Assembly (NCBI RefSeq): GCF_037031285.1
Contig: NZ_JAYEZO010000001.1
Coordinates: 930,001 to 994,000 of the forward strand
Reading direction: 5' to 3'
DNA length: 64,000 bases
DNA from: Halobellus sp. LT62
Lineage (GTDB): Archaea > Halobacteriota > Halobacteria > Halobacteriales > Haloferacaceae
In this document: piece after piece, positions 1 to 64,000 of the stretch
Numbering within the stretch: the first letter of the stretch is position 1
Layout: each line of letters starts with the position of its first letter
The notes under the pieces: generated by a model
What the model saw: the letters and a program-made list of their open reading frames with translations, nothing else
Database searches by the model: none
What the model was told of the DNA's origin: nothing
Made by a program: the position numbers and the translations under genes

Positions 1-2
1 TC

Positions 3-1517
3 ATCGAGAAGCTCGTCGACAGATACGACGAGCGTCGGGAGAAGATCAGACAGGGGTTCTTCGTCTACGTGGAGACCCACGGGCTCGAACATATGGTCGA
101 TGCGATCGAGGACGCGGTCACCGCCGTATCGGCCGCCGCGACGGAACGCGAGACGGTCCGCGACGAACTCCGGACGGATCTCAGCGAGCTGTCGTCGGAG
201 CTGGCGTCGTCGTACGATCAGCACAACAGACAGTTCCAGCGCGAGGCTCGGCAATTGGAGCAGCAGTTGGCGAGTCCGACGGCCGACGACGACTCCGTCG
301 CGGCGCAGCTCGAACAGATCCGTGCCGAGCGTGCGGAGGTCTCTCAAGCCGAATCGAGAGCGCTCGAGCGTCTCGATGCGCAAATCGAGCGGACGAACGA
401 ACTCGAGACGCGCCTCGAACAGCAGGTCTCCGAGCTCGAAGCCGTCAGAGAAGAGACCGCCAATGCGGACCGCGAGGCCGCTCGGAACGAAGCGACTGAA
501 CTCGTCGAGTCCGAGATCGAGAACCTTCACGAGGAGCAGACGACGATCAGGACGGAACTCGAACGACTGGAGACGAAGCGGGGACAGATCGAGTTACACA
601 GCGACCGCCTCGACGACCGCGAGGCGGAGTTCGCCGCACAAATCGAGTCGACGGACGCCCCCGTCGACACGGACGCCGGCGCTGGGGTGACGGGAGACGA
701 GCTCGTCACCGCGACGATCGCCCGGCTCCTCGAACTCGATTACCTCGGGCGCTTCGATACGGCGATGCACGAACTGACGACGCTAAACACCGCCGACGGG
801 CCGTTCGACGTCCCGGAGGGCTACTGGGACGGGCGCAGTCAACGGACCAGCGACCGCCCGAAGCTGAACGACCTCCTGCTGGCGGGCGAAGAGCCCAGCG
901 ACTACCCGACGAATCAGACCGCCCGCTACGAGATCACCGATTCGAAGTACTTCGGCCTCGGCGCGGAGACCCGGATGGTGGTCGAGGCGATGGTCTTCGC
1001 GCACTTGGACGCGTACGCGACCAACGAGTTCGACACGCAACCGGCAGACCTCGACGACCTCCTGTCGCTGGTCAACGACGCGGTTTATGAGGCCGAAAAC
1101 GGCGATTACACCTACCTGCTCGCCATCGCGTCACCGACCGGATGGACGGATCGAGTTCGCCGGCAAATCGCGGCCGACGACCTCGCACGGACCCACTACA
1201 GCCGACAGGTGAGCGTCTGCCTCGTCGATCTCCAGTCGGGAGAGCTCATCTACGACGGCTCCGACCCGTTGGTGAGCGAAAACGCCGACATCTTCGAGCC
1301 CGCGATCGACGCCGAGCGGATCGACGCCTGCGAGCGCCTGATCCGCGAGAAGTACCTCGATGACGTGACGTGCGAGAGCGTTCTCCTCGAAGAACTGCTC
1401 GCAGATCACGGAATCGACTCTCACGTGGTCAAACGGGCGTTCAACAGGCTCGAAACCGAGGGCGAGGGCGAACAGCTCTACGTCGACGACGTCGGCCTCG
1501 CGCTCTATCTCGAGTAG
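3..1517 (+). CDS. Coiled-coil protein with C-terminal globular and winged-helix-like region (5' partial)
   Basis: The frame is open to the left window edge: codons before the GTG at 69 read as protein (IEKLVDRYDERREKIRQGFF), so the gene probably begins outside the window and 69 is not a convincing start. About 190 residues of heptad-rich, Glu/Arg-rich coiled coil follow, then a linker and a globular region of about 270 residues. Its middle has alternating hydrophobic strands (TYLLAIASPTGW, VSVCLVDLQSGELIYDG). The last 60 residues look like a winged helix (LLEELLADHGIDSHVVKRAFNRL). No signal peptide or membrane segment is seen, so it is probably cytoplasmic. I do not recognise the family. The middle region could be a nuclease-like fold, but no catalytic motif is clear. 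It is co-oriented with the kinase cassette that starts at 1662, which has its own promoter. Confidence 0.75.
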   Translation: MEKLVDRYDERREKIRQGFFVYVETHGLEHMVDAIEDAVTAVSAAATERETVRDELRTDLSELSSELASSYDQHNRQFQREARQLEQQLASPTADDDSVAAQLEQIRAERAEVSQAESRALERLDAQIERTNELETRLEQQVSELEAVREETANADREAARNEATELVESEIENLHEEQTTIRTELERLETKRGQIELHSDRLDDREAEFAAQIESTDAPVDTDAGAGVTGDELVTATIARLLELDYLGRFDTAMHELTTLNTADGPFDVPEGYWDGRSQRTSDRPKLNDLLLAGEEPSDYPTNQTARYEITDSKYFGLGAETRMVVEAMVFAHLDAYATNEFDTQPADLDDLLSLVNDAVYEAENGDYTYLLAIASPTGWTDRVRRQIAADDLARTHYSRQVSVCLVDLQSGELIYDGSDPLVSENADIFEPAIDAERIDACERLIREKYLDDVTCESVLLEELLADHGIDSHVVKRAFNRLETEGEGEQLYVDDVGLALYLE

Positions 1518-1622
1518 GGAGAGGCTACTCGAGCGCAATCGGCAGATCGGCTCGTTCTGATCGCTTCGGCCGTCTCTCGTCCGTTCGATGAGAAACGGCG
1601 AGGCGTTCACCTTAGAATTCCG

Positions 1623-1632
1623 TAATTATAAG
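1623..1632 (+). promoter_or_regulatory. TATA-type promoter of the membrane protein/kinase cassette
   Basis: TAATTATAAG lies 30-39 nt before the ATG at 1662, in a short AT-rich patch of otherwise GC-rich DNA. The spacing predicts a transcript starting a few nt before the start codon. Confidence 0.5.
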
Positions 1633-1661
1633 TGAATCCTATAGAGTAGTAAACAGTATCT

Positions 1662-2459
1662 ATGGGAACTGCCGAAGAGCAGGTTGGCGGCATCGGGCTT
1701 CGTCCGCCGGGTATCAGGCGGCACCACGTTTGGTTCGCGATTTCTTTCGGAGCCGGGGCGGCGATTCTGCCGCCGACCGGTGCACAGACTATCGCGGGAT
1801 GGGTCGGCGGCGTGGTCGGTTCGTTCGTCGCCGCAATTCTCATCCTCGTGGTGTCCCTCTTCGCCGTTCGCTCGCTCGACGAGTGGCGGCCACCGACTGA
1901 GTCGCGCGAAGGTGTCCCCGACACGCACGTCATCAAAGCCGTGTTCCTCCTGATCTGTGTGCAGTTGTTCGTGTTCGGCACGCAGATTTCGGTTGATTTG
2001 GGCCCCCGAGCGATCGTCTATCTGTTGGCACCGCTGAACGTTCTGGTGAGCGGGACGATTCTGTGGGATATGTACTCGCTTTCCGGTCAGGGAATCGAGT
2101 GGGATTCGACCGATTACGGATACGCCGCGCTGGCGCTGCTCGTCGGGTTCGCCGGCGGATTCGGCTACTGGTACCGTCGGGGACGGGCGCGATCGGCGTG
2201 GTTCGACGCCCGCGAGTCGGAAACGGAGGCCGACGGTGATGACGCCGAGGCCGAGACCGGAGACGTGTCCGAGGGGACTGATGAGGTGACCGCTTCGGCG
2301 GCGTCGGAGGCCGAATCCGCCAGCGGCGAGTCCACCGAGACGTCGACGGAACAGCCCGACGCCGCGTCCGGCCGAGACGAAGCGAGCGCGACGGAGCGGA
2401 GCGATCCCACCACCGCGTCGGCGGAGCAGGACGACACGGACGTAGATGATCGAGAGTGA
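1662..2459 (+). CDS. Membrane protein with long acidic C-terminal tail
   Basis: A 265-residue protein. Hydrophobic segments lie near residues 22-36, 40-66, 88-112, 115-135 and 148-165, giving about four or five membrane spans. The last 100 residues are a low-complexity Glu/Asp/Ser/Thr/Ala tail, very likely disordered and typical of haloarchaeal surface or cytoplasmic extensions. It has its own TATA box and is followed after 37 nt by the propeller-pseudokinase gene, so it is probably the first gene of a three-gene operon. I do not recognise the family. Its place suggests a membrane partner of the two receptor-like kinases, but that is inference only. Confidence 0.7.
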   Translation: MGTAEEQVGGIGLRPPGIRRHHVWFAISFGAGAAILPPTGAQTIAGWVGGVVGSFVAAILILVVSLFAVRSLDEWRPPTESREGVPDTHVIKAVFLLICVQLFVFGTQISVDLGPRAIVYLLAPLNVLVSGTILWDMYSLSGQGIEWDSTDYGYAALALLVGFAGGFGYWYRRGRARSAWFDARESETEADGDDAEAETGDVSEGTDEVTASAASEAESASGESTETSTEQPDAASGRDEASATERSDPTTASAEQDDTDVDDRE

Positions 2460-2496
2460 GGCGTCGATGCCGGCGCGACGGAGTCGATAGTCACCG

Positions 2497-4878
2497 ATGG
2501 ATCGGGTAACTCGCCGCTGGACACTCGGTTCGCTCGGAGCGCTTCTCACCGCCCCGCTGTTCGGTTCGACGAGTGTCGACGCGCAGGCGGATTCCGTGTG
2601 GCCGATGTTCGGCTACGATCCCCAGAACACCTCGAGCAGTCCGTCGGTCGGACCGAAACGAGCGGTGTCTGAGACGTGGGCGCTCGAAGCTGACGACGCC
2701 GTCCAGTCGGCCGCGACCGTTACCGAAGACGTGGTGTACGTCGGGAGCGACGATGGGGGCCTCTACGCAATCGACCGCTCGGACGGGACCGAGCAGTGGG
2801 TCTTTCGGACGGACGGGAGCGTCTCCGGCGCGCCGGCGGCCGTCGACGGAACCGTCTACGTCGGCAGTACGGACGCCACGTTGTACGCGCTCGACACGGC
2901 GGCGCGGGAGACGCGGTGGACGTACGAGACCGGTGGCGGGATCGAGGCCGCACCGACCGTCACCGACGGCACGGTCTACGTCGGGAGCGACGACAACAGC
3001 CTCCACGCTGTCGATATCGACGATGGAACCGCTATCTGGACGTTCGAGACGGGCGGAATCATCACCTCGACGCCGGCGGTCGCCGACGGCACGGTCTACG
3101 TCGGGAGCGCCGACGGAAGCGTATACGCCGTCGACGCCACGTCGGGTACCGAACGGTGGTCGTACGCGACTGACAACGGCGTGAACTCGTCGCCGGCCGT
3201 CGCTGCGGGGACGGTGTACGTTAGCAGCAGTGACGGCCACCTGTACGCGCTCGACGCGGCGACCGGAGAACGGAGTTGGCGGTTCCCGCTCGAAGGGCTC
3301 GGCGGGACCTCGCCTGCGGTCGCCGACGGCGCGGTGTACGTGACTGAGGGAGTTCAAGGGACGCGGATCCACGCGCTCGATGCCGATACCGGCGAACGGC
3401 GCTGGTCGGGTGAGACCGGGGCGAGCGTGCGCTCCTCGCCGGCGGTCGCCGACGGCGTCGTCTACGTCACGAGTACGGACAGCTACGTGTACGCCATCGA
3501 GACGACCGAGGGCGACCTCCTCTGGCGACTCTCTCCGGGAGACTCGATCACCGCGTCCCCGACGGTCGTCGATGACACGGTCTACGTCGGGAGCACGGAC
3601 GGGAGCCTCTACGCGTTGCGTGGCACCACCACCTCTCCGGATCCGACGGCGACAGCCGCTTCCACGCCGACGGCGACGACCCGGGCTCTCGGCCCGTCGG
3701 GCGAGACGGGCGATGGCGGCTTCCCGCTCCTCCCGACCGCACTCGGCGCTGCGGGCTTGGGTGGGGGCGGCCTCTGGTGGTACCGCGCACGTTCCGATCC
3801 CGGGGGGAGTGAGGGCGGCGGGGCCGAAGAGCCCGCCGTCTCACCCGACACAGGCGGTGGCGAGTCACCGGATCCGAGCCCCGGACCGAACGACCCTCGT
3901 GCCCGTGACCGCGGCGAGGCGGACGGTGCGACTGAGAACGGACCCGCCACTCCCGATCCGCCGATGTCGCCCGCCGATCGAACTGCGGAATCGGGCGGTG
4001 AGGTGTCCGATCCCGGGTCGGTGTCGATCGACGGGGAGCGCCGCGAACCCGACCGAATTCTGGCCGTTCCCAAGGCGTCGTTCGCCTACGACGACTTCGT
4101 ATCGGAGACGCAGATCAGCGAGCGCGACACCGGAACGATAACGCGGGCGACAGTCGAGACCGCTAGCGGCCCGTTGACGGTCGCGGTCGCGAGACCACGG
4201 CTCACCGGAACGGTCGGGGCCGACGAGCTCGACAGGCTTCTCACCGAGGCCGAGACGTGGCAGAAGCTCGACGACCACGACCACATTGTCACCGTGATCG
4301 CGTACGGGGGCCAACCCCTGCCGTGGATCGCGATGGAGTACATGGACGGTGGCGACCTGAGTGACCGCACCGACGACATCGGCCTCCTCCAAGCCACTTG
4401 GACCGCGATTTCGGTTATCAACGCGGTCTACCACGCTCATCGAAGAGGAGTCCATCACCTGCATCTGAAGCCCGGCAACGTGCTCTTCCAGTCGACGGAG
4501 GGCTCTTGGGACGTTCCGAAAGTCTCCGATTGGTGGCGCGGATCGGAAACCGCCCGCGACGTCACGGGGCCGGCGCTTCGGTACGCCGCGCCGGAGCAGA
4601 TCGACGACGCGTACGGCCCGCTCGACGATCTCACGGATGTCTATCAGGTCGGGGCGGTGTTGTACGAGCTGTTCACCGGGCGGCCGCCGTTCGACGAGAC
4701 CGTCGAAAATCGAGCGAGAGCGAGTATCGAAGCCGAGCCGAACCCGCCGAGTGACGTCGCAGACGTGCCCGCAGCGCTCGACGACATCCTCCTGACGGCG
4801 CTCGCCACAGAGAAAGCCGATCGCTACGACTCGCTGGTCTACCTGCGAGACGCGCTCGTGGACCTCTACGAACAATGA
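2497..4878 (+). CDS. PQQ-type beta-propeller / membrane / pseudokinase fusion
   Basis: A 793-residue receptor-like protein. The N-terminus has a twin-arginine-like signal (RRWTLGSLGALL). Residues about 35-370 hold eight PQQ-type propeller blades (repeats of TVYVGSxDGxLYALD). A membrane segment follows near residue 410, then a Pro/Gly/Asp-rich linker and a Ser/Thr-kinase-like domain from about 525 to the end. Three catalytic elements are altered: the glycine loop reads ISERDTGTITRA, the VAIK lysine is Ala565 (VAVARPR), and the HRD aspartate is His656 (HLHLKPGN). DFG reads DWW, with D678 kept. The APE motif and the C-lobe remain (YAAPEQID). It is therefore predicted to be a catalytically dead sensor or scaffold, with the propeller outside and the kinase-like domain inside. 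It overlaps the next gene, an intact paralogue, by 4 nt (ATGA). Confidence 0.88.
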   Translation: MDRVTRRWTLGSLGALLTAPLFGSTSVDAQADSVWPMFGYDPQNTSSSPSVGPKRAVSETWALEADDAVQSAATVTEDVVYVGSDDGGLYAIDRSDGTEQWVFRTDGSVSGAPAAVDGTVYVGSTDATLYALDTAARETRWTYETGGGIEAAPTVTDGTVYVGSDDNSLHAVDIDDGTAIWTFETGGIITSTPAVADGTVYVGSADGSVYAVDATSGTERWSYATDNGVNSSPAVAAGTVYVSSSDGHLYALDAATGERSWRFPLEGLGGTSPAVADGAVYVTEGVQGTRIHALDADTGERRWSGETGASVRSSPAVADGVVYVTSTDSYVYAIETTEGDLLWRLSPGDSITASPTVVDDTVYVGSTDGSLYALRGTTTSPDPTATAASTPTATTRALGPSGETGDGGFPLLPTALGAAGLGGGGLWWYRARSDPGGSEGGGAEEPAVSPDTGGGESPDPSPGPNDPRARDRGEADGATENGPATPDPPMSPADRTAESGGEVSDPGSVSIDGERREPDRILAVPKASFAYDDFVSETQISERDTGTITRATVETASGPLTVAVARPRLTGTVGADELDRLLTEAETWQKLDDHDHIVTVIAYGGQPLPWIAMEYMDGGDLSDRTDDIGLLQATWTAISVINAVYHAHRRGVHHLHLKPGNVLFQSTEGSWDVPKVSDWWRGSETARDVTGPALRYAAPEQIDDAYGPLDDLTDVYQVGAVLYELFTGRPPFDETVENRARASIEAEPNPPSDVADVPAALDDILLTALATEKADRYDSLVYLRDALVDLYEQ

Positions 4879-7154
4879 ATGGCAACGACGATCCCTCCGT
4901 GTCCCGACGGCGGCTGCTGCAGGTGCTCGGCGGCGCGAGCGTCGCGGGAGCCGGCGGCGGGGCCGTCACCACCGCGTCGGCGCAGGCTGACTCAGTGTCG
5001 TGGCGGAAGTTCCGCGGGGACACCAACAACACCGGATTCGCGTCCGCACAGACCGGTCCGACGGAGAACCCCGAACTCGCTTGGTCGGTTGAGACGGCCG
5101 TCGGCGTTCCTTCATCGCCGACTGTCGTCGACGACACGGTCTACGTCGGGAGCGGCGACGCAAACGTGTACGCGCTCTCGACGGACGACGGGTCGGTACG
5201 ATGGACCCACGAGACGGGTGCGGCGGTCGCCTCCTCCCCCCTCGTCGTCGACGGAACGGTCTACGTCGGGAGCGGCGACGCAAACGTGTACGCGCTCTCG
5301 GCGGACGACGGGAGCGAACGCTGGCGGTACGAGACCGGAGAGGGTGTCTTCGCGTCCCCGACGATCGCTGACGACACGGTCGTCGTGGCCAGCCGCGATC
5401 AGCGCGTGTACGGCTTGTCGACCGATGACGGGACCGAGCTATGGCGCTTCGAGACCGACGGCGAGATCTGGTCGTCGCCGGCGATCGACGGCGGCACGGT
5501 CTACGTCGGGAGTCGCGATCAGTACGTGTACGCGCTCTCGACGGACGACGGGAGCGAACACTGGCGGTACGAGACCGGCGATTGGATCGAGTCGTCGCCG
5601 GCCGTCAGCGGTGACACGCTCTACGTCGGGAGCCTCGACGGTTCGGTCTACGCGCTCTCGTCCGCTGACGGTTCCGAGAAGTGGCGCGCGGGGCTCTCTA
5701 CTGTGATCGCGTCCTCGCCGGCGGTCGACGGCGACACGGTCTACGTCGGGAGTCGCGATCAGCACGTGTACGCGCTCTCGATGATCGACGGGACCGAGCT
5801 GTGGAGCTTCGAGACCGACGGTCGCGTGTTCTCGTCGCCGGCGGTCGCCGACGGCGTCGTCTACGTCGGCAGCGCGGACACCACGGTCTACGCGGTATCG
5901 GCGGACGACGGGAGCGAAGTGTGGTCCTACGACACTGAGGGAGAGATATTCTCGTCGCCAGCGATCGACAATGGAACGCTGTACGTGGGTAGTAACGACG
6001 CGGCGGTGTACGCTCTCGCCGATCCGGAATCCGCCGGAAACGACGGGGTGACTGGGCTGATGGTCCCAGCAGCCCTCGGTGCGCTGGGCCTCGGCAGCGC
6101 GGGACTCATCTGGACGTACCGGCGCGGCGGCGACGAGAGCGAACCGGGAACCGGTGGGTCCGGATCAGGTCCGCCAGCGGCTGGCGCGACCGAGGCGACG
6201 TCCGCGGCGAGCGGGCGAGCCGCCCCCGCGCCGTCAACCGACCGCTCGTCGACGGACTGGCTGGCATCGGGCACGACGCCCAGCGTCGAAGAGCGGATGG
6301 TCCCCACGGACATTCCCACGGCACCGCCGGTCAGCGTCGAGTACGACGCGTTCACAGACGAGACGTCGATCGGCAGCGGTGGCAACGCGGACGTCACGCG
6401 CGCGACGCTCGATACCGGAGACGGTTCGGTCTCGATTGCCATTAAACGGCCGCGGCTCTCGGGGACGATCGACGCCGGCACGATCGATCAGATTCTCACT
6501 GAGGCCGAGACGTGGCAGAAACTCGACGACCACGACCACATCGTCGACGTGATCGACTACGGGGCGCAACCGCTGCCGTGGATCGCGATGGAGTACATGG
6601 ACGGCGGCGACCTCGGCGATCGCATCAGCGAGATCGAAATCGAACAGGCCATCTGGACGGCATTGGCCGTTACAAACGGCGTCCACCACGCGCACCGACA
6701 GGGTATCGCCCATCTGGATCTGAAACCGGAGAACATCCTCTTCAGATCGGTCGAGGATGCATGGGACGTGCCGAAAGTCTCCGACTGGGGCCTCGCGAAG
6801 GAACTGCTCAATCACTCGAAGAGTATCGAGGGGTTCTCTCCGCAGTACGCCGCACCCGAACAGTTCAGCGACGAGTACGGAGCCGCCGACGACATCACTG
6901 ACGTCTACCAGTTGGGCACGGTGTTCTACGAGCTGTTCACCGGTCGGTTGCCTTTCGAGGGATCGCCCGCCCGGGTGATGCAGGCCGTGTTGAACGAGGA
7001 CCCGGCACCGCCGAGCGACTACGTCGATGTCCCCCCGGCGCTGGACGATATCCTCCTGACGGCGCTCGAAAAGCGGAAAGACGACCGATACGATTCGCTG
7101 GTGTATCTTCGCGACGCGCTCGAGGAACTCTACGACGGCCACGTGAACAAGTAA
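4875..7154 (+). CDS. PQQ-type beta-propeller / membrane / Ser-Thr protein kinase fusion
   Basis: A 759-residue paralogue of the preceding gene. It has a twin-arginine signal (SRRRLLQVLGG), eight propeller blades (about residues 45-385), a membrane segment near 395-415, a linker, and a Hanks-type kinase domain from about 490. The catalytic set is present: a glycine loop (IGSGGNADVTRA), Lys524 in AIKRPR, Asp615 in HLDLKPEN, Asp637 in a DWG version of DFG, and APE (YAAPEQF). The HRD arginine is replaced (HLD), as in non-RD kinases. The predicted topology is an extracellular propeller sensing a ligand or wall component and signalling to a cytoplasmic kinase. Translational coupling with the upstream pseudokinase (ATGA overlap) implies equimolar synthesis, possibly of a heteromeric receptor. 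The ligand and phosphorylation targets are unknown. Confidence 0.9.
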   Translation: MNGNDDPSVSRRRLLQVLGGASVAGAGGGAVTTASAQADSVSWRKFRGDTNNTGFASAQTGPTENPELAWSVETAVGVPSSPTVVDDTVYVGSGDANVYALSTDDGSVRWTHETGAAVASSPLVVDGTVYVGSGDANVYALSADDGSERWRYETGEGVFASPTIADDTVVVASRDQRVYGLSTDDGTELWRFETDGEIWSSPAIDGGTVYVGSRDQYVYALSTDDGSEHWRYETGDWIESSPAVSGDTLYVGSLDGSVYALSSADGSEKWRAGLSTVIASSPAVDGDTVYVGSRDQHVYALSMIDGTELWSFETDGRVFSSPAVADGVVYVGSADTTVYAVSADDGSEVWSYDTEGEIFSSPAIDNGTLYVGSNDAAVYALADPESAGNDGVTGLMVPAALGALGLGSAGLIWTYRRGGDESEPGTGGSGSGPPAAGATEATSAASGRAAPAPSTDRSSTDWLASGTTPSVEERMVPTDIPTAPPVSVEYDAFTDETSIGSGGNADVTRATLDTGDGSVSIAIKRPRLSGTIDAGTIDQILTEAETWQKLDDHDHIVDVIDYGAQPLPWIAMEYMDGGDLGDRISEIEIEQAIWTALAVTNGVHHAHRQGIAHLDLKPENILFRSVEDAWDVPKVSDWGLAKELLNHSKSIEGFSPQYAAPEQFSDEYGAADDITDVYQLGTVFYELFTGRLPFEGSPARVMQAVLNEDPAPPSDYVDVPPALDDILLTALEKRKDDRYDSLVYLRDALEELYDGHVNK

Positions 7155-7307
7155 CTCCTTTCCCTACTCTCTCGGCGATGACGCGCCTCTGACGGACGTC
7201 TGCGTACCGGTAGCGAGTTCTCCCTCTTCGAGCGGTACGTCACTCGGAGGAACGCGGCCGGCGGAAAAAGCGATCGGTGCCGGTTCCGAGCTGCCGGGTC
7301 GACCTGC

Positions 7308-7967
7308 CTACTGCAGTAGCAAGCCGTTTCTGAAGCCGTCGCGGGCGTCGTTGACGTCGCCCGTCTCTCCGGACTCGACGATCGTGTACGTCTGGACGGC
7401 TTTCCCGCCGTAGGACGTCTCGACTTCGCTCGTCGTCGTCAGGCCCTCCCAAGTGATGTCTCCGCGGCTGATCGCGGCCTGCATCGCAGACTGTCGGTCG
7501 TCGGCGTCGATGATGCGATCGATCGTTTCGCAGTCCGTCGTCGCCCGCAGAGTTGGGTCTGAGACGGCGTTGGGTTCGATCTGTTCGATCTGTGCGTTCT
7601 GGTTGACGACCACTGAGAACGTCGTCGTCGCGCCACCGGATTCGACGTTAATGTTCACGCGCTCGCCGACCATCGCGTTCCGAACCGAGTTCGGAATCCG
7701 ATCGGACGACTGCTGAATCCGGGTGTTCACCTGTTGGATTCCGACCTCGTTCAACCGCTGTGTGACCTCCGATTTACTCACGTCGAGACACGACAGCGCA
7801 GTGGACTCTGCGTCCTGTTGATATAGCTGCGAGAGCTCTATGTCTGTACTCACGGTTCCCTGTGCGGCGGCTGGTGCCGTGGCTGCGACTACGAGACAGC
7901 AAATGATGAACGTCGCCGCCAACGGGATTCTGTTGGGCCCTCCCGAAGACCCCCCTTCTGATTCCAT
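7308..7967 (-). CDS. Secreted or membrane-anchored protein, function unknown
   Basis: A 219-residue protein with a clear N-terminal hydrophobic signal or anchor (residues 17-35, ending in ATAPAAAQG, a plausible signal-peptidase site). The mature part is acidic, with two cysteines (SCLDVSK and TTDCETI) that could form a disulfide outside the cell. The segment around 135-180 (PTLRATTDCETIDRII..SAMQAAISRGDITWEG) faintly resembles the lipid-binding SCP2 fold, but I would not name it so without a profile search. It is transcribed alone from a strong TATA box (7991-8000) and divergent from the next small membrane protein. Confidence 0.75.
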   Translation of the reverse strand: MESEGGSSGGPNRIPLAATFIICCLVVAATAPAAAQGTVSTDIELSQLYQQDAESTALSCLDVSKSEVTQRLNEVGIQQVNTRIQQSSDRIPNSVRNAMVGERVNINVESGGATTTFSVVVNQNAQIEQIEPNAVSDPTLRATTDCETIDRIIDADDRQSAMQAAISRGDITWEGLTTTSEVETSYGGKAVQTYTIVESGETGDVNDARDGFRNGLLLQ

Positions 7968-7990
7968 ATTTTAGTTTTCTAGTAGACACA

Positions 7991-8000
7991 TTATATATAT
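7991..8000 (-). promoter_or_regulatory. TATA box of the secreted-protein gene
   Basis: TTATATATAT (read on either strand) lies 24-33 nt from the minus-strand ATG at 7967, the usual archaeal TATA distance for a leaderless transcript. Confidence 0.5.
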
Positions 8001-8090
8001 CTGTTGTAGAACTAATCGTTTCCGAGTCGGTGAACGATTCGGGCACGGCCCTGTCCTCCGCTAAGTACACCCGCTCCGATCGAGGTCGTA

Positions 8091-8100
8091 TCTTATAAGT
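8091..8100 (+). promoter_or_regulatory. TATA box of the small two-TM protein gene
   Basis: TCTTATAAGT lies 28-37 nt before the ATG at 8128, consistent with a nearly leaderless mRNA. Confidence 0.45.
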
Positions 8101-8127
8101 AGGGGCCGACACGAGACTGGCGGCACA

Positions 8128-8352
8128 ATGGACGACGTACTCGAAGTGGTCGACGTCGTTGCCGATTCGGGATTCGAGGGCGTCATCACGTGGGTACTGC
8201 GCTTGGTAGGGCTGCTCGTCCTCCTCGGCGGGCTCGGGCTCTGGCTCCTCACTGAGATGGGACTGCTCTGGCTTCCGGCAGTCCTGATACTCGTCGGCGT
8301 CGTACTGCTGGTCGTCCCGAGCGTGCTGTTGCTGCTGGCCGAGTTCGCGTAA
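8128..8352 (+). CDS. Small membrane protein with two hydrophobic segments
   Basis: A 74-residue protein. A short acidic N-terminus (MDDVLEVVDVVADSG) is followed by two closely spaced hydrophobic helices (about residues 22-42 and 47-70) with almost no loop. That suggests a helical hairpin in the membrane. It is preceded by its own TATA box and stands alone between a divergent secreted-protein gene and the tRNA-Trp. I do not recognise a family. Coding use looks haloarchaeal (G/C at third positions). Confidence 0.65.
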   Translation: MDDVLEVVDVVADSGFEGVITWVLRLVGLLVLLGGLGLWLLTEMGLLWLPAVLILVGVVLLVVPSVLLLLAEFA

Positions 8353-8465
8353 TTCGGTTCTCGCGGTGACACATCACGATCGTCCGTAGAACGTGCGTTT
8401 TCAGCGGTATACCCTCCGGCTTTCATCCGTCAGACTCCTCGCGGAAGTGCTCGGAGCAGAAAGTA

Positions 8466-8644
8466 TGGGGCCGGAGGGATTTGAACCCCCGATCGACTGA
8501 TATCTCCGGTACGCGCCTCGGTACTCCAGAGGGTCGTCGTCGCGAACCGATGATCAGTCGGCCGCTCGGTATATCAGTCTGGAGTGTCGTCACCGGGCGC
8601 AAGCCTCTGGAGTCAGTCGCCATGCCGGGCTTGGCCACGGCCCC
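8466..8644 (-). tRNA. tRNA-Trp (CCA anticodon) with a 105-nt intron
   Basis: The 5' exon is 8644-8607 and the 3' exon 8502... wait-free placement is 8501-8466; the intron is about 8606-8502. The acceptor stem GGGGCCG pairs with CGGCCCC, and the anticodon stem ACTGA pairs with TCAGT (8500-8496). The anticodon loop is CTCCAGA with CCA at 8610-8608. The intron lies one base after the anticodon, the standard archaeal position. Intron bases 8530-8524 (TCTGGAG on the minus strand) are complementary to the anticodon-loop segment, as expected for the bulge-helix-bulge splice structure. Haloarchaeal tRNA-Trp introns of this size are known to double as box C/D guide RNA; here a C-like box (GTGACGA, 8593-8587) and a CTGA box (8577-8574) are visible, but I did not place the second box pair with confidence. 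Confidence 0.93.
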
Positions 8645-8731
8645 TGTGCGTGCGTCTTCCCGTATGCCGATACCGCATAAAGGAATTACGATCGGCCGAC
8701 GGGTCCGAACGCGTCCGATCGTCGAAGCTCG

Positions 8732-8953
8732 TTACCGATCGGTATCGGACCACGAACACTCTTGGCACTTGTACGCGGTGACGAACTCGGTCACGCTCGG
8801 CATATAGCCCACCGAGAGGACGTTCTCGCCGCATTCGGGACAGTCCATCTCGGCGTCTTCGATCGCCTCTGCTTCCAGCGGGCGCTCGCCTTCGACGAGT
8901 TCGGCGAGTCGTTTCGGCGTTACCATCCGCCCTTCGACGACGCGGTTGCTCAT
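8732..8953 (-). CDS. DUF5795 family small zinc-ribbon protein
   Basis: A 73-residue protein starting at MSNRVVEGRMVTPKRLAEL. An upstream in-frame ATG would add 24 Arg/Ala-rich residues that do not look like this family, so I chose 8953. Two cysteine pairs (CPECGE and CQECSW, about 25 residues apart) form a likely zinc ribbon. The family is a short haloarchaeal one without known function, commonly next to a DUF5794 membrane protein, as here. A nucleic-acid or protein-binding role is plausible. The gene sits between the intact tRNA-Trp and its degenerate copy. Confidence 0.8.
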   Translation of the reverse strand: MSNRVVEGRMVTPKRLAELVEGERPLEAEAIEDAEMDCPECGENVLSVGYMPSVTEFVTAYKCQECSWSDTDR

Positions 8954-9031
8954 ACCCTGTGGAGGAAACCGAACGTGGTAAATCCGTCGTGCCGCCGTTG
9001 CCGCTCGCGGAGTTGCTCGTGACAAAAATCG

Positions 9032-9126
9032 TGGGGCTGGAGGGATGTTGAACCACGAGGACTTCGCTCCGCTCGTCCTCTGGGCCCAAATCCCCGATCG
9101 ACTGTTATCTCCGGTACGCGCCTCGG
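9032..9126 (-). pseudogene. Degenerate tRNA-Trp 3' fragment (3' exon plus intron end) with an insertion
   Basis: The plus-strand sequence repeats the tRNA-Trp 3' end in the same orientation: TGGGGCTGGAGGGAT, then AATCCCCGATCGACTG and TATCTCCGGTACGCGCCTCGG, matching 8466-8520 with a few changes. About 43 extra bases, including an inverted pair GAGGAC/GTCCTC, interrupt the T-arm, and the acceptor side carries a C-to-T change. The 5' exon is missing. It cannot form a tRNA. It forms a direct repeat with the real tRNA 3' end, about 0.5 kb apart. Confidence 0.75.
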
Positions 9127-9136
9127 CGTGCGCCCT

Positions 9137-10108
9137 TCAGAGCCACGGGGCCCGCGAACCGTCGGAATCCGGATATCCGTAGCCGACGTCGCCGCCGGTC
9201 TCGTCGGATTCGCGCTCGTCGTCCTCCTCGTCGTGGTCGACGCCGTCGGTGACGGCCGTTCGAAGCGACGAGAGCGCCCCGCCCACGGTCACGTCGCGGC
9301 CGCGGTCCTCGCCGTCGACCGACTCGGGATCGGGCGTATCGTCGGCGTCGTCCACAACAGCAGCGTCGTGCTCTACGTTCGCGTCCGGATCGTAGGCGAA
9401 CAGGGCCGTGACGCCCAGCACCGCGAGCGCGACGGGCGCTTGGGTTGGAAGCAGGCCGAGTACGTCGACGGCGAGCATTCCCAGCGCGACCGAGCTCCCG
9501 AAGCGGAAGCGGTCGATGTCGACGGCCCCGCGGAGGCTCGGCGCGAACACGGCGACGGCAAGCGCGAAGGCGACGCCGGTTCCGGCGGCCGCCACGGCGC
9601 GGGCGATCGTCCCGACGTCGGGGTCGATCACCAGCGCCGCGCCACCGAGTTCGAGGCTCGCGATCAGGCCGAAACCGATGATGACGCTCGGTGAAGGGAG
9701 GTACTCGCCGACCTTCGCGGAGGCGGTCTTCGCCGCGACTGCGAGGATGACGAGGCCGGCGAAGCGGTGGAAGACCTCGAAGTTCAGCACGCTCTTCAGC
9801 GTCTCCGCGAAGAGGGCTTCCACTCCCGCGAGCGGGAGTAACAGCGCGCCGATCAGGAGGATCGACGTCACCTGTTCGCGGCGCGTACCGTCCATCTCCG
9901 CGAGGATGACCGCGACCGTCGCCGACCCGCCGAAGATCAGCAGTCCGGTCTCGATGATCCCGAGCGGGCTGCTGAGCGCGCCCGCGATGATGAGCGCGGG
10001 GAAGATTCCGTCGACGAGCGGGAGAGCCATCACCGTCGCCAAGAGTCGGGTCGCACCACCTACCCGCTGCTCGAGGCGGAGTGCGACTGGATGCCGAGAG
10101 ACGCTCAT
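9137..10108 (-). CDS. DUF5794 family polytopic membrane protein
   Basis: A 323-residue protein. An N-terminal cytoplasmic stretch is followed by about seven or eight hydrophobic helices up to residue 250, with an EMDGTRREQ loop near residue 72. The C-terminal tail of about 70 residues is very acidic (Asp/Glu-rich) and probably disordered. The family is haloarchaeal and of unknown function; the neighbour DUF5795 supports the call. The gene starts at 10108, next to a gene-poor 0.7-kb region. No transport signature is evident to me. Confidence 0.8.
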   Translation of the reverse strand: MSVSRHPVALRLEQRVGGATRLLATVMALPLVDGIFPALIIAGALSSPLGIIETGLLIFGGSATVAVILAEMDGTRREQVTSILLIGALLLPLAGVEALFAETLKSVLNFEVFHRFAGLVILAVAAKTASAKVGEYLPSPSVIIGFGLIASLELGGAALVIDPDVGTIARAVAAAGTGVAFALAVAVFAPSLRGAVDIDRFRFGSSVALGMLAVDVLGLLPTQAPVALAVLGVTALFAYDPDANVEHDAAVVDDADDTPDPESVDGEDRGRDVTVGGALSSLRTAVTDGVDHDEEDDERESDETGGDVGYGYPDSDGSRAPWL

Positions 10109-10114
10109 TCGCGA

Positions 10115-10342
10115 CTAACGGCCGTCACCATCGGCCAGACGGCGATGCGGGCGCAAGCCCGGTGCGGAGACACCGAGGGCCTGCGGGAGCACTCCGAGCA
10201 CGGAAGGGGTCGGGTTTCCGCGTTTGAAATTCTGCATCGCTGTAAATGTAAACGTCGCATCGAAGTCCGTGGGCTGCTGACCGACGATGCGCGATGCAGA
10301 GGGACACTCGGAGTCCATACCTAATTGCTGTCGTGACGGCAT
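10115..10342 (-). CDS. Possible small hypothetical protein
   Basis: A 75-codon frame; a later start at 10318 (MDSECPSASRIVGQ) gives 67 residues. It contains an even mix of residues and a stretch MQNFKRGNPTPSVLG that could be real protein, but composition is less acidic than typical for haloarchaea and there is no clear promoter. It may equally be untranslated or structured RNA sequence (for example the GCGGGCGCAAGCCC hairpin near 10148). I do not recognise it. Confidence 0.22.
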   Translation of the reverse strand: MPSRQQLGMDSECPSASRIVGQQPTDFDATFTFTAMQNFKRGNPTPSVLGVLPQALGVSAPGLRPHRRLADGDGR

Positions 10343-10557
10343 ATTAAACGTTGTGTGGGACGGGGGCTCACGGTTCTGGGTCTCTTACAGCAGACGCCCG
10401 AAAAAGTCGTGATTCTGTCGAAACTATCGCTGATACGCTGATAATCTACGACTCTCCCGGCTCCGAACGGCGAATATTGCGACAACACCCGAATATTGCG
10501 ACGACACCTATCGTTGCGTGTACAAGTCACCAGCATCCGATCGCACGACAGGGGGCA

Positions 10558-10588
10558 ATCGGATGCGCAATCAGTTGCAAACGCTACT
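10558..10588 (+). repeat. 31-nt dispersed repeat, copy 1
   Basis: It matches 59281-59311 at 27 of 31 positions around the core GCAATCAGTTGCAAACG. Both copies lie in intergenic, AT-richer DNA. The core contains the inverted pair GCAA/TTGC. It may be the end of a miniature element. Confidence 0.5.
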
Positions 10589-10797
10589 CGCTGATTTCTT
10601 GGAGACAACCCTGCCCGGATACCATACTGATCGAAGCGAATCCACCGAAACGAACCTACAGGACGACGCTGGGTGCGCGCACAGGATCCAGCGCCAATCT
10701 ATGCACATTATTGCATATTCGAGCAGAGTCTATGCCAACAATCTACACGGCGATGGTCTCTCGCAACGCTTTTGTCGGTCGACTGTGGACCGTTTAT

Positions 10798-12300
10798 ATG
10801 GCGAAAGACGGTTCCACACAGGGATCCTTTTCGGAGAAACTTCGGGTGCCAGAGGCGTTGACGTTCGACGATGTGTTGCTCCGACCGATGGAGAGCCGAG
10901 TCGAACCCGACACCGCCGACGTCTCGACGCGCGTCTCGAGGAACGTCGAGTTGAACATTCCCATCCTCTCGGCGGCGATGGACACCGTCACCGAGGCGGG
11001 GATGGCGATCGGGATGGCGCGTGAGGGCGGTCTCGGCGTTCTGCACCAGAATATGCCGCAGGAGTACCTCATCGCCGAGATCGAGCGCGTCAAGCGAGCT
11101 GACGAGCTCGTGATCCGACGGGAGAACGTCGTCACGGCGAGCCCGGCACAGACCGTCCGCGACGTCGACGAGATGATGGAGCGTGAGGGCGTCTCCGGTG
11201 CCCCGGTCGTCGACGAGGACGACACCGTCCTCGGGATCATCTCCGCGACTGACGTCCGCCCGTATCTCGAGGTCGGCGAGACCGACGAGGTCCGCGAGGC
11301 GATGACCGACGAGGTCATCACGGCCGGTCGCGAGGTCGGCGCGCGCGAAGCGCTCGAACTGATGTACGATCACAAGATCGAGCGCGTGCCGATCGTCGAC
11401 GAGAACGATCGCCTCGTCGGGCTCGTCACGATGCAGGGGATCCTCCAGCGACGCGAACACGAGAACGCGGCCCGCGACGAGGACGGTCGACTCCGTGTCG
11501 GCGTCGCTGTCGGTCCGTTCGATACCGAGCGCGCCCTCGCTGCGGACGAGGCCGGTGCAGACGTCCTGTTCATCGACTGCGCACACGCGCACAATCTCAA
11601 CGTCCTCGACAACGCTCGCGACATCAAATCGTCGGTCGAGGCGGACGTCGTCGTCGGCAACATCGGAACCCGCGAGGCGGCCGAGGCGGCGGTCGACTTC
11701 GCCGACGGGCTGAAAGTCGGGATCGGCCCCGGTTCGATCTGTACCACGCGCGTCGTCTCTGGTGCCGGGATGCCGCAGATCACCGCGGTCGCGCAGGTCG
11801 CCGATGTCGCGACCTCCGAGGGCGTCCCCGTCATCGCCGACGGCGGCATTCGCTACTCCGGCGACGCGATCAAGGCCATCGCCGCGGGTGCGGACGCCGT
11901 GATGCTCGGCTCGTACTTCGCCGGGACGGACGAGGCCCCGGGCCGCGTCATCACGATGAACGGCAAGAAGTACAAGCAGTACCGCGGAATGGGCTCCGTC
12001 GGGGCGATGAAGTCCGGCGGCGGCGAGCGGTATCTCAAGGACGCAGACGAGGAAGAGGAGGACTTCGTCCCCGAGGGCGTGGAGGCGGCGACGCCGTACA
12101 AGGGCACCCTCGCTTCCGAGCTGCACCAGCTCGTCGGCGGGATGCGCTCGGGGATGGGCTACGTCGGAGCGGAGACGATTCCGGGGTTCAAAGAGCGCGC
12201 CGAGTTCGTCCGCGTGTCCAGCGCCGGACAGACGGAAGGTCATCCCCACGACGTGATGATCACCGACGAAGCGCCGAATTACAGTCCGGACGAAAACTGA
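10798..12300 (+). CDS. guaB: Inosine-5'-monophosphate dehydrogenase
   Basis: A 500-residue cytoplasmic enzyme that oxidises IMP to XMP with NAD+, the first committed step to GMP. The start [11 protein letters not shown] gives the normal family length; the open frame upstream to 10351 does not look like protein. The N-terminal barrel part begins with the family signature [10 protein letters not shown]. Two CBS domains occupy about residues 100-215. The catalytic loop GPGSICTT carries Cys315, followed by the flap region with [14 protein letters not shown]. It stands alone, followed after 200 nt by a response regulator. Confidence 0.95.
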
Positions 12301-12501
12301 CATCGTCACAACCCGGACGATAACGCCGTTGCAGGCTCGAACACAAACTGACGCAGGCCACCGGGACCGCGAACTGTCCCGCAACCGCACGGCGGCCCGC
12401 GGTGTGAGACGACGCACCGGGGGATCGTAAGGGGTATCTTGATATGCCCTCGGGAGCCATTCCATCGTATCGGTGTCACCGAACGCACCGCAGACCTACC
12501 A

Positions 12502-13101
12502 ATGAGCGCTGACCTGCCGATGGTGCTCGTCGTCGAAGACGAGCCGGACCTCGCCGATCTGTACGCAACGTGGCTGAAAGACGAGTATCGCGTTCGCGTC
12601 GCTTATGGCGGACGCGAGGCACTCGACGAGCTCGACGACGAGGTCGACGTCGTGCTTCTCGACAGGCGGATGCCCGACCTATCGGGCGACGAGGCGTTGG
12701 CAGCGATCCGCGAGCGGGACGTCGGGTGCCGCGTCGCGATGGTTACCGCCGTGGAACCCGATTTCGATATCGTCGCGATGGGATTCGACGATTACCTCGT
12801 CAAACCGGTGTCGCGGAGCTCGCTCAAGGAGACCGTCGAGAGCTTACTTCGTCGAAACCGCTACGACAACGGGATTCAAGAGCTCTTCGCGCTCGCCTCG
12901 AAGAAAGCGCTTCTCGAATCCGAAAAGGACGCTGCAACGCTCGACGCTCACGAAGAGTACCAGGAGTTGACTGACCGCGTGCGCGAACTGCGCTCTCAGC
13001 TCGACGAGACGCTGTCGACCTTCGACGACGAACACGATTTCACCGCGATGTACCGCGACCTCAGCGACGAGGTTGATGTCGACGACGACCAATCCGAGTA
13101 G
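12502..13101 (+). CDS. HalX-type response regulator
   Basis: A 199-residue two-domain protein. The receiver domain (residues 7-120) has the acidic pocket VVEDEPD, phospho-acceptor Asp54 (VVLLDRRMPD) and the conserved lysine of DYLVKPV. A HalX domain follows (about 125-190), a haloarchaeal helical output module often ending in a coiled coil. The start is the ATG at 12502, because the 21 residues from an upstream start are not family-like. No histidine kinase gene is adjacent, so it is an orphan regulator in this window. A close paralogue lies at 34536-35171. The output is unknown; a DNA-binding role has not been established for HalX. Confidence 0.9.
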   Translation: MSADLPMVLVVEDEPDLADLYATWLKDEYRVRVAYGGREALDELDDEVDVVLLDRRMPDLSGDEALAAIRERDVGCRVAMVTAVEPDFDIVAMGFDDYLVKPVSRSSLKETVESLLRRNRYDNGIQELFALASKKALLESEKDAATLDAHEEYQELTDRVRELRSQLDETLSTFDDEHDFTAMYRDLSDEVDVDDDQSE

Positions 13102-13251
13102 CGACAGGTTACCTCCTTCTGTTCTGTTCGGCCGCCGAGTACGGATCCGTTACCGGATGGACACCGTCGAGAGCACTTCTCGGAGCTGTCTGTCTTTTTG
13201 TACCACGATAATAGGATTAAATTAACATAATATCATATCAGAAAGTGTCAG

Positions 13252-13266
13252 AAAATTTTATTTTAA
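13252..13266 (+). promoter_or_regulatory. AT-rich promoter of the DUF7503 mini-gene
   Basis: AAATTTTATTTTAAA lies about 24-38 nt before the ATG at 13290, at the end of about 70 nt that are strikingly AT-rich (from 13196). It is the strongest-looking TATA region in this part of the window. Confidence 0.5.
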
Positions 13267-13289
13267 AGCGCGCCTAGGTACCAATCGTC

Positions 13290-13433
13290 ATGTCCGAAAA
13301 TGACTCGAACGCTGTCGCACAGTACCTCGCCAACCACCCCCGCGCGATGGGCGTCCTCTTCACGGCGCTGCTCCTGCTCTCGCAGGCAGGCACGGTGGTT
13401 GCTGGGAATCACGGCGCGATCAATGGTCCCTGA
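13290..13433 (+). CDS. DUF7503-like mini-membrane protein (47 residues)
   Basis: It reads MSENDSNAVAQYLANHPRAM, then a single hydrophobic helix (GVLFTALLLLSQAGTVVAG) and a short polar tail. This matches my memory of the haloarchaeal DUF7503 pattern: a polar head containing QYLAxHPR, one transmembrane helix, and AG near the end. Its stop lies only 4 nt from the stop of the convergent CHAT-protein gene (13438). A single-span peptide with a strong promoter could be a membrane-inserting effector, a toxin-like peptide or an anchor. That is inference from position and size. Confidence 0.7.
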   Translation: MSENDSNAVAQYLANHPRAMGVLFTALLLLSQAGTVVAGNHGAINGP

Positions 13434-13437
13434 GCGG

Positions 13438-15633
13438 TTAGATCCGACTTACGTCTAAATCGTCGCTCCAGACGAGTGAATTGTTGACGACGACCGGAAT
13501 ATTCTCCATCGATAAGAACTCGCTCAGCTCTGCTTCCGTCAGCGTGAATGTGTCAACGGTTCCGGACGACAGATAATACGATTCGTTCCCGGGAATGTAT
13601 GGGACGACTAGACTACCTAATTCATACGCGGCGGCGGGGTATGTCCGATAATCGACGTCGAACTTTTGCGTATCTCCTCTGATCTCACACATATTCGGAA
13701 GGACGGCTTGCACCTGAGTTACACAAAAGCTCCCGTCGCCGACGACGATGTAGTCGCTCCCGATGTAGCTGTCGCGCTTTGCGATCTCCAGTGAGATCCG
13801 AATCGGGAATCCGTAGTTCAACAGCCGGGCGAGACTCCGGCCGATGTCGACCGCGCCGCTGTTGACGACGTCGTTCAGCGTGACGATCCCCGCGATCGCC
13901 CCGCGTTCGATGAGTTCCATCCCCTGTTCGTAGGACTGACACGCGTTGAGGAGGAACGAGTCGACGCCGAGTTCGTCGATCGTCTCGACGTCGAGTGCAC
14001 CGTCGGGGCACTGGAATCCATCCTCGTCGATGTGGCCGATGTAGTGGAGAAACTCCGTCTTCTCTTTGAGTACCGACCGGAGCTCCTCGACCGTCAGTTG
14101 GTAGTGCGTGCGCACCTCGAAGGGGAGTTCCTCGCGAGAGCCGTACACCGACTCGACGGCGTCGCGCTCCTCGGCCATCTTCGGGTCGTTACAGATCACG
14201 GTGAGGCCGATGTCGCCTTCGATAGGCGCACGCGCCAACCGGTTCCGGTACGCCTGCAACGACGCCTTACTCGCGCCGATCGGGATGCCCGGGCCCAGCC
14301 ACGCCTGTTCGAGCGAGTCCGTTTCCGCCGGTTGGACGTACGCCCGCTGACTGTGCGCCGCCTCTTGGCTCCGCGTGTCCGCGCTGCGAGTGCTCGCGCT
14401 CCGGGTAAACGTGTCTTCGCCCGTCGACGCGGGCGTCGGCGGCTGCGGCGGTCCTCGACGAACGAACTCCGACACGGCGTTCGACTGTATCGCCGACCCG
14501 CTCGTCGGCTCCGTCTGCGGCGTCATCACGACCGCGAGGTCGTTCGCGACGAACGGCAGCAACTCGACGTTCGAGGCCGTCGGCGCGACGTGCGCTGTCA
14601 GCTTCCACTCGGGAACGTGCGCTTCGATCCGCTCGTAGGGAACGTCGAGATAGGCGGCCAACTGCCCGCCGATCGATCGGTCGTACAGGTCCGCGAAGTC
14701 CAAGCCGAGCTCCGGTTCGAGCGTCCGCCGCTCGTGGAGATCGACCTCGTAGTATCCTTCGGTCCGCGTGAGACAGTCGAGGAAGAACGTCTGTTTGAGC
14801 GCGCGCTCTACCGATCTCTCGAAGCCCCGGGGACCGTCGAGTTCGTGGACGAAACCCTCGTCGGTCACGATACGCGGCGTCGACCCGGGGACGACCCCCG
14901 CGCCGAGGTAGTACGCCAGCGGCGCGGCGACGTAGACGTGTCGACGGGTCTCCGGCAACTCCAGTGTGACGTCCGTCTCGGGCCGTTCGAGCCCCTCGGG
15001 TGCGGCGAACCGGTCACCGCGCTCGATCAGTGGAGGATGCCCGCGGAGCGTCGGATACGAGCGCTCGACACTCGTCGTCTTCAGCGCCGAGCCGAGGAGC
15101 GAAACGGCTTCCATCGCGTCGCGCGGCCGGTCCGTCGTTCGAACGGTCGCCGCCGGACGCTTGTGATGCGAGCGCGCCCCGACCAGCACGTCGGTCTCCT
15201 CGCCGAACTCGAGACTCGTCTTCGTCGCGTTCGAGACCACGCGGAGCGGGGAGGTCACGCGGAGGTACAGCTTGATCGGTGCGAACAGTTCGACGCTGTA
15301 GGTCCCCGCCGGGAACGTCTGGTCGGCGAAGTGTTCCGCCTGTGCGAGCATCTCGCCGTCGCCGTCGCGGACGCAGACCGACACGACGGTTTCGAGATCC
15401 AAGCGATCGGTCCGAACCGTCACCGCCTCGTCGGCCGGAAAGCGGAAGGCGTCGGGGTCTGCTTGACGGAGGCGCACGCCCTTTGGCGCTGAGAGCGCGA
15501 ACTGGCTCCGTTCGATGGGGTCGGAAACGACGATTTCATCTTGGTCCGGCAGGATGTCGAACGCGATTTGGAGGTGATCGGTCCCGGGCGGGGCGACCGG
15601 ATCGGACCCCACACGGCGTTCGTTCCCCTTCAT
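13438..15633 (-). CDS. CHAT/caspase-like protein, haloarchaeal type
   Basis: A 731-residue protein. The N-terminal half (about 1-390) is strand-rich and unrecognised. A Thr/Ser/Pro/Gln-rich linker lies near 395-450. The C-terminal half has the features of a CHAT (caspase/HetF-like) peptidase domain: FLHYIGHIDEDGF with His530 and His534 near the end of one strand, and FLLNACQSYEQGMELIERGA with Cys565, the expected His-Cys dyad and the downstream GAIAGIVTL strand. No signal peptide or membrane helix is seen, so it is probably cytoplasmic. It lies 53 nt downstream of the DUF7504 gene and converges on the DUF7503 mini-gene. CHAT proteases in bacteria and archaea often act in defence or programmed death (for example gasdermin and Craspase systems); such a role here is inferred. 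Confidence 0.78.
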   Translation of the reverse strand: MKGNERRVGSDPVAPPGTDHLQIAFDILPDQDEIVVSDPIERSQFALSAPKGVRLRQADPDAFRFPADEAVTVRTDRLDLETVVSVCVRDGDGEMLAQAEHFADQTFPAGTYSVELFAPIKLYLRVTSPLRVVSNATKTSLEFGEETDVLVGARSHHKRPAATVRTTDRPRDAMEAVSLLGSALKTTSVERSYPTLRGHPPLIERGDRFAAPEGLERPETDVTLELPETRRHVYVAAPLAYYLGAGVVPGSTPRIVTDEGFVHELDGPRGFERSVERALKQTFFLDCLTRTEGYYEVDLHERRTLEPELGLDFADLYDRSIGGQLAAYLDVPYERIEAHVPEWKLTAHVAPTASNVELLPFVANDLAVVMTPQTEPTSGSAIQSNAVSEFVRRGPPQPPTPASTGEDTFTRSASTRSADTRSQEAAHSQRAYVQPAETDSLEQAWLGPGIPIGASKASLQAYRNRLARAPIEGDIGLTVICNDPKMAEERDAVESVYGSREELPFEVRTHYQLTVEELRSVLKEKTEFLHYIGHIDEDGFQCPDGALDVETIDELGVDSFLLNACQSYEQGMELIERGAIAGIVTLNDVVNSGAVDIGRSLARLLNYGFPIRISLEIAKRDSYIGSDYIVVGDGSFCVTQVQAVLPNMCEIRGDTQKFDVDYRTYPAAAYELGSLVVPYIPGNESYYLSSGTVDTFTLTEAELSEFLSMENIPVVVNNSLVWSDDLDVSRI

Positions 15634-15686
15634 CGTGCCAACACATCACTCACGCGGGCAAAAGCATACTGGTGCGACACGCGCGC

Positions 15687-16496
15687 TCACGAATCGACCG
15701 GAAGCCACTCCGAGACGACGTCTGCGTCCCGGAAGTGCCAGCGCTGCTGTGGTTCGCTCCCGTTGAGACGTAGTTCGATGACCGCGTCGAAGAGCGGGGC
15801 GAACAGCCGGGTCGACTCGGCCTCGAAGGGCTTGGGGAAGCGGACGTGTGCCATCCCGTTGACGGTCCTGACGTCGTTCGCGAGCAGGTGAAGGAATCTG
15901 AATACGGTTCGCTCGTCGTACTCCGCGAGCAGCGTGTCCACGCAGTCGAATCCGACGCGCAATTCGGCGGGGTCGAGTCCGCCCGCTACCGAGTCGAACT
16001 GCTGTATCGCTCCCCCGATTTCGACACCGAGTTCCGTGATCGACCCGTTCACGGTTGTCGTCGCACCCTGTCGACTCCCGCTTTCGGTATCAGTTGATCG
16101 GGATGGACGATCCGTGGAAAACCGCGATGATCGAGGCGTTGGTCGGCTCCGATCCGAACCGGGTTGACCGGGTGAGAATTCGACGCCGCCGCTAGCCGCG
16201 GCCGTCGATCCGCGGGTGGCGACGTTGCACTGGAGAATCCGGGTCCACTCCGGCGTCCATCTATCGACGGACGCGTATCGGGCTTCGGGAGTGGTCGCGT
16301 CTTCAACGACGAGACGGCGTCGATCCGCCGTACAGTCGCCGCCGAGTAGACACGCGGACACTCGGGCGTACACCTCTTCCGGAACTGAACCGACGACGAG
16401 AAGCGCACTGCCGCGGGATTTCAGTTCGTCGAGAGCGGTCGCAACACCCACAGTGGCACCGACTGTCGTCTCCTCAGGCCTGCCACCTGTGCGCAT
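15687..16496 (-). CDS. DUF7504 family protein
   Basis: A 269-residue protein. The N-terminal strand ELKSRGSALLVVGSVPEEVY followed by RRLVVEDA resembles the beta-alpha core of haloarchaeal DUF7504 proteins, a family related in outline to KaiC/RecA-like folds but without an obvious Walker A motif here. Residues about 95-145 are a Ser/Arg/Thr-rich low-complexity linker. The C-terminal part (LRVGFDCVDTLLAEYDERTVFRFLHLLANDVR) is again globular. It is 53 nt upstream of the CHAT protein on the same strand, so the two are probably co-transcribed. Molecular role unknown. Confidence 0.7.
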   Translation of the reverse strand: MRTGGRPEETTVGATVGVATALDELKSRGSALLVVGSVPEEVYARVSACLLGGDCTADRRRLVVEDATTPEARYASVDRWTPEWTRILQCNVATRGSTAAASGGVEFSPGQPGSDRSRPTPRSSRFSTDRPSRSTDTESGSRQGATTTVNGSITELGVEIGGAIQQFDSVAGGLDPAELRVGFDCVDTLLAEYDERTVFRFLHLLANDVRTVNGMAHVRFPKPFEAESTRLFAPLFDAVIELRLNGSEPQQRWHFRDADVVSEWLPVDS

Positions 16497-16620
16497 TCAG
16501 CGCGATCAACACACCGCTTCCAGTAATAGTTTGTGATCGAACAGAAGTGATGGCCACAAATAGTTGCTCGCGTCGCTGTACCCGTTCGTCCAATTGGCGA
16601 GACAGCCGTGGCGAACGTGG

Positions 16621-17793
16621 CTAGCTTTGCTTCTGCTCTGTGACGAACGACTCGATCCGATCCATCGCCGTCTTCAGTTCGCTCATTCCCGACGCGTACG
16701 ACACGCGGAGGTGGCCCTCGCCGCCTTCTCCGAACACCCGCCCCGGGACGAGCGCGACGCGCTCCTCGCGGATGAGCGCCTCCGCGAACGCCTCGTCGTC
16801 TTCCCACCCCGGCGGGCACTTCGGGAAGACGTAGAACGCGCCCTTCGCCTCGAAGCAGTCCATCCCGATCTCGTTGAACCGCGAGATGACGAACTGCCGC
16901 CGTCGGTCGAACTCCCGTCGCATCTCCTCGACGGCACCGTCGCACGAGTCGAGGGCTTCGAGCGCGGCGAACTGCGCCGTCGTGGGGGACGACAGCATCG
17001 TGTACTGGTGGATCCGGTTCATCGCGTCGATCACCTCGGGCGGGCCGAGGGCGTACCCGAGGCGTAGCCCCGTCATCGCGTACGCCTTCGAGAAGCCGTT
17101 GAACACGACGGTCCGCTCGCGCATCCCCGGCAGCGTCGCGATCGAGACGTGCTCGTCCTCGTAGCGCAGCGCCGCGTAAATTTCGTCCGAGAGGACGAAG
17201 AGATCGTGCTCGCGGACGAACTCGGCCACCTCGGCCAACTCCTCGCGCGTCATCACTGCGCCGGTCGGGTTGTTCGGATAACAGAGCACGAGCGCCTCCG
17301 CGTCGGCCGCTCCGGCGCGTTCGAGGTCCTCGTAGGTGAGCACGAAGTCGTTCTCCGCGTGCGTCTCGACGGGGACGACCTCGCCGCCCGAGAACGACAC
17401 CGTCGGTCCGTAGGAGATGTACGACGGCTGCGGGACGGCGACAGCGTCGCCGGGGTCGACGAGCGCGCGCATCGCCAGATCGACGGCCTCGCTCGCGCCG
17501 GTCGTCACGAGGATCTCCTCGTCTGGATCGTACGAGAGGTCGTATCGACGCACGTGCGAGGCGACTCGCTCGCGGAGGTCCCGTCGTCCCCGGTTGGACG
17601 TATAGGAGGTCCGTCCCCGCTCTAAGGAGTCGATCGCGGCCGCTCGCGCGGCCCACGGCGCGGAGAAGTCCGGTTCGCCCACGCCCAAGGAGACGATGTC
17701 GTCCATCTCCTCGGCGAGCTCGAAGAACCGCCGAATCCCCGAGGGCGGCGTCTCCCTAGCTCGCTGGGAGAGTCGGTCCGTGCGCTCGGTCAT
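16621..17793 (-). CDS. Class I/II PLP-dependent aminotransferase
   Basis: A 390-residue cytoplasmic enzyme of fold type I. It has the N-terminal SLGVGEPDF signature, the substrate-loop YPNNPTGAVM, the DEIYAALRY strand with the cofactor-binding aspartate, the Schiff-base lysine in VFNGFSKAYAMTGLRLGY, and the C-terminal LRVSYASG carrying the carboxylate-binding arginine. Length is normal. The exact amino acid substrate cannot be read from sequence; aspartate, aromatic or branched-chain donors are all possible. It overlaps the upstream Lrp-type regulator by 4 nt, so the two are translated together, and the regulator is likely to sense a substrate or product. Confidence 0.9.
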   Translation of the reverse strand: MTERTDRLSQRARETPPSGIRRFFELAEEMDDIVSLGVGEPDFSAPWAARAAAIDSLERGRTSYTSNRGRRDLRERVASHVRRYDLSYDPDEEILVTTGASEAVDLAMRALVDPGDAVAVPQPSYISYGPTVSFSGGEVVPVETHAENDFVLTYEDLERAGAADAEALVLCYPNNPTGAVMTREELAEVAEFVREHDLFVLSDEIYAALRYEDEHVSIATLPGMRERTVVFNGFSKAYAMTGLRLGYALGPPEVIDAMNRIHQYTMLSSPTTAQFAALEALDSCDGAVEEMRREFDRRRQFVISRFNEIGMDCFEAKGAFYVFPKCPPGWEDDEAFAEALIREERVALVPGRVFGEGGEGHLRVSYASGMSELKTAMDRIESFVTEQKQS

Positions 17794-18278
17794 GGCGAGA
17801 CGGCGAGGCGGTCGTCGTCGTCGCCGTCGCCGAAGTAGACCCCTCGCTCCTTGTACGTCGTCATCACGAAGTGCGTCACGGTCTGGGTGACCTCCGGGAT
17901 CGGCGCGATCTGCTCGGAGACGAACCTCGAGACGTCGTGCATCGACTCGCCCTCGACGTCGACGGCGAAGTCGTAACTGCCGGAGATGAGCCGCAGCGAC
18001 GACACCTCGGGGAACTTCGCGATGCGCCGTGCGATCTCCTCGTAGCCCGTCTCGCGGTCGAGTTCGACGTTCAACTCGACCTCCGCGCGGACGTGCTCTC
18101 TGTCCGCGCTGTCCCAGTCGACGACCGCTTGGTAGCCGCGGATCGCGCCCTCCGACTCCAGTTCGTCGATCAGGGCCTCGACCGTTGCTGCGTCGCTCCC
18201 GAGTTGTCGCGCGATGTCCTCGGTGCTCTGACGAGCGTCGCTCAGCAACAGGTCGAGCAGTTCCCGCTTCGCTTCCAT
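17790..18278 (-). CDS. Lrp/AsnC family transcriptional regulator
   Basis: A 162-residue protein. The N-terminal winged helix-turn-helix (residues 1-55, LLLSDARQSTEDIARQLG as the recognition region) is followed by a RAM-type ligand-binding domain (about 65-145, SLRLISGSYDFAVDVEG). The C-terminus carries MTTYKERGVYFGDGDDDD, an acidic tail. The start MEAKRELLDLLL gives normal family length; the longer frame upstream is Arg-rich and unlike it. It is the first gene of a pair with the aminotransferase, a common haloarchaeal arrangement in which the regulator responds to an amino acid. Confidence 0.9.
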   Translation of the reverse strand: MEAKRELLDLLLSDARQSTEDIARQLGSDAATVEALIDELESEGAIRGYQAVVDWDSADREHVRAEVELNVELDRETGYEEIARRIAKFPEVSSLRLISGSYDFAVDVEGESMHDVSRFVSEQIAPIPEVTQTVTHFVMTTYKERGVYFGDGDDDDRLAVSP

Positions 18279-18442
18279 ACGAACTGCGATGCGGCCCCCG
18301 TTGAAAGGGTTTGCTCTCCACTTCGAACGGCCCGTCGGGTGGCGTATACGGACACGCGAGAGACGGTGAATCGCCGCTCGGTCACCCCCGAGGCGTTCGC
18401 GGTGGGAAAGGTCCATTACCCCGGCGGACCCCCTCCCGCACG

Positions 18443-20251
18443 ATGGCCCTCCCCGACGCCTTCCTCTCCCCGCTCGGATTCGCCGCCCTCCTCGCGGCGA
18501 TCCCCGTGCTCCTCCTGTACCTCGTTCGACCGGACCCCCGCCGCGTGACGCTGCCGACGGTCCGGTTCCTGACCGACTCCGACGGCACGTCGTCGTCGAC
18601 GCCGCTGCTCGAACGGCTGAAGCGCAGCGCGCTCTTACTCCTCCAACTGCTCGCGATCATTCTCTTCGCGACGGCGCTCGCGACCCCGTACGTCCCGGTT
18701 TCGGAGTCCGAAACCGTCGAAGAGACCGTCATCGTGGTCGACGCCAGCGCGAGTATGAACGTCGAGAACGGGGGCGAGACGCGCTTCGAACGGGCGATTT
18801 CGGCCGCGCGGTCGGAGACGTCGTCGACGACTTCGATCGTCGTCGCCGACGGTCGTTCCTCGATCGCGTTGCGCGACGGGACCGCCGGCGACGCCGACGA
18901 GGCGCTCTCGTCGCTGCGCGCGACCGACGCCTCGGGGGATCTCCGCTCTGCGATCTCGCGCGCACAGAGCCTCGCGGGCGAGAACGCGCGCCTCGTCGTC
19001 CTCAGTGACTTCGCGGGCGACGGCTGGGAGCCGGCAGCGCAGTCGGCGCGCGCTCGCGGACTCACGGTTGACCTGCGGCAGTTCGACGGCGGCGGCGACG
19101 ACAACGTCGGAATCGTCGACCGACGCTTCTCCGGCGAGGAGGTGACCGTCTCCGTGCAGAACTTCGGCACCGAGGAGACGGAGCGGCGGATATCGCTGGG
19201 CGACGCCCGAGAGACCGTCTCGCTCGCGCCCGGCGACGTCAGAAGCGTCACGCTCCCGGTGCCCGCTGGCGGCGGCGAGATCCGTCTCTCGCCCGGCGAC
19301 TCGTTCCCGAGCGACGACGTCGCGTACGTGGCCGCGCCCGAGGACGCCGCCGTCGACGTCCTCCTCGTGACGAACGACGAGAACCGTTACCTGACGACGG
19401 CGCTGACGGTGATCGATCCGGTCGAACTGACGACCGTCGAACCGCCGAATTCGGTCCCTCAGCCGCCCGGCGACGCCTACGACGTGGTCCTGTACAGCAA
19501 CGTTGCGGAAGGCGAACTCAGCGAGGCCCACGTCGTCGCCGGACGCGACGCGCTCGCCGGCGGCGGCGGCGTCGGCATCCAAGCGGACGAATCGATGCCG
19601 GTCGAGGCCTACGGCGACCTGCTCCTGTTGAGTCCCGACGGAATGGGCTCGAATCCGTCGCTCGCGACGCCCGCGACCGACGAACTCACCCGCGACATTA
19701 CCTTCCCGCCGCCGGAGCGGTACGTCCGCGGCGATCTGAAGTCCGGAACGGCGCTCGTCTCGACCACCGACGGCACCCCGATCATCGCGACCGCGAGTCG
19801 AGGCGGCGGTCAGCTCCTCTATTACGGTTACGTCGAGTCCGCGTCGGCCTTCAAATACGACTTCGAGTACCCGATATTCTGGAAGCGGAGCGTCTACGCG
19901 CTCGCGAACCGAGAGGCGCTCGCGGACCTGAACCGCGAGACGGGCGACCGGCTCGCGTTCGGGAACGAGACGACGATCGAAACGCCGCGTGGCGAGGTGA
20001 CCGCGGCCGCGGTCGACGCCGACGACGCCGGGTTCTACGTCGCCGACGGGACGCGTTACAGCGCGTCACTGCTCAGCGCCGAGGAGTCCGCGGTGTCGAC
20101 GTCGGCAATCGACGAGACGACCGACGGCGGGCCGACCGCGAGAGAGGAGGAACGGACGGTTCCGGACCCGCTGACGGAGTTCGTCGCGCTCGGCCTCCTC
20201 GCGGTCGCGCTCGGTGAAGTGGCCCTCCTCCGCCGACGGGGTGATCTGTGA
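18443..20251 (+). CDS. BatA-like membrane protein with VWA domain
   Basis: A 602-residue protein. Two N-terminal membrane helices (about 8-25 and 57-77) are separated by a short loop, the BatA-type N-terminus. A von Willebrand A-like domain follows, with the metal-site signature DASASMNVEN near residue 97. Strand-rich extracytoplasmic segments and a C-terminal helix (FVALGLLAVALGEVALL) complete it. It is the first gene of a six-gene operon with a second VWA protein, a coiled-coil protein, a DUF7502 protein, MoxR ATPase and DUF58. In bacteria this arrangement (MoxR/Bat) is linked to metal-cofactor assembly and stress tolerance. The archaeal target is unknown. Confidence 0.85.
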   Translation: MALPDAFLSPLGFAALLAAIPVLLLYLVRPDPRRVTLPTVRFLTDSDGTSSSTPLLERLKRSALLLLQLLAIILFATALATPYVPVSESETVEETVIVVDASASMNVENGGETRFERAISAARSETSSTTSIVVADGRSSIALRDGTAGDADEALSSLRATDASGDLRSAISRAQSLAGENARLVVLSDFAGDGWEPAAQSARARGLTVDLRQFDGGGDDNVGIVDRRFSGEEVTVSVQNFGTEETERRISLGDARETVSLAPGDVRSVTLPVPAGGGEIRLSPGDSFPSDDVAYVAAPEDAAVDVLLVTNDENRYLTTALTVIDPVELTTVEPPNSVPQPPGDAYDVVLYSNVAEGELSEAHVVAGRDALAGGGGVGIQADESMPVEAYGDLLLLSPDGMGSNPSLATPATDELTRDITFPPPERYVRGDLKSGTALVSTTDGTPIIATASRGGGQLLYYGYVESASAFKYDFEYPIFWKRSVYALANREALADLNRETGDRLAFGNETTIETPRGEVTAAAVDADDAGFYVADGTRYSASLLSAEESAVSTSAIDETTDGGPTAREEERTVPDPLTEFVALGLLAVALGEVALLRRRGDL

Positions 20252-22647
20252 TGGCGGTGCTCCCGAACGTGCTCCAGGTTTCGGCGGAACTGACCGAGGG
20301 ACTCTCCGTCGGCCTCCAGCGGCCGCTCTTTCTCCTCGCGCTTCCGGTCGCGCTGCTCGCGCTCTGGGCGCTCGTCTTCCGCGACGCCTCGGGACTTGCA
20401 TCCCCGCGCTCGCGACGCTGGTTCTTCGCCGCGCGGGTCGCCGTCGTCGCGCTCGTCGTGCTCTCGGCGGCCGGACCGTACACCGTGCAGCCACAACTGA
20501 CGGCGGGCGAGCCGAGTGTGACGATGCTGGTCGACGAATCGGACAGTATGGCCGTTTCGCCGGCCGTCGAGGAGCGAATCGCCGACGAGATCGAGGCCGA
20601 GGGCGTCTCGGTCCGTCGCGTGCCCGTCGGCGTCGAGGACTCCTCACCGATCGGCGACGCCCTCTCGGCGAACGTGCGCGAGGACGGCAACCTCGTCCTC
20701 CTCAGCGACGGCCGCGTGACGAGCGGGCAGTCGCTCACCGAGGCGACCGAACTCGCCCGGTCGGCGAACGCCACCGTTTCGACGGTCTCGCCCGAGCCGC
20801 GGACTGCCGAACGGTACGTCGAAGTCGCGGGACCGGAGAAGGTGAGCCTCGGCGTCGAGAACCGCTTCGCCGCCCGCGTCGACGGCGTCGGGCCGAACAC
20901 GTCGACGACGCTCACCGTCCGCGTCGACGGCGAGCAGGTGCTCGAACGGTCGATGGAAGACGCGCCGCAGGTTGTGGAGTTCAATCACACCTTCGAGTCG
21001 ACGGGCGGTCATACGATCACGGCCGAGATCGACGCGACCGACCGGTTCTCCGAGAACGACGTCTTCCGGAAGACGGTTCGTGTGGTCGAACGGCCGGAGA
21101 TCCTGTACGTTTCACCCGGCGAGTACCCCTTCCGCGGCTACCTCGATCAGTTGTACGACGTCGAGACGGCGGAGTCGATTCCCGATGACCTCTCGCCGTA
21201 CTACGCGGTCGTTGTGCAGGACGCGCCCGCCGATTCGCTGGGGAACGTCGACCGCCTGCAGGAGTTCGTCATCGACGGCGGCGGCCTGTTCGTCGTCGGC
21301 GGGCCCAACGCCTACGAGGGCGGCGGCTACGAGGGGTCGAACCTCGCGTCGATGCTGCCGGTCACGACCGGCGAGGGACAGCCCCGCGCGACGAACATCG
21401 TGCTCGCCGTTGACGTCTCCGGGAGCGCGGAAGAGGGGATGTCGGTCCAGAAATCGGCGTCGCTCTCGGTGCTCGAAAACCTCGGCGACGAGAACGAGGT
21501 CGGCATCGTCGGCTTCAACTACCAGGCCTATCGCGTCGCCGACGTCGAACCGCTCTCGGAGAACCGCGGGCAACTGGCGGACAAGATTCGTCGACTCCGT
21601 GCGGGCGGGGCGACCGACATCGCGACGGGGGTCCGCGGCGGCGGCGAACTGCTCGGCGACCGCTCGGGGACGATCATCCTGATCAGCGACGGTCACGACA
21701 ACCCCGACGAGGCCGCGTCGGTCGCCTCCGAGCTCTCCGAGCGCGGCGTCCGCGTCGTCACCGTCGGTGCGGGCGAGCGCGTCAACGAGCGAACCCTCCA
21801 GACCATCGCCGGCGCGGGTGGCGGCAGTTACTTCCGCGCGTCGGAGACGACCCGACTCGGCATCCTCTTCGGGGGCTCGGGCGCGCCCGGTGCGTCCGAA
21901 CTCATCGTGCTCGACCGGCGCGCGTTCATCACCTCCGGCGTCACGCTGACGTCGTCGCCCGCGTCGTTCAACGACGTCTCCGTCCGGCCCGGCGCGGATT
22001 ACCTCGTCGCCGGCAGCAACGGTCAGCCCGCGCTCGCGACGTGGCGCTACGGGATCGGACGAGTGGCGACCTTGACGGCTCACGGCGAAGACGGGACGCT
22101 CGACGGCCTGCTCCGCGAGCCCGACTCGCTGCTCCTGACGCGGACGACGAACTACGCCGTCGGCGACCCCGAGCGGAAGGCGACCGGGATCACGGGCGTC
22201 CCCGACACGCGGGTCGGCGAGCCGACGACCGTGACGTATCGCGGCTCCGATCGACCCGGCTCCGATCGACCCGGCTCCGAGAACATCTCGTTCCGCCGCG
22301 TCGACGAGGAACTGTTCGAGGCGACGGTGACGCCGGAGTCGACCGGCTACCACGACGTGTCTGGCGCGACGTACGCCGCGAACTACCCGCGGGAGTACGC
22401 GGCGTTCGGACCCGACCCGGCCCTCGACACGCTCGTCGACGACACCGGCGGCCGAGAGTTCACCGCCGGACAGGGCGAGGAGATCGCGCGGTTCGCGACC
22501 GAGCGCGCCCGCGGCGTCCGTCCGGTGCGGACCGACTGGACGTGGCTGGCGCTGCTCGTCGGACTGCTCGTCTTCACGGCCGAGGTGAGCTACCGGCGGC
22601 TTCAAGTCCGTCGCCGAGATACCACGTCGGACGGAGGTCTCCCGTGA
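20251..22647 (+). CDS. Large VWA-domain membrane protein of the MoxR operon
   Basis: A 798-residue protein. Two N-terminal membrane helices (about 23-40 and 55-72) come first, with a first VWA-like segment with LVDESDSM near residue 93. A glutamine-amidotransferase-like beta-alpha section (DQLYDVETAESIPDD.. VVQDAPADSLG) follows. A canonical VWA domain comes next, with DVSGSAEEGMS (MIDAS) near 390, and a membrane helix near residue 765. The stop of the upstream gene overlaps this ATG (TGATG). A GTG at 20248 is an alternative start. A short tandem repeat encodes GSDRPGSDRPGS at about 22243-22280. Co-translation with the BatA-like gene suggests a complex. Confidence 0.83.
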   Translation: MAVLPNVLQVSAELTEGLSVGLQRPLFLLALPVALLALWALVFRDASGLASPRSRRWFFAARVAVVALVVLSAAGPYTVQPQLTAGEPSVTMLVDESDSMAVSPAVEERIADEIEAEGVSVRRVPVGVEDSSPIGDALSANVREDGNLVLLSDGRVTSGQSLTEATELARSANATVSTVSPEPRTAERYVEVAGPEKVSLGVENRFAARVDGVGPNTSTTLTVRVDGEQVLERSMEDAPQVVEFNHTFESTGGHTITAEIDATDRFSENDVFRKTVRVVERPEILYVSPGEYPFRGYLDQLYDVETAESIPDDLSPYYAVVVQDAPADSLGNVDRLQEFVIDGGGLFVVGGPNAYEGGGYEGSNLASMLPVTTGEGQPRATNIVLAVDVSGSAEEGMSVQKSASLSVLENLGDENEVGIVGFNYQAYRVADVEPLSENRGQLADKIRRLRAGGATDIATGVRGGGELLGDRSGTIILISDGHDNPDEAASVASELSERGVRVVTVGAGERVNERTLQTIAGAGGGSYFRASETTRLGILFGGSGAPGASELIVLDRRAFITSGVTLTSSPASFNDVSVRPGADYLVAGSNGQPALATWRYGIGRVATLTAHGEDGTLDGLLREPDSLLLTRTTNYAVGDPERKATGITGVPDTRVGEPTTVTYRGSDRPGSDRPGSENISFRRVDEELFEATVTPESTGYHDVSGATYAANYPREYAAFGPDPALDTLVDDTGGREFTAGQGEEIARFATERARGVRPVRTDWTWLALLVGLLVFTAEVSYRRLQVRRRDTTSDGGLP

Positions 22648-23000
22648 CGTTCGTCGGCCGCCCCCTGAACCGCGCGCTCCTCGTCGCCCTCCTCGTCCTC
22701 GCCGTGGGGACCGTCGGAGCCACGCTGCTCGCGCAGTCGGCCGTCTCCGAGATCGACGCCCAAAACGAGCAGTTGCGCGCGCAGAACGACCAGCTCCGCG
22801 AGGACCTACAGTCCGCACGCGAGCGGATCGAATCGCTCGAAGCGGAAGTGAGCCGGCTGGAAAGCGCACTCTCGGACACCGAAGACGCGCTCGAAGAGGC
22901 TCGCGCGGAGCGCGACGAGCACCGCGAGGACCTACAGTCCGTCTGCGAGCAGTGGCAGGAGGAGCACGGCGATCCGCCGGAGGGGTGTGACGATGTCTGA
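22644..23000 (+). CDS. Small membrane-anchored coiled-coil protein
   Basis: A 118-residue protein with a GTG start that overlaps the previous stop by 4 nt (GTGA). One N-terminal membrane helix (residues 9-28, ALLVALLVLAVGTVGATLLA) is followed by about 75 residues of continuous heptads (QNEQLRAQNDQLREDLQ..) and two cysteines near the C-terminus. It looks like a septum- or assembly-type coiled-coil adaptor. It is held in the MoxR/VWA operon between the large VWA protein and the DUF7502 protein, and overlaps the latter by 8 nt. Confidence 0.75.
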   Translation: MTFVGRPLNRALLVALLVLAVGTVGATLLAQSAVSEIDAQNEQLRAQNDQLREDLQSARERIESLEAEVSRLESALSDTEDALEEARAERDEHREDLQSVCEQWQEEHGDPPEGCDDV

Positions 23001-24018
23001 GGACGGGGACGGGGCCTCGCCGTCGGATGGAGATTCTTCGGCGAATGACGGGGTCCGGTTCGATCCCGATCCGGGGTTCGGCAACCCCGTCGAAGAACGG
23101 GGGACCGAGACCGCGAACGTCGAGCGCGAGGGGTCGAACGCGCGAATGCGCACAGCGATCGCCGAAGTCAGACGCGAGGTCCGAAACGTCGCACTCCTCT
23201 ATGCGATCGTCGAGGCCGCGCTTCTCGCGCTCCTCGCGAACCTCGCACTGGATCTTCTCGACCCGCAATGGCTCGCGATCGACGTCCCGCTCCCGAGCGT
23301 CGCGGTCGACGCTCTCGGGGGCGTCCCGATCGCCGGCGACCTCGCCCCGACGGCGCTCCCGGCGACCGCGCTCGTCGCGGTCGCAGCCGGCGCGGTCGGC
23401 TTCGCGGCAGCGTACGGTCTCAGGGTCCGTCGCCCGCTCGTCGAGCGGTTCGAGTCGGCCAATACCCAACTCGGCGAGGCGCTGCGGACCGCCCGCGATG
23501 CCGTCGACGACGGGACCGACACCGAGATGGCGCGACGGCTCTACGACGACGTGATCGAGACGCTCGGGTCGACCTCGACGCTCGAACTCGTCGAGACGCG
23601 CCGGGTGGTCGTCACGCTGGCGCTCGTCGCCCTCGTGAGTGTCGCGAGCGTGCAGGTCGCCGTCGTCAATCCCGATCTCGCCGGACTGCTCGGCGGCGGT
23701 GAGCCGACGGTCGATCGTCCGGACGACGACGGCCTGCAGGACGGCGACGAGATCCTCGGCGACCGCGAGGACGTCGACGCGGGCGACGACGACGAAAACA
23801 TCTCGGTGCCGGGCACCGGCGAGGGGAGCGCCGACGGCCCGACGGGCTCGGACGGCGGGTTCGGAGGCGGCGGCGGAAGCGGGGAGTTCGACAGCCAGCA
23901 GTCGGGGTACGCCGGACAGGAGCGGATCGAAGACGCCGAACTCGTGCGAGAGTACAACCTTCGGATCAGGGAACTCGACGACGAAACCCCCGAGACGAAC
24001 ACGGACGACACACCCTAA
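22993..24018 (+). CDS. DUF7502-like membrane protein of the MoxR operon
   Basis: The start ATG at 22993 lies inside the end of the previous gene; a GTG at 22987 would add two residues. The 341-residue protein has an acidic N-terminus, two helices near 62-80 and 105-145, a cytoplasmic helical segment, a further helix near 200-220, and a Gly/Asp-rich disordered stretch before a short helical C-terminus (ELVREYNLRIRELDDE). I recognise it as the haloarchaeal family that accompanies MoxR and DUF58 genes. Its job is unknown. Position between two VWA proteins and the ATPase suggests a membrane subunit of the same machine. Confidence 0.7.
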   Translation: MSEDGDGASPSDGDSSANDGVRFDPDPGFGNPVEERGTETANVEREGSNARMRTAIAEVRREVRNVALLYAIVEAALLALLANLALDLLDPQWLAIDVPLPSVAVDALGGVPIAGDLAPTALPATALVAVAAGAVGFAAAYGLRVRRPLVERFESANTQLGEALRTARDAVDDGTDTEMARRLYDDVIETLGSTSTLELVETRRVVVTLALVALVSVASVQVAVVNPDLAGLLGGGEPTVDRPDDDGLQDGDEILGDREDVDAGDDDENISVPGTGEGSADGPTGSDGGFGGGGGSGEFDSQQSGYAGQERIEDAELVREYNLRIRELDDETPETNTDDTP

Positions 24019-24021
24019 ATT

Positions 24022-24960
24022 ATGAGCGGAAACCAAGAGATCGACAGTATCCAGCGCAGACTCGCCGCCCTCCGCGAGGAGGTCGCAAAGCGAATCGTCG
24101 GCCAGGAAGCCGTCGTCGAACAGCTGCTCGTCTGTCTGCTTTGTGACGGCAACGCGCTGATCGAGAGCAACCCCGGACTGGGCAAGACGACGCTGGTGCG
24201 GACGGTCGCGGAGGCGACTGACCTGTCGTTCTCGCGCATCCAGAACACGCCGGATCTGATGCCCGCCGACATCACTGGGACCGAGATCATCCGGGAGGTC
24301 GGCGGCGAACGCGAGTTCGTCTTCGAGCGGGGGCCGGTGTTCGCGAACCTCGTCCTCGCCGACGAGATCAACCGCGCGACGCCGAAGACGCAGGCCGCAC
24401 TCCTCGAAGCGATGCAGGAGAAGCAGGTGACGACCGCGGGCGAGACGCGCGAGCTGCCGCGGCCGTTCTTCGTGCTCGCGACGCAGAACCCGATCGATCA
24501 GGAGGGAACGTACCCGCTTCCGGAGGCCCAGACCGACCGCTTCCTACTGAAAATCCTCGTCGATTACCCCGATCGCGACGAGGAGCGAGCGATCGTCGAC
24601 CGGTACACGACGGGTGCGACCGATCCGTCCGTCGACCGCGTGCTCTCCCGCGACGGGCTCCAGCGGGCCCAACAGCTCACGCGACAGGTCCCCATCGCCG
24701 ACGACGTCCGCGACGACGTGATCGATCTGGTGCGCTCGACGCGGACGGCCGAGAACGTCGAGTTCGGCGCGAGCCCGCGGGCGAGTATGGGGCTCGTCCT
24801 CGCCGCGAAGGCCCGCGCGTTCCTCGACGGGCGCTCGCACGTCGCCAGCGCTGACGTCGAGGCGATGGCCAATCCGGTGCTCCGCCATCGGATCGTCGTC
24901 GACTTCCGCGCCGAGCGCGAGGACGTCACGCCGGACGACATCGTTTCGGAACTGCTGTGA
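24022..24960 (+). CDS. MoxR family AAA+ ATPase
   Basis: A 312-residue cytoplasmic ATPase. Walker A is ESNPGLGKTTLVR, Walker B is LVLADEINRATPKTQ, sensor 1 is FFVLATQNPIDQEGTYPLPEAQTDRF, and the C-terminal lid has SPRASMGLVLAAKARA. The length is normal for the family. MoxR ATPases work as chaperones that remodel partners bound through VWA proteins; two VWA proteins and a DUF58 protein are encoded in the same operon. It starts 3 nt after the upstream stop and is followed by DUF58 after 1 nt. Confidence 0.93.
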   Translation: MSGNQEIDSIQRRLAALREEVAKRIVGQEAVVEQLLVCLLCDGNALIESNPGLGKTTLVRTVAEATDLSFSRIQNTPDLMPADITGTEIIREVGGEREFVFERGPVFANLVLADEINRATPKTQAALLEAMQEKQVTTAGETRELPRPFFVLATQNPIDQEGTYPLPEAQTDRFLLKILVDYPDRDEERAIVDRYTTGATDPSVDRVLSRDGLQRAQQLTRQVPIADDVRDDVIDLVRSTRTAENVEFGASPRASMGLVLAAKARAFLDGRSHVASADVEAMANPVLRHRIVVDFRAEREDVTPDDIVSELL

Positions 24961-24961
24961 G

Positions 24962-25858
24962 ATGCCGATCGAACCCGACTTCCTCGACCGGCTGGCCGGC
25001 TTAGAGCGCGCGCTTCGGCACCGGACCGACTCGCGGCGGCAGGGCGAACAGCAGTCGCCGAACGTCGGTGAGGGGCTCACGTTCAGCGACCACCGCCGGT
25101 ACACGCCGGGCGACGACGTCCGGCTGATCGACTGGCGGGTGTACGCGCGGACCGACGAGCACTTCATCAAGCGGTACGAGGCCGATCGCGACCTCACGGT
25201 GCACGTGCTTCTCGACTCCTCGGCGTCGATGGACTTCGGTTCGGGCGCGGCGAACAAATTCGAGTTCGGCGCGCGCGTCGGCCTCGCGTTCGCGTACTTC
25301 GCGGTCGCCGGCCACGACTCGTTTCGGTTCGCGACGATCGGCACCGACGCCGAGCGGCTCGACCGCGGTCGCTCGACGCGCGGGGAGTTGCTCCGACTCG
25401 TCGACGGGGTGAACGGGACCACCCCCGGCGGCCGGACCGACTTCTTCGACGCGCTCGCGTCCTACGCGCGCACGATCCGCTCGCGGTCGCTCGTCGTCGT
25501 CGTGAGCGACTTCCTCGACGATCCGGACGCGATTGAGGACGGTCTCGCCGCGCTCGGGGACAGCGACGTCCTCCTCGTCCACCTCGTCGCGCCCGAGGAG
25601 CGCGATCCCGACGTCAGCGGCGACACGGTCTTCGAGGACCCCGAAACGGGATCGACGCAGCGCGCGTATTTTGGTGGGACGACCGCCGAGGGGTACAGAG
25701 ACAGGCTCTCCGAGCACGTCGACGACGTCGAAGCGCGCGCGCGTCGCCTCCGCGCCGAGCACGTCGTCGTCGACACCGGCGCGGACTTCTTCGACGCGTT
25801 CGGAGACATCTGGACGGCGCGAGAACCGGGGACCGCCGACGACATTCGGCGGGTATAA
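24962..25858 (+). CDS. DUF58 domain protein (VWA-like, MoxR partner)
   Basis: A 298-residue cytoplasmic protein. The DUF58 signature GLTFSDHRRYTPGDDVRLID is followed by a VWA-like fold with HVLLDSSASMDFG as the metal-site motif near residue 85, and later SLVVVVSDFLDDPD. The length is usual. It is the last gene of the MoxR operon and the likely direct adaptor of the ATPase. A 25-nt gap precedes the MFS gene. Confidence 0.92.
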   Translation: MPIEPDFLDRLAGLERALRHRTDSRRQGEQQSPNVGEGLTFSDHRRYTPGDDVRLIDWRVYARTDEHFIKRYEADRDLTVHVLLDSSASMDFGSGAANKFEFGARVGLAFAYFAVAGHDSFRFATIGTDAERLDRGRSTRGELLRLVDGVNGTTPGGRTDFFDALASYARTIRSRSLVVVVSDFLDDPDAIEDGLAALGDSDVLLVHLVAPEERDPDVSGDTVFEDPETGSTQRAYFGGTTAEGYRDRLSEHVDDVEARARRLRAEHVVVDTGADFFDAFGDIWTAREPGTADDIRRV

Positions 25859-25883
25859 TTCGCTTCGGCGTCCAAACGCAACT

Positions 25884-27134
25884 GTGACCGACGCACAGGA
25901 CCGCCGGGTCGTCGCCCTCGTCTCGGGGTCGCACTTCGTCAACCACGCCTACATCGTGATGGTGGCCCCGCTCGTGACCGTTCTCGCCGCGCGCTTCGAC
26001 GTCAGCATCGCCGCCATCGGCCTCGCAATCGGCGTCCAAAACGTGGTCATCCTCGCCCTCCAACTGCCGATGGGCTACGTTTCCGACGCCTACAGTCGGA
26101 CGCTCGTCTTGGGAATCTCGCTCGTCGTTGGCACCGCGGGCGCGGCGCTCACGGCGCTTTCGACCTCCTACGCGTGGCTTCTCGTCGCGCAGGTGATCCT
26201 CGGAATCGGCGTCGCCGGACACCACCCGGCGCACTACCCGCTTTTGGCCGCGGTCTCGTCGGCCGAAAACCGCGGGCGCGCCTACAGCACGCACGCCTTC
26301 GGCGGGGCCGTCGGGCTCGCGGCACCGTTCGCGGCCGTCGCGGCGACGACCGCCCTCGGCCTCTCGTGGCGAGTCGCTCTCGGCGTCGTGACTGTTTTGG
26401 GTGGGGCGTACACCGCCTACTGCCTGCTCAGTTTCCGCTCGATCGACGACGACGTCACGAAACCCGGGCTCGCAGAGCGCCCCGACGAGCGGCCGACGGT
26501 GGCCTCCGTTCCCGGACGAATGCGGGCGCTGTTCCGGACGCTCACGGCGTCTCCCGGAATCCTCGGACTGACGCTGCTCGCGTTTCTGACCTCGACGGCG
26601 GCGTGGACGATTCGGACGTACACGCCGAACCTGCTGGCGGCCGGCTACGGCCTGCCCGACGGGACCGCGAGTGCGCTCACCTCGGCGATGCTCGTCGTCG
26701 GCGCGGGGTTGATCCTCCTCGGCGGTACGCTCACCGACCGCGCCGGTGCCGGCCCGGTCGTCATCGTCGGCTACGCGCTGTTGACCGTCGTCGCCGCGCT
26801 CCTCTCGACGCTCGTGCTCCCGACGCTCGCACTCGGCGTCGTGCTTCTCTTCAGCGGGAGCATCAGCCTCTCCCGACCGGCGCGGTCGACGCTCGCGGAC
26901 CTCCTCTCCGCGCGGGCCGACCTCGGGAAGAACTTCGCGCTCGTGACGATCGGGATCTCGCTGGGCGGCGCGATCGCCCCGCCGTTGTTCGGGTATCTGA
27001 TCGAAACCGCCGGTCTCGCGCGGTCGTTCGGTGCCGTCGCCGCGTTGGGTGCACTCTCGCTCGCGCTCGGATGGTGGATCGTCCGCGACGCGGCGTTCGA
27101 CATCTCGTCGACGCCGATGCCCAGCGACGATTGA
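25884..27134 (+). CDS. MFS transporter
   Basis: A 416-residue polytopic membrane protein with about twelve hydrophobic helices and a central cytoplasmic loop after the sixth (RSIDDDVTKPGLAERPDERP). The GTG start VTDAQDRRVVALVSGSHFVNH places the first helix at the expected position. Motif-A-like GYVSDAYSRTLVLG follows helix 2. HHPAHYPLLAAVS in helix 5 resembles the fosmidomycin-resistance-like MFS branch. The substrate cannot be read. It lies 25 nt after the DUF58 gene and may be co-transcribed with the MoxR operon, or read from a promoter inside it. Confidence 0.85.
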   Translation: MTDAQDRRVVALVSGSHFVNHAYIVMVAPLVTVLAARFDVSIAAIGLAIGVQNVVILALQLPMGYVSDAYSRTLVLGISLVVGTAGAALTALSTSYAWLLVAQVILGIGVAGHHPAHYPLLAAVSSAENRGRAYSTHAFGGAVGLAAPFAAVAATTALGLSWRVALGVVTVLGGAYTAYCLLSFRSIDDDVTKPGLAERPDERPTVASVPGRMRALFRTLTASPGILGLTLLAFLTSTAAWTIRTYTPNLLAAGYGLPDGTASALTSAMLVVGAGLILLGGTLTDRAGAGPVVIVGYALLTVVAALLSTLVLPTLALGVVLLFSGSISLSRPARSTLADLLSARADLGKNFALVTIGISLGGAIAPPLFGYLIETAGLARSFGAVAALGALSLALGWWIVRDAAFDISSTPMPSDD

Positions 27135-27209
27135 CACCCGGTGGCCATTGGCGTCGATCACTGACACTGGACCGAAACGGTGAACCCACGGCTGCCCGGA
27201 CGAGAGTCT

Positions 27210-27635
27210 ATGAACTATCTTCCGTGGGCGATACTCGCGCTCGTCGCGTACGCGCTGGTGGCTCCGTTTATGCGCGTCGCGACGACCGGATCGGCGCAGA
27301 TCCCGAGCAACGTCGCGACCATCATCGCGAACACGATCCTCGTCGCTCTCACCGCCGGTATCATCGCGTACAACCAAGAGAACGCGCTTTCCTACGTCAC
27401 GCACCCGAAAGTGGGGTACGTCGCCATCGCCGGCGTCTGTTTGACAGTCGGGATCTTGGCGTACTACCGGGCGCTCTCGCTCGGCCCGGTGAGCGTCGTC
27501 TCGCCGATCTTCGGAATGTTCCTCGTCGTGAGCTCGCTCCTCGGGATCGTCTTCCTGAACGAGTCGCTGACTGCACGGAAGGCGCTCGGGATCGGCCTCG
27601 GCGTCGTCGCCGTCTACCTCGTGAGCGTCGAATAG
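27210..27635 (+). CDS. Small EamA/DMT-type membrane protein
   Basis: A 141-residue protein with four or five hydrophobic helices, equal to one half of a ten-helix EamA drug/metabolite transporter. The EamA hallmarks are AYYRALSLGPVSVVSPIFGM and GIVFLNESLTARKALGIGLGVVAVYL. The ATG at 27210 is chosen over an upstream GTG. Such half-size members work as dimers. The substrate is unknown. Confidence 0.82.
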   Translation: MNYLPWAILALVAYALVAPFMRVATTGSAQIPSNVATIIANTILVALTAGIIAYNQENALSYVTHPKVGYVAIAGVCLTVGILAYYRALSLGPVSVVSPIFGMFLVVSSLLGIVFLNESLTARKALGIGLGVVAVYLVSVE

Positions 27636-27709
27636 CCGATATAGAATCCGGATTCCGACGGACTGCCGAAACGAACAACGTCTTTTGGGCGGCGGCCCTA
27701 TTCGCCGAT

Positions 27710-28273
27710 ATGGTCCTAGTCGAATCCGATTCCAAACTGTCCCACGGCGACGAGGCACCGTCGTTCGAGCTCCCGGGCGCGGACGGCGAAACGTACGCGC
27801 TCTCGGACTTCGCCGAGTACGAGGCGCTACTCGTCGTCTTCACCTGTAATCACTGCCCCTACGCGGAGGCGAAGGTCGACGAGCTGAACCACCTCACGGA
27901 GGCCTACGACGACCTCGCGGTCGTCGGTATCAACCCCAACGACGCCGAGGAGTACCCCGACGACTCCTTCGAGCGGATGCGAGAGCGCGTCACAGACGGC
28001 GAAATCCGGTTCACGGCGTACCTCCGCGACGAGTCCCAAGACGTCGCCCGCGAGTACGGCGCGGTCTGTACACCCGATCCGTTCCTCTTCGAGCGCGACG
28101 GCGACACGTTCCGACTCGCGTTCCAGTCCCGCCTCGACGACGCGATGAACCCCGACGACGAGCCCGAACGCTACGAGATGCGCGAGGCCGTCGAGGCGCT
28201 CCTCGCGGGCGAGGAGATTCCCGTCGAAGCGACGCCCTCGCGGGGTTGTTCGATCAAGTGGCTCGACGACTGA
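27710..28273 (+). CDS. Thioredoxin-fold peroxiredoxin-like protein (AhpC/TSA)
   Basis: A 187-residue protein with the AhpC/TSA pattern HGDEAPSFELPGADGETYALSDF and a CNHC motif (VVFTCNHCPYAEAKVDEL) where peroxiredoxins have their peroxidatic cysteine region. A further cysteine pair occurs near CTPDPFLFE and RGCSIKW. It belongs to the thioredoxin-like group in which CxxC sits in place of TxxC and is probably a thiol oxidoreductase in the cytoplasm. No signal peptide is present. Confidence 0.85.
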   Translation: MVLVESDSKLSHGDEAPSFELPGADGETYALSDFAEYEALLVVFTCNHCPYAEAKVDELNHLTEAYDDLAVVGINPNDAEEYPDDSFERMRERVTDGEIRFTAYLRDESQDVAREYGAVCTPDPFLFERDGDTFRLAFQSRLDDAMNPDDEPERYEMREAVEALLAGEEIPVEATPSRGCSIKWLDD

Positions 28274-28339
28274 GAGGGAGTCTCGTACCTGTCTATCGAT
28301 TCTCGCCGGGTACGAGCGTTTATATCCGAAAACGGGACC

Positions 28340-28420
28340 ACGCCCCCCGTGCGTTGATTTCCGACGCAGGGCGTCCCGCGGTTGCGTAGCACAGCGCCCT
28401 GCGTATCCGCCGTGCTACCT
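28340..28420 (+). ncRNA. Candidate structured small RNA with pseudoknot-like pairing
   Basis: Two interleaved perfect inverted repeats lie between convergent genes: ACGCAGGGCG (28364-28373) pairs with CGCCCTGCGT (28395-28404), and GTAGCAC (28386-28392) pairs with GTGCTAC (28412-28418). The A-B-A'-B' order is the topology of an H-type pseudoknot. A TATA-like GTTTATATC lies at 28318-28326, about 25 nt before a possible start near 28348. Either strand could be the transcript. Alternatively one of the two stems is simply a bidirectional terminator. Confidence 0.33.
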
Positions 28421-28474
28421 GCTCGCCACTATTCGCGCACCGATACCCGAGAGCCGACGCTATCGGACACTACC

Positions 28475-28924
28475 CTACTCGGCGTCGACGTCGAGCGTCT
28501 CGGCCTGCTCTAACGCCTCACGAGCGTTCTCGACGGCGGCGTCCTTCGTGGCGGGGTAGGCCTCGACCTTCGCGCGGAGCGTGATGCCGCCGCCGCGGCG
28601 GACCTCGCCGCGGAACGCCGCCTGCTTGTCCAGCCGCAGGAACAGCTCGGTGTTCTCCGTGACGCGGTCGTCGAGTTCGTCGAGCAGCGCGTCGAACTCG
28701 GGGAGCTCTGTCAGCCGCGCGAGGACGTGTCTGACGTCGTCCGCGTTCTCGACGCGGGCGGAGAGAACGACGATCCGGTCGCCGTGATGGCCTGTGCTCT
28801 CGGCTCGCGTGAGCTCGAATTCCTCGGGCAGAAACGCTCCCAATGCGCTCTCGACTCGTTTCTCGTCTTCGGTCTCATAGCAGAAGGTCCGCAGATCGAC
28901 GTAGTGAAACGGAATCCGGGGCAT
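28475..28924 (-). CDS. Archaeal RNA-binding protein (DUF54/PF01877 type)
   Basis: A 149-residue cytoplasmic protein starting at MPRIPFHYVDLRTFCYETED. It shows the pattern of the archaeal DUF54 family: an FHY start, a DRIVVLSARVENADDVRHVL strand-helix, and LFLRLDKQAAFRGEVRRGGGITLRAKVEAYP. The family is thought to bind RNA. Its role is not established. It is followed on the same strand by nothing close and preceded by the DUF1918-like gene after 35 nt, so the two may form an operon with the DUF1918-like gene first. Confidence 0.82.
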   Translation of the reverse strand: MPRIPFHYVDLRTFCYETEDEKRVESALGAFLPEEFELTRAESTGHHGDRIVVLSARVENADDVRHVLARLTELPEFDALLDELDDRVTENTELFLRLDKQAAFRGEVRRGGGITLRAKVEAYPATKDAAVENAREALEQAETLDVDAE

Positions 28925-28959
28925 TGCGCGTCCTTCGCGCCGGGACGGGAAAAGTTCGA

Positions 28960-29157
28960 TTACTCGTCGTCGACGTCGCCCTCGGCCGCTTCGAGCTGAT
29001 CGGGCGAGATGCCGACCTCTTGGCCGTCCTCGAAGCTCACGGTGTAGGTCGCGTCGCCGAACATCGTCTCGACGACCTGCGTGATCGTCCCGGTCTGACC
29101 GTCGAACTCGCTGTGCTTGTCGTGCAGTACCACGCTGTCGTCCTCTTCGAACTCCAT
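28960..29157 (-). CDS. DUF1918-like small SH3-type protein
   Basis: A 65-residue acidic protein. The start MEFEEDDSVVLHDKHSEFDG gives a compact domain; the long upstream extension of the frame is not protein-like. Alternating strands (DSVVLHD, QTGTITQVVE, ATYTVSFEDGQEVGI) suggest a small beta-barrel of the DUF1918 or KOW/SH3-like type. The function is unknown, possibly nucleic-acid or protein interaction. It is immediately upstream of the RNA-binding DUF54 gene. Confidence 0.72.
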   Translation of the reverse strand: MEFEEDDSVVLHDKHSEFDGQTGTITQVVETMFGDATYTVSFEDGQEVGISPDQLEAAEGDVDDE

Positions 29158-29328
29158 ACCCAAGAGCGACGCGCGGCGGTGAAAAGTCGACTGGTTCGGA
29201 GCGGACGCGCTCGACGACGGACGCCCGGTTTCTCGCGGAAATCGATATAGTAGCGCCGTCGCAGTTCGGGGCGAGTCGAGAGGGGCCGAGACGGTACGGT
29301 AATATGTCGCCACTCCCTGATTGGAGGT

Positions 29329-29997
29329 ATGCGATCGACACGACGGTCCTATCTCGCTGCGCTCGGCGGAACGGCGACGCTCGGATCTCTCGCTGGCTGC
29401 TTCAGTGCCTTACAGAGCAACGACAGCACGCTCCCCGAGGGCTGCGACGTCGGAACGCTCGAATCGGTATCGTCGCTCTCGCGCCCCGCATTGGGCCCGG
29501 AAGATGCTCCCGTCACCGTCGACGTGTTCGAGGATTTCGCCTGTCCGCACTGCCAGACGTTCACGACCGACGTTTACCCGCAGATCAAGTCGAACTACGT
29601 CGACGCGGGCGACGTCCGATACCGGTTCTTCGACTTCCCCATCCCGGTCGACGAGACGTGGTCGTGGGCGGCCGCCTCAGCGGCGCGCGCGGTGCAAGAC
29701 GAGAGCGATATGGAGACGTTCTTCGCGTTCACCGAGCGCGTCTACGAGAATCAAGGCGACCTCGCGGAGGACGGCTACCAGATCGTCCACGACGTCGCCG
29801 ACGAACTCGGTGTCGACGGCTGTACCGTCGCCGCCGCGGCCGAGCAAGAGCCGTACCGCGAGGTCGTCGAGGCCGATCGACAGACCGGATCCGACAGAGG
29901 CGTTCCCGGAACCCCCGCTGTCTACGTTGACGGTGAACTGCTCGACAGCTACAGGTGGGACGCGGTCAGCAGCGCGATCGACAGTCGTCTGGAGTAG
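29329..29997 (+). CDS. DsbA-family thiol oxidoreductase lipoprotein
   Basis: A 222-residue protein exported through the twin-arginine pathway (TRRSYLAALGGTATLGSLAGC), with the lipobox cysteine at residue 23. The mature part has the thioredoxin-fold active site FACPHCQTF (CPHC, as in DsbA) and the cis-proline loop GVPGTPAVYVDG. It is predicted to form or shuffle disulfides on the outer face of the membrane. It is monocistronic and divergent from the small acidic protein genes. It is one of several thiol or redox genes in this stretch. Confidence 0.9.
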   Translation: MRSTRRSYLAALGGTATLGSLAGCFSALQSNDSTLPEGCDVGTLESVSSLSRPALGPEDAPVTVDVFEDFACPHCQTFTTDVYPQIKSNYVDAGDVRYRFFDFPIPVDETWSWAAASAARAVQDESDMETFFAFTERVYENQGDLAEDGYQIVHDVADELGVDGCTVAAAAEQEPYREVVEADRQTGSDRGVPGTPAVYVDGELLDSYRWDAVSSAIDSRLE

Positions 29998-30033
29998 CGG
30001 TTCGGCCGGGAACCGGCGTCCGGTGAGAAGACT

Positions 30034-31335
30034 TCACAGCCCCGGCGTTTCGCCGGTCGGCGTCGGCAGCGCTCGGAGCGGCCGCGGCGGGACGAGGAAG
30101 TTGCCGCGGCGTTTGACGAAGATGTACTCTAAAATTCCGTTGTTCACGCGCTGGCGAATCGTCGGTTCGTCGGCCACGTCCGTCCCGTTCATCGCCGCTC
30201 GGACCTCCTCGAAGGTCGTGATTCCTCGCTGAAGACTCGGGAAGTGTAACCCCGCCTCGTCGTCGTCGGTCGACTCGAAGTGCCGTCGGAGCGTCCGAAC
30301 CGTGCCGTCGGCCTCGCGATTCGCCCGGGCCACCTTCTGTGCGTGACCGACGCGGCCGAACTCTCTGGCGTGCGCGCCGATGTCCTCGATGATTTCCGAG
30401 CTGATTCCGCTATCGTCGCCGAGGTTCTCGCCGACGCCCTCGACGAGCCTCTGCTCCGCGTGCACCGGCGAGAACAACTCCGCGACGCGTTCGTCGAAGG
30501 ACTGCTCGCCGTACCAGTCCTCCAGTCGCATCCGGAGGTTCGAGACGTGCTTCGTGGTTCCGCCGGCGAACGGACCCTCCCCGAGCGTGACGTAATCTTC
30601 CGTGGCTTGGTTCTGCCGAAATCCGGAGATAAACCCCATAAAGAGTGGGGATTCGTCCGGGACCGGGTTCGATTCGGGAATCCCGCTGAGCCCGTCTTGT
30701 CGCTCGGCGGGCATCCCGGCACCGACGAACCCGCTTCGGCGGTCGTCGACCTCGAAGGCGTCCGTCAACGCGGCGTCCATCTCGCGGCCGTTCACCGTCG
30801 ACTCGTTGCCTCGCAGCGCCTCTTCGGCGGCGAGAACGACGTCCGCGCGATCGGACGCCAGATGGACCAGCGCGTCCTGTCTGTCGAACGCCGGCGACTC
30901 GAACGGCGAGAGCGCCCGGGGTTCGGGGAGGTCGATCGAACCCGGGAGGTCGCCGCCGAAGCGATCGAAGTACTGCGGCGAGTACGCGATCGAGTGCAGC
31001 AGTCCCTCGCTGCTTCGCTCGTACGCGCGGTCGAGACCGTGGAGTGCCGATTCGACGGCCTCGCGCTCCGCCTCCGACGGTGGTCCCTCGTTCGGGAGCG
31101 TGAGATACAACAGCAGTTGATGTCGGGGAAGCAGCGTGTTCCCGTTCTCGTCGGTGCGGACGCGTCCGTTCCACGCGTGCTGCCGCTCCGGGGGCGACGC
31201 GGGGTCGTCGGATCCCTCGGGAACGGGCTCCGCGTCGGTCTGTTCGAGGCACGCAGACAGCGCCGCCGCGCCGCCGACCGCGACCGCTCCCTTCAGCACG
31301 TCGCGTCGCGTCGGTTCTTTTCCCCCGTCGGCCAT
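30034..31335 (-). CDS. DUF7405 Dyp-type-peroxidase-like Tat protein, altered GXXDG motif
   Basis: A 433-residue exported protein. The twin-arginine signal TRRDVLKGAVAVGGAAALSAC has a lipobox-like cysteine. The mature domain follows the ferredoxin-like double fold of dye-decolourising peroxidases: FMGFISGFRQNQ at the place of the GFxDGTxNP motif, FAGGTTKHVSNLRMRLEDW, GHAQKVARANREADG (His331, the likely haem-proximal histidine), and AGLHFPSLQRGITTFEEV. The catalytic aspartate of GXXDG is Ser237 here. It could therefore bind haem without classical peroxidase activity. Divergent from an MFS gene. Confidence 0.8.
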   Translation of the reverse strand: MADGGKEPTRRDVLKGAVAVGGAAALSACLEQTDAEPVPEGSDDPASPPERQHAWNGRVRTDENGNTLLPRHQLLLYLTLPNEGPPSEAEREAVESALHGLDRAYERSSEGLLHSIAYSPQYFDRFGGDLPGSIDLPEPRALSPFESPAFDRQDALVHLASDRADVVLAAEEALRGNESTVNGREMDAALTDAFEVDDRRSGFVGAGMPAERQDGLSGIPESNPVPDESPLFMGFISGFRQNQATEDYVTLGEGPFAGGTTKHVSNLRMRLEDWYGEQSFDERVAELFSPVHAEQRLVEGVGENLGDDSGISSEIIEDIGAHAREFGRVGHAQKVARANREADGTVRTLRRHFESTDDDEAGLHFPSLQRGITTFEEVRAAMNGTDVADEPTIRQRVNNGILEYIFVKRRGNFLVPPRPLRALPTPTGETPGL

Positions 31336-31422
31336 ACCCGGCGTTGGCGACGGACGGACAAGTGGATTCGGATGCGTCGCGGAAACGACGCGGATATTTG
31401 TCCGGAAGGGTAACCGGACATC

Positions 31423-32598
31423 GTGACTCGCCGCGGGACTCGAATCCGACTCGCGCTCGGGGTCTGGGGAGTACTCGTCTCGCAGGTCTTTCTGTACCCC
31501 GGCGTCGAGGACATCGTGGCCGCGCTCGGCGGCGGGGGGACCATCCGCGCGGGGATGTGGTTCCTCGTCGCCGAGTTCGCCGCCTTCGTCGCCTTCGCGA
31601 GCGTGTGGGGGGCCGCCAGCGACGCCGTCGGACGGCGGATGCCGCTCGCGGCCGCCGGTGCGCTGGGCGGCGCGGCGGGCTATCTCGCGCTCGCTTCGGC
31701 ACCGGCGCTCGGATTCCCCTTTGCGGCCGTGCTCGTGGTTCGGGTCGTCGGCGGCGCGGCGACGATCGGCGCGTTCTCGCTGGCGATCACCGCGCTCGCG
31801 GATCTCGCCGGGGGTAACGGGCGGAATATGGGTGCGGCCGGGATCGCGATCGGCCTCGGGGCGGCGCTGGGGTCGATCATCGGCGGTCGGCTCGCCGACG
31901 CCGATCCGCTCTATCCGCTGTACGCGGCGGCCGGAACGCTGTTGGCGGTCGCGGTCCTGTTCCTCACCGTCTCCGAGGATCTGCCGAGCGGCGATCGACT
32001 CGGCGTCGGCGACGTGCTCGGCCGACTGCGCGAGCGGCCCACACTCACGGTTCCGTACGCGTTCGGCTTTATCGACCGGATGACCGCGGGCTTCTTCGCG
32101 CTCGTCGGCGTCTACTACTTCCGGGAGTCGTTCGGACTGGACGCCGCCGGAGCGGGACTCGCGCTCGCGGCTTTTTTCGTTCCGTTCGCGTTATTGCAGT
32201 ACCCCGCAGGCGTGCTCTCGGATCGGATCGGTCGAGAGATACCCGTCGTTGTCGGATCGATCTGCTACGGCTTCGGGATCATTGCCGTCGGCGTCGCCCC
32301 CGCGCTCTGGATCGCTCTCGCGGCGATGATCGCCGTCGGCGCGCTGGGCGCGCTGGTTTCGCCCGCGACGATGGCGCTCGTCACTGACGTCGCCTCCGTC
32401 GAAACCCGCGGCGCGGCGCTCGGCGGGTTCAACGTCTTCGGGAGCCTCGGATTTCTCGCGGGCTTCCTCCTCGGCGGCACGACCACGGCGAGCGCGGGCT
32501 ATCTCGCGGCGTTCGTCGTCGTGGGGTTGTCCGAGGTCGTCATCGCCGTCGTCGCCGCCCGGGCGGTCTGGCGGATCTCGGAATCCACCTACTCGTGA
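31423..32598 (+). CDS. MFS transporter
   Basis: A 391-residue protein with about twelve membrane helices and a GTG start (VTRRGTRIRLALGVWGVLVSQ). The motif-A-like GAASDAVGRRMPLAAAG lies after helix 2, and YPAGVLSDRIGREIPVVVGS in the second half is the matching repeat. The substrate is not predictable. It ends inside the convergent aldo/keto reductase gene (10-nt 3' overlap). Confidence 0.85.
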   Translation: MTRRGTRIRLALGVWGVLVSQVFLYPGVEDIVAALGGGGTIRAGMWFLVAEFAAFVAFASVWGAASDAVGRRMPLAAAGALGGAAGYLALASAPALGFPFAAVLVVRVVGGAATIGAFSLAITALADLAGGNGRNMGAAGIAIGLGAALGSIIGGRLADADPLYPLYAAAGTLLAVAVLFLTVSEDLPSGDRLGVGDVLGRLRERPTLTVPYAFGFIDRMTAGFFALVGVYYFRESFGLDAAGAGLALAAFFVPFALLQYPAGVLSDRIGREIPVVVGSICYGFGIIAVGVAPALWIALAAMIAVGALGALVSPATMALVTDVASVETRGAALGGFNVFGSLGFLAGFLLGGTTTASAGYLAAFVVVGLSEVVIAVVAARAVWRISESTYS

Positions 32599-33566
32599 CC
32601 CGAGATGCGGACCGGCTCGTAGGGCTCTTCGAGGTAGGCGATATCCGACTCCGAGAGGTCGATCGAGAGCGCCTCGACGGCGTCTTCGAGGTGTTCGATG
32701 CTCGTCGTTCCGACGATGGGCGCGTCGACGCGGTCGTCGGCGAACAGCCACGCGAGGCCGATCTGGGCCATCTTGACCCCCTTCTCGTCGGCGAGTTCCC
32801 CCACCCGTTCGTTGATCTCCCGGCCGCCGCCTTCGAGGTACGGGTGCTGGTGGGCGTAGTCGTCGGTCTCGCCCCGAGTCGTCGAGCGTGACTCCCCGTG
32901 CGGCCGCGCGAGCCACCCCCGGGCCAGCGGCGACCACGGGATCACGCCGACGCCCTGCTTCTCACAGAACGGTAGCATCTCGCGCTCCTCCTCCCGATAC
33001 AGCAGGTTGTAGTGGTTCTGCATGGTCGAGAACGGCGTCAGTCCGAGGCGCTCGGCGACGTGCTGGGCGTCGGCGAACTGATGGACCCACATCGACGACG
33101 CCCCGAGATATCTGGCTTTTCCGCGTCGCACGGCGTCGTCGAGCGTCCGCATCGTCTGTTCGATGGGCGTGTCGTAGTCCCAGCGGTGAATCTGTAGGAG
33201 ATCCAGCGTGTCCAATCCGAGCCGATCCAGCGAGTTGTCGAGTTCCCGTTCGATCGCCTTCCGCGAGAGGCCGCCGGAGTTGGGGTCGTCCTCGCGAGTC
33301 TGGAAGTACACCTTCGAGGCGACGACGTACTCCTCGGGGTCGTACGCCGAGAGCGCGTCGCCGAGGACGCGCTCCGATTCGCCCGCCGAGTACATGTTAG
33401 CGGTGTCGAAGAAGTTCACGCCGAGTTCGATGGCCCGGTCGACGAGCGCTTTCCCCTCCTCCTCGTCGAGGACCCACTCGCGCCAATCGCTGCTCCCGAA
33501 GCTCATACAGCCGAGACAGATCTTCGAGACGGTCATTCCCGTATCACCCAGTGTGGTGTACTCCAT
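32589..33566 (-). CDS. Aldo/keto reductase
   Basis: A 325-residue NADPH-dependent TIM-barrel oxidoreductase. It has the start MEYTTLGDTGMTVSKICLGC, the catalytic region NFFDTANMYSAGESERVLGDAL (Asp and Tyr), Lys in YVVASKVYF, His in LLQIHRWD, and the C-terminal cofactor part APIVGTTSIEHLEDAV. It belongs to the AKR group close to potassium-channel-beta and general-stress-protein members. The substrate is unknown. The minus-strand 3' end overlaps the MFS gene. Confidence 0.92.
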   Translation of the reverse strand: MEYTTLGDTGMTVSKICLGCMSFGSSDWREWVLDEEEGKALVDRAIELGVNFFDTANMYSAGESERVLGDALSAYDPEEYVVASKVYFQTREDDPNSGGLSRKAIERELDNSLDRLGLDTLDLLQIHRWDYDTPIEQTMRTLDDAVRRGKARYLGASSMWVHQFADAQHVAERLGLTPFSTMQNHYNLLYREEEREMLPFCEKQGVGVIPWSPLARGWLARPHGESRSTTRGETDDYAHQHPYLEGGGREINERVGELADEKGVKMAQIGLAWLFADDRVDAPIVGTTSIEHLEDAVEALSIDLSESDIAYLEEPYEPVRISGHE

Positions 33567-33665
33567 ACCGCACGCCACACGGTCCAACGGCAAAAAGCCA
33601 TAGAGGTGTCGACTACGATTCGGGCTGTGCCGTACCTTCTTGACGTCACCCCTCTTTCGACCGGT

Positions 33666-34472
33666 ATGTACGTCGCAGATCAGACGTGGCCCGAGCTCGG
33701 GAGCTACGTCGCTGAGGAGTCGGTCGCCATCGTCCCGCTGGGTTCGACCGAACAGCACGGCCCGCACCTCCCGCTTTCGACCGATCACCTCATCGCCGAG
33801 GGGTTGGCTCGCGAGGCCGCCGAGCGGACTGGATTCCTCTGTACGCCGACCGTAAACGTCGGTGTCAGCCCCCACCACCGGCAGTTCCACGGGACGATGT
33901 GGGTCGATCCGCCGCAGTTCCGCGACTACGTCGAGTCGATGACGCGCAACCTCGCGTACCACGGTATCGACCGCGTCGTCTACGTCAACGCCCACGGCGG
34001 CAACGTCGAACACCTTCGAGAAGTCGGTCGCCGCCTCCGCGACGACGGCGCGATCTACGCGGTCGAGTGGATGTGGGACGAGTCGATCCCCGACCTCGTC
34101 GACGAGGTTTTCGAGCGCAACGGCCCCCACGGCGGTCCGAAGGAGACAGCGATGATCCAACACCTTGCACCCGAACTGGTCCGCGAGGATCAGCTTGAAG
34201 CCGCGCGCGACGGCGGGATGGCCGACGTCGAGGCGGCGGCAGAGATCCTTCGGAAATATGGTGCACGGACCTTCTACGACGCCGTCGAGAACTCCGATAA
34301 CGGCGTCTTCGGCGATCAGACCGACGCGACCGCCGAGATCGGTGAGGAGCTGTTCGAGGCGGCCGCGACGCAACTGATCCACCTGCTGTCGTGGCTCGAC
34401 GACCGGCGGCTCGAAGACCTCCTCGCGCCGGCCCACGTCGACCCACAGCCGGGGAGCCGCCGCTCCGAGTGA
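33666..34472 (+). CDS. Creatininase family amidohydrolase (possible ArfB)
   Basis: A 268-residue cytoplasmic metalloenzyme. Metal ligands appear in the order PLGSTEQHGPHLPLSTDHLI, SPHHRQFHGT, YVNAHGGNVEHLREV and GPHGGPKETAM, the creatininase/MptE-like set. In haloarchaea many members are annotated as the formylamino-pyrimidine deformylase ArfB of riboflavin and F420 synthesis; this is a reasonable but unproven candidate. The start MYVADQTWPELGSYV is preferred to a GTG 60 nt upstream. Convergent with the HalX regulator. Confidence 0.83.
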   Translation: MYVADQTWPELGSYVAEESVAIVPLGSTEQHGPHLPLSTDHLIAEGLAREAAERTGFLCTPTVNVGVSPHHRQFHGTMWVDPPQFRDYVESMTRNLAYHGIDRVVYVNAHGGNVEHLREVGRRLRDDGAIYAVEWMWDESIPDLVDEVFERNGPHGGPKETAMIQHLAPELVREDQLEAARDGGMADVEAAAEILRKYGARTFYDAVENSDNGVFGDQTDATAEIGEELFEAAATQLIHLLSWLDDRRLEDLLAPAHVDPQPGSRRSE

Positions 34473-34535
34473 GCCTCGTCATCTCTCCGAGACGAACCAC
34501 TGCCCCGCTGAGCGATCGCTCACGCTCTCGTTTCG

Positions 34536-35171
34536 CTACTCCGCGTCGTCGAACCCGCCGGAACCGGCAGTGGATCCGTCGGAGTCGGCTGCGGACCCGT
34601 CGAACTCGACATCGCCGAACGACGCGAACGCGTCGCGGAAGTCGTCTTCGCTCAACTCGGCGAGCGTGTCGTCGATCTCGGTTCGAAGGCCTTCCATCCG
34701 CTCGGTCAGTTCGCGGTATTCGGTCTCATTTTCGACGGAGACGTCGGGGGACGATTCGAGCGCCGCCTTCTTCGAGGCGAGTCGGAAGAACTCCCGGGAG
34801 CGCTCGTCGTAGTTCGAGCGGCGGAGCAGTACCTCTACGAGTCCGTGAAGGTCCTTTTTCGTGACCGGTTTGACCAAGTAATCGTCGAACGGCATCTCGA
34901 CGATGTCGACGTTGGGTTCGACCGCTGTGATCATCGCGACCTGCGTGTCCAGCCCGCGAGCCCGCATCTGTTCGAGGACCTCGTCGCCGGTCAGATCCGG
35001 CATCCGACGGTCGAGGAGCACGACGTCCGTGTCGGCGTCGACCATCTCAAGTGCGGTTTCGCCGTCCGTTGCTGTTTGTACCTCGTAGACGTCCGAGAGG
35101 TAGATAGCGTAGAGCTCCGCCAAATCCGGCTCGTCTTCGACGACGAGAATCCGGGGTGTAGCGCCGTCCAT
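34536..35171 (-). CDS. HalX-type response regulator (second copy)
   Basis: A 211-residue protein. The receiver has VVEDEPDLAELYA, phospho-acceptor Asp54 in VVLLDRRMPD, and DYLVKPVTKKDL. The HalX domain covers about residues 120-180 with the ASKKAALESSPDVSVENETEY pattern, and an acidic Ser/Gly/Asp tail follows. It is a close paralogue of 12502-13101; both share a DRRMPD motif at the phosphorylation site. No kinase is adjacent. A TATA-like sequence (AAGAATTTAG on the minus strand) lies just upstream. Confidence 0.9.
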   Translation of the reverse strand: MDGATPRILVVEDEPDLAELYAIYLSDVYEVQTATDGETALEMVDADTDVVLLDRRMPDLTGDEVLEQMRARGLDTQVAMITAVEPNVDIVEMPFDDYLVKPVTKKDLHGLVEVLLRRSNYDERSREFFRLASKKAALESSPDVSVENETEYRELTERMEGLRTEIDDTLAELSEDDFRDAFASFGDVEFDGSAADSDGSTAGSGGFDDAE

Positions 35172-35381
35172 TTCGTTCTACCGCACCCCTCGAAGCCCGC
35201 GGTCTAAATTCTTACCCTCGTTCGGGATGCGCCCTCCGTCGGGTTCGTCGCCGACGGTTCGATGTGAGAGCGCCCCCGCCCGCTGGCTTCGATGAACTAC
35301 CGGCTAGCCGGGTGAGAAATGCAGAATCGTGGTGAGAATCGACGGGATCGCCGACCGCAGTACCGCTGTCGTGACGCGTCC

Positions 35382-35576
35382 TTACAGGCGCTGAAGGTTC
35401 GTGGCCCGTGGGCCTTTATCAGCCTGTTCGATGTCGAATTCGACTTCTTGGCCCTCTTCGAGGTCGGGGCCGCCGATGTCTTCCATATGGAAGAAGACAT
35501 CTTCGTCAGAATCGTCGCTTTCGATGAAACCGTAACCGCCCGTGTCGTTGAAGAACGCAACCGTACCTTTCGCCAT
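35382..35576 (-). CDS. cspA: Cold-shock domain protein
   Basis: A 64-residue OB-fold protein that binds single-stranded nucleic acid. The RNP1-like motif TGGYGFIES and RNP2-like motif VFFHMED are intact, and the C-terminus GQEVEFDIEQADKGPRATNL is typical. The start MAKGTVAFF is the family start; five upstream codons are open but not family-like. It has its own TATA box (35601-35609), so it is probably monocistronic and strongly expressed. It may act as an RNA chaperone. Confidence 0.95.
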   Translation of the reverse strand: MAKGTVAFFNDTGGYGFIESDDSDEDVFFHMEDIGGPDLEEGQEVEFDIEQADKGPRATNLQRL

Positions 35577-35600
35577 TGCGGTTGAACCCACGCGAAGACG

Positions 35601-35609
35601 ATAAATAAG
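35601..35609 (-). promoter_or_regulatory. TATA box of the cold-shock gene
   Basis: Minus-strand CTTATTTAT lies 25-33 nt before the ATG at 35576, leaving almost no 5' untranslated region. Confidence 0.5.
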
Positions 35610-35729
35610 CCTTGTGTCGCGGAATGTCGACCGGATTCCTGCCGATCCCCGCGTTTGTTCGACGTTTTCCTGCCGATTCCTGTGTTTGCCCGGGATCCGA
35701 CGATGACGACCGGCTGACTCTCGGCAGCG

Positions 35730-36245
35730 TCAGAACGCGGCCCCGAGGTAGACCGCCGCAGCGGTCGCGAACACACCGATCGCGAGGAGCCCGTAGTTCG
35801 CGATGGTGTTGTCCGCGCGCCAGAGGCCGAGGGTGTACGTGCGCGTCGAGAACGGCCACAGGAAGTTGACGCCCGCCGGGGTGACCGCATCTCCGAGAAG
35901 ATGGGCGACGACGGTGAGCGCTCCCAATCCGAATCCGGCCGCGGCGAGCGACACGCCCCCGAGGACGGTCCCGACGTCCAACGCCCCCGCGTTGCCCGCG
36001 GCCGTTTCGAGGGCGAACCCCGCAGCGCCGAACACGCCGCCGACGAGCGCCGCGAAGGCGAACGAGTGAGTCGGCCCGCGGTGCGGGATCCCCGGGACTC
36101 GGTGGTCGAGGTCGGGAAGCATCGCGAACGAGAGCATCGTCGCGCCGACGACGACGGCGAGCTCAGCGTGCTCGAAGAGGAGCAGGACGAACGCGATCGG
36201 AGCGAAGACGAGCAGGGAGACGCCGTAGTGGCCCTTCTGATACAT
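35730..36245 (-). CDS. Metal-dependent membrane hydrolase (YdjM/LexA-regulated type)
   Basis: A 171-residue membrane protein with four hydrophobic helices. The start MYQKGHYGVSLLVFAP and the motifs PDLDHRVPGIPHRGPTHS match the membrane-bound metal-dependent hydrolase family, whose His/Asp residues line the membrane. VVAHLLGDAVTPAGVNFLWPF is the second conserved block. The activity is not established, though phospholipid or wall-precursor hydrolysis has been suggested for relatives. It is monocistronic in this window. Confidence 0.87.
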   Translation of the reverse strand: MYQKGHYGVSLLVFAPIAFVLLLFEHAELAVVVGATMLSFAMLPDLDHRVPGIPHRGPTHSFAFAALVGGVFGAAGFALETAAGNAGALDVGTVLGGVSLAAAGFGLGALTVVAHLLGDAVTPAGVNFLWPFSTRTYTLGLWRADNTIANYGLLAIGVFATAAAVYLGAAF

Positions 36246-36395
36246 ATTCGGGACTCGATTCGGGTACACAAAAACGTCGTGACCGAACTGTGGGGAGGGC
36301 GTTCCGCGGGGAGGTCCGGCGGGGGCGTCCCACGACCGTGCTTGGAGCACGAATCGAACGGAAGGATTTCGTCGACCGGCGGCGTACCGGCGTCC

Positions 36396-36974
36396 GTGAT
36401 CCGAAACCTCGCACGCGACGTCGGTGCGTTCACCTCGAACGTCTTCTTCGTCACCGGCGAAACCACAGCACTCGTCGACGCGGGCGCGAACTTCGACCTC
36501 GTCGCCCGCCTCGATGAGCACCTCGACGACCTCGACCGCCTCTATCTCACCCACACACACCCCGACCACGTCGAGAACGTCGCCGCCGTCCGCGACGCGT
36601 TCGGCGTCGAAACGTGGGGGTACGACACCGACAGCGAGTACGTCGACAACGCCATCGAAGACGGGGAGTCGGTACCCATCGGCGACGACGAGTACGAGGC
36701 GCTCTTCACGCCGGGACACAGCCCCGACCACCTCTGTTTTTACGCCGAGGAGACGGGCGTGTGCTTCGCGGGCGACCTCGTCTTCGCGAACGGCTCCTTC
36801 GGCCGTACCGATCTGGAAGGCGGCGACCGGCCGACGCTCGTCGAGAGCATCCGATACCTCCACGACGTCGTCGACGGCGGCCTCAGCGCGCTCTATGTCG
36901 GCCACGGCCCGAGCGTTACCGAGCGCCCGCTCGACGACGTCGAAATCGCGCTCCAAGCGTCCCAGATGGGCTGA
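36396..36974 (+). CDS. Metallo-beta-lactamase fold hydrolase
   Basis: A 192-residue cytoplasmic enzyme with a GTG start (VIRNLARDVGAFTSNVFFV). Zinc ligands: YLTHTHPDHVENV (HxHxDH), FTPGHSPDHLCFY, VCFAGDLVF and LYVGHGPSV. The short length fits the glyoxalase II/hydroxyacylglutathione-hydrolase-like branch. The substrate is unknown. Convergent with the next gene. Confidence 0.88.
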   Translation: MIRNLARDVGAFTSNVFFVTGETTALVDAGANFDLVARLDEHLDDLDRLYLTHTHPDHVENVAAVRDAFGVETWGYDTDSEYVDNAIEDGESVPIGDDEYEALFTPGHSPDHLCFYAEETGVCFAGDLVFANGSFGRTDLEGGDRPTLVESIRYLHDVVDGGLSALYVGHGPSVTERPLDDVEIALQASQMG

Positions 36975-37025
36975 TTTCCGCGCCTCGCGTCCGGAATTCT
37001 CGCCCCGAACTCGACACCTCCCGCC

Positions 37026-37922
37026 TCAGGCCCGCCGCGCCGCATCGGGCGAGAACTGCGCCTCGAACAGCCGTGCGTCGCAGTCCCCGCAGGTCGCCGC
37101 GACGACGTCGACCGATCGACAGCAGGACTCCACTCGCTCCTCACCCAGCGACACCGCTCCCGAACAGGACGGACAGCGGTCCAGCCAGAGGCGGAGGGCA
37201 CCCAACAGTTCCAAGCGGGCGTCGACGCCGAGCGCCGCCCAGTCGGGACTCCACCGTCGGAGCACCGCGTCGGCCGCGGCGTCGGCGAGAAACGCCGCCT
37301 CCGCCTCCCACTTCGCGAGTGTCGCGGTCCGCGTCGTCGTGGGAACCTCGGCGAGGGCGACGAACGCGTTCGACCGTCGCTCGGTATCGATCGTCTCCGA
37401 GTCGATATCGAGACCGGAAAACAGTCGATCCGCCGTTTCGGCGTCCGCTCGCTCCGTCTCGAACCGCTCGTACCACGACTCGCGGAACCGACCCGTCAGA
37501 CAGAGGTCCGCCGCCGCGGCGCTCGAACTCTCTCTGGCCGCGTCTGAACCGCCGCCAGTGTCTTCTATGCACGGTTCGAGTGCGTCCAACGACCGCAGCG
37601 CTCGTTCGATCTCTCCCGCATCGAGGGCGTCCTCGTTGAGTTCGACCGTCGGTCCCGCGTGCGTCCCGAACAACCGGTGAATCCGCTCGGGGAGGTAGCG
37701 CTTCGTGAGCGTCGGGGTTCCGGGAACGAGATACCCGCGGAAGTAGATGGCCGCGAGTCCGATGCCGACGACGGCGACACCGAACGGAAGCCACACGGCC
37801 CCGGCGACGATCGCCGCCAGCGCCGTGATAACCACGTTGACCGCGGTACACGGGAAACAGCGGTTTTCGCCGGTGTATTCGGGTTGTTTCCACCTGAACG
37901 TTCGTCCGTCGAGCGTCGTCAT
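37026..37922 (-). CDS. Membrane protein with C-terminal zinc-ribbon-like region, unknown
   Basis: A 298-residue protein. Two adjacent hydrophobic helices (about residues 28-46 and 48-62) follow a short N-terminus with CFPC. A cytoplasmic helical domain comes next (RALRSLDALEPCIEDT..). The C-terminus holds CPSCSG, ESCCRSV and CGDC, a cysteine pattern like a zinc ribbon. I do not recognise the family. Divergent from the gluconate-dehydratase-like gene. Confidence 0.7.
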   Translation of the reverse strand: MTTLDGRTFRWKQPEYTGENRCFPCTAVNVVITALAAIVAGAVWLPFGVAVVGIGLAAIYFRGYLVPGTPTLTKRYLPERIHRLFGTHAGPTVELNEDALDAGEIERALRSLDALEPCIEDTGGGSDAARESSSAAAADLCLTGRFRESWYERFETERADAETADRLFSGLDIDSETIDTERRSNAFVALAEVPTTTRTATLAKWEAEAAFLADAAADAVLRRWSPDWAALGVDARLELLGALRLWLDRCPSCSGAVSLGEERVESCCRSVDVVAATCGDCDARLFEAQFSPDAARRA

Positions 37923-38023
37923 AGGTGCGGGCTGTGTCCCCGGACAGCATAGCTAATCGTCGATTAACCGCGTCCGAACACCGGTCTCCAAAGGTTTACC
38001 TCTCGACGAGTAAATACGCGGCT

Positions 38024-39256
38024 ATGGGAGTAGACTACGCCGAGTTACACGACCCGAACGCGGAGTACACGATGCGAGAACTCTCCGCGGAGACGATGGG
38101 CGTGCGAGCGAAGCGCGGCGGCGGCCGCGACGTCGAGATCACCGACGTACAGACGACGATGGTCGACGGCAACTTCCCGTGGACGCTCGTGCGCGTCTAC
38201 ACCGACGCCGGGATCGTCGGCACCGGCGAGGCCTACTGGGGCGCGGGCGTCCCGGAGCTCATCGAGCGGATGAAGACGATGATCGTCGGCGAGAACCCCC
38301 TCGATATCGACCGTCTGTACGAGCACCTGATCCAGAAGATGTCCGGGGAGGGTTCGATCGAGGGCGTGACGGTCACGGCCATCTCGGGGATCGAGGTCGC
38401 CCTGCACGACCTCGCGGGGAAGATCCTCGATCTCCCCGCCTACCAGCTGTTGGGTGGGAAGTACCGCGACGAGATGCGCGTCTACTGCGACTGCCACACG
38501 GAGGAAGAGGCCGACCCCGACGCCTGCGCCGACGAGGCCGAGCGCGTCGTCGAAGAGCTCGGCTACGACGCGCTGAAATTCGATCTCGACGTTCCCTCCG
38601 GGCTCGAAAAGGACCGCGCGAACCGCCATCTCCGGCCGGGCGAGATCCGCCACAAAGCCGAGATCGTCGAGAAGGTCACAGAGCGCGTGAGAGATCGCGC
38701 GGACGTCGCCTTCGACTGTCACTGGACGTTCTCGGGCGGCTCCGCGAAGCGCCTCGCGGCCGAAATCGAGGAGTACGACGTCTGGTGGCTCGAAGACCCG
38801 GTTCCGCCGGAGAACCTCGAAGTCCAAGAAGAGGTCACGAAATCGACGACGACGCCGATCACCGTCGGCGAGAACCGATACCGCGTGACCGAGGAGCGCC
38901 GGCTGATCGAGAACCAAGCCGTAGACATCATCGCGCCCGACCTTCCAAAAGTCGGCGGGATGCGCGAGACGAGAAAGATCGCCGATGTCGCGAACCAGTA
39001 CTACGTTCCGGTGGCGATGCACAACGTCTCCTCGCCGATCGCGACGATGGCCTCCGCGCAGGTCGGCGCGGCGATTCCGAACGCGCTGGCCGTCGAGTAT
39101 CACTCCTACGAACTCGGCTGGTGGGACGACCTCGTCGAGGAGACCGTCATCGAGGACGGCTCGATCGAGATTCCCGAGCGTCCCGGACTGGGATTGACGC
39201 TCGATATGGACGCCGTCGAGGCGCATATGGTCGACGGTGAGGAGTTGTTCGACTGA
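38024..39256 (+). CDS. gad: Enolase-superfamily sugar-acid dehydratase, probably D-gluconate dehydratase
   Basis: A 410-residue cytoplasmic enzyme. It has the N-terminal capping domain (VEITDVQTTMVDGNFPWTLV), then the barrel with ALKFDLDVPSGLEKDRANRH, metal ligands in VAFDCHWTF, WWLEDPVPPENL and ITVGENRYRV, and a late histidine in PVAMHNVSSPIATMAS. The overall sequence closely resembles what I recall of the haloarchaeal gluconate dehydratase of the semi-phosphorylative Entner-Doudoroff route (gluconate to 2-keto-3-deoxygluconate). Xylonate or arabinonate dehydratase are alternatives. The gene has its own upstream region, divergent from the unknown zinc-ribbon protein. Confidence 0.78.
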   Translation: MGVDYAELHDPNAEYTMRELSAETMGVRAKRGGGRDVEITDVQTTMVDGNFPWTLVRVYTDAGIVGTGEAYWGAGVPELIERMKTMIVGENPLDIDRLYEHLIQKMSGEGSIEGVTVTAISGIEVALHDLAGKILDLPAYQLLGGKYRDEMRVYCDCHTEEEADPDACADEAERVVEELGYDALKFDLDVPSGLEKDRANRHLRPGEIRHKAEIVEKVTERVRDRADVAFDCHWTFSGGSAKRLAAEIEEYDVWWLEDPVPPENLEVQEEVTKSTTTPITVGENRYRVTEERRLIENQAVDIIAPDLPKVGGMRETRKIADVANQYYVPVAMHNVSSPIATMASAQVGAAIPNALAVEYHSYELGWWDDLVEETVIEDGSIEIPERPGLGLTLDMDAVEAHMVDGEELFD

Positions 39257-39335
39257 GCGAAGCGAAGTCGTGCTCGATCGGCGAGCAGAGCAAGTCTATC
39301 GGTGTTCGCCGAAGCGTCGCTTCGTCGAGCTCGTT

Positions 39336-40019
39336 TTATCCTGTTTCGCCACTCTCGACGTCGACGCCGAGCGATCGGAGCGCGTCGGCGGTGTCGTCGT
39401 GAGCGAGCCGGACAGTGTATTCCGCAACTAACTCCGCCGCCTCCCAGTCCGCGTCGGTTTCACAGCGCGTTGCGAGTAGTTCTAAGCCGTTTTCCAGCGT
39501 GCCTTCGGTCTCCGCTCGAAGACCCGAAAACAGTTCGGCCCGTCCCGGAGCCGACGCCGTCTCCCGCCGCTCGAAGAAGTCGACGAGTCGCGCGTGGGTC
39601 TGGAGCGAGACGAGGGGGCGTCCGACCATCCCACCGGCGGCCCGCTCGATCGTCGTCTCGCGTCCCCGGAGGTACGCGTGCATCGGTCCCGGCGGCCCGC
39701 CGTCGGGCGTCCACCCGTCGAGTTCGGCGGCGACCCGCGAGCGGTGCTCGGCCTCCTGTTCGACGACCGCCTCGAAGGCGGCGCGGGCATCGCTGTCGGC
39801 GGCGTCAGCAGCCCACCCGGCGAACGTTTCACGTGCGGCGTGTTCGCTCTCCGCCGCGGCATCGAGGAGTGCGGTCGCCGCCGGTTCGCCGCCGGACGCC
39901 GCGGCGAGGAACCGCGTCGATCCGAGTAGCGCTAACTCATCCGCGAACGTCGATTCGAGCCGCGAGCGGAGTGCTGCCGCCCGTCGGAATCCGGACGGAT
40001 CGCCGGTCTCACCGGTCAT
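39336..40019 (-). CDS. Rubrerythrin/ferritin-like protein
   Basis: A 227-residue, almost entirely helical protein. Glu/His pairs in LDAAAESEHAARETF and VVEQEAEHRSRVAAELDGW resemble the ExxH iron-binding motifs of ferritin-like four-helix bundles. No rubredoxin domain or signal peptide is visible. It may be a di-iron or structural relative; haloarchaeal homologues are often annotated as rubrerythrin family. Divergent from the HemAT-like sensor, with which it could share an oxygen-related role. Confidence 0.6.
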   Translation of the reverse strand: MTGETGDPSGFRRAAALRSRLESTFADELALLGSTRFLAAASGGEPAATALLDAAAESEHAARETFAGWAADAADSDARAAFEAVVEQEAEHRSRVAAELDGWTPDGGPPGPMHAYLRGRETTIERAAGGMVGRPLVSLQTHARLVDFFERRETASAPGRAELFSGLRAETEGTLENGLELLATRCETDADWEAAELVAEYTVRLAHDDTADALRSLGVDVESGETG

Positions 40020-40099
40020 AGTGGAACCGCGAACGCGACGAACCTAACCGTTGCTCTCGGAGTGCGCCAATCTCTCCACCCACGCCCCTCTCGACATAA

Positions 40100-40113
40100 T
40101 ATCAATATTGATA
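40100..40113 (+). promoter_or_regulatory. Perfect 14-bp palindrome upstream of the HemAT gene
   Basis: TATCAATATTGATA is a perfect palindrome centred about 51 nt before the ATG at 40158, in a short AT-rich block between divergent genes. It could be an operator for a dimeric regulator covering the BRE/TATA region, or simply part of an AT-rich promoter. Confidence 0.4.
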
Positions 40114-40157
40114 CTTCAAAGCCAACAATCTTATGCGGAGATGGCTGAACTTCGCCT

Positions 40158-42062
40158 ATGGACGACCGAGGCGTCGTAGTGACCGAGGAGGTGCGAGCAC
40201 GGGTCGACGGAGACGATCTTCTCGACGCGTTGGACATCGACGACTCGGAGATCGAGTGGCGGAAATCGTTCCTTCGCCTCGACGACGAGGACGAAGCGCG
40301 GATGCGAGACCTCGAACCCGCGTTCGACGCCGTCGCCGACGATATCGTCGATGAGTTCTACGACCACCTGCGGAGCGACGCCGACGCGACGGAGATCCTC
40401 GGCCGGTCGAGCAAGGGGCTCGATCGGCTCAAGACGGATCAACGAGCGTATCTCCGCTCGTTGGGCGACGGCGAGTACGACCGCGACTATTTCGCGCGGC
40501 GGGCTCGGATCGGGAAGATCCACGAGACGCTGGGGTTGGGACCGAAATTCTACATCGGCGCGTACAGCGTCTACTACGAGGGGCTCGTCGACGCCATCGG
40601 TGACGCGGTCAAAGACGAGTTCGCTGCGGCGGATGCGGAGGCAAACGATGTGGAGTCGGCCGAATCAGCGCGTCGTCGACGTGGGTTTCTCGCCCGGCTC
40701 TTGGGGCGCAGTCGGGTAGGGACCGACGCGGTGCCCGCCGAAGGCGAGGAACGGGGATCCGCCGACGTCGACGAGGCTGACGCGGACGATGGAACCGACG
40801 TCGACGAAGTCGACAAAACCGACGTCGATGCCGCGGTCGACGCGATCGTCGAGCGGACGACGTCACTCTTGAAAGTACTCGCGCTGGATCAACAGATCGC
40901 GATGGACACGTACGTCCACGCCTACAGCGAAGAGGCCCGTCGCGAGGCCGAACGCCGCGAACAGTTGGCCCGGGAGGTCGAACAGGATCTCCGCGAGCCC
41001 ATCGACGACGTCGCCTCGGCGTCGTCAGTCGTCACCGAGCGCTCCTCGACGATCCGAGAGATCGCCGACGAGCAGGCGGGGGATATGGAGGACGTCGCCG
41101 CGGAGATCTCGCAGATGAGCGCGACCGTCGAGGAGATCGCGGCGACCGCCGATCAGGTCGAAGACACGAGCGACGAGGCGGTCTCTCGGGCGCGCTCCGG
41201 CGAGGAGGCGGCCGACGAGGCCATCGACGTGATGGAGGACGTCGCCGACGCGGCGAGCGAAGCCTCCGAAGACCTCGAACGGCTGCAGGCGCAGATCGAC
41301 GAGATCGATGCCGTCATAGAGGCGATCGACGACATCGCCGAACAGACCAACCTCCTCGCGCTCAACGCGTCGATCGAGGCGGCGAGAGCGGGCGAGGCGG
41401 GCGACGGGTTCGCCGTCGTCGCCGACGAGGTGAAGAAGTTGGCCGAACAGTCCCGCGAGCGCGCGAGCGACGTCGAGGAGACGGTCGACCGCGTACAGGC
41501 CGACGCCGCCGAGACGATCGAGAGCCTCTCGGAGACGACCGAGACGCTCCACGAGGGTATCGACCGAGGCGAGGACGCGATGGACAGCCTCGAAGAGATC
41601 GTCGACGCCGTCGAGCGGACGACCGACGGGATAACCGAGGTCGCCGTCGCGACGGACGAACAGGCCGTCAGCGCCGAGGAGGTGACCGCGATGGTCGAAG
41701 ACGCGCGCGAACGCGCCGACGACGTCGCGGACCGCGTCGACGACGTCGCGGAGGCGAGCCGCGAACAGTCCCAGCGGATGGAGACCATCCAACGCGCCGC
41801 CGATCGATTGACCGGCGCGGACGCAGCCGACACTGGACCACCCGAGAGCGACGGGAAAACGGCGAACAGGTCGTCGATGACGGATGAACAATCGGCCTCC
41901 GAGCGGACGGATACGCCGGGGCGGCGTGCGGCGACGACAGCACCTGCTCCGGACAGTTCCGACTCATCGGCGAGTGAGGAGAACGGGTTCGCCTTCGTGG
42001 GGACCGATGGCGGCTTCGAGCCGACGGATCCGGACGATCGGCCCGACCGCTCGCGAGAGTAG
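40158..42062 (+). CDS. hemAT: HemAT-type globin-coupled chemotaxis transducer
   Basis: A 634-residue soluble sensor. Residues about 25-170 form a globin sensor domain; His122 in RIGKIHETLGLGPKFYIGAYSVYY is the probable haem-proximal ligand. An acidic linker (170-240) follows, then the methyl-accepting signalling domain, with the hairpin tip AEQTNLLALNASIEAARAGEAGDGFAVV region near residue 400 and long heptads on both sides. There is no membrane helix, as in known HemAT. It is predicted to report O2 to the CheA/CheW complex. The window has no other chemotaxis genes. A Ser/Thr/Pro-rich tail ends the protein. Confidence 0.92.
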   Translation: MDDRGVVVTEEVRARVDGDDLLDALDIDDSEIEWRKSFLRLDDEDEARMRDLEPAFDAVADDIVDEFYDHLRSDADATEILGRSSKGLDRLKTDQRAYLRSLGDGEYDRDYFARRARIGKIHETLGLGPKFYIGAYSVYYEGLVDAIGDAVKDEFAAADAEANDVESAESARRRRGFLARLLGRSRVGTDAVPAEGEERGSADVDEADADDGTDVDEVDKTDVDAAVDAIVERTTSLLKVLALDQQIAMDTYVHAYSEEARREAERREQLAREVEQDLREPIDDVASASSVVTERSSTIREIADEQAGDMEDVAAEISQMSATVEEIAATADQVEDTSDEAVSRARSGEEAADEAIDVMEDVADAASEASEDLERLQAQIDEIDAVIEAIDDIAEQTNLLALNASIEAARAGEAGDGFAVVADEVKKLAEQSRERASDVEETVDRVQADAAETIESLSETTETLHEGIDRGEDAMDSLEEIVDAVERTTDGITEVAVATDEQAVSAEEVTAMVEDARERADDVADRVDDVAEASREQSQRMETIQRAADRLTGADAADTGPPESDGKTANRSSMTDEQSASERTDTPGRRAATTAPAPDSSDSSASEENGFAFVGTDGGFEPTDPDDRPDRSRE

Positions 42063-42085
42063 CTCGAATCGGCGGAGAGACCTGA

Positions 42086-42412
42086 TCAGTCGTCGTCGGC
42101 TGCAGCGGCAGCGTCGGCCGCTTCCTGTTCGATGCTCGGCGGATAGACGCCGCGGTCGAGCTTCAGATCGCTCTGCGGACGGGCCATACACGTCAGCGCG
42201 TAGTTCTCGCGCTCCTCGTCGGTGAGCCCGCGGGCGGCGGGCTGGGCGACCTCGCCCTCGACGATCTCGGCGGAGCAGGCCAGACACATCCCGACGCGGC
42301 AGGAGTACTCTTGGGCGATTCCCGCATCGATACACGCCTTCAGAATCGTCTGCTTGTCTGACACTTCGATCGTCTCGCCGGTGCCAACGAACTCGACGGT
42401 GTAGTCAGTCAT
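42086..42412 (-). CDS. Plant-type [2Fe-2S] ferredoxin
   Basis: A 108-residue cytoplasmic electron carrier. The cluster ligands are in EYSCRVGMCLACSAEI (C-x4-C-x2-C) and the distant LTCMARP. The start MTDYTVEFVGTGETIEV gives the usual length, and the C-terminus is an acidic Ala/Asp tail. It is the small ferredoxin type, without the N-terminal halophilic insertion of the larger ones. It ends 23 nt from the HemAT gene (convergent). Confidence 0.92.
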   Translation of the reverse strand: MTDYTVEFVGTGETIEVSDKQTILKACIDAGIAQEYSCRVGMCLACSAEIVEGEVAQPAARGLTDEERENYALTCMARPQSDLKLDRGVYPPSIEQEAADAAAAADDD

Positions 42413-42493
42413 ACCTCGCCGTTCGACGGATCGATTCAAAACTCTTTGCGAAGCAGCCGCCGATCCGCGGGCAGGTGAGCCCCGTCGTCTCGC

Positions 42494-42937
42494 TCACTCT
42501 TCGGTTTCTTCCTCTTGGGACCGGACGGTCATCACCGGTGCGTCGGCGGTTCTGACGACTTTCTCCGCGACGCTCCCGAGGAGGAACCGACCGACGCCGG
42601 TCCGGCCGTGCGTCCCCATCACGACGAGATCGATCCCCTCGGTTTCGACGTATTCGACGATCGATCGGTGAGCGATTCCGGTCTCGACGGCCGTTTCGAC
42701 GGCGATACCCGCCGCCTCGGCCTCTTTGGCCACGCGCGCGACGGCCTGCTCTCCCTCCTCTCGGAGCGCCTCGACGACGATGTCCGAGCCGACCTCCATC
42801 GCCGAGTACGCACCGGTATCGACGACGTACAGCGCGTGGAGCGTGGCGTCGTACTGTTTCGCGAGTTCGATGGCGTGTCCGACCGCCCCCTCGCTGGCGA
42901 CACTGCCGTCCGTCGGAACGAGGATATTATCGTACAT
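42494..42937 (-). CDS. Universal stress protein (UspA family)
   Basis: A 147-residue cytoplasmic alpha/beta protein. It has the start MYDNILVPTDGSVASEGAV and the ATP-binding signature VVMGTHGRTGVGRFLLGSVAEKVV (G-x2-G-x9-G-S), so it is of the ATP-binding type. Length is normal. It is separated from the ferredoxin gene by 81 nt. The role is general stress resistance by analogy. Confidence 0.93.
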   Translation of the reverse strand: MYDNILVPTDGSVASEGAVGHAIELAKQYDATLHALYVVDTGAYSAMEVGSDIVVEALREEGEQAVARVAKEAEAAGIAVETAVETGIAHRSIVEYVETEGIDLVVMGTHGRTGVGRFLLGSVAEKVVRTADAPVMTVRSQEEETEE

Positions 42938-43042
42938 TGTATGTTAACGTACGTCACCCGACGCTTAGAAGTTATCCCGTGTTCGTCGGGATGTTCGATC
43001 GAACCCCGCACCGCCGACGTGGGTGCTAGCGCGAGAATGCGC

Positions 43043-43420
43043 TCACTCGTCGTCGATGGTCGGATCATCGTCGACAGTCGAATCACCGTCCACGCTCGGT
43101 CGGTACGTACCGGGCGCGTCTTCGGCCGTTATCTCGTCGGGGTCGTCGCCGCGGAACTGGATAATCGAGCGTTCGCAAGCCTGCAGCCCGTCGACGCGCT
43201 CGGTTCTCGGACCCAGTTCTACCGTCTCCACGACGGACCACGATTCCGCGTCGGCGTCGAAGGCGAGGCCCTTCACCCACGTCTCGGAGGCGGCGAGGAG
43301 CCCCGAGGCCCGACCCCCGTCTTCGATCGGAACCGCCATCTCGAGGGCGTCGGCGGCGTTTAGCTGCACGAGTTCCTGCGGCGTCAGCGGACGCGGCGGC
43401 AACGAATCGACGACACTCAT
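43043..43420 (-). CDS. Hypothetical acidic protein
   Basis: A 125-residue protein. The ordered part (about 1-95) has mixed alpha/beta character (LTPQELVQLNAADALEMAVPIED, ETWVKGLAFDADAESWSVVETVEL). The C-terminus is an Asp/Ser/Thr-rich tail. It has no signal, membrane helix or cysteine pair. I do not recognise it. Divergent from the Agl23-like gene. Confidence 0.6.
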   Translation of the reverse strand: MSVVDSLPPRPLTPQELVQLNAADALEMAVPIEDGGRASGLLAASETWVKGLAFDADAESWSVVETVELGPRTERVDGLQACERSIIQFRGDDPDEITAEDAPGTYRPSVDGDSTVDDDPTIDDE

Positions 43421-43587
43421 ACGTCGAACTGCGTGGGGACGCCGCTTGTGCGTTGTGACTTGCGGATGGAGGCGTCAGAAACGGTGGGAAAGGACTTCAA
43501 CGAGGGGACAGGGCGTTGGCAGCGACGAGACAGCGATCAGCAACGGCGATCAAAAAGCTTCTACTCTCGGGGCGGAGACAGGCGCGT

Positions 43588-45369
43588 ATGTCTGGCGAGG
43601 GCGACGCCGCGTCCACCGATTCTTGGCCAACGGTCGCCCCGTCGGTCATCGCGTCCGGCGTCTCGTCTACCGCATCGGCGCTCCGGCGCGATCCGGCCCT
43701 CGTCGCTGTGCTCGCGATCGCAGCTCTCGGCTTGGCGCTCCGCGTGATCGGCCTCGGCGGGCGGCCGTTCCACTGGGACGAGGCGCGCCTCGGGTACTGG
43801 GCGCTTCGCTACCTCGAAACCGGCGCGTACCAGTACCGCCCCGTCGCGGGCGGCCCGCTGCTGTATCATCTCGATCGCGCGCTTTTTGCCCTACTCGGCG
43901 TCTCCGAGTGGGTCGCTCGACTCCCAGTCGCAGTGCTTGGTGGCGCGCTTCCGCTCGTCGCGCTGCTCTTTCGCGACCGTTTCGACGACCTCGAAACGGT
44001 CCTCTTGGCCGCGCTCTTGACGTTCCAACCGTCTCTCCTCTATTACTCGCGGTTCCTCCGCGGCGACGTCCCGCTCGCGCTCTTCGGACTCGCGTTCGTC
44101 GGCTTCGCGGTGCGCGCGTGGGACCGACGGAGCCGACGCGACGCCTATGCCGCCGCCGTCGCGCTGCCGCTCGCCGCCTCGGCGTCGGGGTTCGTCGCTG
44201 GCTATCTGCTCTGTTGGCTCCTCGCGTGGGCGCTCGTCGTCGACCAGCGGAGCGTCGCGGGCGACCGCGGCGCGAGCGGTCGAGAGACGATCGCGGCGCT
44301 CCGGGCGCGGTTGTCGGGGAGTGCAACGCCCGCGGCCCGCGTCGGACTGCTCGCGACCGGCGTGACCGCCCTGCTTTTCGCACCCCGATCGGGGCCGGGT
44401 GTCGACGTCGGCCTCACCGACCTGTCGACGTTCCACCTCGCGATCTACGAGGGGACGGTCGGTGCCGTTCGTCGGTTTGTCGGCGTCCGGATCATCCACC
44501 GGGAGCCGGAGGGGGTACACGCGTTCCTCCCGTACGTCGGTGACGCGTTCGGCCTCCTCACGTCGCTGGCGCTACCGGTGCTCCTGTTGGGACTCGCGGG
44601 GACGCTGTGGACGCGGTACGCCGCAGCGCGTCGACCGCTCGTCGAGGGCGCGGGCTACTGGGGGTTGGCCGCAATCGTCGCGTTTCCCACGATATCAGAA
44701 GTGTCGGCCCCGTGGACGCTGGTTCACGTCGTTCTGCCGCTGACGATCCCCGCGGCAGTGATACTCGCGGCGGTCGTTCGGCGGGCCGTCGCCGCCGCAT
44801 CAGGGGCGGGCGACGGGACGGCACCCCGCGTCGATGCCGGGACAGGATTCGATGTCGACGGCGGAACGGTCGTCGCCATCGCGCTCGTCGCCCTCGCCAT
44901 CGTGGCCCAGACGGGTGCGGTCACCGCCGGCGACGTGTACGGTCCCTTTGATCGGAGCAACGAACTGGCGCAGTTCGCACAACCCGCCGACGACCTCGAA
45001 CCGCTGGCGTCGGCCGCCCGAGACGCTGCGGACGGCGACCGCTCGACCGCCGAGGTACTCTACGTCGGATCGGCGTACCACGTCTTCGACGAGCGAACGA
45101 CCCGCGCGCCGCCGGTTCCCGACCAGTGGGGCAACCGCCTCCCGCTCCCGTGGTACGTCGAGTCGGCGGGTGCGGACGCGGCGAGCACGGAGAACGTCTC
45201 GACGTTCGACGCCGAGTACGCGAACGGGTCGGCACCGCCCATCGTCGTCGCCGACTCCGAACACCGCAACGCGCTCTCCGAGCGACTCGGTGCCGACTAC
45301 GCGGCGGCGACCTATCGGCTGGGACTGTGGAACCGCGAAGTCGCCGTGTTCGTCGCCAACGCGTCGTAA
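43588..45369 (+). CDS. Agl23-like (flippase activity-associated) membrane protein
   Basis: A 593-residue polytopic membrane protein. It has about ten helices and a conserved first extracellular loop with GRPFHWDEARLGYWALRY, the acidic-loop pattern of GT39/OST-like integral membrane glycosyltransferases. LLYYSRFLRGDVPLALFGL and an extracellular C-terminal domain follow. It matches the haloarchaeal family annotated as flippase activity-associated protein Agl23, implied in surface glycoprotein N-glycosylation. The ATG at 43588 removes 24 non-family residues. There are no other agl genes nearby. Confidence 0.82.
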   Translation: MSGEGDAASTDSWPTVAPSVIASGVSSTASALRRDPALVAVLAIAALGLALRVIGLGGRPFHWDEARLGYWALRYLETGAYQYRPVAGGPLLYHLDRALFALLGVSEWVARLPVAVLGGALPLVALLFRDRFDDLETVLLAALLTFQPSLLYYSRFLRGDVPLALFGLAFVGFAVRAWDRRSRRDAYAAAVALPLAASASGFVAGYLLCWLLAWALVVDQRSVAGDRGASGRETIAALRARLSGSATPAARVGLLATGVTALLFAPRSGPGVDVGLTDLSTFHLAIYEGTVGAVRRFVGVRIIHREPEGVHAFLPYVGDAFGLLTSLALPVLLLGLAGTLWTRYAAARRPLVEGAGYWGLAAIVAFPTISEVSAPWTLVHVVLPLTIPAAVILAAVVRRAVAAASGAGDGTAPRVDAGTGFDVDGGTVVAIALVALAIVAQTGAVTAGDVYGPFDRSNELAQFAQPADDLEPLASAARDAADGDRSTAEVLYVGSAYHVFDERTTRAPPVPDQWGNRLPLPWYVESAGADAASTENVSTFDAEYANGSAPPIVVADSEHRNALSERLGADYAAATYRLGLWNREVAVFVANAS

Positions 45370-45482
45370 GGAGGTCACGAACGCGTCATAAAGGAGCGTC
45401 GAGAGCGCCGTAGAAAGTCGAAAGCGTCGTGAAAACCGACGAGAGCGCCGTCAGGGAAGCCGTTATCGGAAGTGTTACTGAG

Positions 45483-46436
45483 TTAGCGGAATCCCATCGC
45501 TTCGATCTGCTCTTGATACCGGTTGCGGATGGTGACCTCGGTCACCTGCGCGACGTCGGCGACCTCGCGCTGCGTTTTCTTCTCGTTGCAGAGCAGCGAT
45601 GCGGCGTAGATCGCGGCCGCGGCGAAGCCGGTCGGCGACTTGCCGGAGAGCAGTCCCTGTTCGGCCGAGACGTCGATGATCTCGGTCGCCTTCGATTGGA
45701 CTTCCTCGCTCAGCCCGAGTGAGGAGGCGAAGCGGGGGACGAACTGCTTGGGATCGACGGGCTTCAGTTCGAGACCGAGCTCTTGGGAGATGTAGCGGTA
45801 CGTCCGTCCGATCTCCTTCTGGGGGACCCGAGAGACCTCCGCGACCTCGTCGAGCGAGCGCGGGATGCCCTCCTGTCGACAGGCGGCGTAGAGCGCGGAG
45901 GTGGCGACGCCCTCGATGGACCGCCCGCGGATGAGGTCCTCGTTGAGCGCGCGGCGGTAGATGACGGAGGCGACCTCCCGTACCGACCGTGGTACCCCGA
46001 GCGCCGAAGCCATCCGGTCGATCTCCGAAAGCGCAAATTGGAGGTTGCGCTCGCCCGCGTCCTTCGTCCGGATTCGCTCCTGCCACTTCCGGAGGCGGTG
46101 CATCTGCGAGCGTTTCTCCGAGGAGAGCGACCGGCCGTAAGCGTCTTTGTCCTTCCAGTCGATCGTCGTCGTCAGCCCGCGGTCGTGCATCGTCTCCGTG
46201 ATCGGCGCGCCCACGCGGGACTTCGACTGCCGCTCGGAGTGGTTGAACGCCCGCCACTCCGGACCGCGGTCGATCTGCCGCTCGTCCAACACCAGTCCGC
46301 AGTCGTCGCAGACCAACTCTCCCTGGTCGGCGTCCGTGACGATGTTCTCGGACTCGCATTCCGGACAGACGACCTGTTCGTCGTCTATCTGTTCGGTCTC
46401 CTGCTCTCGCTGGCGCTGACGACGCGAACGTTCCAT
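45483..46436 (-). CDS. tfb: Transcription initiation factor TFB
   Basis: A 317-residue general transcription factor (TFIIB homologue). A zinc ribbon is formed by Cys24, Cys27, Cys43 and Cys46. The B-finger/linker region ([22 protein letters not shown]) is intact, followed by two cyclin folds with LVPQ-like repeats ([21 protein letters not shown] and [16 protein letters not shown]). It recruits RNA polymerase to TBP-bound promoters. Haloarchaea have several TFBs; which one this is cannot be said. It has a textbook promoter (46459-46467). Confidence 0.96.
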
Positions 46437-46458
46437 TATAAGGTTTGTGGTGAAGGGT

Positions 46459-46467
46459 GTATTTAAG
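46459..46467 (-). promoter_or_regulatory. TATA/BRE promoter of tfb
   Basis: Minus-strand AATAAGGCTTAAATAC puts a TATA element 23-31 nt before the tfb ATG at 46436, with purine-rich BRE-like bases just upstream. Confidence 0.55.
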
Positions 46468-46544
46468 CCTTATTGACAACTATCTTATTTGTCGGATCGC
46501 ACACCTCGTAATCCGTAAATGCGCTGGGGTACAGATCTGGAGGT

Positions 46545-47540
46545 ATGCGCCGCGTCTCACTCGCCGTCATACTTCTCGTCGTCTCCGCCGGGTGCATCAC
46601 CGGGACGCCCGCACTCGACGACGAGGCGTCGAACGGGACGACGGCGGGTCCGACGGCAGTTCCGAGCGAGGAATCGCCCGTTGACGGCGTCCGCGTGACG
46701 GTCACGGAGGTCGTCGACGGCGACACGATGCACGTCGCGTACGCGAATGGATCGCGCGAAACCGTCCGACTGCTCGGAGTCGACACGCCGGAGACCTTCT
46801 CGGAAAACGACCCGTCGGACTTCGAGGGCGTCCCCGAGACGGAGGCGGGGGTGGCGTGTCTCGGCCGCGCCGGTGAGGCGGCGTCGGCCTACGCAGTCGA
46901 CCGATTGGAGGGTGAGAGCATCACGCTCGTCTTCGACGAGGAGTCCGACCGCCGAGGCTACTACGGACGGCTGCTGGCGTACGTCTACGTCGACGGGGCG
47001 TCGTTCAACCACGACCTGCTTCGGGAGGGCCACGCCCGCGTGTACCCGAGTACCTTTACCGAACGTGAACGCTACGAGCGGACCGAAGCCGAGGCCCGCG
47101 AGGCCCGTCGCGGCCTGTGGTCGTGCATCGACGACACGAGTGCAGCGATGACGGACTCGCCAGCGACCACGGATTCGCCCGCGACAGAGACGGCGATGGC
47201 CGACGGCGGCGGCCCGCTCGTCGTCAGCGAGATCCACGAGGACGCCGCGGGCAACGACAACGAGAACCTGAACGACGAATACCTCGTCTTCCGCAACGTC
47301 GCCGACCGGGAACTCGACCTCTCGGGGTGGACGGTCGTCGACGCCGCGGACCACGAGTACACGTTCCCCGAGGGAACGACGCTCGCGCCGGACGCGGAGC
47401 TGACCGTACGGACTGGATCCGGGACCGACACCGACTCAACGGTGTTCTGGGGCGCAGATCGGGCGATCTGGAACAACGACGGCGACGTCGTCGTCGTCCG
47501 CGACGCGAGCGGTTCGACAGTCGTTCGTCGGTCGTACTGA
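46545..47540 (+). CDS. Secreted thermonuclease-like lipoprotein with lamin-tail domain
   Basis: A 331-residue protein with a lipobox signal (MRRVSLAVILLVVSAGC). Residues about 48-185 form a staphylococcal-nuclease domain: VTEVVDGDTMHVAY, VRLLGVDTPETF, DRRGYYGRLLAYVYVDG and LLREGHARVYPS supply the Asp/Arg/Glu set. A short Thr/Ser linker follows, then a lamin-tail (LTD) domain (about 222-331): VVSEIHEDAAGND, LSGWTVVDAADHEYTFP, and WNNDGDVVVVRDASG. It is predicted to degrade extracellular nucleic acid, with the LTD as an attachment module. Single gene. Confidence 0.9.
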   Translation: MRRVSLAVILLVVSAGCITGTPALDDEASNGTTAGPTAVPSEESPVDGVRVTVTEVVDGDTMHVAYANGSRETVRLLGVDTPETFSENDPSDFEGVPETEAGVACLGRAGEAASAYAVDRLEGESITLVFDEESDRRGYYGRLLAYVYVDGASFNHDLLREGHARVYPSTFTERERYERTEAEAREARRGLWSCIDDTSAAMTDSPATTDSPATETAMADGGGPLVVSEIHEDAAGNDNENLNDEYLVFRNVADRELDLSGWTVVDAADHEYTFPEGTTLAPDAELTVRTGSGTDTDSTVFWGADRAIWNNDGDVVVVRDASGSTVVRRSY

Positions 47541-47628
47541 CACCCGGTCTCTGCCGATCGTACTGACGCCGGCGCAGCCGACAAGGATCAGAAGCTATAG
47601 CCGACCCGAAGCGGTAGAGAGTTCTGAA

Positions 47629-47952
47629 ATGTCGTGGTATCTCCTCGTCCTCGCGGGGCTTTTCGAGATCGGCTGGGCGATCGGACTCGAGTACTCCGAC
47701 GGGCTCTCGAAGCCGGTCCCGACGCTCGCCACCGTCGTCGCACTCGTGATCAGTATGCTCCTCTTGGCGCAGGCCGTCAAAGACCTCCCGATCGGAACGG
47801 CGTACGCCGTCTGGACCGGGATCGGGGCCGTCGGGACCGCCTCGCTCGGAATCGTGCTCTTCGACGAGCCCGCCGGCCTCGCGCGGATGGGCTTTATCTC
47901 CCTGATCGTCGTCGGCATCGTCGGCCTTCACCTCGCGTCCGGCGGTCACTGA
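47629..47952 (+). CDS. Small multidrug resistance (SMR) protein, SugE/Gdx subtype
   Basis: A 107-residue protein with four membrane helices. Glu13 in LAGLFEIGWAIGLEYSDG is the essential substrate- and proton-binding residue, and the W(A)IGLEYSDG pattern after it is that of the SugE/Gdx subtype. Such proteins work as antiparallel dimers and export guanidinium or quaternary ammonium ions. No guanidine riboswitch is seen upstream. Normal length. Confidence 0.9.
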   Translation: MSWYLLVLAGLFEIGWAIGLEYSDGLSKPVPTLATVVALVISMLLLAQAVKDLPIGTAYAVWTGIGAVGTASLGIVLFDEPAGLARMGFISLIVVGIVGLHLASGGH

Positions 47953-48029
47953 CCGGACTTCGGCGACGTCGGCGAGCGAGCGCCGAACGGGAGCCGGGTT
48001 TTTGTATTCTCACGCCGAATCCGCTCACG

Positions 48030-48101
48030 ATGAACCCGAACGTCGTGCCGCCGTGGGTCGAGGTCGCGGTCGCGACCGACCCGACAGGGGGGCGGTCCTG
48101 A
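48030..48101 (+). CDS. Short upstream reading frame coupled to the METTL5-like gene
   Basis: A 23-codon frame (MNPNVVPPWVEVAVATDPTG, then GRS) ends in TGATG, where its stop overlaps the start of the methyltransferase. It may be a leader peptide, a short functional peptide, or the rest of a shortened gene. The coupled stop/start is the main reason to list it. Confidence 0.4.
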   Translation: MNPNVVPPWVEVAVATDPTGGRS

Positions 48102-48736
48102 TGGCGACGAAATCGGCGCTGGAGACGCAACTCGCCGTCGTCGCGGGGTTCGAGGACCCCCGGGCGGATCTCGAACAGTACCCGACGCCGCCGGAGTTGG
48201 CAGCGCACGTCGTCCACGTGGCGGATCTGAACGGCGACGTCGAGGGTCGGCTCGTCGTCGACCTCGGGACCGGGACCGGAATGCTGGCGCTGGGGGCGGC
48301 CCTTCGCGGCCCCGCCCGGGTCGTCGGCATCGACGTCGACCGCTCGGCGCTCGTGACCGCCGTGGAGAACCGCCGGCGCGTCGGCACGCGAACGCCGATC
48401 GATTGGGTCCAAGCGGATGCGACCCGCGCGCCGCTGTGTCCGGACGGCCCGACGACGGTCCTGATGAACCCGCCGTTCGGCGCGCAGAACGGGAACGAGC
48501 ATACCGATCGGGCGTTCCTCGAAACCGCGGCGACGATCGCGGACGTCTCCTACTCGGTTCACAACGGCGGGTCACAGGAGTTCGTCGAATCGTTCGCGAC
48601 AGATCGCGGCGGCGAGGTGACGCACGCGTTCCGGGCGACGCTCGACTTGGACCGACAGTTCGACTTTCATACGGCCGACAGCGAGGAGATCAACGCCGAG
48701 GTGTACCGGATCGAGTGGTCCGGCGGTGACGACTGA
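48101..48736 (+). CDS. METTL5-like N6-adenine methyltransferase
   Basis: A 211-residue Rossmann-fold methyltransferase. The SAM-binding loop is VVDLGTGTGMLALGAAL; GIDVDRSALVTAVENRR follows, then the catalytic NPPFGAQNGNEHTDR motif of amino-methyltransferases. An N-terminal region with LEQYPTPPELAAHVVHVADL is typical of the METTL5-like group, which methylates a single adenine in small-subunit rRNA. The rRNA target is inferred. Translation is likely coupled to the 23-codon upstream frame. Confidence 0.87.
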   Translation: MATKSALETQLAVVAGFEDPRADLEQYPTPPELAAHVVHVADLNGDVEGRLVVDLGTGTGMLALGAALRGPARVVGIDVDRSALVTAVENRRRVGTRTPIDWVQADATRAPLCPDGPTTVLMNPPFGAQNGNEHTDRAFLETAATIADVSYSVHNGGSQEFVESFATDRGGEVTHAFRATLDLDRQFDFHTADSEEINAEVYRIEWSGGDD

Positions 48737-48797
48737 ACGAAACAACCGTGATCTGTCGGTGATGATGGAACGTAATACCGACTCACCTGCGTCGCCT

Positions 48798-48812
48798 GCG
48801 GGCGAAGCCCGC
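48798..48812. terminator. Short GC hairpin between convergent genes
   Basis: GCGGGC-GAA-GCCCGC is a perfect 6-bp stem with a 3-nt loop, between the ends of the methyltransferase and rhomboid genes. There is no T-run on either strand, so its role as terminator is uncertain. Confidence 0.25.
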
Positions 48813-48817
48813 GGCCG

Positions 48818-50473
48818 TTACTCGTAGGTCTCTTTCGCGAGCAACTCTAGGTCAGTGCCGTCGTAGGAGACGTACACGCTCGAGTTGTTCCGAGTGAACG
48901 TGAGAGCGTTGAGCGTCACCGACTCGTTTTCCGCGGGGAGCTGTGCGCTGAGGGAGTTGTTACCGCGGTCGACTCGAAGGAAGTAGCCGTTCTCGGTCGG
49001 AACGACCGTCACGTTCCGGTCCGCGAGCGTCGGAGCCGCGGTGACGGGATCGGAGGTGTACACGATGCGCCCCGACTCGCTGTCACCGAGCGCGACCCGG
49101 TATGCGGTCTCGTTGCCGAGGACGTTCCACCCGTCTCGCTGGGCGTACACCGTCTCGCGCCAGCCCACGCCGCCGAGGCGGACGGCGACTTGGCCGTCGA
49201 AGGCGAGTCGACCCTTCGGAACCGCGGTCGTCCAGATGCCGCGCTCTTCGCTGCGGACGATGACGCCGGAGGTGTTGACGGCCGTCGTCTCGCCGAATGC
49301 CTCGACGTCGAACGCGGCGACGAGGTCGTTTTCGACGTCCTCGGCGTACGTGATCTCGTAGTCGCGGACGGTCAGTTCGTCGCCCGGGAGGTCATCCGAA
49401 CCGGCGGTGAAGAGGTTCGCGGGCACGGCCGGCCCCGCGAGCGCCGCGGTCGCAAGCAGGAGCACGCCGGCGGCGACCTGCCAGTTGCGAACGACCTCGT
49501 TACTGCCTGCGAATTCCCACGTGAACAGCGGGTCGTCGCGCGCGACGACGCTGAAGACCACGACGAGCGCCAGCGCCGCGACGAGGACGACTCCCACGGC
49601 ACGGTACAGGACGTAGGTCTCGCCGCCGCGAAACCAGTAGACGGCCCACAGAGACTGCTCGACTGAGAACAGAAGCGTCCCGAGCCAGAGGCGTGCGGCG
49701 CTCGGCCTGTCTTCTACGTTCCGTGCTCGAACGATCGCGAGTCCCACGAGAACGCCGATAAGCAGGCCCAGCGCGTGTCCTTGGATCGCGATGTCGGCCC
49801 ACCACGGCGTGATGTAGCCGGGGCGACCGGTGGCGGTGATGACCGGGCTCAAGAGCGCGTTGTACACCAACCGGAGTGCACCCCCGCCTGCGAGCGCGAT
49901 GACGGTACCGAGCGGGTAGTTGACGAGCGCGACGCCTGCGAACGCGAAGACGACGCCCGAGAAACCGATGATCGGCCCGAGCGCGAAGATCGACGTCAGC
50001 AGGCCCACGATCAACACCACCGCCGGGAAGACCACGAACGCGCGGACGTAGGGGTTCGTCCGAAGCGAGCCGAACGACTGAGACCCGCGTTCGCGTGGGA
50101 AGTGCCCCCACGCGTACTCCGCGAGCGGGGCCAGCGTCAGCGTCCCGACGAGGTTGCCGACGAGGTGTCCCGGCCCGCCGTGGGAGAACGCCGCGCTCGC
50201 GATACCGAGCGGGTAGTAGTACGACCACGCCCGAAACGGGATCGTCACCGGCGAGTACCAGTACTGGTATCCGCCCTGTACGAAGAGGTAGACCGCGAGC
50301 ACGAACCCCGCGGAGACGACTGTTCCCCACGGAACGCCGAGGACGAACCGCCGTCGCAGCCGTGCACTCAGTTCCGAGGTTCGATCGAGAGACAGGATCA
50401 CCGCGAAAGAGAGGAGAAGCGCCGCCACGACCGCGGCCCGTTGAAGGACGTCGACCGGCAGGGAATCCATCAT
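48818..50473 (-). CDS. Rhomboid-family intramembrane serine protease with large C-terminal domain
   Basis: A 551-residue membrane protein. N-terminal helices lead to the rhomboid core with HGGPGHLVGNLVGTLTLAPL. The catalytic serine is Ser172 in IIGFSGVVFAFAG and the catalytic histidine is His233 in IQGHALGLLIGVLVG. Further helices up to about 355 follow, and then about 190 residues of strand-rich extracytoplasmic sequence that is not part of the protease fold. The C-terminal domain could present substrates or bind surface proteins. The start is MMDS or the next Met. Confidence 0.9.
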   Translation of the reverse strand: MMDSLPVDVLQRAAVVAALLLSFAVILSLDRTSELSARLRRRFVLGVPWGTVVSAGFVLAVYLFVQGGYQYWYSPVTIPFRAWSYYYPLGIASAAFSHGGPGHLVGNLVGTLTLAPLAEYAWGHFPRERGSQSFGSLRTNPYVRAFVVFPAVVLIVGLLTSIFALGPIIGFSGVVFAFAGVALVNYPLGTVIALAGGGALRLVYNALLSPVITATGRPGYITPWWADIAIQGHALGLLIGVLVGLAIVRARNVEDRPSAARLWLGTLLFSVEQSLWAVYWFRGGETYVLYRAVGVVLVAALALVVVFSVVARDDPLFTWEFAGSNEVVRNWQVAAGVLLLATAALAGPAVPANLFTAGSDDLPGDELTVRDYEITYAEDVENDLVAAFDVEAFGETTAVNTSGVIVRSEERGIWTTAVPKGRLAFDGQVAVRLGGVGWRETVYAQRDGWNVLGNETAYRVALGDSESGRIVYTSDPVTAAPTLADRNVTVVPTENGYFLRVDRGNNSLSAQLPAENESVTLNALTFTRNNSSVYVSYDGTDLELLAKETYE

Positions 50474-50562
50474 CTGTCAGGAGTAAACGAGCAGTTAAGA
50501 AACTAGGCGGTACGGAACGGCCGGATGCGTGCGATGGGCTCGATGCGCCGGCGGTTGGCGGG

Positions 50563-50841
50563 TTAGAGCTTCCCTTCGGCGTCTTTCGCGAGCTCTTCCA
50601 TCCGCTTGCCGACGCGCCCGGCGTTCGAGAACTCGTCCTCGCTCATCGCGGTCGCAAGCGCGTTTCCGAGCACGAAGACGGCGTGTTTGTGCTCGCTCTT
50701 GGACTTGTGGACGTGCGATGGGTCGACATCGAGGTTGTCGTACTTGTCGAAGATGCTCTCGTCGACGTCTTCGCGCGCGCCGAAGTTGTCCCTGATGATG
50801 ACCATCTGTTCGTGCAGTTCCAATAGCTCGTCTTTGTGCAT
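50563..50841 (-). CDS. UPF0058 family protein
   Basis: A 92-residue helical protein starting MHKDELLELHEQMVIIRDNF. The HKSKSEHKHAVFVLGNALATAM segment, with its His cluster, is the family signature. Found in haloarchaea and other euryarchaea; function unknown. It has its own TATA box. The downstream rhomboid gene is 89 nt away. Confidence 0.9.
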   Translation of the reverse strand: MHKDELLELHEQMVIIRDNFGAREDVDESIFDKYDNLDVDPSHVHKSKSEHKHAVFVLGNALATAMSEDEFSNAGRVGKRMEELAKDAEGKL

Positions 50842-50863
50842 AGACGTGGATACGTGCGAGTCC

Positions 50864-50873
50864 GATTTAAGGA
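50864..50873 (-). promoter_or_regulatory. TATA box of the UPF0058 gene
   Basis: Minus-strand CCTTAAATCG lies 23-32 nt before the ATG at 50841, matching a leaderless transcript. Confidence 0.5.
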
Positions 50874-50895
50874 TTATTGGTGGTTTCTGTCACAG

Positions 50896-51105
50896 CTAGA
50901 AGACGTACTCGTCTTCGTGACCCATCATTCCGTCGTCTTCGAAGCGGTCGTCGCCCTCCATCGGGCCGCTGGTCTTGAACGCTCGTATACCCGTCGAGAG
51001 CAACTCCTCGATGGCTTCTTCCCGACTGACGAACTCGCCTTGGTCGACGAGTTGTGCGATCTGCATCTCGAGGTGTTCGGGGACGTTTATGTTCACCTTG
51101 GGCAT
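50896..51105 (-). CDS. Ribbon-helix-helix (CopG-like) protein
   Basis: A 69-residue protein: strand MPKVNINVPEHLEMQIAQL, helix, turn with GEFVSREEAIEELLSTGI, and an acidic, Met/Gly-rich tail. This is the Arc/MetJ/CopG DNA-binding fold, which acts as a dimer. An AT-rich promoter (GTTTAAATAATC on the minus strand, near 51132-51143) precedes it, so autoregulation is possible. No toxin gene is adjacent, so I do not call it an antitoxin. Confidence 0.85.
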   Translation of the reverse strand: MPKVNINVPEHLEMQIAQLVDQGEFVSREEAIEELLSTGIRAFKTSGPMEGDDRFEDDGMMGHEDEYVF

Positions 51106-51413
51106 CTGATCATCAGGGGGTTTGAAGGGGGATTATTTAAACCCTGCGGCGGAGTTTCCGTGTTTAGAAAACTCTCGTTTCGGAAAAGTACACGTAATAT
51201 TCTTAATCTGAGCATAATTGTTTATGTATCCTCTATAACTATCTCCACGCTATCAATTTTCCAGCGGCGAGCAGCTCTCTTGTCGGCATACCGTGACGCA
51301 ATTCAGTTCTGCGCTGAGCGCTATGCGAGAGGCGCAATCACGAACACGCGGCGGGTCGGAACTTCGCGGCTCGGGGTCGGTATCCTCACGGTCCTCGGGC
51401 CCGTGTTCCAACC
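51106..51413. other. AT-rich intergenic region between RHH and sulfite-oxidase-like genes
   Basis: The 308 nt hold the RHH promoter and a stretch from about 51180 to 51260 that is unusually AT-rich for this genome (AATATTCTTAATCTGAGC, ATAATTGTTTATG). No gene, tRNA or long repeat is seen. The AT block may be a second promoter or a relic of inserted DNA. Confidence 0.45.
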
Positions 51414-52004
51414 GTGGACGACGTAACCGACATCTACCGGGAGTACGGCGACGCGCGACTGCCGCCCGGACAGCGCGAGACCGACGACGTTCCGGTCCTC
51501 TCGAAGAGCGGAACGCCGTCGTGGACGCCCGAGACGTGGTCGTTCGACGTCTGGGGGGCCGTCGACGACGAGTGCACGTTCGATATTGACGAGTTCCGAG
51601 CGCTCCCGTCGACGACGCAGCGACAGGACTTTCACTGTGTCACGGGCTGGAGCACGTTCGACTGCGAGTTCACGGGCGTCTCGTTCCCGACGATCGCAGC
51701 GCGCGCGGGCCTCTCAGACGACGCGGTTCACGTGATGTTTCACGCGCTCGACGGGTACACGACCGACCTACCGCTCTCGGAGTGCCTCCGTGACGAGGTC
51801 CTGTTCGCGTACGAACTGGACGGTGAGCCTCTTCCGGAACCGCACGGCGGGCCGCTGCGCGTCGTGACGCCGCACAAGTACGCCTACAAGGGCGCGAAGT
51901 GGGTCGACGGCGTCGAGTTCCTGACCGAGACCGAGCGCGGATACTGGGAGCGACGGGGGTACTCGGCGTCGGCCAACCCGTGGGAAGAGGAGCGCTACGG
52001 GTGA
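51414..52004 (+). CDS. Sulfite-oxidase-like molybdopterin protein (catalytic domain only)
   Basis: A 196-residue protein from a GTG start (VDDVTDIYREYGDARL). It corresponds to the molybdenum-cofactor domain of the sulfite oxidase family (SUOX fold). The molybdenum-ligating cysteine is in DFHCVTGWSTFDCEFTGV, and later DGYTTDLPLSECLRD and VTPHKYAYKGAKWVDGVEFL complete the domain. No dimerisation domain and no signal peptide are present, so it is a short, possibly cytoplasmic version. Partner and substrate are unknown. Confidence 0.88.
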   Translation: MDDVTDIYREYGDARLPPGQRETDDVPVLSKSGTPSWTPETWSFDVWGAVDDECTFDIDEFRALPSTTQRQDFHCVTGWSTFDCEFTGVSFPTIAARAGLSDDAVHVMFHALDGYTTDLPLSECLRDEVLFAYELDGEPLPEPHGGPLRVVTPHKYAYKGAKWVDGVEFLTETERGYWERRGYSASANPWEEERYG

Positions 52005-52060
52005 TCACTCGTCTGAAAGCGGAACCCGTGGCGGTCCAACGGCCGCGGCGACGCTATAGT

Positions 52061-52069
52061 CAAATAAAA
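52061..52069 (+). promoter_or_regulatory. TATA box of the menF-menD genes
   Basis: CAAATAAAA lies 26-34 nt before the ATG at 52095. This supports the ATG at 52095 over the GTG at 52074. Confidence 0.5.
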
Positions 52070-52094
52070 GAGCGTGGCGTCCGCAGAACGGGTA

Positions 52095-53450
52095 ATGGAA
52101 TCGCTGCGGGCCGACACGGCCGAAACCGATCTCGTCAGCCGATCGGTCCCTATCGCGGTGCCGTCGTTTCGCGCGGTCCTCCGCGGAGCCGACGCGCCGC
52201 GGACTGTCTGGAGCGCACCCGGAGAAGCCACCGTCGTCGGGAGCGGCACGGCGGCGACGCTGACCGCTGATGGCGCGGATCGGTTCACCTCGATTCGAGA
52301 GGCCGCGGAGTCGATTTTCGCCTCCGGTAACGTCCACGCGGGGACCGAGGCCGCCCGTCCCCGGCTGTTTGGTGGGTTCGCGTTTCACGCGGGCGGCGCT
52401 TCGGGGTCGCCGTGGGAGGACTTCCCCGGCGCTCGGTTCGTGCTCCCGCGCGTGCAGGTCACGTGGACCGACGACGACGCGTGGTTGACGGTCAACGCTA
52501 TTGATCCCGATGGGGATGCAGTAGCCGTCGAAGACCGGCTCGACGCCGAGCGCGAGCGTGTCGAATCGCTCCCGACCGACGAACCGACTGTCGGGCCGCC
52601 GGGCGTCAGTACTCGGCGGCGAACCACCGCGCTCCGAGACTGGCGAACCGGTGTCGACGCCGCGGTCTCGCGGATACGCTCTGGGGAGCTGCAGAAAGTC
52701 GTGCTCGCGCAGGCGCTCGACGTCGATCTCGCGGGCGAGCTCTCCCTGCCCGACGTTCTCTCGCGGTTGGGGCGGACGTATCCGGAGTGTTATCGCTTCC
52801 TCGTCGAGCCCGAACCGGCGGCGTCGCGGCCGCAGCCGTCCTTTTTCGGCGCGACGCCGGAACGGCTCGTCTCGCTCCGCGGTCGAACCGTCGAGACCGA
52901 CGCGCTCGCGGGGACGACCGGTCGCGGGGAGACCCCGGCGGAAGACGAGTGGCTGGCCCAAGAGCTCGCACGCGACGAGAAGAACGCCCACGAGCACGAA
53001 CTCGTGGCCGAAACGATCGAAGCCCAGCTCTCGCCGTTCGCCGGGACCGTCAGTGCCGGTCCCCGGCGAATCAAGCGACTCGCGACGGTCCAGCACCTCT
53101 GGACGCCGATCACGGCCACCCTCGACCGCGACGAACACGTGCTCTCGCTGGTCGAGGCGCTCCACCCGACGCCCGCGGTCGGCGGCCTGCCGCCCGAGAA
53201 AGCGTTGGAGACGATCCGCGAGACGGAGCCGTTCGACCGCGGCTGGTACGCCGCGCCCGTTGGCTGGATCGACGCCGCGGGCTACGGCACGTTCGCGGTC
53301 GCGCTCCGCTCGGCGGTCGCCCGCGGCGACGCCGCCACGCTGTTCGCGGGCGTCGGTATCGTCGCCGACTCGGATCCCGACCGCGAGTGGGACGAGGTAC
53401 AGCTGAAGTACCGACCGATCCTCGACGAACTCGAACGGGACGAGGGATGA
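52095..53450 (+). CDS. menF: Isochorismate synthase
   Basis: A 451-residue cytoplasmic enzyme converting chorismate to isochorismate, the first step of menaquinone synthesis. It belongs to the chorismate-utilising superfamily: GELQKVVLAQALDVDL (conserved Lys), FFGATPERLVSLRGRTVETDALAGT, KNAHEHELVAETIE and LHPTPAVGGLPPEKAL are in order, and the C-terminal VGIVADSDPDREWDEVQLK closes the Mg site. The start follows from the TATA spacing. It overlaps menD by 4 nt (ATGA). Confidence 0.93.
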   Translation: MESLRADTAETDLVSRSVPIAVPSFRAVLRGADAPRTVWSAPGEATVVGSGTAATLTADGADRFTSIREAAESIFASGNVHAGTEAARPRLFGGFAFHAGGASGSPWEDFPGARFVLPRVQVTWTDDDAWLTVNAIDPDGDAVAVEDRLDAERERVESLPTDEPTVGPPGVSTRRRTTALRDWRTGVDAAVSRIRSGELQKVVLAQALDVDLAGELSLPDVLSRLGRTYPECYRFLVEPEPAASRPQPSFFGATPERLVSLRGRTVETDALAGTTGRGETPAEDEWLAQELARDEKNAHEHELVAETIEAQLSPFAGTVSAGPRRIKRLATVQHLWTPITATLDRDEHVLSLVEALHPTPAVGGLPPEKALETIRETEPFDRGWYAAPVGWIDAAGYGTFAVALRSAVARGDAATLFAGVGIVADSDPDREWDEVQLKYRPILDELERDEG

Positions 53451-55219
53451 GCCGGGACCCGAACCGCAACACGCTCTGGGCGCGCGCGTTCGTCGACGAG
53501 CTCGCGGCCGCGGGCGTCGATGCCGTCTGCATCTCACCGGGCAGTCGCTCGACGCCGCTGACGGTCGCGTTCGACCGACACGAGGACGTCCGCGTCTTTT
53601 CGCACCTCGACGAGCGGTCGTCGGCGTACTTCGCGCTCGGTCGCGCCAAGCGAACCGGCGATGTGACGCCGCTCGTCTGCACGTCGGGGACGGCGGCCGC
53701 GAACTATCACCCGGCGGTGATCGAGGCGTCGCAATCGCGCGTCCCGATGCTGCTCCTGACGGCTGACCGTCCCCCCGAGATCCGAGATTCGGGCGCGAAC
53801 CAGACGATCGATCAGGAGAAGCTCTACGGCGACGCCGTGCGCTGGTATCGCGACGTCGCCGAACCGGAGGCGACGCCGCGAAAGCTCCGGTCGCTCCGGA
53901 CGACGGCCGCCCGCGCGCTGGCGCAGGCGACGGGCACGCCCGCGGGACCGGTACATCTCAATTTCCCGTTCCGGAAGCCGCTGGAACCGACGCCCGTTGA
54001 GGGCGACGTCCCGGCGGATCTCCCACCGCTCGCCAGCGAGGGACGAGACGGCGGCGACCGCCCGTTCGTCGATACCACCGCGGGCGTCCCGGAACTCGAC
54101 GACGACGCGCTCCGAACGCTCGCCGAGGAACTCTCGGAGCCGCGCGGACTGCTCGTCGTCGGCCCGAGCGACGCGCCGGGCATCGATCCCGAGGCCGTCG
54201 CCGCGTTCGCGCACACCAGCGGATTCCCCGTGCTCGCGGACCCGCTCTCCGGCGTCCGCTACGGCGGTCTCGTCCGCACGACGCCCGTCATCGGCGGCTA
54301 CGACGGCTACCTCACAGACCGCGTCCGCGAGGCGTGGCCGGACCCGGACGTCGTCGTCCGAGTCGGGGCGTCGCCGACGTCGAAACCCCTCCGCGAGTAC
54401 CTCGCGAGCGTCGATTCCCGGCAGTACGTCGTCGATCCGGCGGCCGGCTGGCGCGAGGCGGAGTTCACGGCGACGGACCTCGTCGTCGCCGACCCGTCCC
54501 AACTGCTCGGGCGGCTCTCTCGACTCCTCGCGGGGCCGGGAAGCCAGTCGTGGCGCGATCGGTGGACTGCCGCCGATGCCGCCCACCGGGACGCGATCAG
54601 GGAGGCGACAGGCTTCTGTGAGGGTCGGATCCTCGCCGACGTGGTCGACCTCGCGCCCGACCCGTCGACGCTTTTCGTCTCGAACTCGATGCCGGTCCGC
54701 GACCTCGATCGGTTCGGCGCGCCGACAACGGCGTCTCTCACCGCGCTGGGCAACCGCGGCGCGTCGGGTATCGACGGCATCGTCTCGACGGCGCTCGGTG
54801 CCGGCTCAGCGACGACGGACGATCTGACGCTTTTGACGGGCGATCTAGCGTATTATCACGATATGAACGGGTTGCTCGCGCTGGGCCGTTGCGACGTCGA
54901 GGCGACGGTCGTCCTCGTCAACAACGACGGCGGTGGCATCTTCCATCTACTCCCGATCGAAGAGTACGACCCGCCCTTCACCCCGCAGTTCGTCACCCCG
55001 CACGGCCTCGGCTTCGAGGCGACCGAGGATCTGTACGACCTCTCGTTCGCGCGCGTTGCGGGCGGGAATCGCAACGCCTTCCGCGACGCCTACGCCGAGG
55101 CGACGATGAGCGAAGGGTCGCACGTCATCGAGGTGCGGACGGACGCCGAATCGAGTCACGAGATCCGCTCTGGGCTCCGGGAGAAAGCGATCGATCGGGT
55201 CCTCGACTCGACGCCGTGA
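53447..55219 (+). CDS. menD: SEPHCHC synthase (MenD)
   Basis: A 590-residue thiamine-diphosphate enzyme that adds a succinyl-semialdehyde unit from 2-oxoglutarate to isochorismate. The N-terminal part has GVDAVCISPGSRSTPLTVAF and HLDERSSAYFALGRAKRTG, the latter with the glutamate that activates ThDP. The C-terminal part has SNSMPVRDLDRFG, LTGDLAYYHDMNG and NNDGGGIFHLLP, the Mg/ThDP-binding motif. Length is normal. It is translationally coupled to menF. Confidence 0.96.
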   Translation: MSRDPNRNTLWARAFVDELAAAGVDAVCISPGSRSTPLTVAFDRHEDVRVFSHLDERSSAYFALGRAKRTGDVTPLVCTSGTAAANYHPAVIEASQSRVPMLLLTADRPPEIRDSGANQTIDQEKLYGDAVRWYRDVAEPEATPRKLRSLRTTAARALAQATGTPAGPVHLNFPFRKPLEPTPVEGDVPADLPPLASEGRDGGDRPFVDTTAGVPELDDDALRTLAEELSEPRGLLVVGPSDAPGIDPEAVAAFAHTSGFPVLADPLSGVRYGGLVRTTPVIGGYDGYLTDRVREAWPDPDVVVRVGASPTSKPLREYLASVDSRQYVVDPAAGWREAEFTATDLVVADPSQLLGRLSRLLAGPGSQSWRDRWTAADAAHRDAIREATGFCEGRILADVVDLAPDPSTLFVSNSMPVRDLDRFGAPTTASLTALGNRGASGIDGIVSTALGAGSATTDDLTLLTGDLAYYHDMNGLLALGRCDVEATVVLVNNDGGGIFHLLPIEEYDPPFTPQFVTPHGLGFEATEDLYDLSFARVAGGNRNAFRDAYAEATMSEGSHVIEVRTDAESSHEIRSGLREKAIDRVLDSTP

Positions 55220-55282
55220 GAGCGCGGGGGACGAAGCGACGCCGAAACGAATCTTTTTGCGGATTCCGGGCACCCATTCGGT

Positions 55283-56200
55283 ATGGTCTCGGAACTCTTC
55301 GATTCGACGCGCTGGGAGCAGGTCGACGGCGCGGACGCCTTCGACGACGTCACGTACCACCGCGCGAGCGACGAAAGCGCGGTGCGGATCGCCTTCGACC
55401 GCCCCGAGAAGCGGAACGCCTTCCGGCCCGGCACGGTCGACGAACTCTACGCCGCGCTCGACGACGCCCGCAAGCGGGCCGACGTCGGCTGCGTCCTCCT
55501 GACGGGGAACGGCCCCTCGAAGAAAGACGACGGATGGGCGTTCTGCGCCGGTGGCGATCAGTCGGTTCGGGGTGACTCGGGGTACGAGTACCGCGCCGAC
55601 GACGAGGCCGACGAAACCGACGATCCGCTCGTTCGTGAGGCCAAGGCCGGTCGGCTGCACATTCTGGAAGTACAGCGGCTCATCCGGTTTATGCCGAAGC
55701 CGGTGATCGCCGTTGTTCCGGGCTGGGCCGTCGGCGGCGGGCACTCGCTTCACGTCGTCTGCGATCTGACGCTCGCCTCCGAGGAGCACGCGAAGTTCCT
55801 GCAGACCGATCCCGACGTGGCGTCCTTCGACGGCGGGTTCGGCTCGGCGTACCTCGCAAAGCAGATCGGCCAGAAGAAGGCCCGAGAAGTGTTCTTCCGC
55901 GGGAAGACGTACTCTGCAAACGAGGCCGTCGAGATGGGGATGGCGAACGAGGCGATTTCCCATTCCGAACTCGAAGACGTCGCGCTCGAGTGGGCCGACG
56001 AGATCACCGATAAGTCACCGACCGCGATTCGAATGTTGAAGTACGCGTTCAATATGGCCGACGACGGCCTCGTCGGCCAGCAGGTCTTCTCGGGCGAGGC
56101 GACGCGACTCGCGTATATGACAGAAGAAGCGCAGGAGGGCCGCGACGCCTTCTTAGAGAAGCGCGACCCTGACTTCAGCCAATATCCTTGGCACTACTAA
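55283..56200 (+). CDS. menB: 1,4-dihydroxy-2-naphthoyl-CoA synthase
   Basis: A 305-residue crotonase-fold enzyme that closes the naphthoquinone ring of o-succinylbenzoyl-CoA. It has the oxyanion-hole parts FCAGGDQSVRGDSGYEY and VVPGWAVGGGHSLHVVCDLT, TDPDVASFDGGFGSAYLA, and the conserved C-terminal ending REKRDPDF-like KRDPDFSQYPWHY. Length fits MenB. The stop codon is only 4 nt before the left inverted repeat that separates it from menA. Confidence 0.96.
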   Translation: MVSELFDSTRWEQVDGADAFDDVTYHRASDESAVRIAFDRPEKRNAFRPGTVDELYAALDDARKRADVGCVLLTGNGPSKKDDGWAFCAGGDQSVRGDSGYEYRADDEADETDDPLVREAKAGRLHILEVQRLIRFMPKPVIAVVPGWAVGGGHSLHVVCDLTLASEEHAKFLQTDPDVASFDGGFGSAYLAKQIGQKKAREVFFRGKTYSANEAVEMGMANEAISHSELEDVALEWADEITDKSPTAIRMLKYAFNMADDGLVGQQVFSGEATRLAYMTEEAQEGRDAFLEKRDPDFSQYPWHY

Positions 56201-56204
56201 GCAC

Positions 56205-56350
56205 CCACCTTTTTACTGCGGAGGGGTCCTGCGGACCCCTCCGCGCAAAACCCTGTCTTGCTGAGCGGAGCGAAGCAAGGCTCGTGAGACGCGGTGCGTC
56301 TCACGGCGGAGGGAAAAAGGCCGCTCGGCTCGCTCCGCTCGCCTCGCGGT
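56205..56350 (+). repeat. Long inverted repeat, left copy, made of three hairpins
   Basis: It is inverted relative to 59391-59512 with only three or four mismatches and a 14-nt extra stretch here. Hairpins: 56218-56244 (12-bp stem, loop TGC), 56257-56279 (stem CTTGCT/AGCAAG) and 56284-56304 (9-bp stem, loop GGT). T- and A-runs (TTTTT at 56210, AAAAA near 56314) flank the hairpins. It starts 4 nt after the menB stop. It may terminate menB transcription or be the end of a mobile or invertible segment. Confidence 0.85.
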
Positions 56351-56391
56351 GAACGCCGCGCTACGCGCGGCGACGTTTCACCGCAGATTTC

Positions 56392-56838
56392 TCACTCTAT
56401 CGATTCTCGAATCGTCGTGACAGGAATCGGGGAACTTCTCACCAGTCTACGCGCGACGTCGCCAAGCAGTAGTTCCTCCAGTCTCGACTGCCCGTGCGCG
56501 CCGACGACGATCAGGTCGGCACCGTACTCCTCGGCGGCCTCGACGATCATCGGTGCGACGGGGCCGACCGCGACGCCCGTCTGAACGGTGGCGTCGTACT
56601 CTCCGGCGATGGCTTCGGCCTCCGTAAACAGCTCTCGGGCGTGCGCTTTCCGCTCTTCGAGCCACTCTTCCCACAGTCCCGGGTGATCCCCCCAGCCCCT
56701 CGAAGCGGTGTCGTCTGAGGCCTTGTCGACGACGAACAACGTCGTGATCGTGGCAGATCCGAACTCCGAGCAGGCATAACGGAGCGCATCCTTCGCGAGT
56801 GGGGTACCGTTGTACGGCACCAACACGTGAGTCGGCAT
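56392..56838 (-). CDS. Universal stress protein (UspA family) inside the inverted-repeat segment
   Basis: A 148-residue protein. The start MPTHVLVPYNGTPLAKDAL is the family start; an upstream in-frame ATG adds 18 basic residues that do not fit. The nucleotide-binding signature VVGAHGQSRLEELLLGDVARRLV is present with Asp in place of the usual Ser/Thr after the last Gly. It is a different branch from 42494-42937. It lies between menB and menA on the opposite strand, just inside the left repeat, so it could be cargo of the segment. Confidence 0.85.
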   Translation of the reverse strand: MPTHVLVPYNGTPLAKDALRYACSEFGSATITTLFVVDKASDDTASRGWGDHPGLWEEWLEERKAHARELFTEAEAIAGEYDATVQTGVAVGPVAPMIVEAAEEYGADLIVVGAHGQSRLEELLLGDVARRLVRSSPIPVTTIRESIE

Positions 56839-57089
56839 ACGGGATCGATCGTTTCGAAGGTCTTTGTTATAGTCGCGTTTGCAAGTCTTCACTCACTCTT
56901 CGGAGGCCCCACTCACGAGAGTACTACCACCATACTTTACCGAGGACGTCATAAGACGATTCACGCCCAGTTGATTCCGCCTCGGTTGGTGAAACAGCTG
57001 AAAGGGAGAGTGTATGTATTGAGCTATCCCCGCAGAATTCCACTCAATCAGTTGTGGACTTATCAACCTGTAGCCAATCGTCCCGGTAA

Positions 57090-57245
57090 ATGGCTACTCA
57101 CTTCGAGCTGCTTAGTCTCTTTGTGGCGCTTGAGTTCGTGGTAATGGCCTCGGTTGTGCTTTTGTTGGCTCCCCTTGACGTTGCCCTCCCCCTTCTTCCG
57201 CTCCTCCTCGTATTCGTGATCGCTTTGCAGAAGTACCGTTCTTAA
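57090..57245 (+). CDS. Possible 51-residue membrane mini-protein
   Basis: ATG at 57090 to TAA at 57243-57245. It encodes MATHFELLSLFVALEFVVMA followed by more hydrophobic residues and a polar end (ALQKYRS). Two hydrophobic stretches are separated by a proline. It overlaps a charged 63-codon minus-strand frame; the hydrophobic reading looks more protein-like, but there is no homology argument. Confidence 0.3.
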   Translation: MATHFELLSLFVALEFVVMASVVLLLAPLDVALPLLPLLLVFVIALQKYRS

Positions 57246-57385
57246 CTTATCCATAGATCCCCTCTCTTGAGCGATTCGCCACCCGTTATCTCACATCCAC
57301 TCAGGTAGCCGTGCAAGATAGACCACACGAATCTTGCGGCCGGTTCGCATAGACGGGTCATATTCAGCATAATTCGAGGTGGAGC

Positions 57386-57428
57386 CTCCGACCTCAAGGA
57401 GCGAGTGTAGCGAGCGAGTAGGTCGGAG
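57386..57428 (+). repeat. Hairpin resembling IS1341-type element ends
   Basis: CTCCGACCT (57386-57394) pairs with AGGTCGGAG (57420-57428) around CAAGGAGCGA...GCGAGT. The same internal wording (CCTCAAGGA.CGA ... GAG.AGG) appears in the hairpin after tnpB. It may be the left end of this element or a leftover right end of an older copy. Confidence 0.5.
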
Positions 57429-57515
57429 AGGAAACCGACAAAGGACGACGCAACCGCACGACGGTGGCTACCCGAATCCCAAGGTTATAAGAACCGTCAA
57501 GTATTAATCTGAAAT

Positions 57516-58760
57516 ATGGAGGTGCGTCGAACTGCGCCGGTTAAACTCGTCGTTCCCGATGAGCGGCGCGACGACCTCCACAAATCTGCGCGACAGTTCC
57601 TCTACTGTGCGAATCGTGCTGCCAAGTTCTGTTGGGACGACGACTCCTACACGAACTGCATCACTGCGAACTCAACTGCGCGAGACGCACTCTACGCGGA
57701 GCTGCGCGAAGAAACTGATCTCACTGCCAACCTCGTTCAAGAGGCCATCCGACGCGCCGTCCAAGCGACGAAAGGGTGCGTCGAACGGTGGAAGCAGGGC
57801 AAGCGTGTGAGCCAACCGGAGTTCACCTCGTGGAGCATAGTCTACGATAAGCGAAGCGCCACATTCTACCGGAACAAAGTCTCGCTCTCAACCGTCAACG
57901 GGCGTGTTGAGTGCGACTTTGAACTCCCGGCGGACAGCCCAACACCCTACGAACAGTACGTTCTTTCGGAGGGGTACGAGTTCCGGGCGAGCACATTGCA
58001 ATACGACGAGGTGACCGATGAGTTCTACTTCCACATTACGACCCGGAAGTATGATGACGACGAGCCCGAGGTTTCGGTAGATACCGGGCACCAAACAGTC
58101 CTCGGTATCGACCTCGGCGTTAACAGCCTCGCAGTAGCTTCGACCGGTACGTTCTGGCAGGGAGACGACTACGACCATTGGTGCCGCGAGTTCGAGAAGC
58201 GGCGTGGTGAGATGCAACAGCGCGGGACGCAAGCCGCACACAACGCCCTACTTCGCCTCGGAAAGCGCGAAGAAGCGTGGCGGAAGCAGTACATCCACAC
58301 GGTTGCCAATGAGATCGTTTCGGAAGCCGTCGAACACGACTGCGACGTGATCGTGTTCGAAGAATTAACCGACATCCGTGAGCGGCTCCCGCAGGCTAAA
58401 TGGCACCACGTTTGGGCGTTCCGACGCCTGTACGAGTACGTCTCCTACAAGGCACCAGAACAAGACGTCTCCGTGGAGCAAGTCGAGCAGAACCACACGT
58501 CCCAGCGCTGTTCTCGGACGGATTGTGGGTTCACGCACGAATCGAACCGCCACGGAGAACACTTCGAGTGCCAGAAATGCGGCTATGAGGTCAACGCGGA
58601 TTACAACGCGGCGAAGAATATCGGGCTACGGTATGCCCGAAAGCGGAAACACAGACTCCGCTCCTCGCCCAAGTCGGAGAGCGGAGACGCACCAGTAGAC
58701 GTGCGTTTGAATGGTGGGATGTTGAACGGCGAGAGTTACCAGCCTATTGCTGGGGACTGA
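57516..58760 (+). CDS. tnpB: TnpB RNA-guided nuclease (IS1341-type OrfB)
   Basis: A 414-residue protein. The N-terminal wedge/helical part (about 1-185) begins MEVRRTAPVKLVVPDERR. The RuvC domain has Asp199 (LGIDLGVNSLAVAS), Glu282 (VIVFEELTDIRE) and Asp362 (VNADYNAAKNIG), all three catalytic acids intact. A zinc finger between the last two uses CSRTDCGF and CQKCGYE. The C-terminus carries the usual disordered tail. Length and motifs suggest an active nuclease guided by RNA made from the element's 3' end. Base composition is lower in GC than neighbouring genes, consistent with transfer. Confidence 0.93.
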   Translation: MEVRRTAPVKLVVPDERRDDLHKSARQFLYCANRAAKFCWDDDSYTNCITANSTARDALYAELREETDLTANLVQEAIRRAVQATKGCVERWKQGKRVSQPEFTSWSIVYDKRSATFYRNKVSLSTVNGRVECDFELPADSPTPYEQYVLSEGYEFRASTLQYDEVTDEFYFHITTRKYDDDEPEVSVDTGHQTVLGIDLGVNSLAVASTGTFWQGDDYDHWCREFEKRRGEMQQRGTQAAHNALLRLGKREEAWRKQYIHTVANEIVSEAVEHDCDVIVFEELTDIRERLPQAKWHHVWAFRRLYEYVSYKAPEQDVSVEQVEQNHTSQRCSRTDCGFTHESNRHGEHFECQKCGYEVNADYNAAKNIGLRYARKRKHRLRSSPKSESGDAPVDVRLNGGMLNGESYQPIAGD

Positions 58761-58782
58761 TTGCCGGGAGTCCACATCAAAG

Positions 58783-58831
58783 CCCTACCCTCAAGGACCG
58801 AGGCGCAGAGCGCCGAGGGAGTAGGGTAGGG
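58783..58831 (+). ncRNA. Probable omega-RNA/right-end hairpin of the tnpB element
   Basis: CCCTACCCT (58783-58791) pairs with AGGGTAGGG (58823-58831), with an inner stem GGCGC/GCGCC (58802-58806 and 58810-58814). TnpB guide RNAs overlap the gene's 3' end and finish in such a hairpin, with the guide just beyond the right end; here the guide would start near 58832-58835. The exact boundary is inferred from the family, not measured. Confidence 0.6.
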
Positions 58832-58962
58832 TAGTTTACTCGATCCCAATTACAGAGTCTCCGATAACCCCTGAAAGACGTACAGTCACCCGAATAAGTA
58901 CGTCTTACCGGAAAATAGCTCTCAATAACTAACCGTGACCCTGTCCGATAGAGACGTGCACT

Positions 58963-59211
58963 ATGCCACTTTATATGGACGTTCACAGGGACGTTGATGC
59001 AAGCGTTGAGGAGGTTGTGGAAGCTCACAAAAAGGACCTCGAAACACAGGAAAAACACGGTGTGAAATACCTGAATTACTGGGTGGATGCTGACGAGGGG
59101 GCTGTTTTTTGCCTCTTTGAGGGTCCCAGTAAAGAAGCAGGTGAGAAGGTCCATAAAGAAGCTCACGGTCTCACCGCAGACGAGATCTTCGAAGTTGAAC
59201 AGGGTGAGTGA
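58963..59211 (+). CDS. DUF4242 family protein
   Basis: An 82-residue protein starting MPLYMDVHRDVDASVEEVVE. It shows the DUF4242 pattern: two ferredoxin-like beta-alpha-beta halves with VKYLNYWVDADEGAVFCLFEG and EKVHKEAHGLTADEIFEVEQ. Some relatives bind nickel through His residues (here HRD and KVHKEAHG). Less GC-rich than nearby core genes. It is carried inside the inverted-repeat segment and transcribed toward menA. Confidence 0.88.
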   Translation: MPLYMDVHRDVDASVEEVVEAHKKDLETQEKHGVKYLNYWVDADEGAVFCLFEGPSKEAGEKVHKEAHGLTADEIFEVEQGE

Positions 59212-59280
59212 AGTAGGCCTACCGAGACACCGATAGTAACGCTTGCAACTCTCCCCCACTCGATCGTATGCTGCCGTGCG

Positions 59281-59311
59281 ATTAGATGAGCAATCAGTTG
59301 CAAACGATACT
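59281..59311 (+). repeat. 31-nt dispersed repeat, copy 2
   Basis: It matches 10558-10588 at 27 of 31 positions (core GCAATCAGTTGCAAACG). It lies 80 nt inside the right inverted repeat. Confidence 0.5.
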
Positions 59312-59390
59312 TTGGGCGACCTGCACGGTTCAAACGACCTGGTTTCTGACTGACGAAGAAGTGCGTTATTCACGTATCATACCGCGAGGC

Positions 59391-59512
59391 GAGCGGCTTT
59401 TTTCCCTCCGCCGTGAGACGCGCCGCGTCTCACGAGCCTTGCTTCGCTCCGCTCAGCAAGACAGGGTTTTGCGCGGAGGGGTCCACAGGACCCCTCCGCA
59501 GTAAAAAGGTGG
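59391..59512 (-). repeat. Long inverted repeat, right copy
   Basis: Reverse-complement of 56205-56350 apart from three or four substitutions and a 14-nt gap. It ends 40 nt before the menA start. The first hairpin loop reads ACA/TGT here against TGC at the left, and the third loop GCC against GGT, so the stems are conserved while the loops drift. Confidence 0.85.
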
Positions 59513-59552
59513 ATGGCAAGGTTCATGCGCTCGCCCGCCTCACAGAGAGCTA

Positions 59553-60503
59553 ATGAGTACGCAGGAGGTCACGAAACGGCAGGCGTGGGTGATGGCCGCG
59601 CGCCCGCAGACGCTCCCGGCGGCCGCGTCGCCGGTGGTCGTCGGCACCGGCTTGGCGGTGCACGACGGCGTGTTCGCCGCGTTGCCCGCGCTCGCAGCAC
59701 TTCTCGGGGCCGGACTCATCCAGATCGGCACCAACTTCGCCAACGACTACTACGATCACGTACAGGGCGCGGACACCGAGGCGCGCGAGGGCTTCACCCG
59801 GGTCACCGCCGGGGGACTCATCGACCCCGAGACCGTCAAGCACGCGATGTATCTCACGTTCGCGGCGTCGATCCTTCTGGGCACCTACCTCGTCTACGTC
59901 GGCGGCGCGCCGATCGTCGTGATCGGACTGCTCTCGGTCGCGTCAGGGATCGCCTACACCGGCGGGCCGTACCCGCTCGGCTACCACGGCCTCGGCGACC
60001 TGTTCGTGTTCGTTTTCTTCGGTCTCGTCGCGGTTGTGGGCACGTACTACGTCCAAGCGGCTGCAGTGCTCGCAGAACCACTGACGCTCGGAATACCCCC
60101 CGAGACGCTCCCGCTTGTCGCGGTGGTCGCCGCGCTTCCGATCGCCGCGCTCTCGACGGACATCCTCGTCGTCAACAACGTCCGCGATAAGGAAGAGGAC
60201 GCGACGACCGGCAAGCGGACGCTCGCGGTTCGGTTCGGATACGGGGTCGCCCGCGCGGAGTTCGTGGCGATGCTGGTGTTGGCGTACGCCGTTCCCGCGT
60301 GGTTCCTCCGGCAGCCCGAATACACCGTCGCCGTCGCGCTCCCGTACCTCACGCTCCCGTACGCGGTCGACATCACGCGGACGATGCTCGAAGAGACGGC
60401 CGGCGAGGTGCTGAATCCGACACTGGAACGGATGGGTCGACTGCTCGCCGCCTACGCCGTCCTGTTCGCCGTGGGCCTGTCGTTCACGTCACTTCCGTTG
60501 TGA
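59553..60503 (+). CDS. menA: 1,4-dihydroxy-2-naphthoate polyprenyltransferase
   Basis: A 316-residue UbiA-superfamily membrane enzyme that attaches the isoprenoid tail in menaquinone synthesis. It has about nine helices. The first Asp-rich motif is IGTNFANDYYDHVQGAD and the second is ILVVNNVRDKEEDATTGKRTLAVRFG. The start MSTQEVTKRQAWVMAARPQTLPAAASPV is typical. It is separated from menB by the inverted-repeat segment and overlaps menC by 1 nt (TGATG). Confidence 0.96.
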   Translation: MSTQEVTKRQAWVMAARPQTLPAAASPVVVGTGLAVHDGVFAALPALAALLGAGLIQIGTNFANDYYDHVQGADTEAREGFTRVTAGGLIDPETVKHAMYLTFAASILLGTYLVYVGGAPIVVIGLLSVASGIAYTGGPYPLGYHGLGDLFVFVFFGLVAVVGTYYVQAAAVLAEPLTLGIPPETLPLVAVVAALPIAALSTDILVVNNVRDKEEDATTGKRTLAVRFGYGVARAEFVAMLVLAYAVPAWFLRQPEYTVAVALPYLTLPYAVDITRTMLEETAGEVLNPTLERMGRLLAAYAVLFAVGLSFTSLPL

Positions 60504-61531
60504 TGCAGTACGAACCGTTTTCGCTCGATCTGACGACGCCGCTGTCGACATCCCGGGGTGAAATCGAGCGTCGTGAGGGCTTCCTCATCCGCGTCGAGCG
60601 CGACGACGTCGTCGGCCTCGGCGAGGCCACGCCGCTGCCCGGGTGGACCGAGTCTATCGAGGAATGCGAGGCGGCGCTCACGGACTGGTCCGAAGCGCGG
60701 CAGGTCGAACCCGCTGAAATGGGGGAGACGCCAGCAGCCCGCCACGGAATCGAACTCGCGCAGGTTGACGCTGACGCGCGCGCCGCCGGTGAGCCGTTGG
60801 CGACGTTCCTCGCTGATGGGTCCCCGGCGGACTCCGTCCCAGTCAACGCCACCGTCGGGGACGGTTCCGTCGAGTCGACCGCGGGCGCAACCCGTGAAGC
60901 CGTCGAATCGGGCTACCGCGCGGTGAAAGTGAAAGTCGGGGCGCGTGATTCCGACGTCGACGCCGCCCGTTTGCGCGCCGCCCGGGAGGCCGCCGGAGAC
61001 GGCGTGGAGCTCCGCGCGGACGCCAACGGGGTGTGGGACGTCCCGACCGCCGAACGCCTGCTCGACGTCGCCGCCGACCTTGACTTCGCGTACGTCGAAC
61101 AGCCGCTCGCGGCCGACGACCTCCGCGGGCACGCGGAACTCCGCGGTCGCGGCGTCGGGATCGCGCTCGACGAGTCGGTCGTCTCTGTGGGACCCGACCG
61201 CGTGCTCACCGCCGACGCCGCCGACATCCTCGTCTGCAAGCCGATGGCGCTGGGCGGGCCGCGTCGCACGCTCGACGTGGCGCGTCGGGCCGCAGCACGC
61301 GGTGTGGACGTCGTCGTGACGACCACGATCGACGCCGTCGTCGCCCGTGTCGGCGCGGTCCACGTTGCGGCCGCGCTTCCGGGAATTTCGGCCTGCGGGC
61401 TGGCGACTGGCTCAGTTCTTTCGGCGGACCTCGCTCCCGATCCCGCGCCGGTCGAGGAGGGGTCGATCCGCGTTCCGACGGGGCCCGGACTCGCCGGGGA
61501 CGCGTTCGCCGCGCTCCGAACGAAGCGGTGA
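60503..61531 (+). CDS. menC: o-Succinylbenzoate synthase
   Basis: A 342-residue enolase-superfamily enzyme that dehydrates SHCHC to o-succinylbenzoate. It has the N-terminal cap (FSLDLTTPLSTSRGEIERREG), RAVKVKVGARD (the KxK acid/base lysine pair), metal ligands ELRADANGVWD, FAYVEQPLAADDL and GIALDESVV, and KPMALGG with the second catalytic lysine. It starts in the menA stop. The next expected gene, menE, does not follow. Confidence 0.93.
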   Translation: MQYEPFSLDLTTPLSTSRGEIERREGFLIRVERDDVVGLGEATPLPGWTESIEECEAALTDWSEARQVEPAEMGETPAARHGIELAQVDADARAAGEPLATFLADGSPADSVPVNATVGDGSVESTAGATREAVESGYRAVKVKVGARDSDVDAARLRAAREAAGDGVELRADANGVWDVPTAERLLDVAADLDFAYVEQPLAADDLRGHAELRGRGVGIALDESVVSVGPDRVLTADAADILVCKPMALGGPRRTLDVARRAAARGVDVVVTTTIDAVVARVGAVHVAAALPGISACGLATGSVLSADLAPDPAPVEEGSIRVPTGPGLAGDAFAALRTKR

Positions 61532-61637
61532 CTCGGGAGTGTCAGATCGAGGCGCTCGGGTCGACGCCAGCGAGTATTTGTGATATCGATTCCTGACACG
61601 GAGTACGGCACAGCCGACTTCGAAGCAACGCCGCTTG

Positions 61638-61715
61638 ATGGCCGGGCTGTTCGTCTTCGCCGCGATCGTGTTCGTCGCCGGAATCGTCGTGGCGTTCCTC
61701 GCGGGCGCACTCTGA
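61638..61715 (+). CDS. Possible 25-residue membrane peptide
   Basis: ATG to TGA encodes MAGLFVFAAIVFVAGIVVAF plus LAGAL, one hydrophobic helix. No longer in-frame start with ATG or GTG exists after the stop at 61581. It lies in the 280-nt space between menC and the next gene. Short single-helix proteins like this occur in haloarchaea, but there is no direct support here beyond the hydrophobic pattern. Confidence 0.3.
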   Translation: MAGLFVFAAIVFVAGIVVAFLAGAL

Positions 61716-61814
61716 AAAGACGTTTGCGGCGTTGAGACGGAGGGGTATCGCGCGTCCTGATAGCATTCTCACCGGACGGTAGCGAGAAGCGATAGACAGG
61801 TACGAGACTCCCTC

Positions 61815-62654
61815 TCAGCTCTCCGGTCGGTGCGTGACGCCCGAGCGCTCGTCCGCGCTCTTCCGCCGAACCGCCGCCGCTGCGTTCGAGGCATCGTAGC
61901 CGAAGTAAACGTTCTCGCCGTACGCCTCGGCGACTTCCGTCGCTCCGATGAGGTCGTCGACGTCGACGTCGACAGCGTACAGTTCGACGGAGAAGGACGC
62001 ATCGAGGGGATCGAGCAGGCTCTCGAACCCCTTGGCGATCGTTTCCAGCCAGTAGGTCGTCGCGTACTCGGTGTCGTACAGCGGTACGACGAACTCGTCG
62101 ACGTGCTCGGCGAGTGCGTCGACGTCGATTCCGGCGCGCTGATAGAGATGACCGGGGTAGGGGTCGGGGTACAGCGTCAGATACGTCCGACCGGGGATTC
62201 GATCGGTCGCTCGGGCGACGAAGTCGGTGATCTCCGCGGCGCGCCACGACTCGCGGTCGTCGTAGTCGCTCTCGGCGAAGCGTCGGTCACACCGCTCGCA
62301 GCGGCAGTAGCCCTCGCGCGGGAACCCGACGTCGTCGAGTCGGACGTCGTCGTTCGCGTCCGCGCAGTCGACGACGATTTCGAGGAGGCCGTCGCGATAC
62401 CGCTCGTGCGTCGGGCAGACGTGCGACCAGTCGAAATACGGCTGCTCGCGCGTCGCGGGGGTTCCGTCCGCGTCGATAGCGACGAGGTCCGGATCGGAAC
62501 TCACACCCGCGTTGTCGCCGAAACACGAGATCATATTTACCGCCTCGGAGAGCGGCTCTGCGGCCCGGCCGGTCACGTCTTTGACCTCGAAGAAGCCGAT
62601 GTCGAACTCCGGCCACTCGATCTCCTCGGCGTTGCGCGTGACGACACCGTACAT
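61815..62654 (-). CDS. Uncharacterised protein with a TIM-barrel-like pattern
   Basis: A 279-residue soluble protein starting MYGVVTRNAEEIEWPEFDIGF; the upstream extension to 62732 is Arg-rich and not protein-like. It has a central cysteine group (HVCPTHERYRDG and GYCRCERCDRRFAESDYDDRE), repeated strand-helix units (RTYLTLYPDPYPGHLYQ, VDEFVVPLYDTEYATTYWLE), and a conserved-looking C-terminal ENVYFGYDASNA. The layout is reminiscent of glycoside-hydrolase-like barrels in archaea, but I cannot assign a family or catalytic residues. Confidence 0.7.
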   Translation of the reverse strand: MYGVVTRNAEEIEWPEFDIGFFEVKDVTGRAAEPLSEAVNMISCFGDNAGVSSDPDLVAIDADGTPATREQPYFDWSHVCPTHERYRDGLLEIVVDCADANDDVRLDDVGFPREGYCRCERCDRRFAESDYDDRESWRAAEITDFVARATDRIPGRTYLTLYPDPYPGHLYQRAGIDVDALAEHVDEFVVPLYDTEYATTYWLETIAKGFESLLDPLDASFSVELYAVDVDVDDLIGATEVAEAYGENVYFGYDASNAAAAVRRKSADERSGVTHRPES

Positions 62655-62810
62655 ACTCGCGATTCCGGCCCGAACGGTATCAGTCGTTCGCTCCGTTCGC
62701 GGTCGGCGTCGAAGTGCTATCGGTCGCCGCAACGACGGCGTGACATCTCATACTACGGCCGCCGTTTCCGCGGGTAGCGCGTCGTGAAAGAAATCAGGTG
62801 ATTCGACCGA

Positions 62811-62918
62811 TTATTCGTCGTCGACTTCGACTTCGACGGGGTCCTCGCCGCCGGAGACGACGAAGTAGACGAGGGCGATGAGTGACAGTACCAGGATGAA
62901 TTTCGCTTTTCCGGACAT
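62811..62918 (-). CDS. 35-residue membrane peptide with acidic tail
   Basis: It encodes MSGKAKFILVLSLIALVYFV followed by VSGGEDPVEVEVDDE: a basic start, one membrane helix and an acidic tail. Codon use is haloarchaeal. An upstream TTGTACC-like element and a GTATTTAC stretch precede the ATG. It is upstream of nothing on its strand for 150 nt and lies between pyrI and the uncharacterised gene. It looks like a real single-span mini-protein. Confidence 0.5.
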   Translation of the reverse strand: MSGKAKFILVLSLIALVYFVVSGGEDPVEVEVDDE

Positions 62919-62987
62919 ACGAGTAAATACAGCCTCTCGGTACAAAGTGGTTTCCCCTCTCTCCGAACGGGCCCGCGTCGACTCGCG

Positions 62988-64000
<1,013 letters not shown>

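Follow-up and report, generated by a model that had tools for sequence, protein, structure and literature searches.

The question raised by this locus is why, of two neighbouring receptor-like kinases, one should have lost the residues needed for catalysis and the other kept them. The two genes lie in a stretch of Halobellus sp. LT62 DNA of 64,000 nucleotides, here called the window, and encode the proteins P0001 and P0002 (Table 1). The initial annotation had described them as a tandem pair in which each protein joins an eight-bladed propeller to a kinase domain, and this layout is borne out by the open reading frames, by Pfam, by an overlap of the P0001 TGA (4876-4878) with the P0002 ATG (4875-4877), and by the blades of an AlphaFold2 model. 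Both proteins match the PQQ_2/Beta-prop (BamB-type) and Pkinase families in Pfam, with scores for PF00069 (Pkinase) of 71.2 bits in P0001 and 117.1 bits in P0002 against a cut-off of 31.7, and by profile score and predicted fold both have the Hanks-type (eukaryotic-like) protein kinase fold. In the model of P0001, built on an alignment of 18 sequences, eight blades are predicted with pLDDT mostly above 90, residues 380-513 form a disordered linker, and the kinase fold is predicted to be complete, N-lobe sheet and alpha-C included. The best PDB match of the propeller is the designed eight-bladed Cake8 and the second is BamB. Models of PQQ dehydrogenases score far below their cut-off on the propellers of the pair (TIGR03075, 124.9 of 480); these scores, together with the structural match to BamB and designed propellers, suggest that the propeller is not of the PQQ-dependent quinoprotein type. 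A Tat signal and a membrane helix had also been assigned to both proteins. The membrane segment is weak in P0001 (best 19-mer Kyte-Doolittle mean 1.08, as compared with 1.71 in P0002), and the Tat signals, called from the motif and a hydrophobic stretch only, are putative.

Table 1. Features of the propeller-kinase pair, of its counterpart in Haloglomus irregulare (L042) and of the neighbouring locus (L091). Positions refer to the window unless a locus is named.
Feature	Position	Strand	Remarks
CC665, 3' part	3..1517	+	coiled-coil protein; gene start outside the window; layout like arCOG09748
TM265	1662..2459	+	multi-pass membrane protein
P0001	2497..4878	+	793 aa; Tat-like signal, propeller of eight blades, membrane segment (weak) and pseudokinase domain
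P0001 propeller	2641..3633	+	eight-bladed, PQQ/BamB-type, predicted extracellular; residues about 49-379; AlphaFold2, PDB match
P0001 pseudokinase domain	4087..4860	+	residues 531-788
A565 (GCG)	4189..4191	+	P0001; replaces the VAIK lysine
H656 (CAT)	4462..4464	+	P0001; replaces the catalytic-loop (HLD/HRD) aspartate
D678-W-W680	4528..4536	+	P0001; DWG changed to DWW by loss of Gly; Asp retained
ATGA, P0001 stop/P0002 start	4875..4878	+	overlap; suggests translational coupling
P0002	4875..7154	+	759 aa; layout as P0001, catalytic residues all kept
P0002 kinase domain	6342..7124	+	residues 490-750; K524, D615, D637
S219	7308..7967	-	secreted or anchored protein, with a homologue beside H1/H2 in Haloglomus
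H1, propeller kinase	L042 750-3011		catalytic residues all present
H2, propeller kinase	L042 3127-5457		dead
S219 homologue	L042 5520-6131		follows H1/H2
TM265 homologue	L042 6171-6890		follows H1/H2
STK	L091 5425-7293		
Phosphatase	L091 7297-8097		
Vps4-like AAA ATPase	L091 8841-10019		
ESCRT-III-like, by layout and position	L091 10038-10721		
arCOG09748-type, by layout and position	L091 11521-13518		

For the comparison of motifs, about 160 related kinase domains were gathered from haloarchaeal genomes, and the consensus of this family is GxGG, K, E, HLD.K..N and DWG. At the same motifs P0001 has S.RD, A565, E584, HLH.K..N and DWW, whereas P0002 has K524, D615, D637 and the glycine loop, with no catalytic residue lost. 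The residues named in the initial annotation as lost from P0001 (the glycine loop, the VAIK lysine and the catalytic-loop aspartate) and as kept in P0002 are correct, numbers included. Its reading of a DFG motif turned into DWW was right about the letters but has to be narrowed: because the norm in this family is DWG and HLD rather than DFG and HRD, the glycine alone is lost and Asp678 is kept. Three residues mark a Hanks kinase as active, namely the Lys of VAIK, the Asp of the catalytic loop and the DFG-type Asp; P0001 lacks the first two and P0002 has all three. Judged from its sequence, P0001 is a pseudokinase, which is predicted to keep the kinase fold and is missing essential catalytic residues. 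No lysine occurs anywhere in its residues 530-589, therefore a WNK-like substitution within the N-lobe was rejected; a local frameshift artefact was rejected as well, the in-frame homology to P0002 being unbroken through the lost sites. One could suppose that P0001 still binds nucleotide or carries out some unusual catalysis, as it retains the metal-binding Asp678 and Asn661, the catalytic-loop lysine and the alpha-C Glu584. However, with an N-lobe sheet devoid of lysine, SERDTG in place of the glycine loop and the general base gone, we consider this improbable.

The losses in P0001 are not spread evenly over the domain. Across 62 active relatives, conservation reaches 95% or more at 58 kinase columns; P0001 keeps 48 of these and loses ten (in P0002 numbering G500, G502, G503, V507, K524, D615, G639, L640, L644 and L680), and given this degree of conservation the lost sites are not a matter of chance. 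Active family members lose between 0 and 7 of the 58 columns, mostly 0 or 1. Eight of the ten losses in P0001 fall within 14 nucleotide/catalytic columns, a set of our own choice (hypergeometric P=5.6e-5). This focus speaks against one alternative, namely that P0001 is a redundant copy with a kinase half in decay, its propeller perhaps still in use or the whole gene on its way to being lost. The same alternative draws support from the kinase tree, in which the branch leading to P0001 has about four times the length of that of P0002 (0.59 vs 0.15), as relaxation would also give, and from the distribution of this patchy accessory locus: no orthologue of P0001 was found in the 16 other genomes of the genus, and among all 17, the window's included, the kinase family is present in force in the window's genome only. 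Nevertheless, the P0001 reading frame runs through 793 codons without stops, and omega=1 is rejected on the P0001 branch (lnL -3679.1 with omega free and -3696.6 at omega 1; 2 delta lnL about 35). The branch model covered six kinase domains with saturated synonymous sites, and it excludes neutrality over the branch as a whole, recent relaxation lying outside its reach. Pairwise omega values for the propellers in the window, which were saturated and did not converge, were not used. Because the losses concentrate at catalytic sites and neutrality is rejected, we do not prefer plain decay and regard it as rather unlikely.

A second instance of the pair is found in another family. Haloglomus irregulare (Natronomonadaceae) carries the same four-gene module as the window, made up of two propeller kinases (H1 and H2), a secreted protein (S219) and a membrane protein (TM265); the two kinase genes have the same order in both genomes, and S219 and TM265 flank the pair in the window but both come after it in Haloglomus. 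In the propeller tree P0002 groups with H2 (support 99/96) and P0001 with H1 (89/95, short of full support), and the AU test on the propellers rejects the groupings P0001+P0002 (p=0.004), H1+H2 (p=0.004) and that of the two dead proteins, P0001+H2 (p=0.005). A two-residue insertion in one blade is common to P0001 and H1 and occurs in one other protein. As far as the residues tell, inactivation has been reciprocal: P0001 is dead and H1 intact, P0002 is intact and H2 dead. H2 has lost the glycine loop, its catalytic Asp is replaced by Gly, the catalytic-loop Lys by Thr and the alpha-C Glu by Gly, and it retains the VAIK Lys and DWG. Since the propeller orthologue H1 is intact, the pseudokinase state of P0001 is not an ancient, conserved one; the two families appear to have in common a pair of which one kinase is live.

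These observations modify what the initial annotation had proposed. A selected pseudokinase agrees with the catalytic focus of the losses, the predicted intact fold and the rejection of omega=1, but A565 and H656 are not conserved. The annotation had held that orthologues keeping the lysine and the aspartate would mean decay, so that the intact H1 counts on that side; the fact that a state with one dead kinase also arose in the orthologous module counts on the other. The orthologous pair, without which the receptor-pair idea was said to fail, does exist, and one of its kinases is active and the other dead, but the dead one is the orthologue of P0002. The idea of a receptor pair survives in modified form, with one partner apparently dead and its identity interchangeable.

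The full module was found in only two genomes. Among about 80 kinase loci fetched, TM265 has a single homologue, at the Haloglomus pair, and a search for further modules via TM265 in a sample of the order, in the same family and in four other families returned only one further locus (L182) and weak matches, with none in viral contigs. In L182 (2709-3947) homologues of S219 and TM265 stand side by side with no kinase nearby, which suggests that these two genes are perhaps a unit of their own.

Different lesions in P0001 and H2 favour independent inactivation. The alternative would be a single ancestral dead domain that was moved between neighbours by recombination, P0001 and H2 then being the same pseudokinase on swapped propellers. 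In kinase-domain trees P0001 pairs with P0002 (88; 83/86), which argues against such a swap, and H1 pairs weakly with H2. When the conserved tract from alpha-C to the hinge is removed, no alternative is rejected, P0001+H2 included (p=0.18), and the kinase domains do not resolve orthology; for this reason a converted ancestral dead domain retains some probability. Within the Haloglomus pair, residues 543-587 of H1 and 572-616 of H2 have 93-96% DNA identity, synonymous sites included, compared with about 57% overall; the tract spans about 45 codons, with identity at 16 of 18 fourfold sites, and at third positions identity between H1 and H2 is 0.77 against at most 0.59 to other sequences. This segment is likely the product of recent gene conversion, and it speaks for a swap. 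However, the lesions themselves are not those of one pseudokinase: in P0001 the changes are K to A, D to H and DWG to DWW, with the catalytic-loop Lys kept, whereas H2 keeps VAIK Lys and DWG intact and has D to G, K to T in the catalytic loop and E to G in alpha-C. We therefore consider a swapped domain improbable. The corresponding tract of P0001 and P0002 was examined for gene conversion too; its DNA identity is 87%, yet other family members reach 80-84%, so that it is better read as conserved sequence than as a product of conversion.

Dead kinases of this family occur elsewhere in haloarchaea. In Halorubrum-type genomes a propeller pseudokinase without catalytic residues, whose very divergent kinase domain gives a weak Pfam match, is conserved from species to species, at 85-91% identity and a domain omega of 0.07-0.10, and stands opposite a second dead kinase bearing Ig-like domains. 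This conservation indicates that haloarchaea do maintain propeller pseudokinases as a type of protein, although on a different branch from P0001. Such divergent dead pairs, one member with a propeller on the outside and one with CarboxypepD_reg/Ig-like repeats, lie at L163 3845-6487 and 7291-9315, at L164 3497-6148 and 6952-9138, and also in L165 and L166, with domain omega of about 0.07-0.14 across species. After the set had been thinned to 95 domains, three of four dead domains and 16 of 91 live ones stand beside another kinase (Fisher p=0.024, from few cases), and other tandem pairs exist in which both kinases are live. In one genome (G088) a single receptor chain of 1192 aa (L099 8411-11989) carries both kinds of kinase domain: it consists of a propeller, a PKD domain, an active kinase and a second kinase domain, which is dead (HLG..H). 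A genome of the Haloarculaceae group (G216, L137) has an active kinase followed by two degenerate kinases in tandem (1817-3994 and 4685-6700), one of which carries a propeller; the very degenerate kinase domain of this propeller protein was picked up only by a custom family profile, not by Pfam Pkinase. Elsewhere about a dozen kinases of the family lie within 47 kb of a single contig (L108-L110, G164:C5:427000-474000), one of them broken by stops.

Directly upstream of the window lie another active-type kinase, a PP2C phosphatase, a Vps4-like AAA ATPase, a small coiled-coil protein and CC665, whose gene extends into the window. The first four stand in a row at L091 5425-10721 (G000:C1:923424-928720); the ATPase is of the MIT-AAA type and the coiled coil resembles ESCRT-III. 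Pfam confirms the kinase, the PP2C and the AAA ATPase; the ESCRT-III and arCOG09748 assignments, which have no Pfam match, are by layout and position, the small K-rich/acidic coiled-coil protein occupying the place of ESCRT-III. CC665 recurs at haloarchaeal ESCRT/kinase loci, and the same gene set adjoins the kinase family in many haloarchaeal genera. By its layout the set corresponds to the haloarchaeal ESCRT loci for which PMC10936438 describes a kinase and a phosphatase, and from their position P0001 and P0002 may act on this machinery.

The explanation that we favour, with a probability of about one half, is a surface receptor of two halves in which one working kinase is enough and P0001 is the non-catalytic partner of P0002. 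The two genes would stem from an old tandem duplication, and their propellers would sense a ligand outside the cell or at the S-layer. A single working kinase would suffice for the pair, and which of the two is dead would be interchangeable. The kinase domain of P0001 would have become a fold-keeping pseudokinase, most likely the partner in a dimer that holds or allosterically switches the active kinase of P0002. The latter would phosphorylate cytoplasmic targets, plausibly those of the adjacent ESCRT locus (Vps4, the ESCRT-III-like protein, CC665), and these phosphates would be removed again by the PP2C encoded nearby. More tentatively, the pair may represent an archaeal receptor module, a heteromer with exactly one live kinase whose dead partner has switched between lineages and which is wired to the ESCRT locus. 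In effect the locus is an experiment of nature, one and the same receptor pair being present in two families with the apparently dead partner differing between them, and it makes the question of one versus two catalytic halves in receptor kinase pairs directly testable in a tractable group. It may also link Ser/Thr phosphorylation at the archaeal cell surface to the neighbouring ESCRT machinery.

In animals and plants, receptors that pair a kinase with a pseudokinase are well known; a full-text search limited to open-access papers found no description of such pairs in archaea. Bacterial pseudokinases with PQQ domains (ActPs1) and an active kinase with a PQQ-type propeller (RqkA) are already known. 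In RqkA the order of domains is the reverse of that in P0001 and P0002, with the kinase N-terminal. RqkA (DR2518) of Deinococcus radiodurans resembles the pair in being a Ser/Thr kinase with a PQQ-type propeller, and its kinase activity is reportedly stimulated by PQQ (PMC11007091); however, it is a single active protein with no partner pseudokinase. The ActPs1 proteins combine a pseudokinase and a PQQ_2 domain in one chain, but they are actinobacterial, the PQQ domain is C-terminal to the pseudokinase, and the portion of the paper considered here describes no active tandem partner (PMC12599244). In haloarchaea, the Ser/Thr kinases (STKs) of the ESCRT "main clade" loci (mBio 2024, PMC10936438) stand beside Vps4, ESCRT-III, a phosphatase and an arCOG09748-type protein with coiled-coil/wH architecture. 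Like the pair, which adjoins what appears to be such a locus, these are genes for membrane-associated Ser/Thr kinases in an ESCRT setting; they differ in their N-terminal membrane segment, Ig-like repeats and C-terminal PCI-like domain, and the text of that paper does not contain the word pseudokinase and describes no propeller-kinase pair. The plant receptors EFR and BAK1 have ectodomains unrelated to those of P0001 and P0002 and are not known to be adjacent tandem paralogues. They offer an analogy, and an analogy only, for the role proposed here for P0001: the kinase domain of EFR, in a non-catalytic capacity, allosterically activates its partner BAK1 (PMC11259431).
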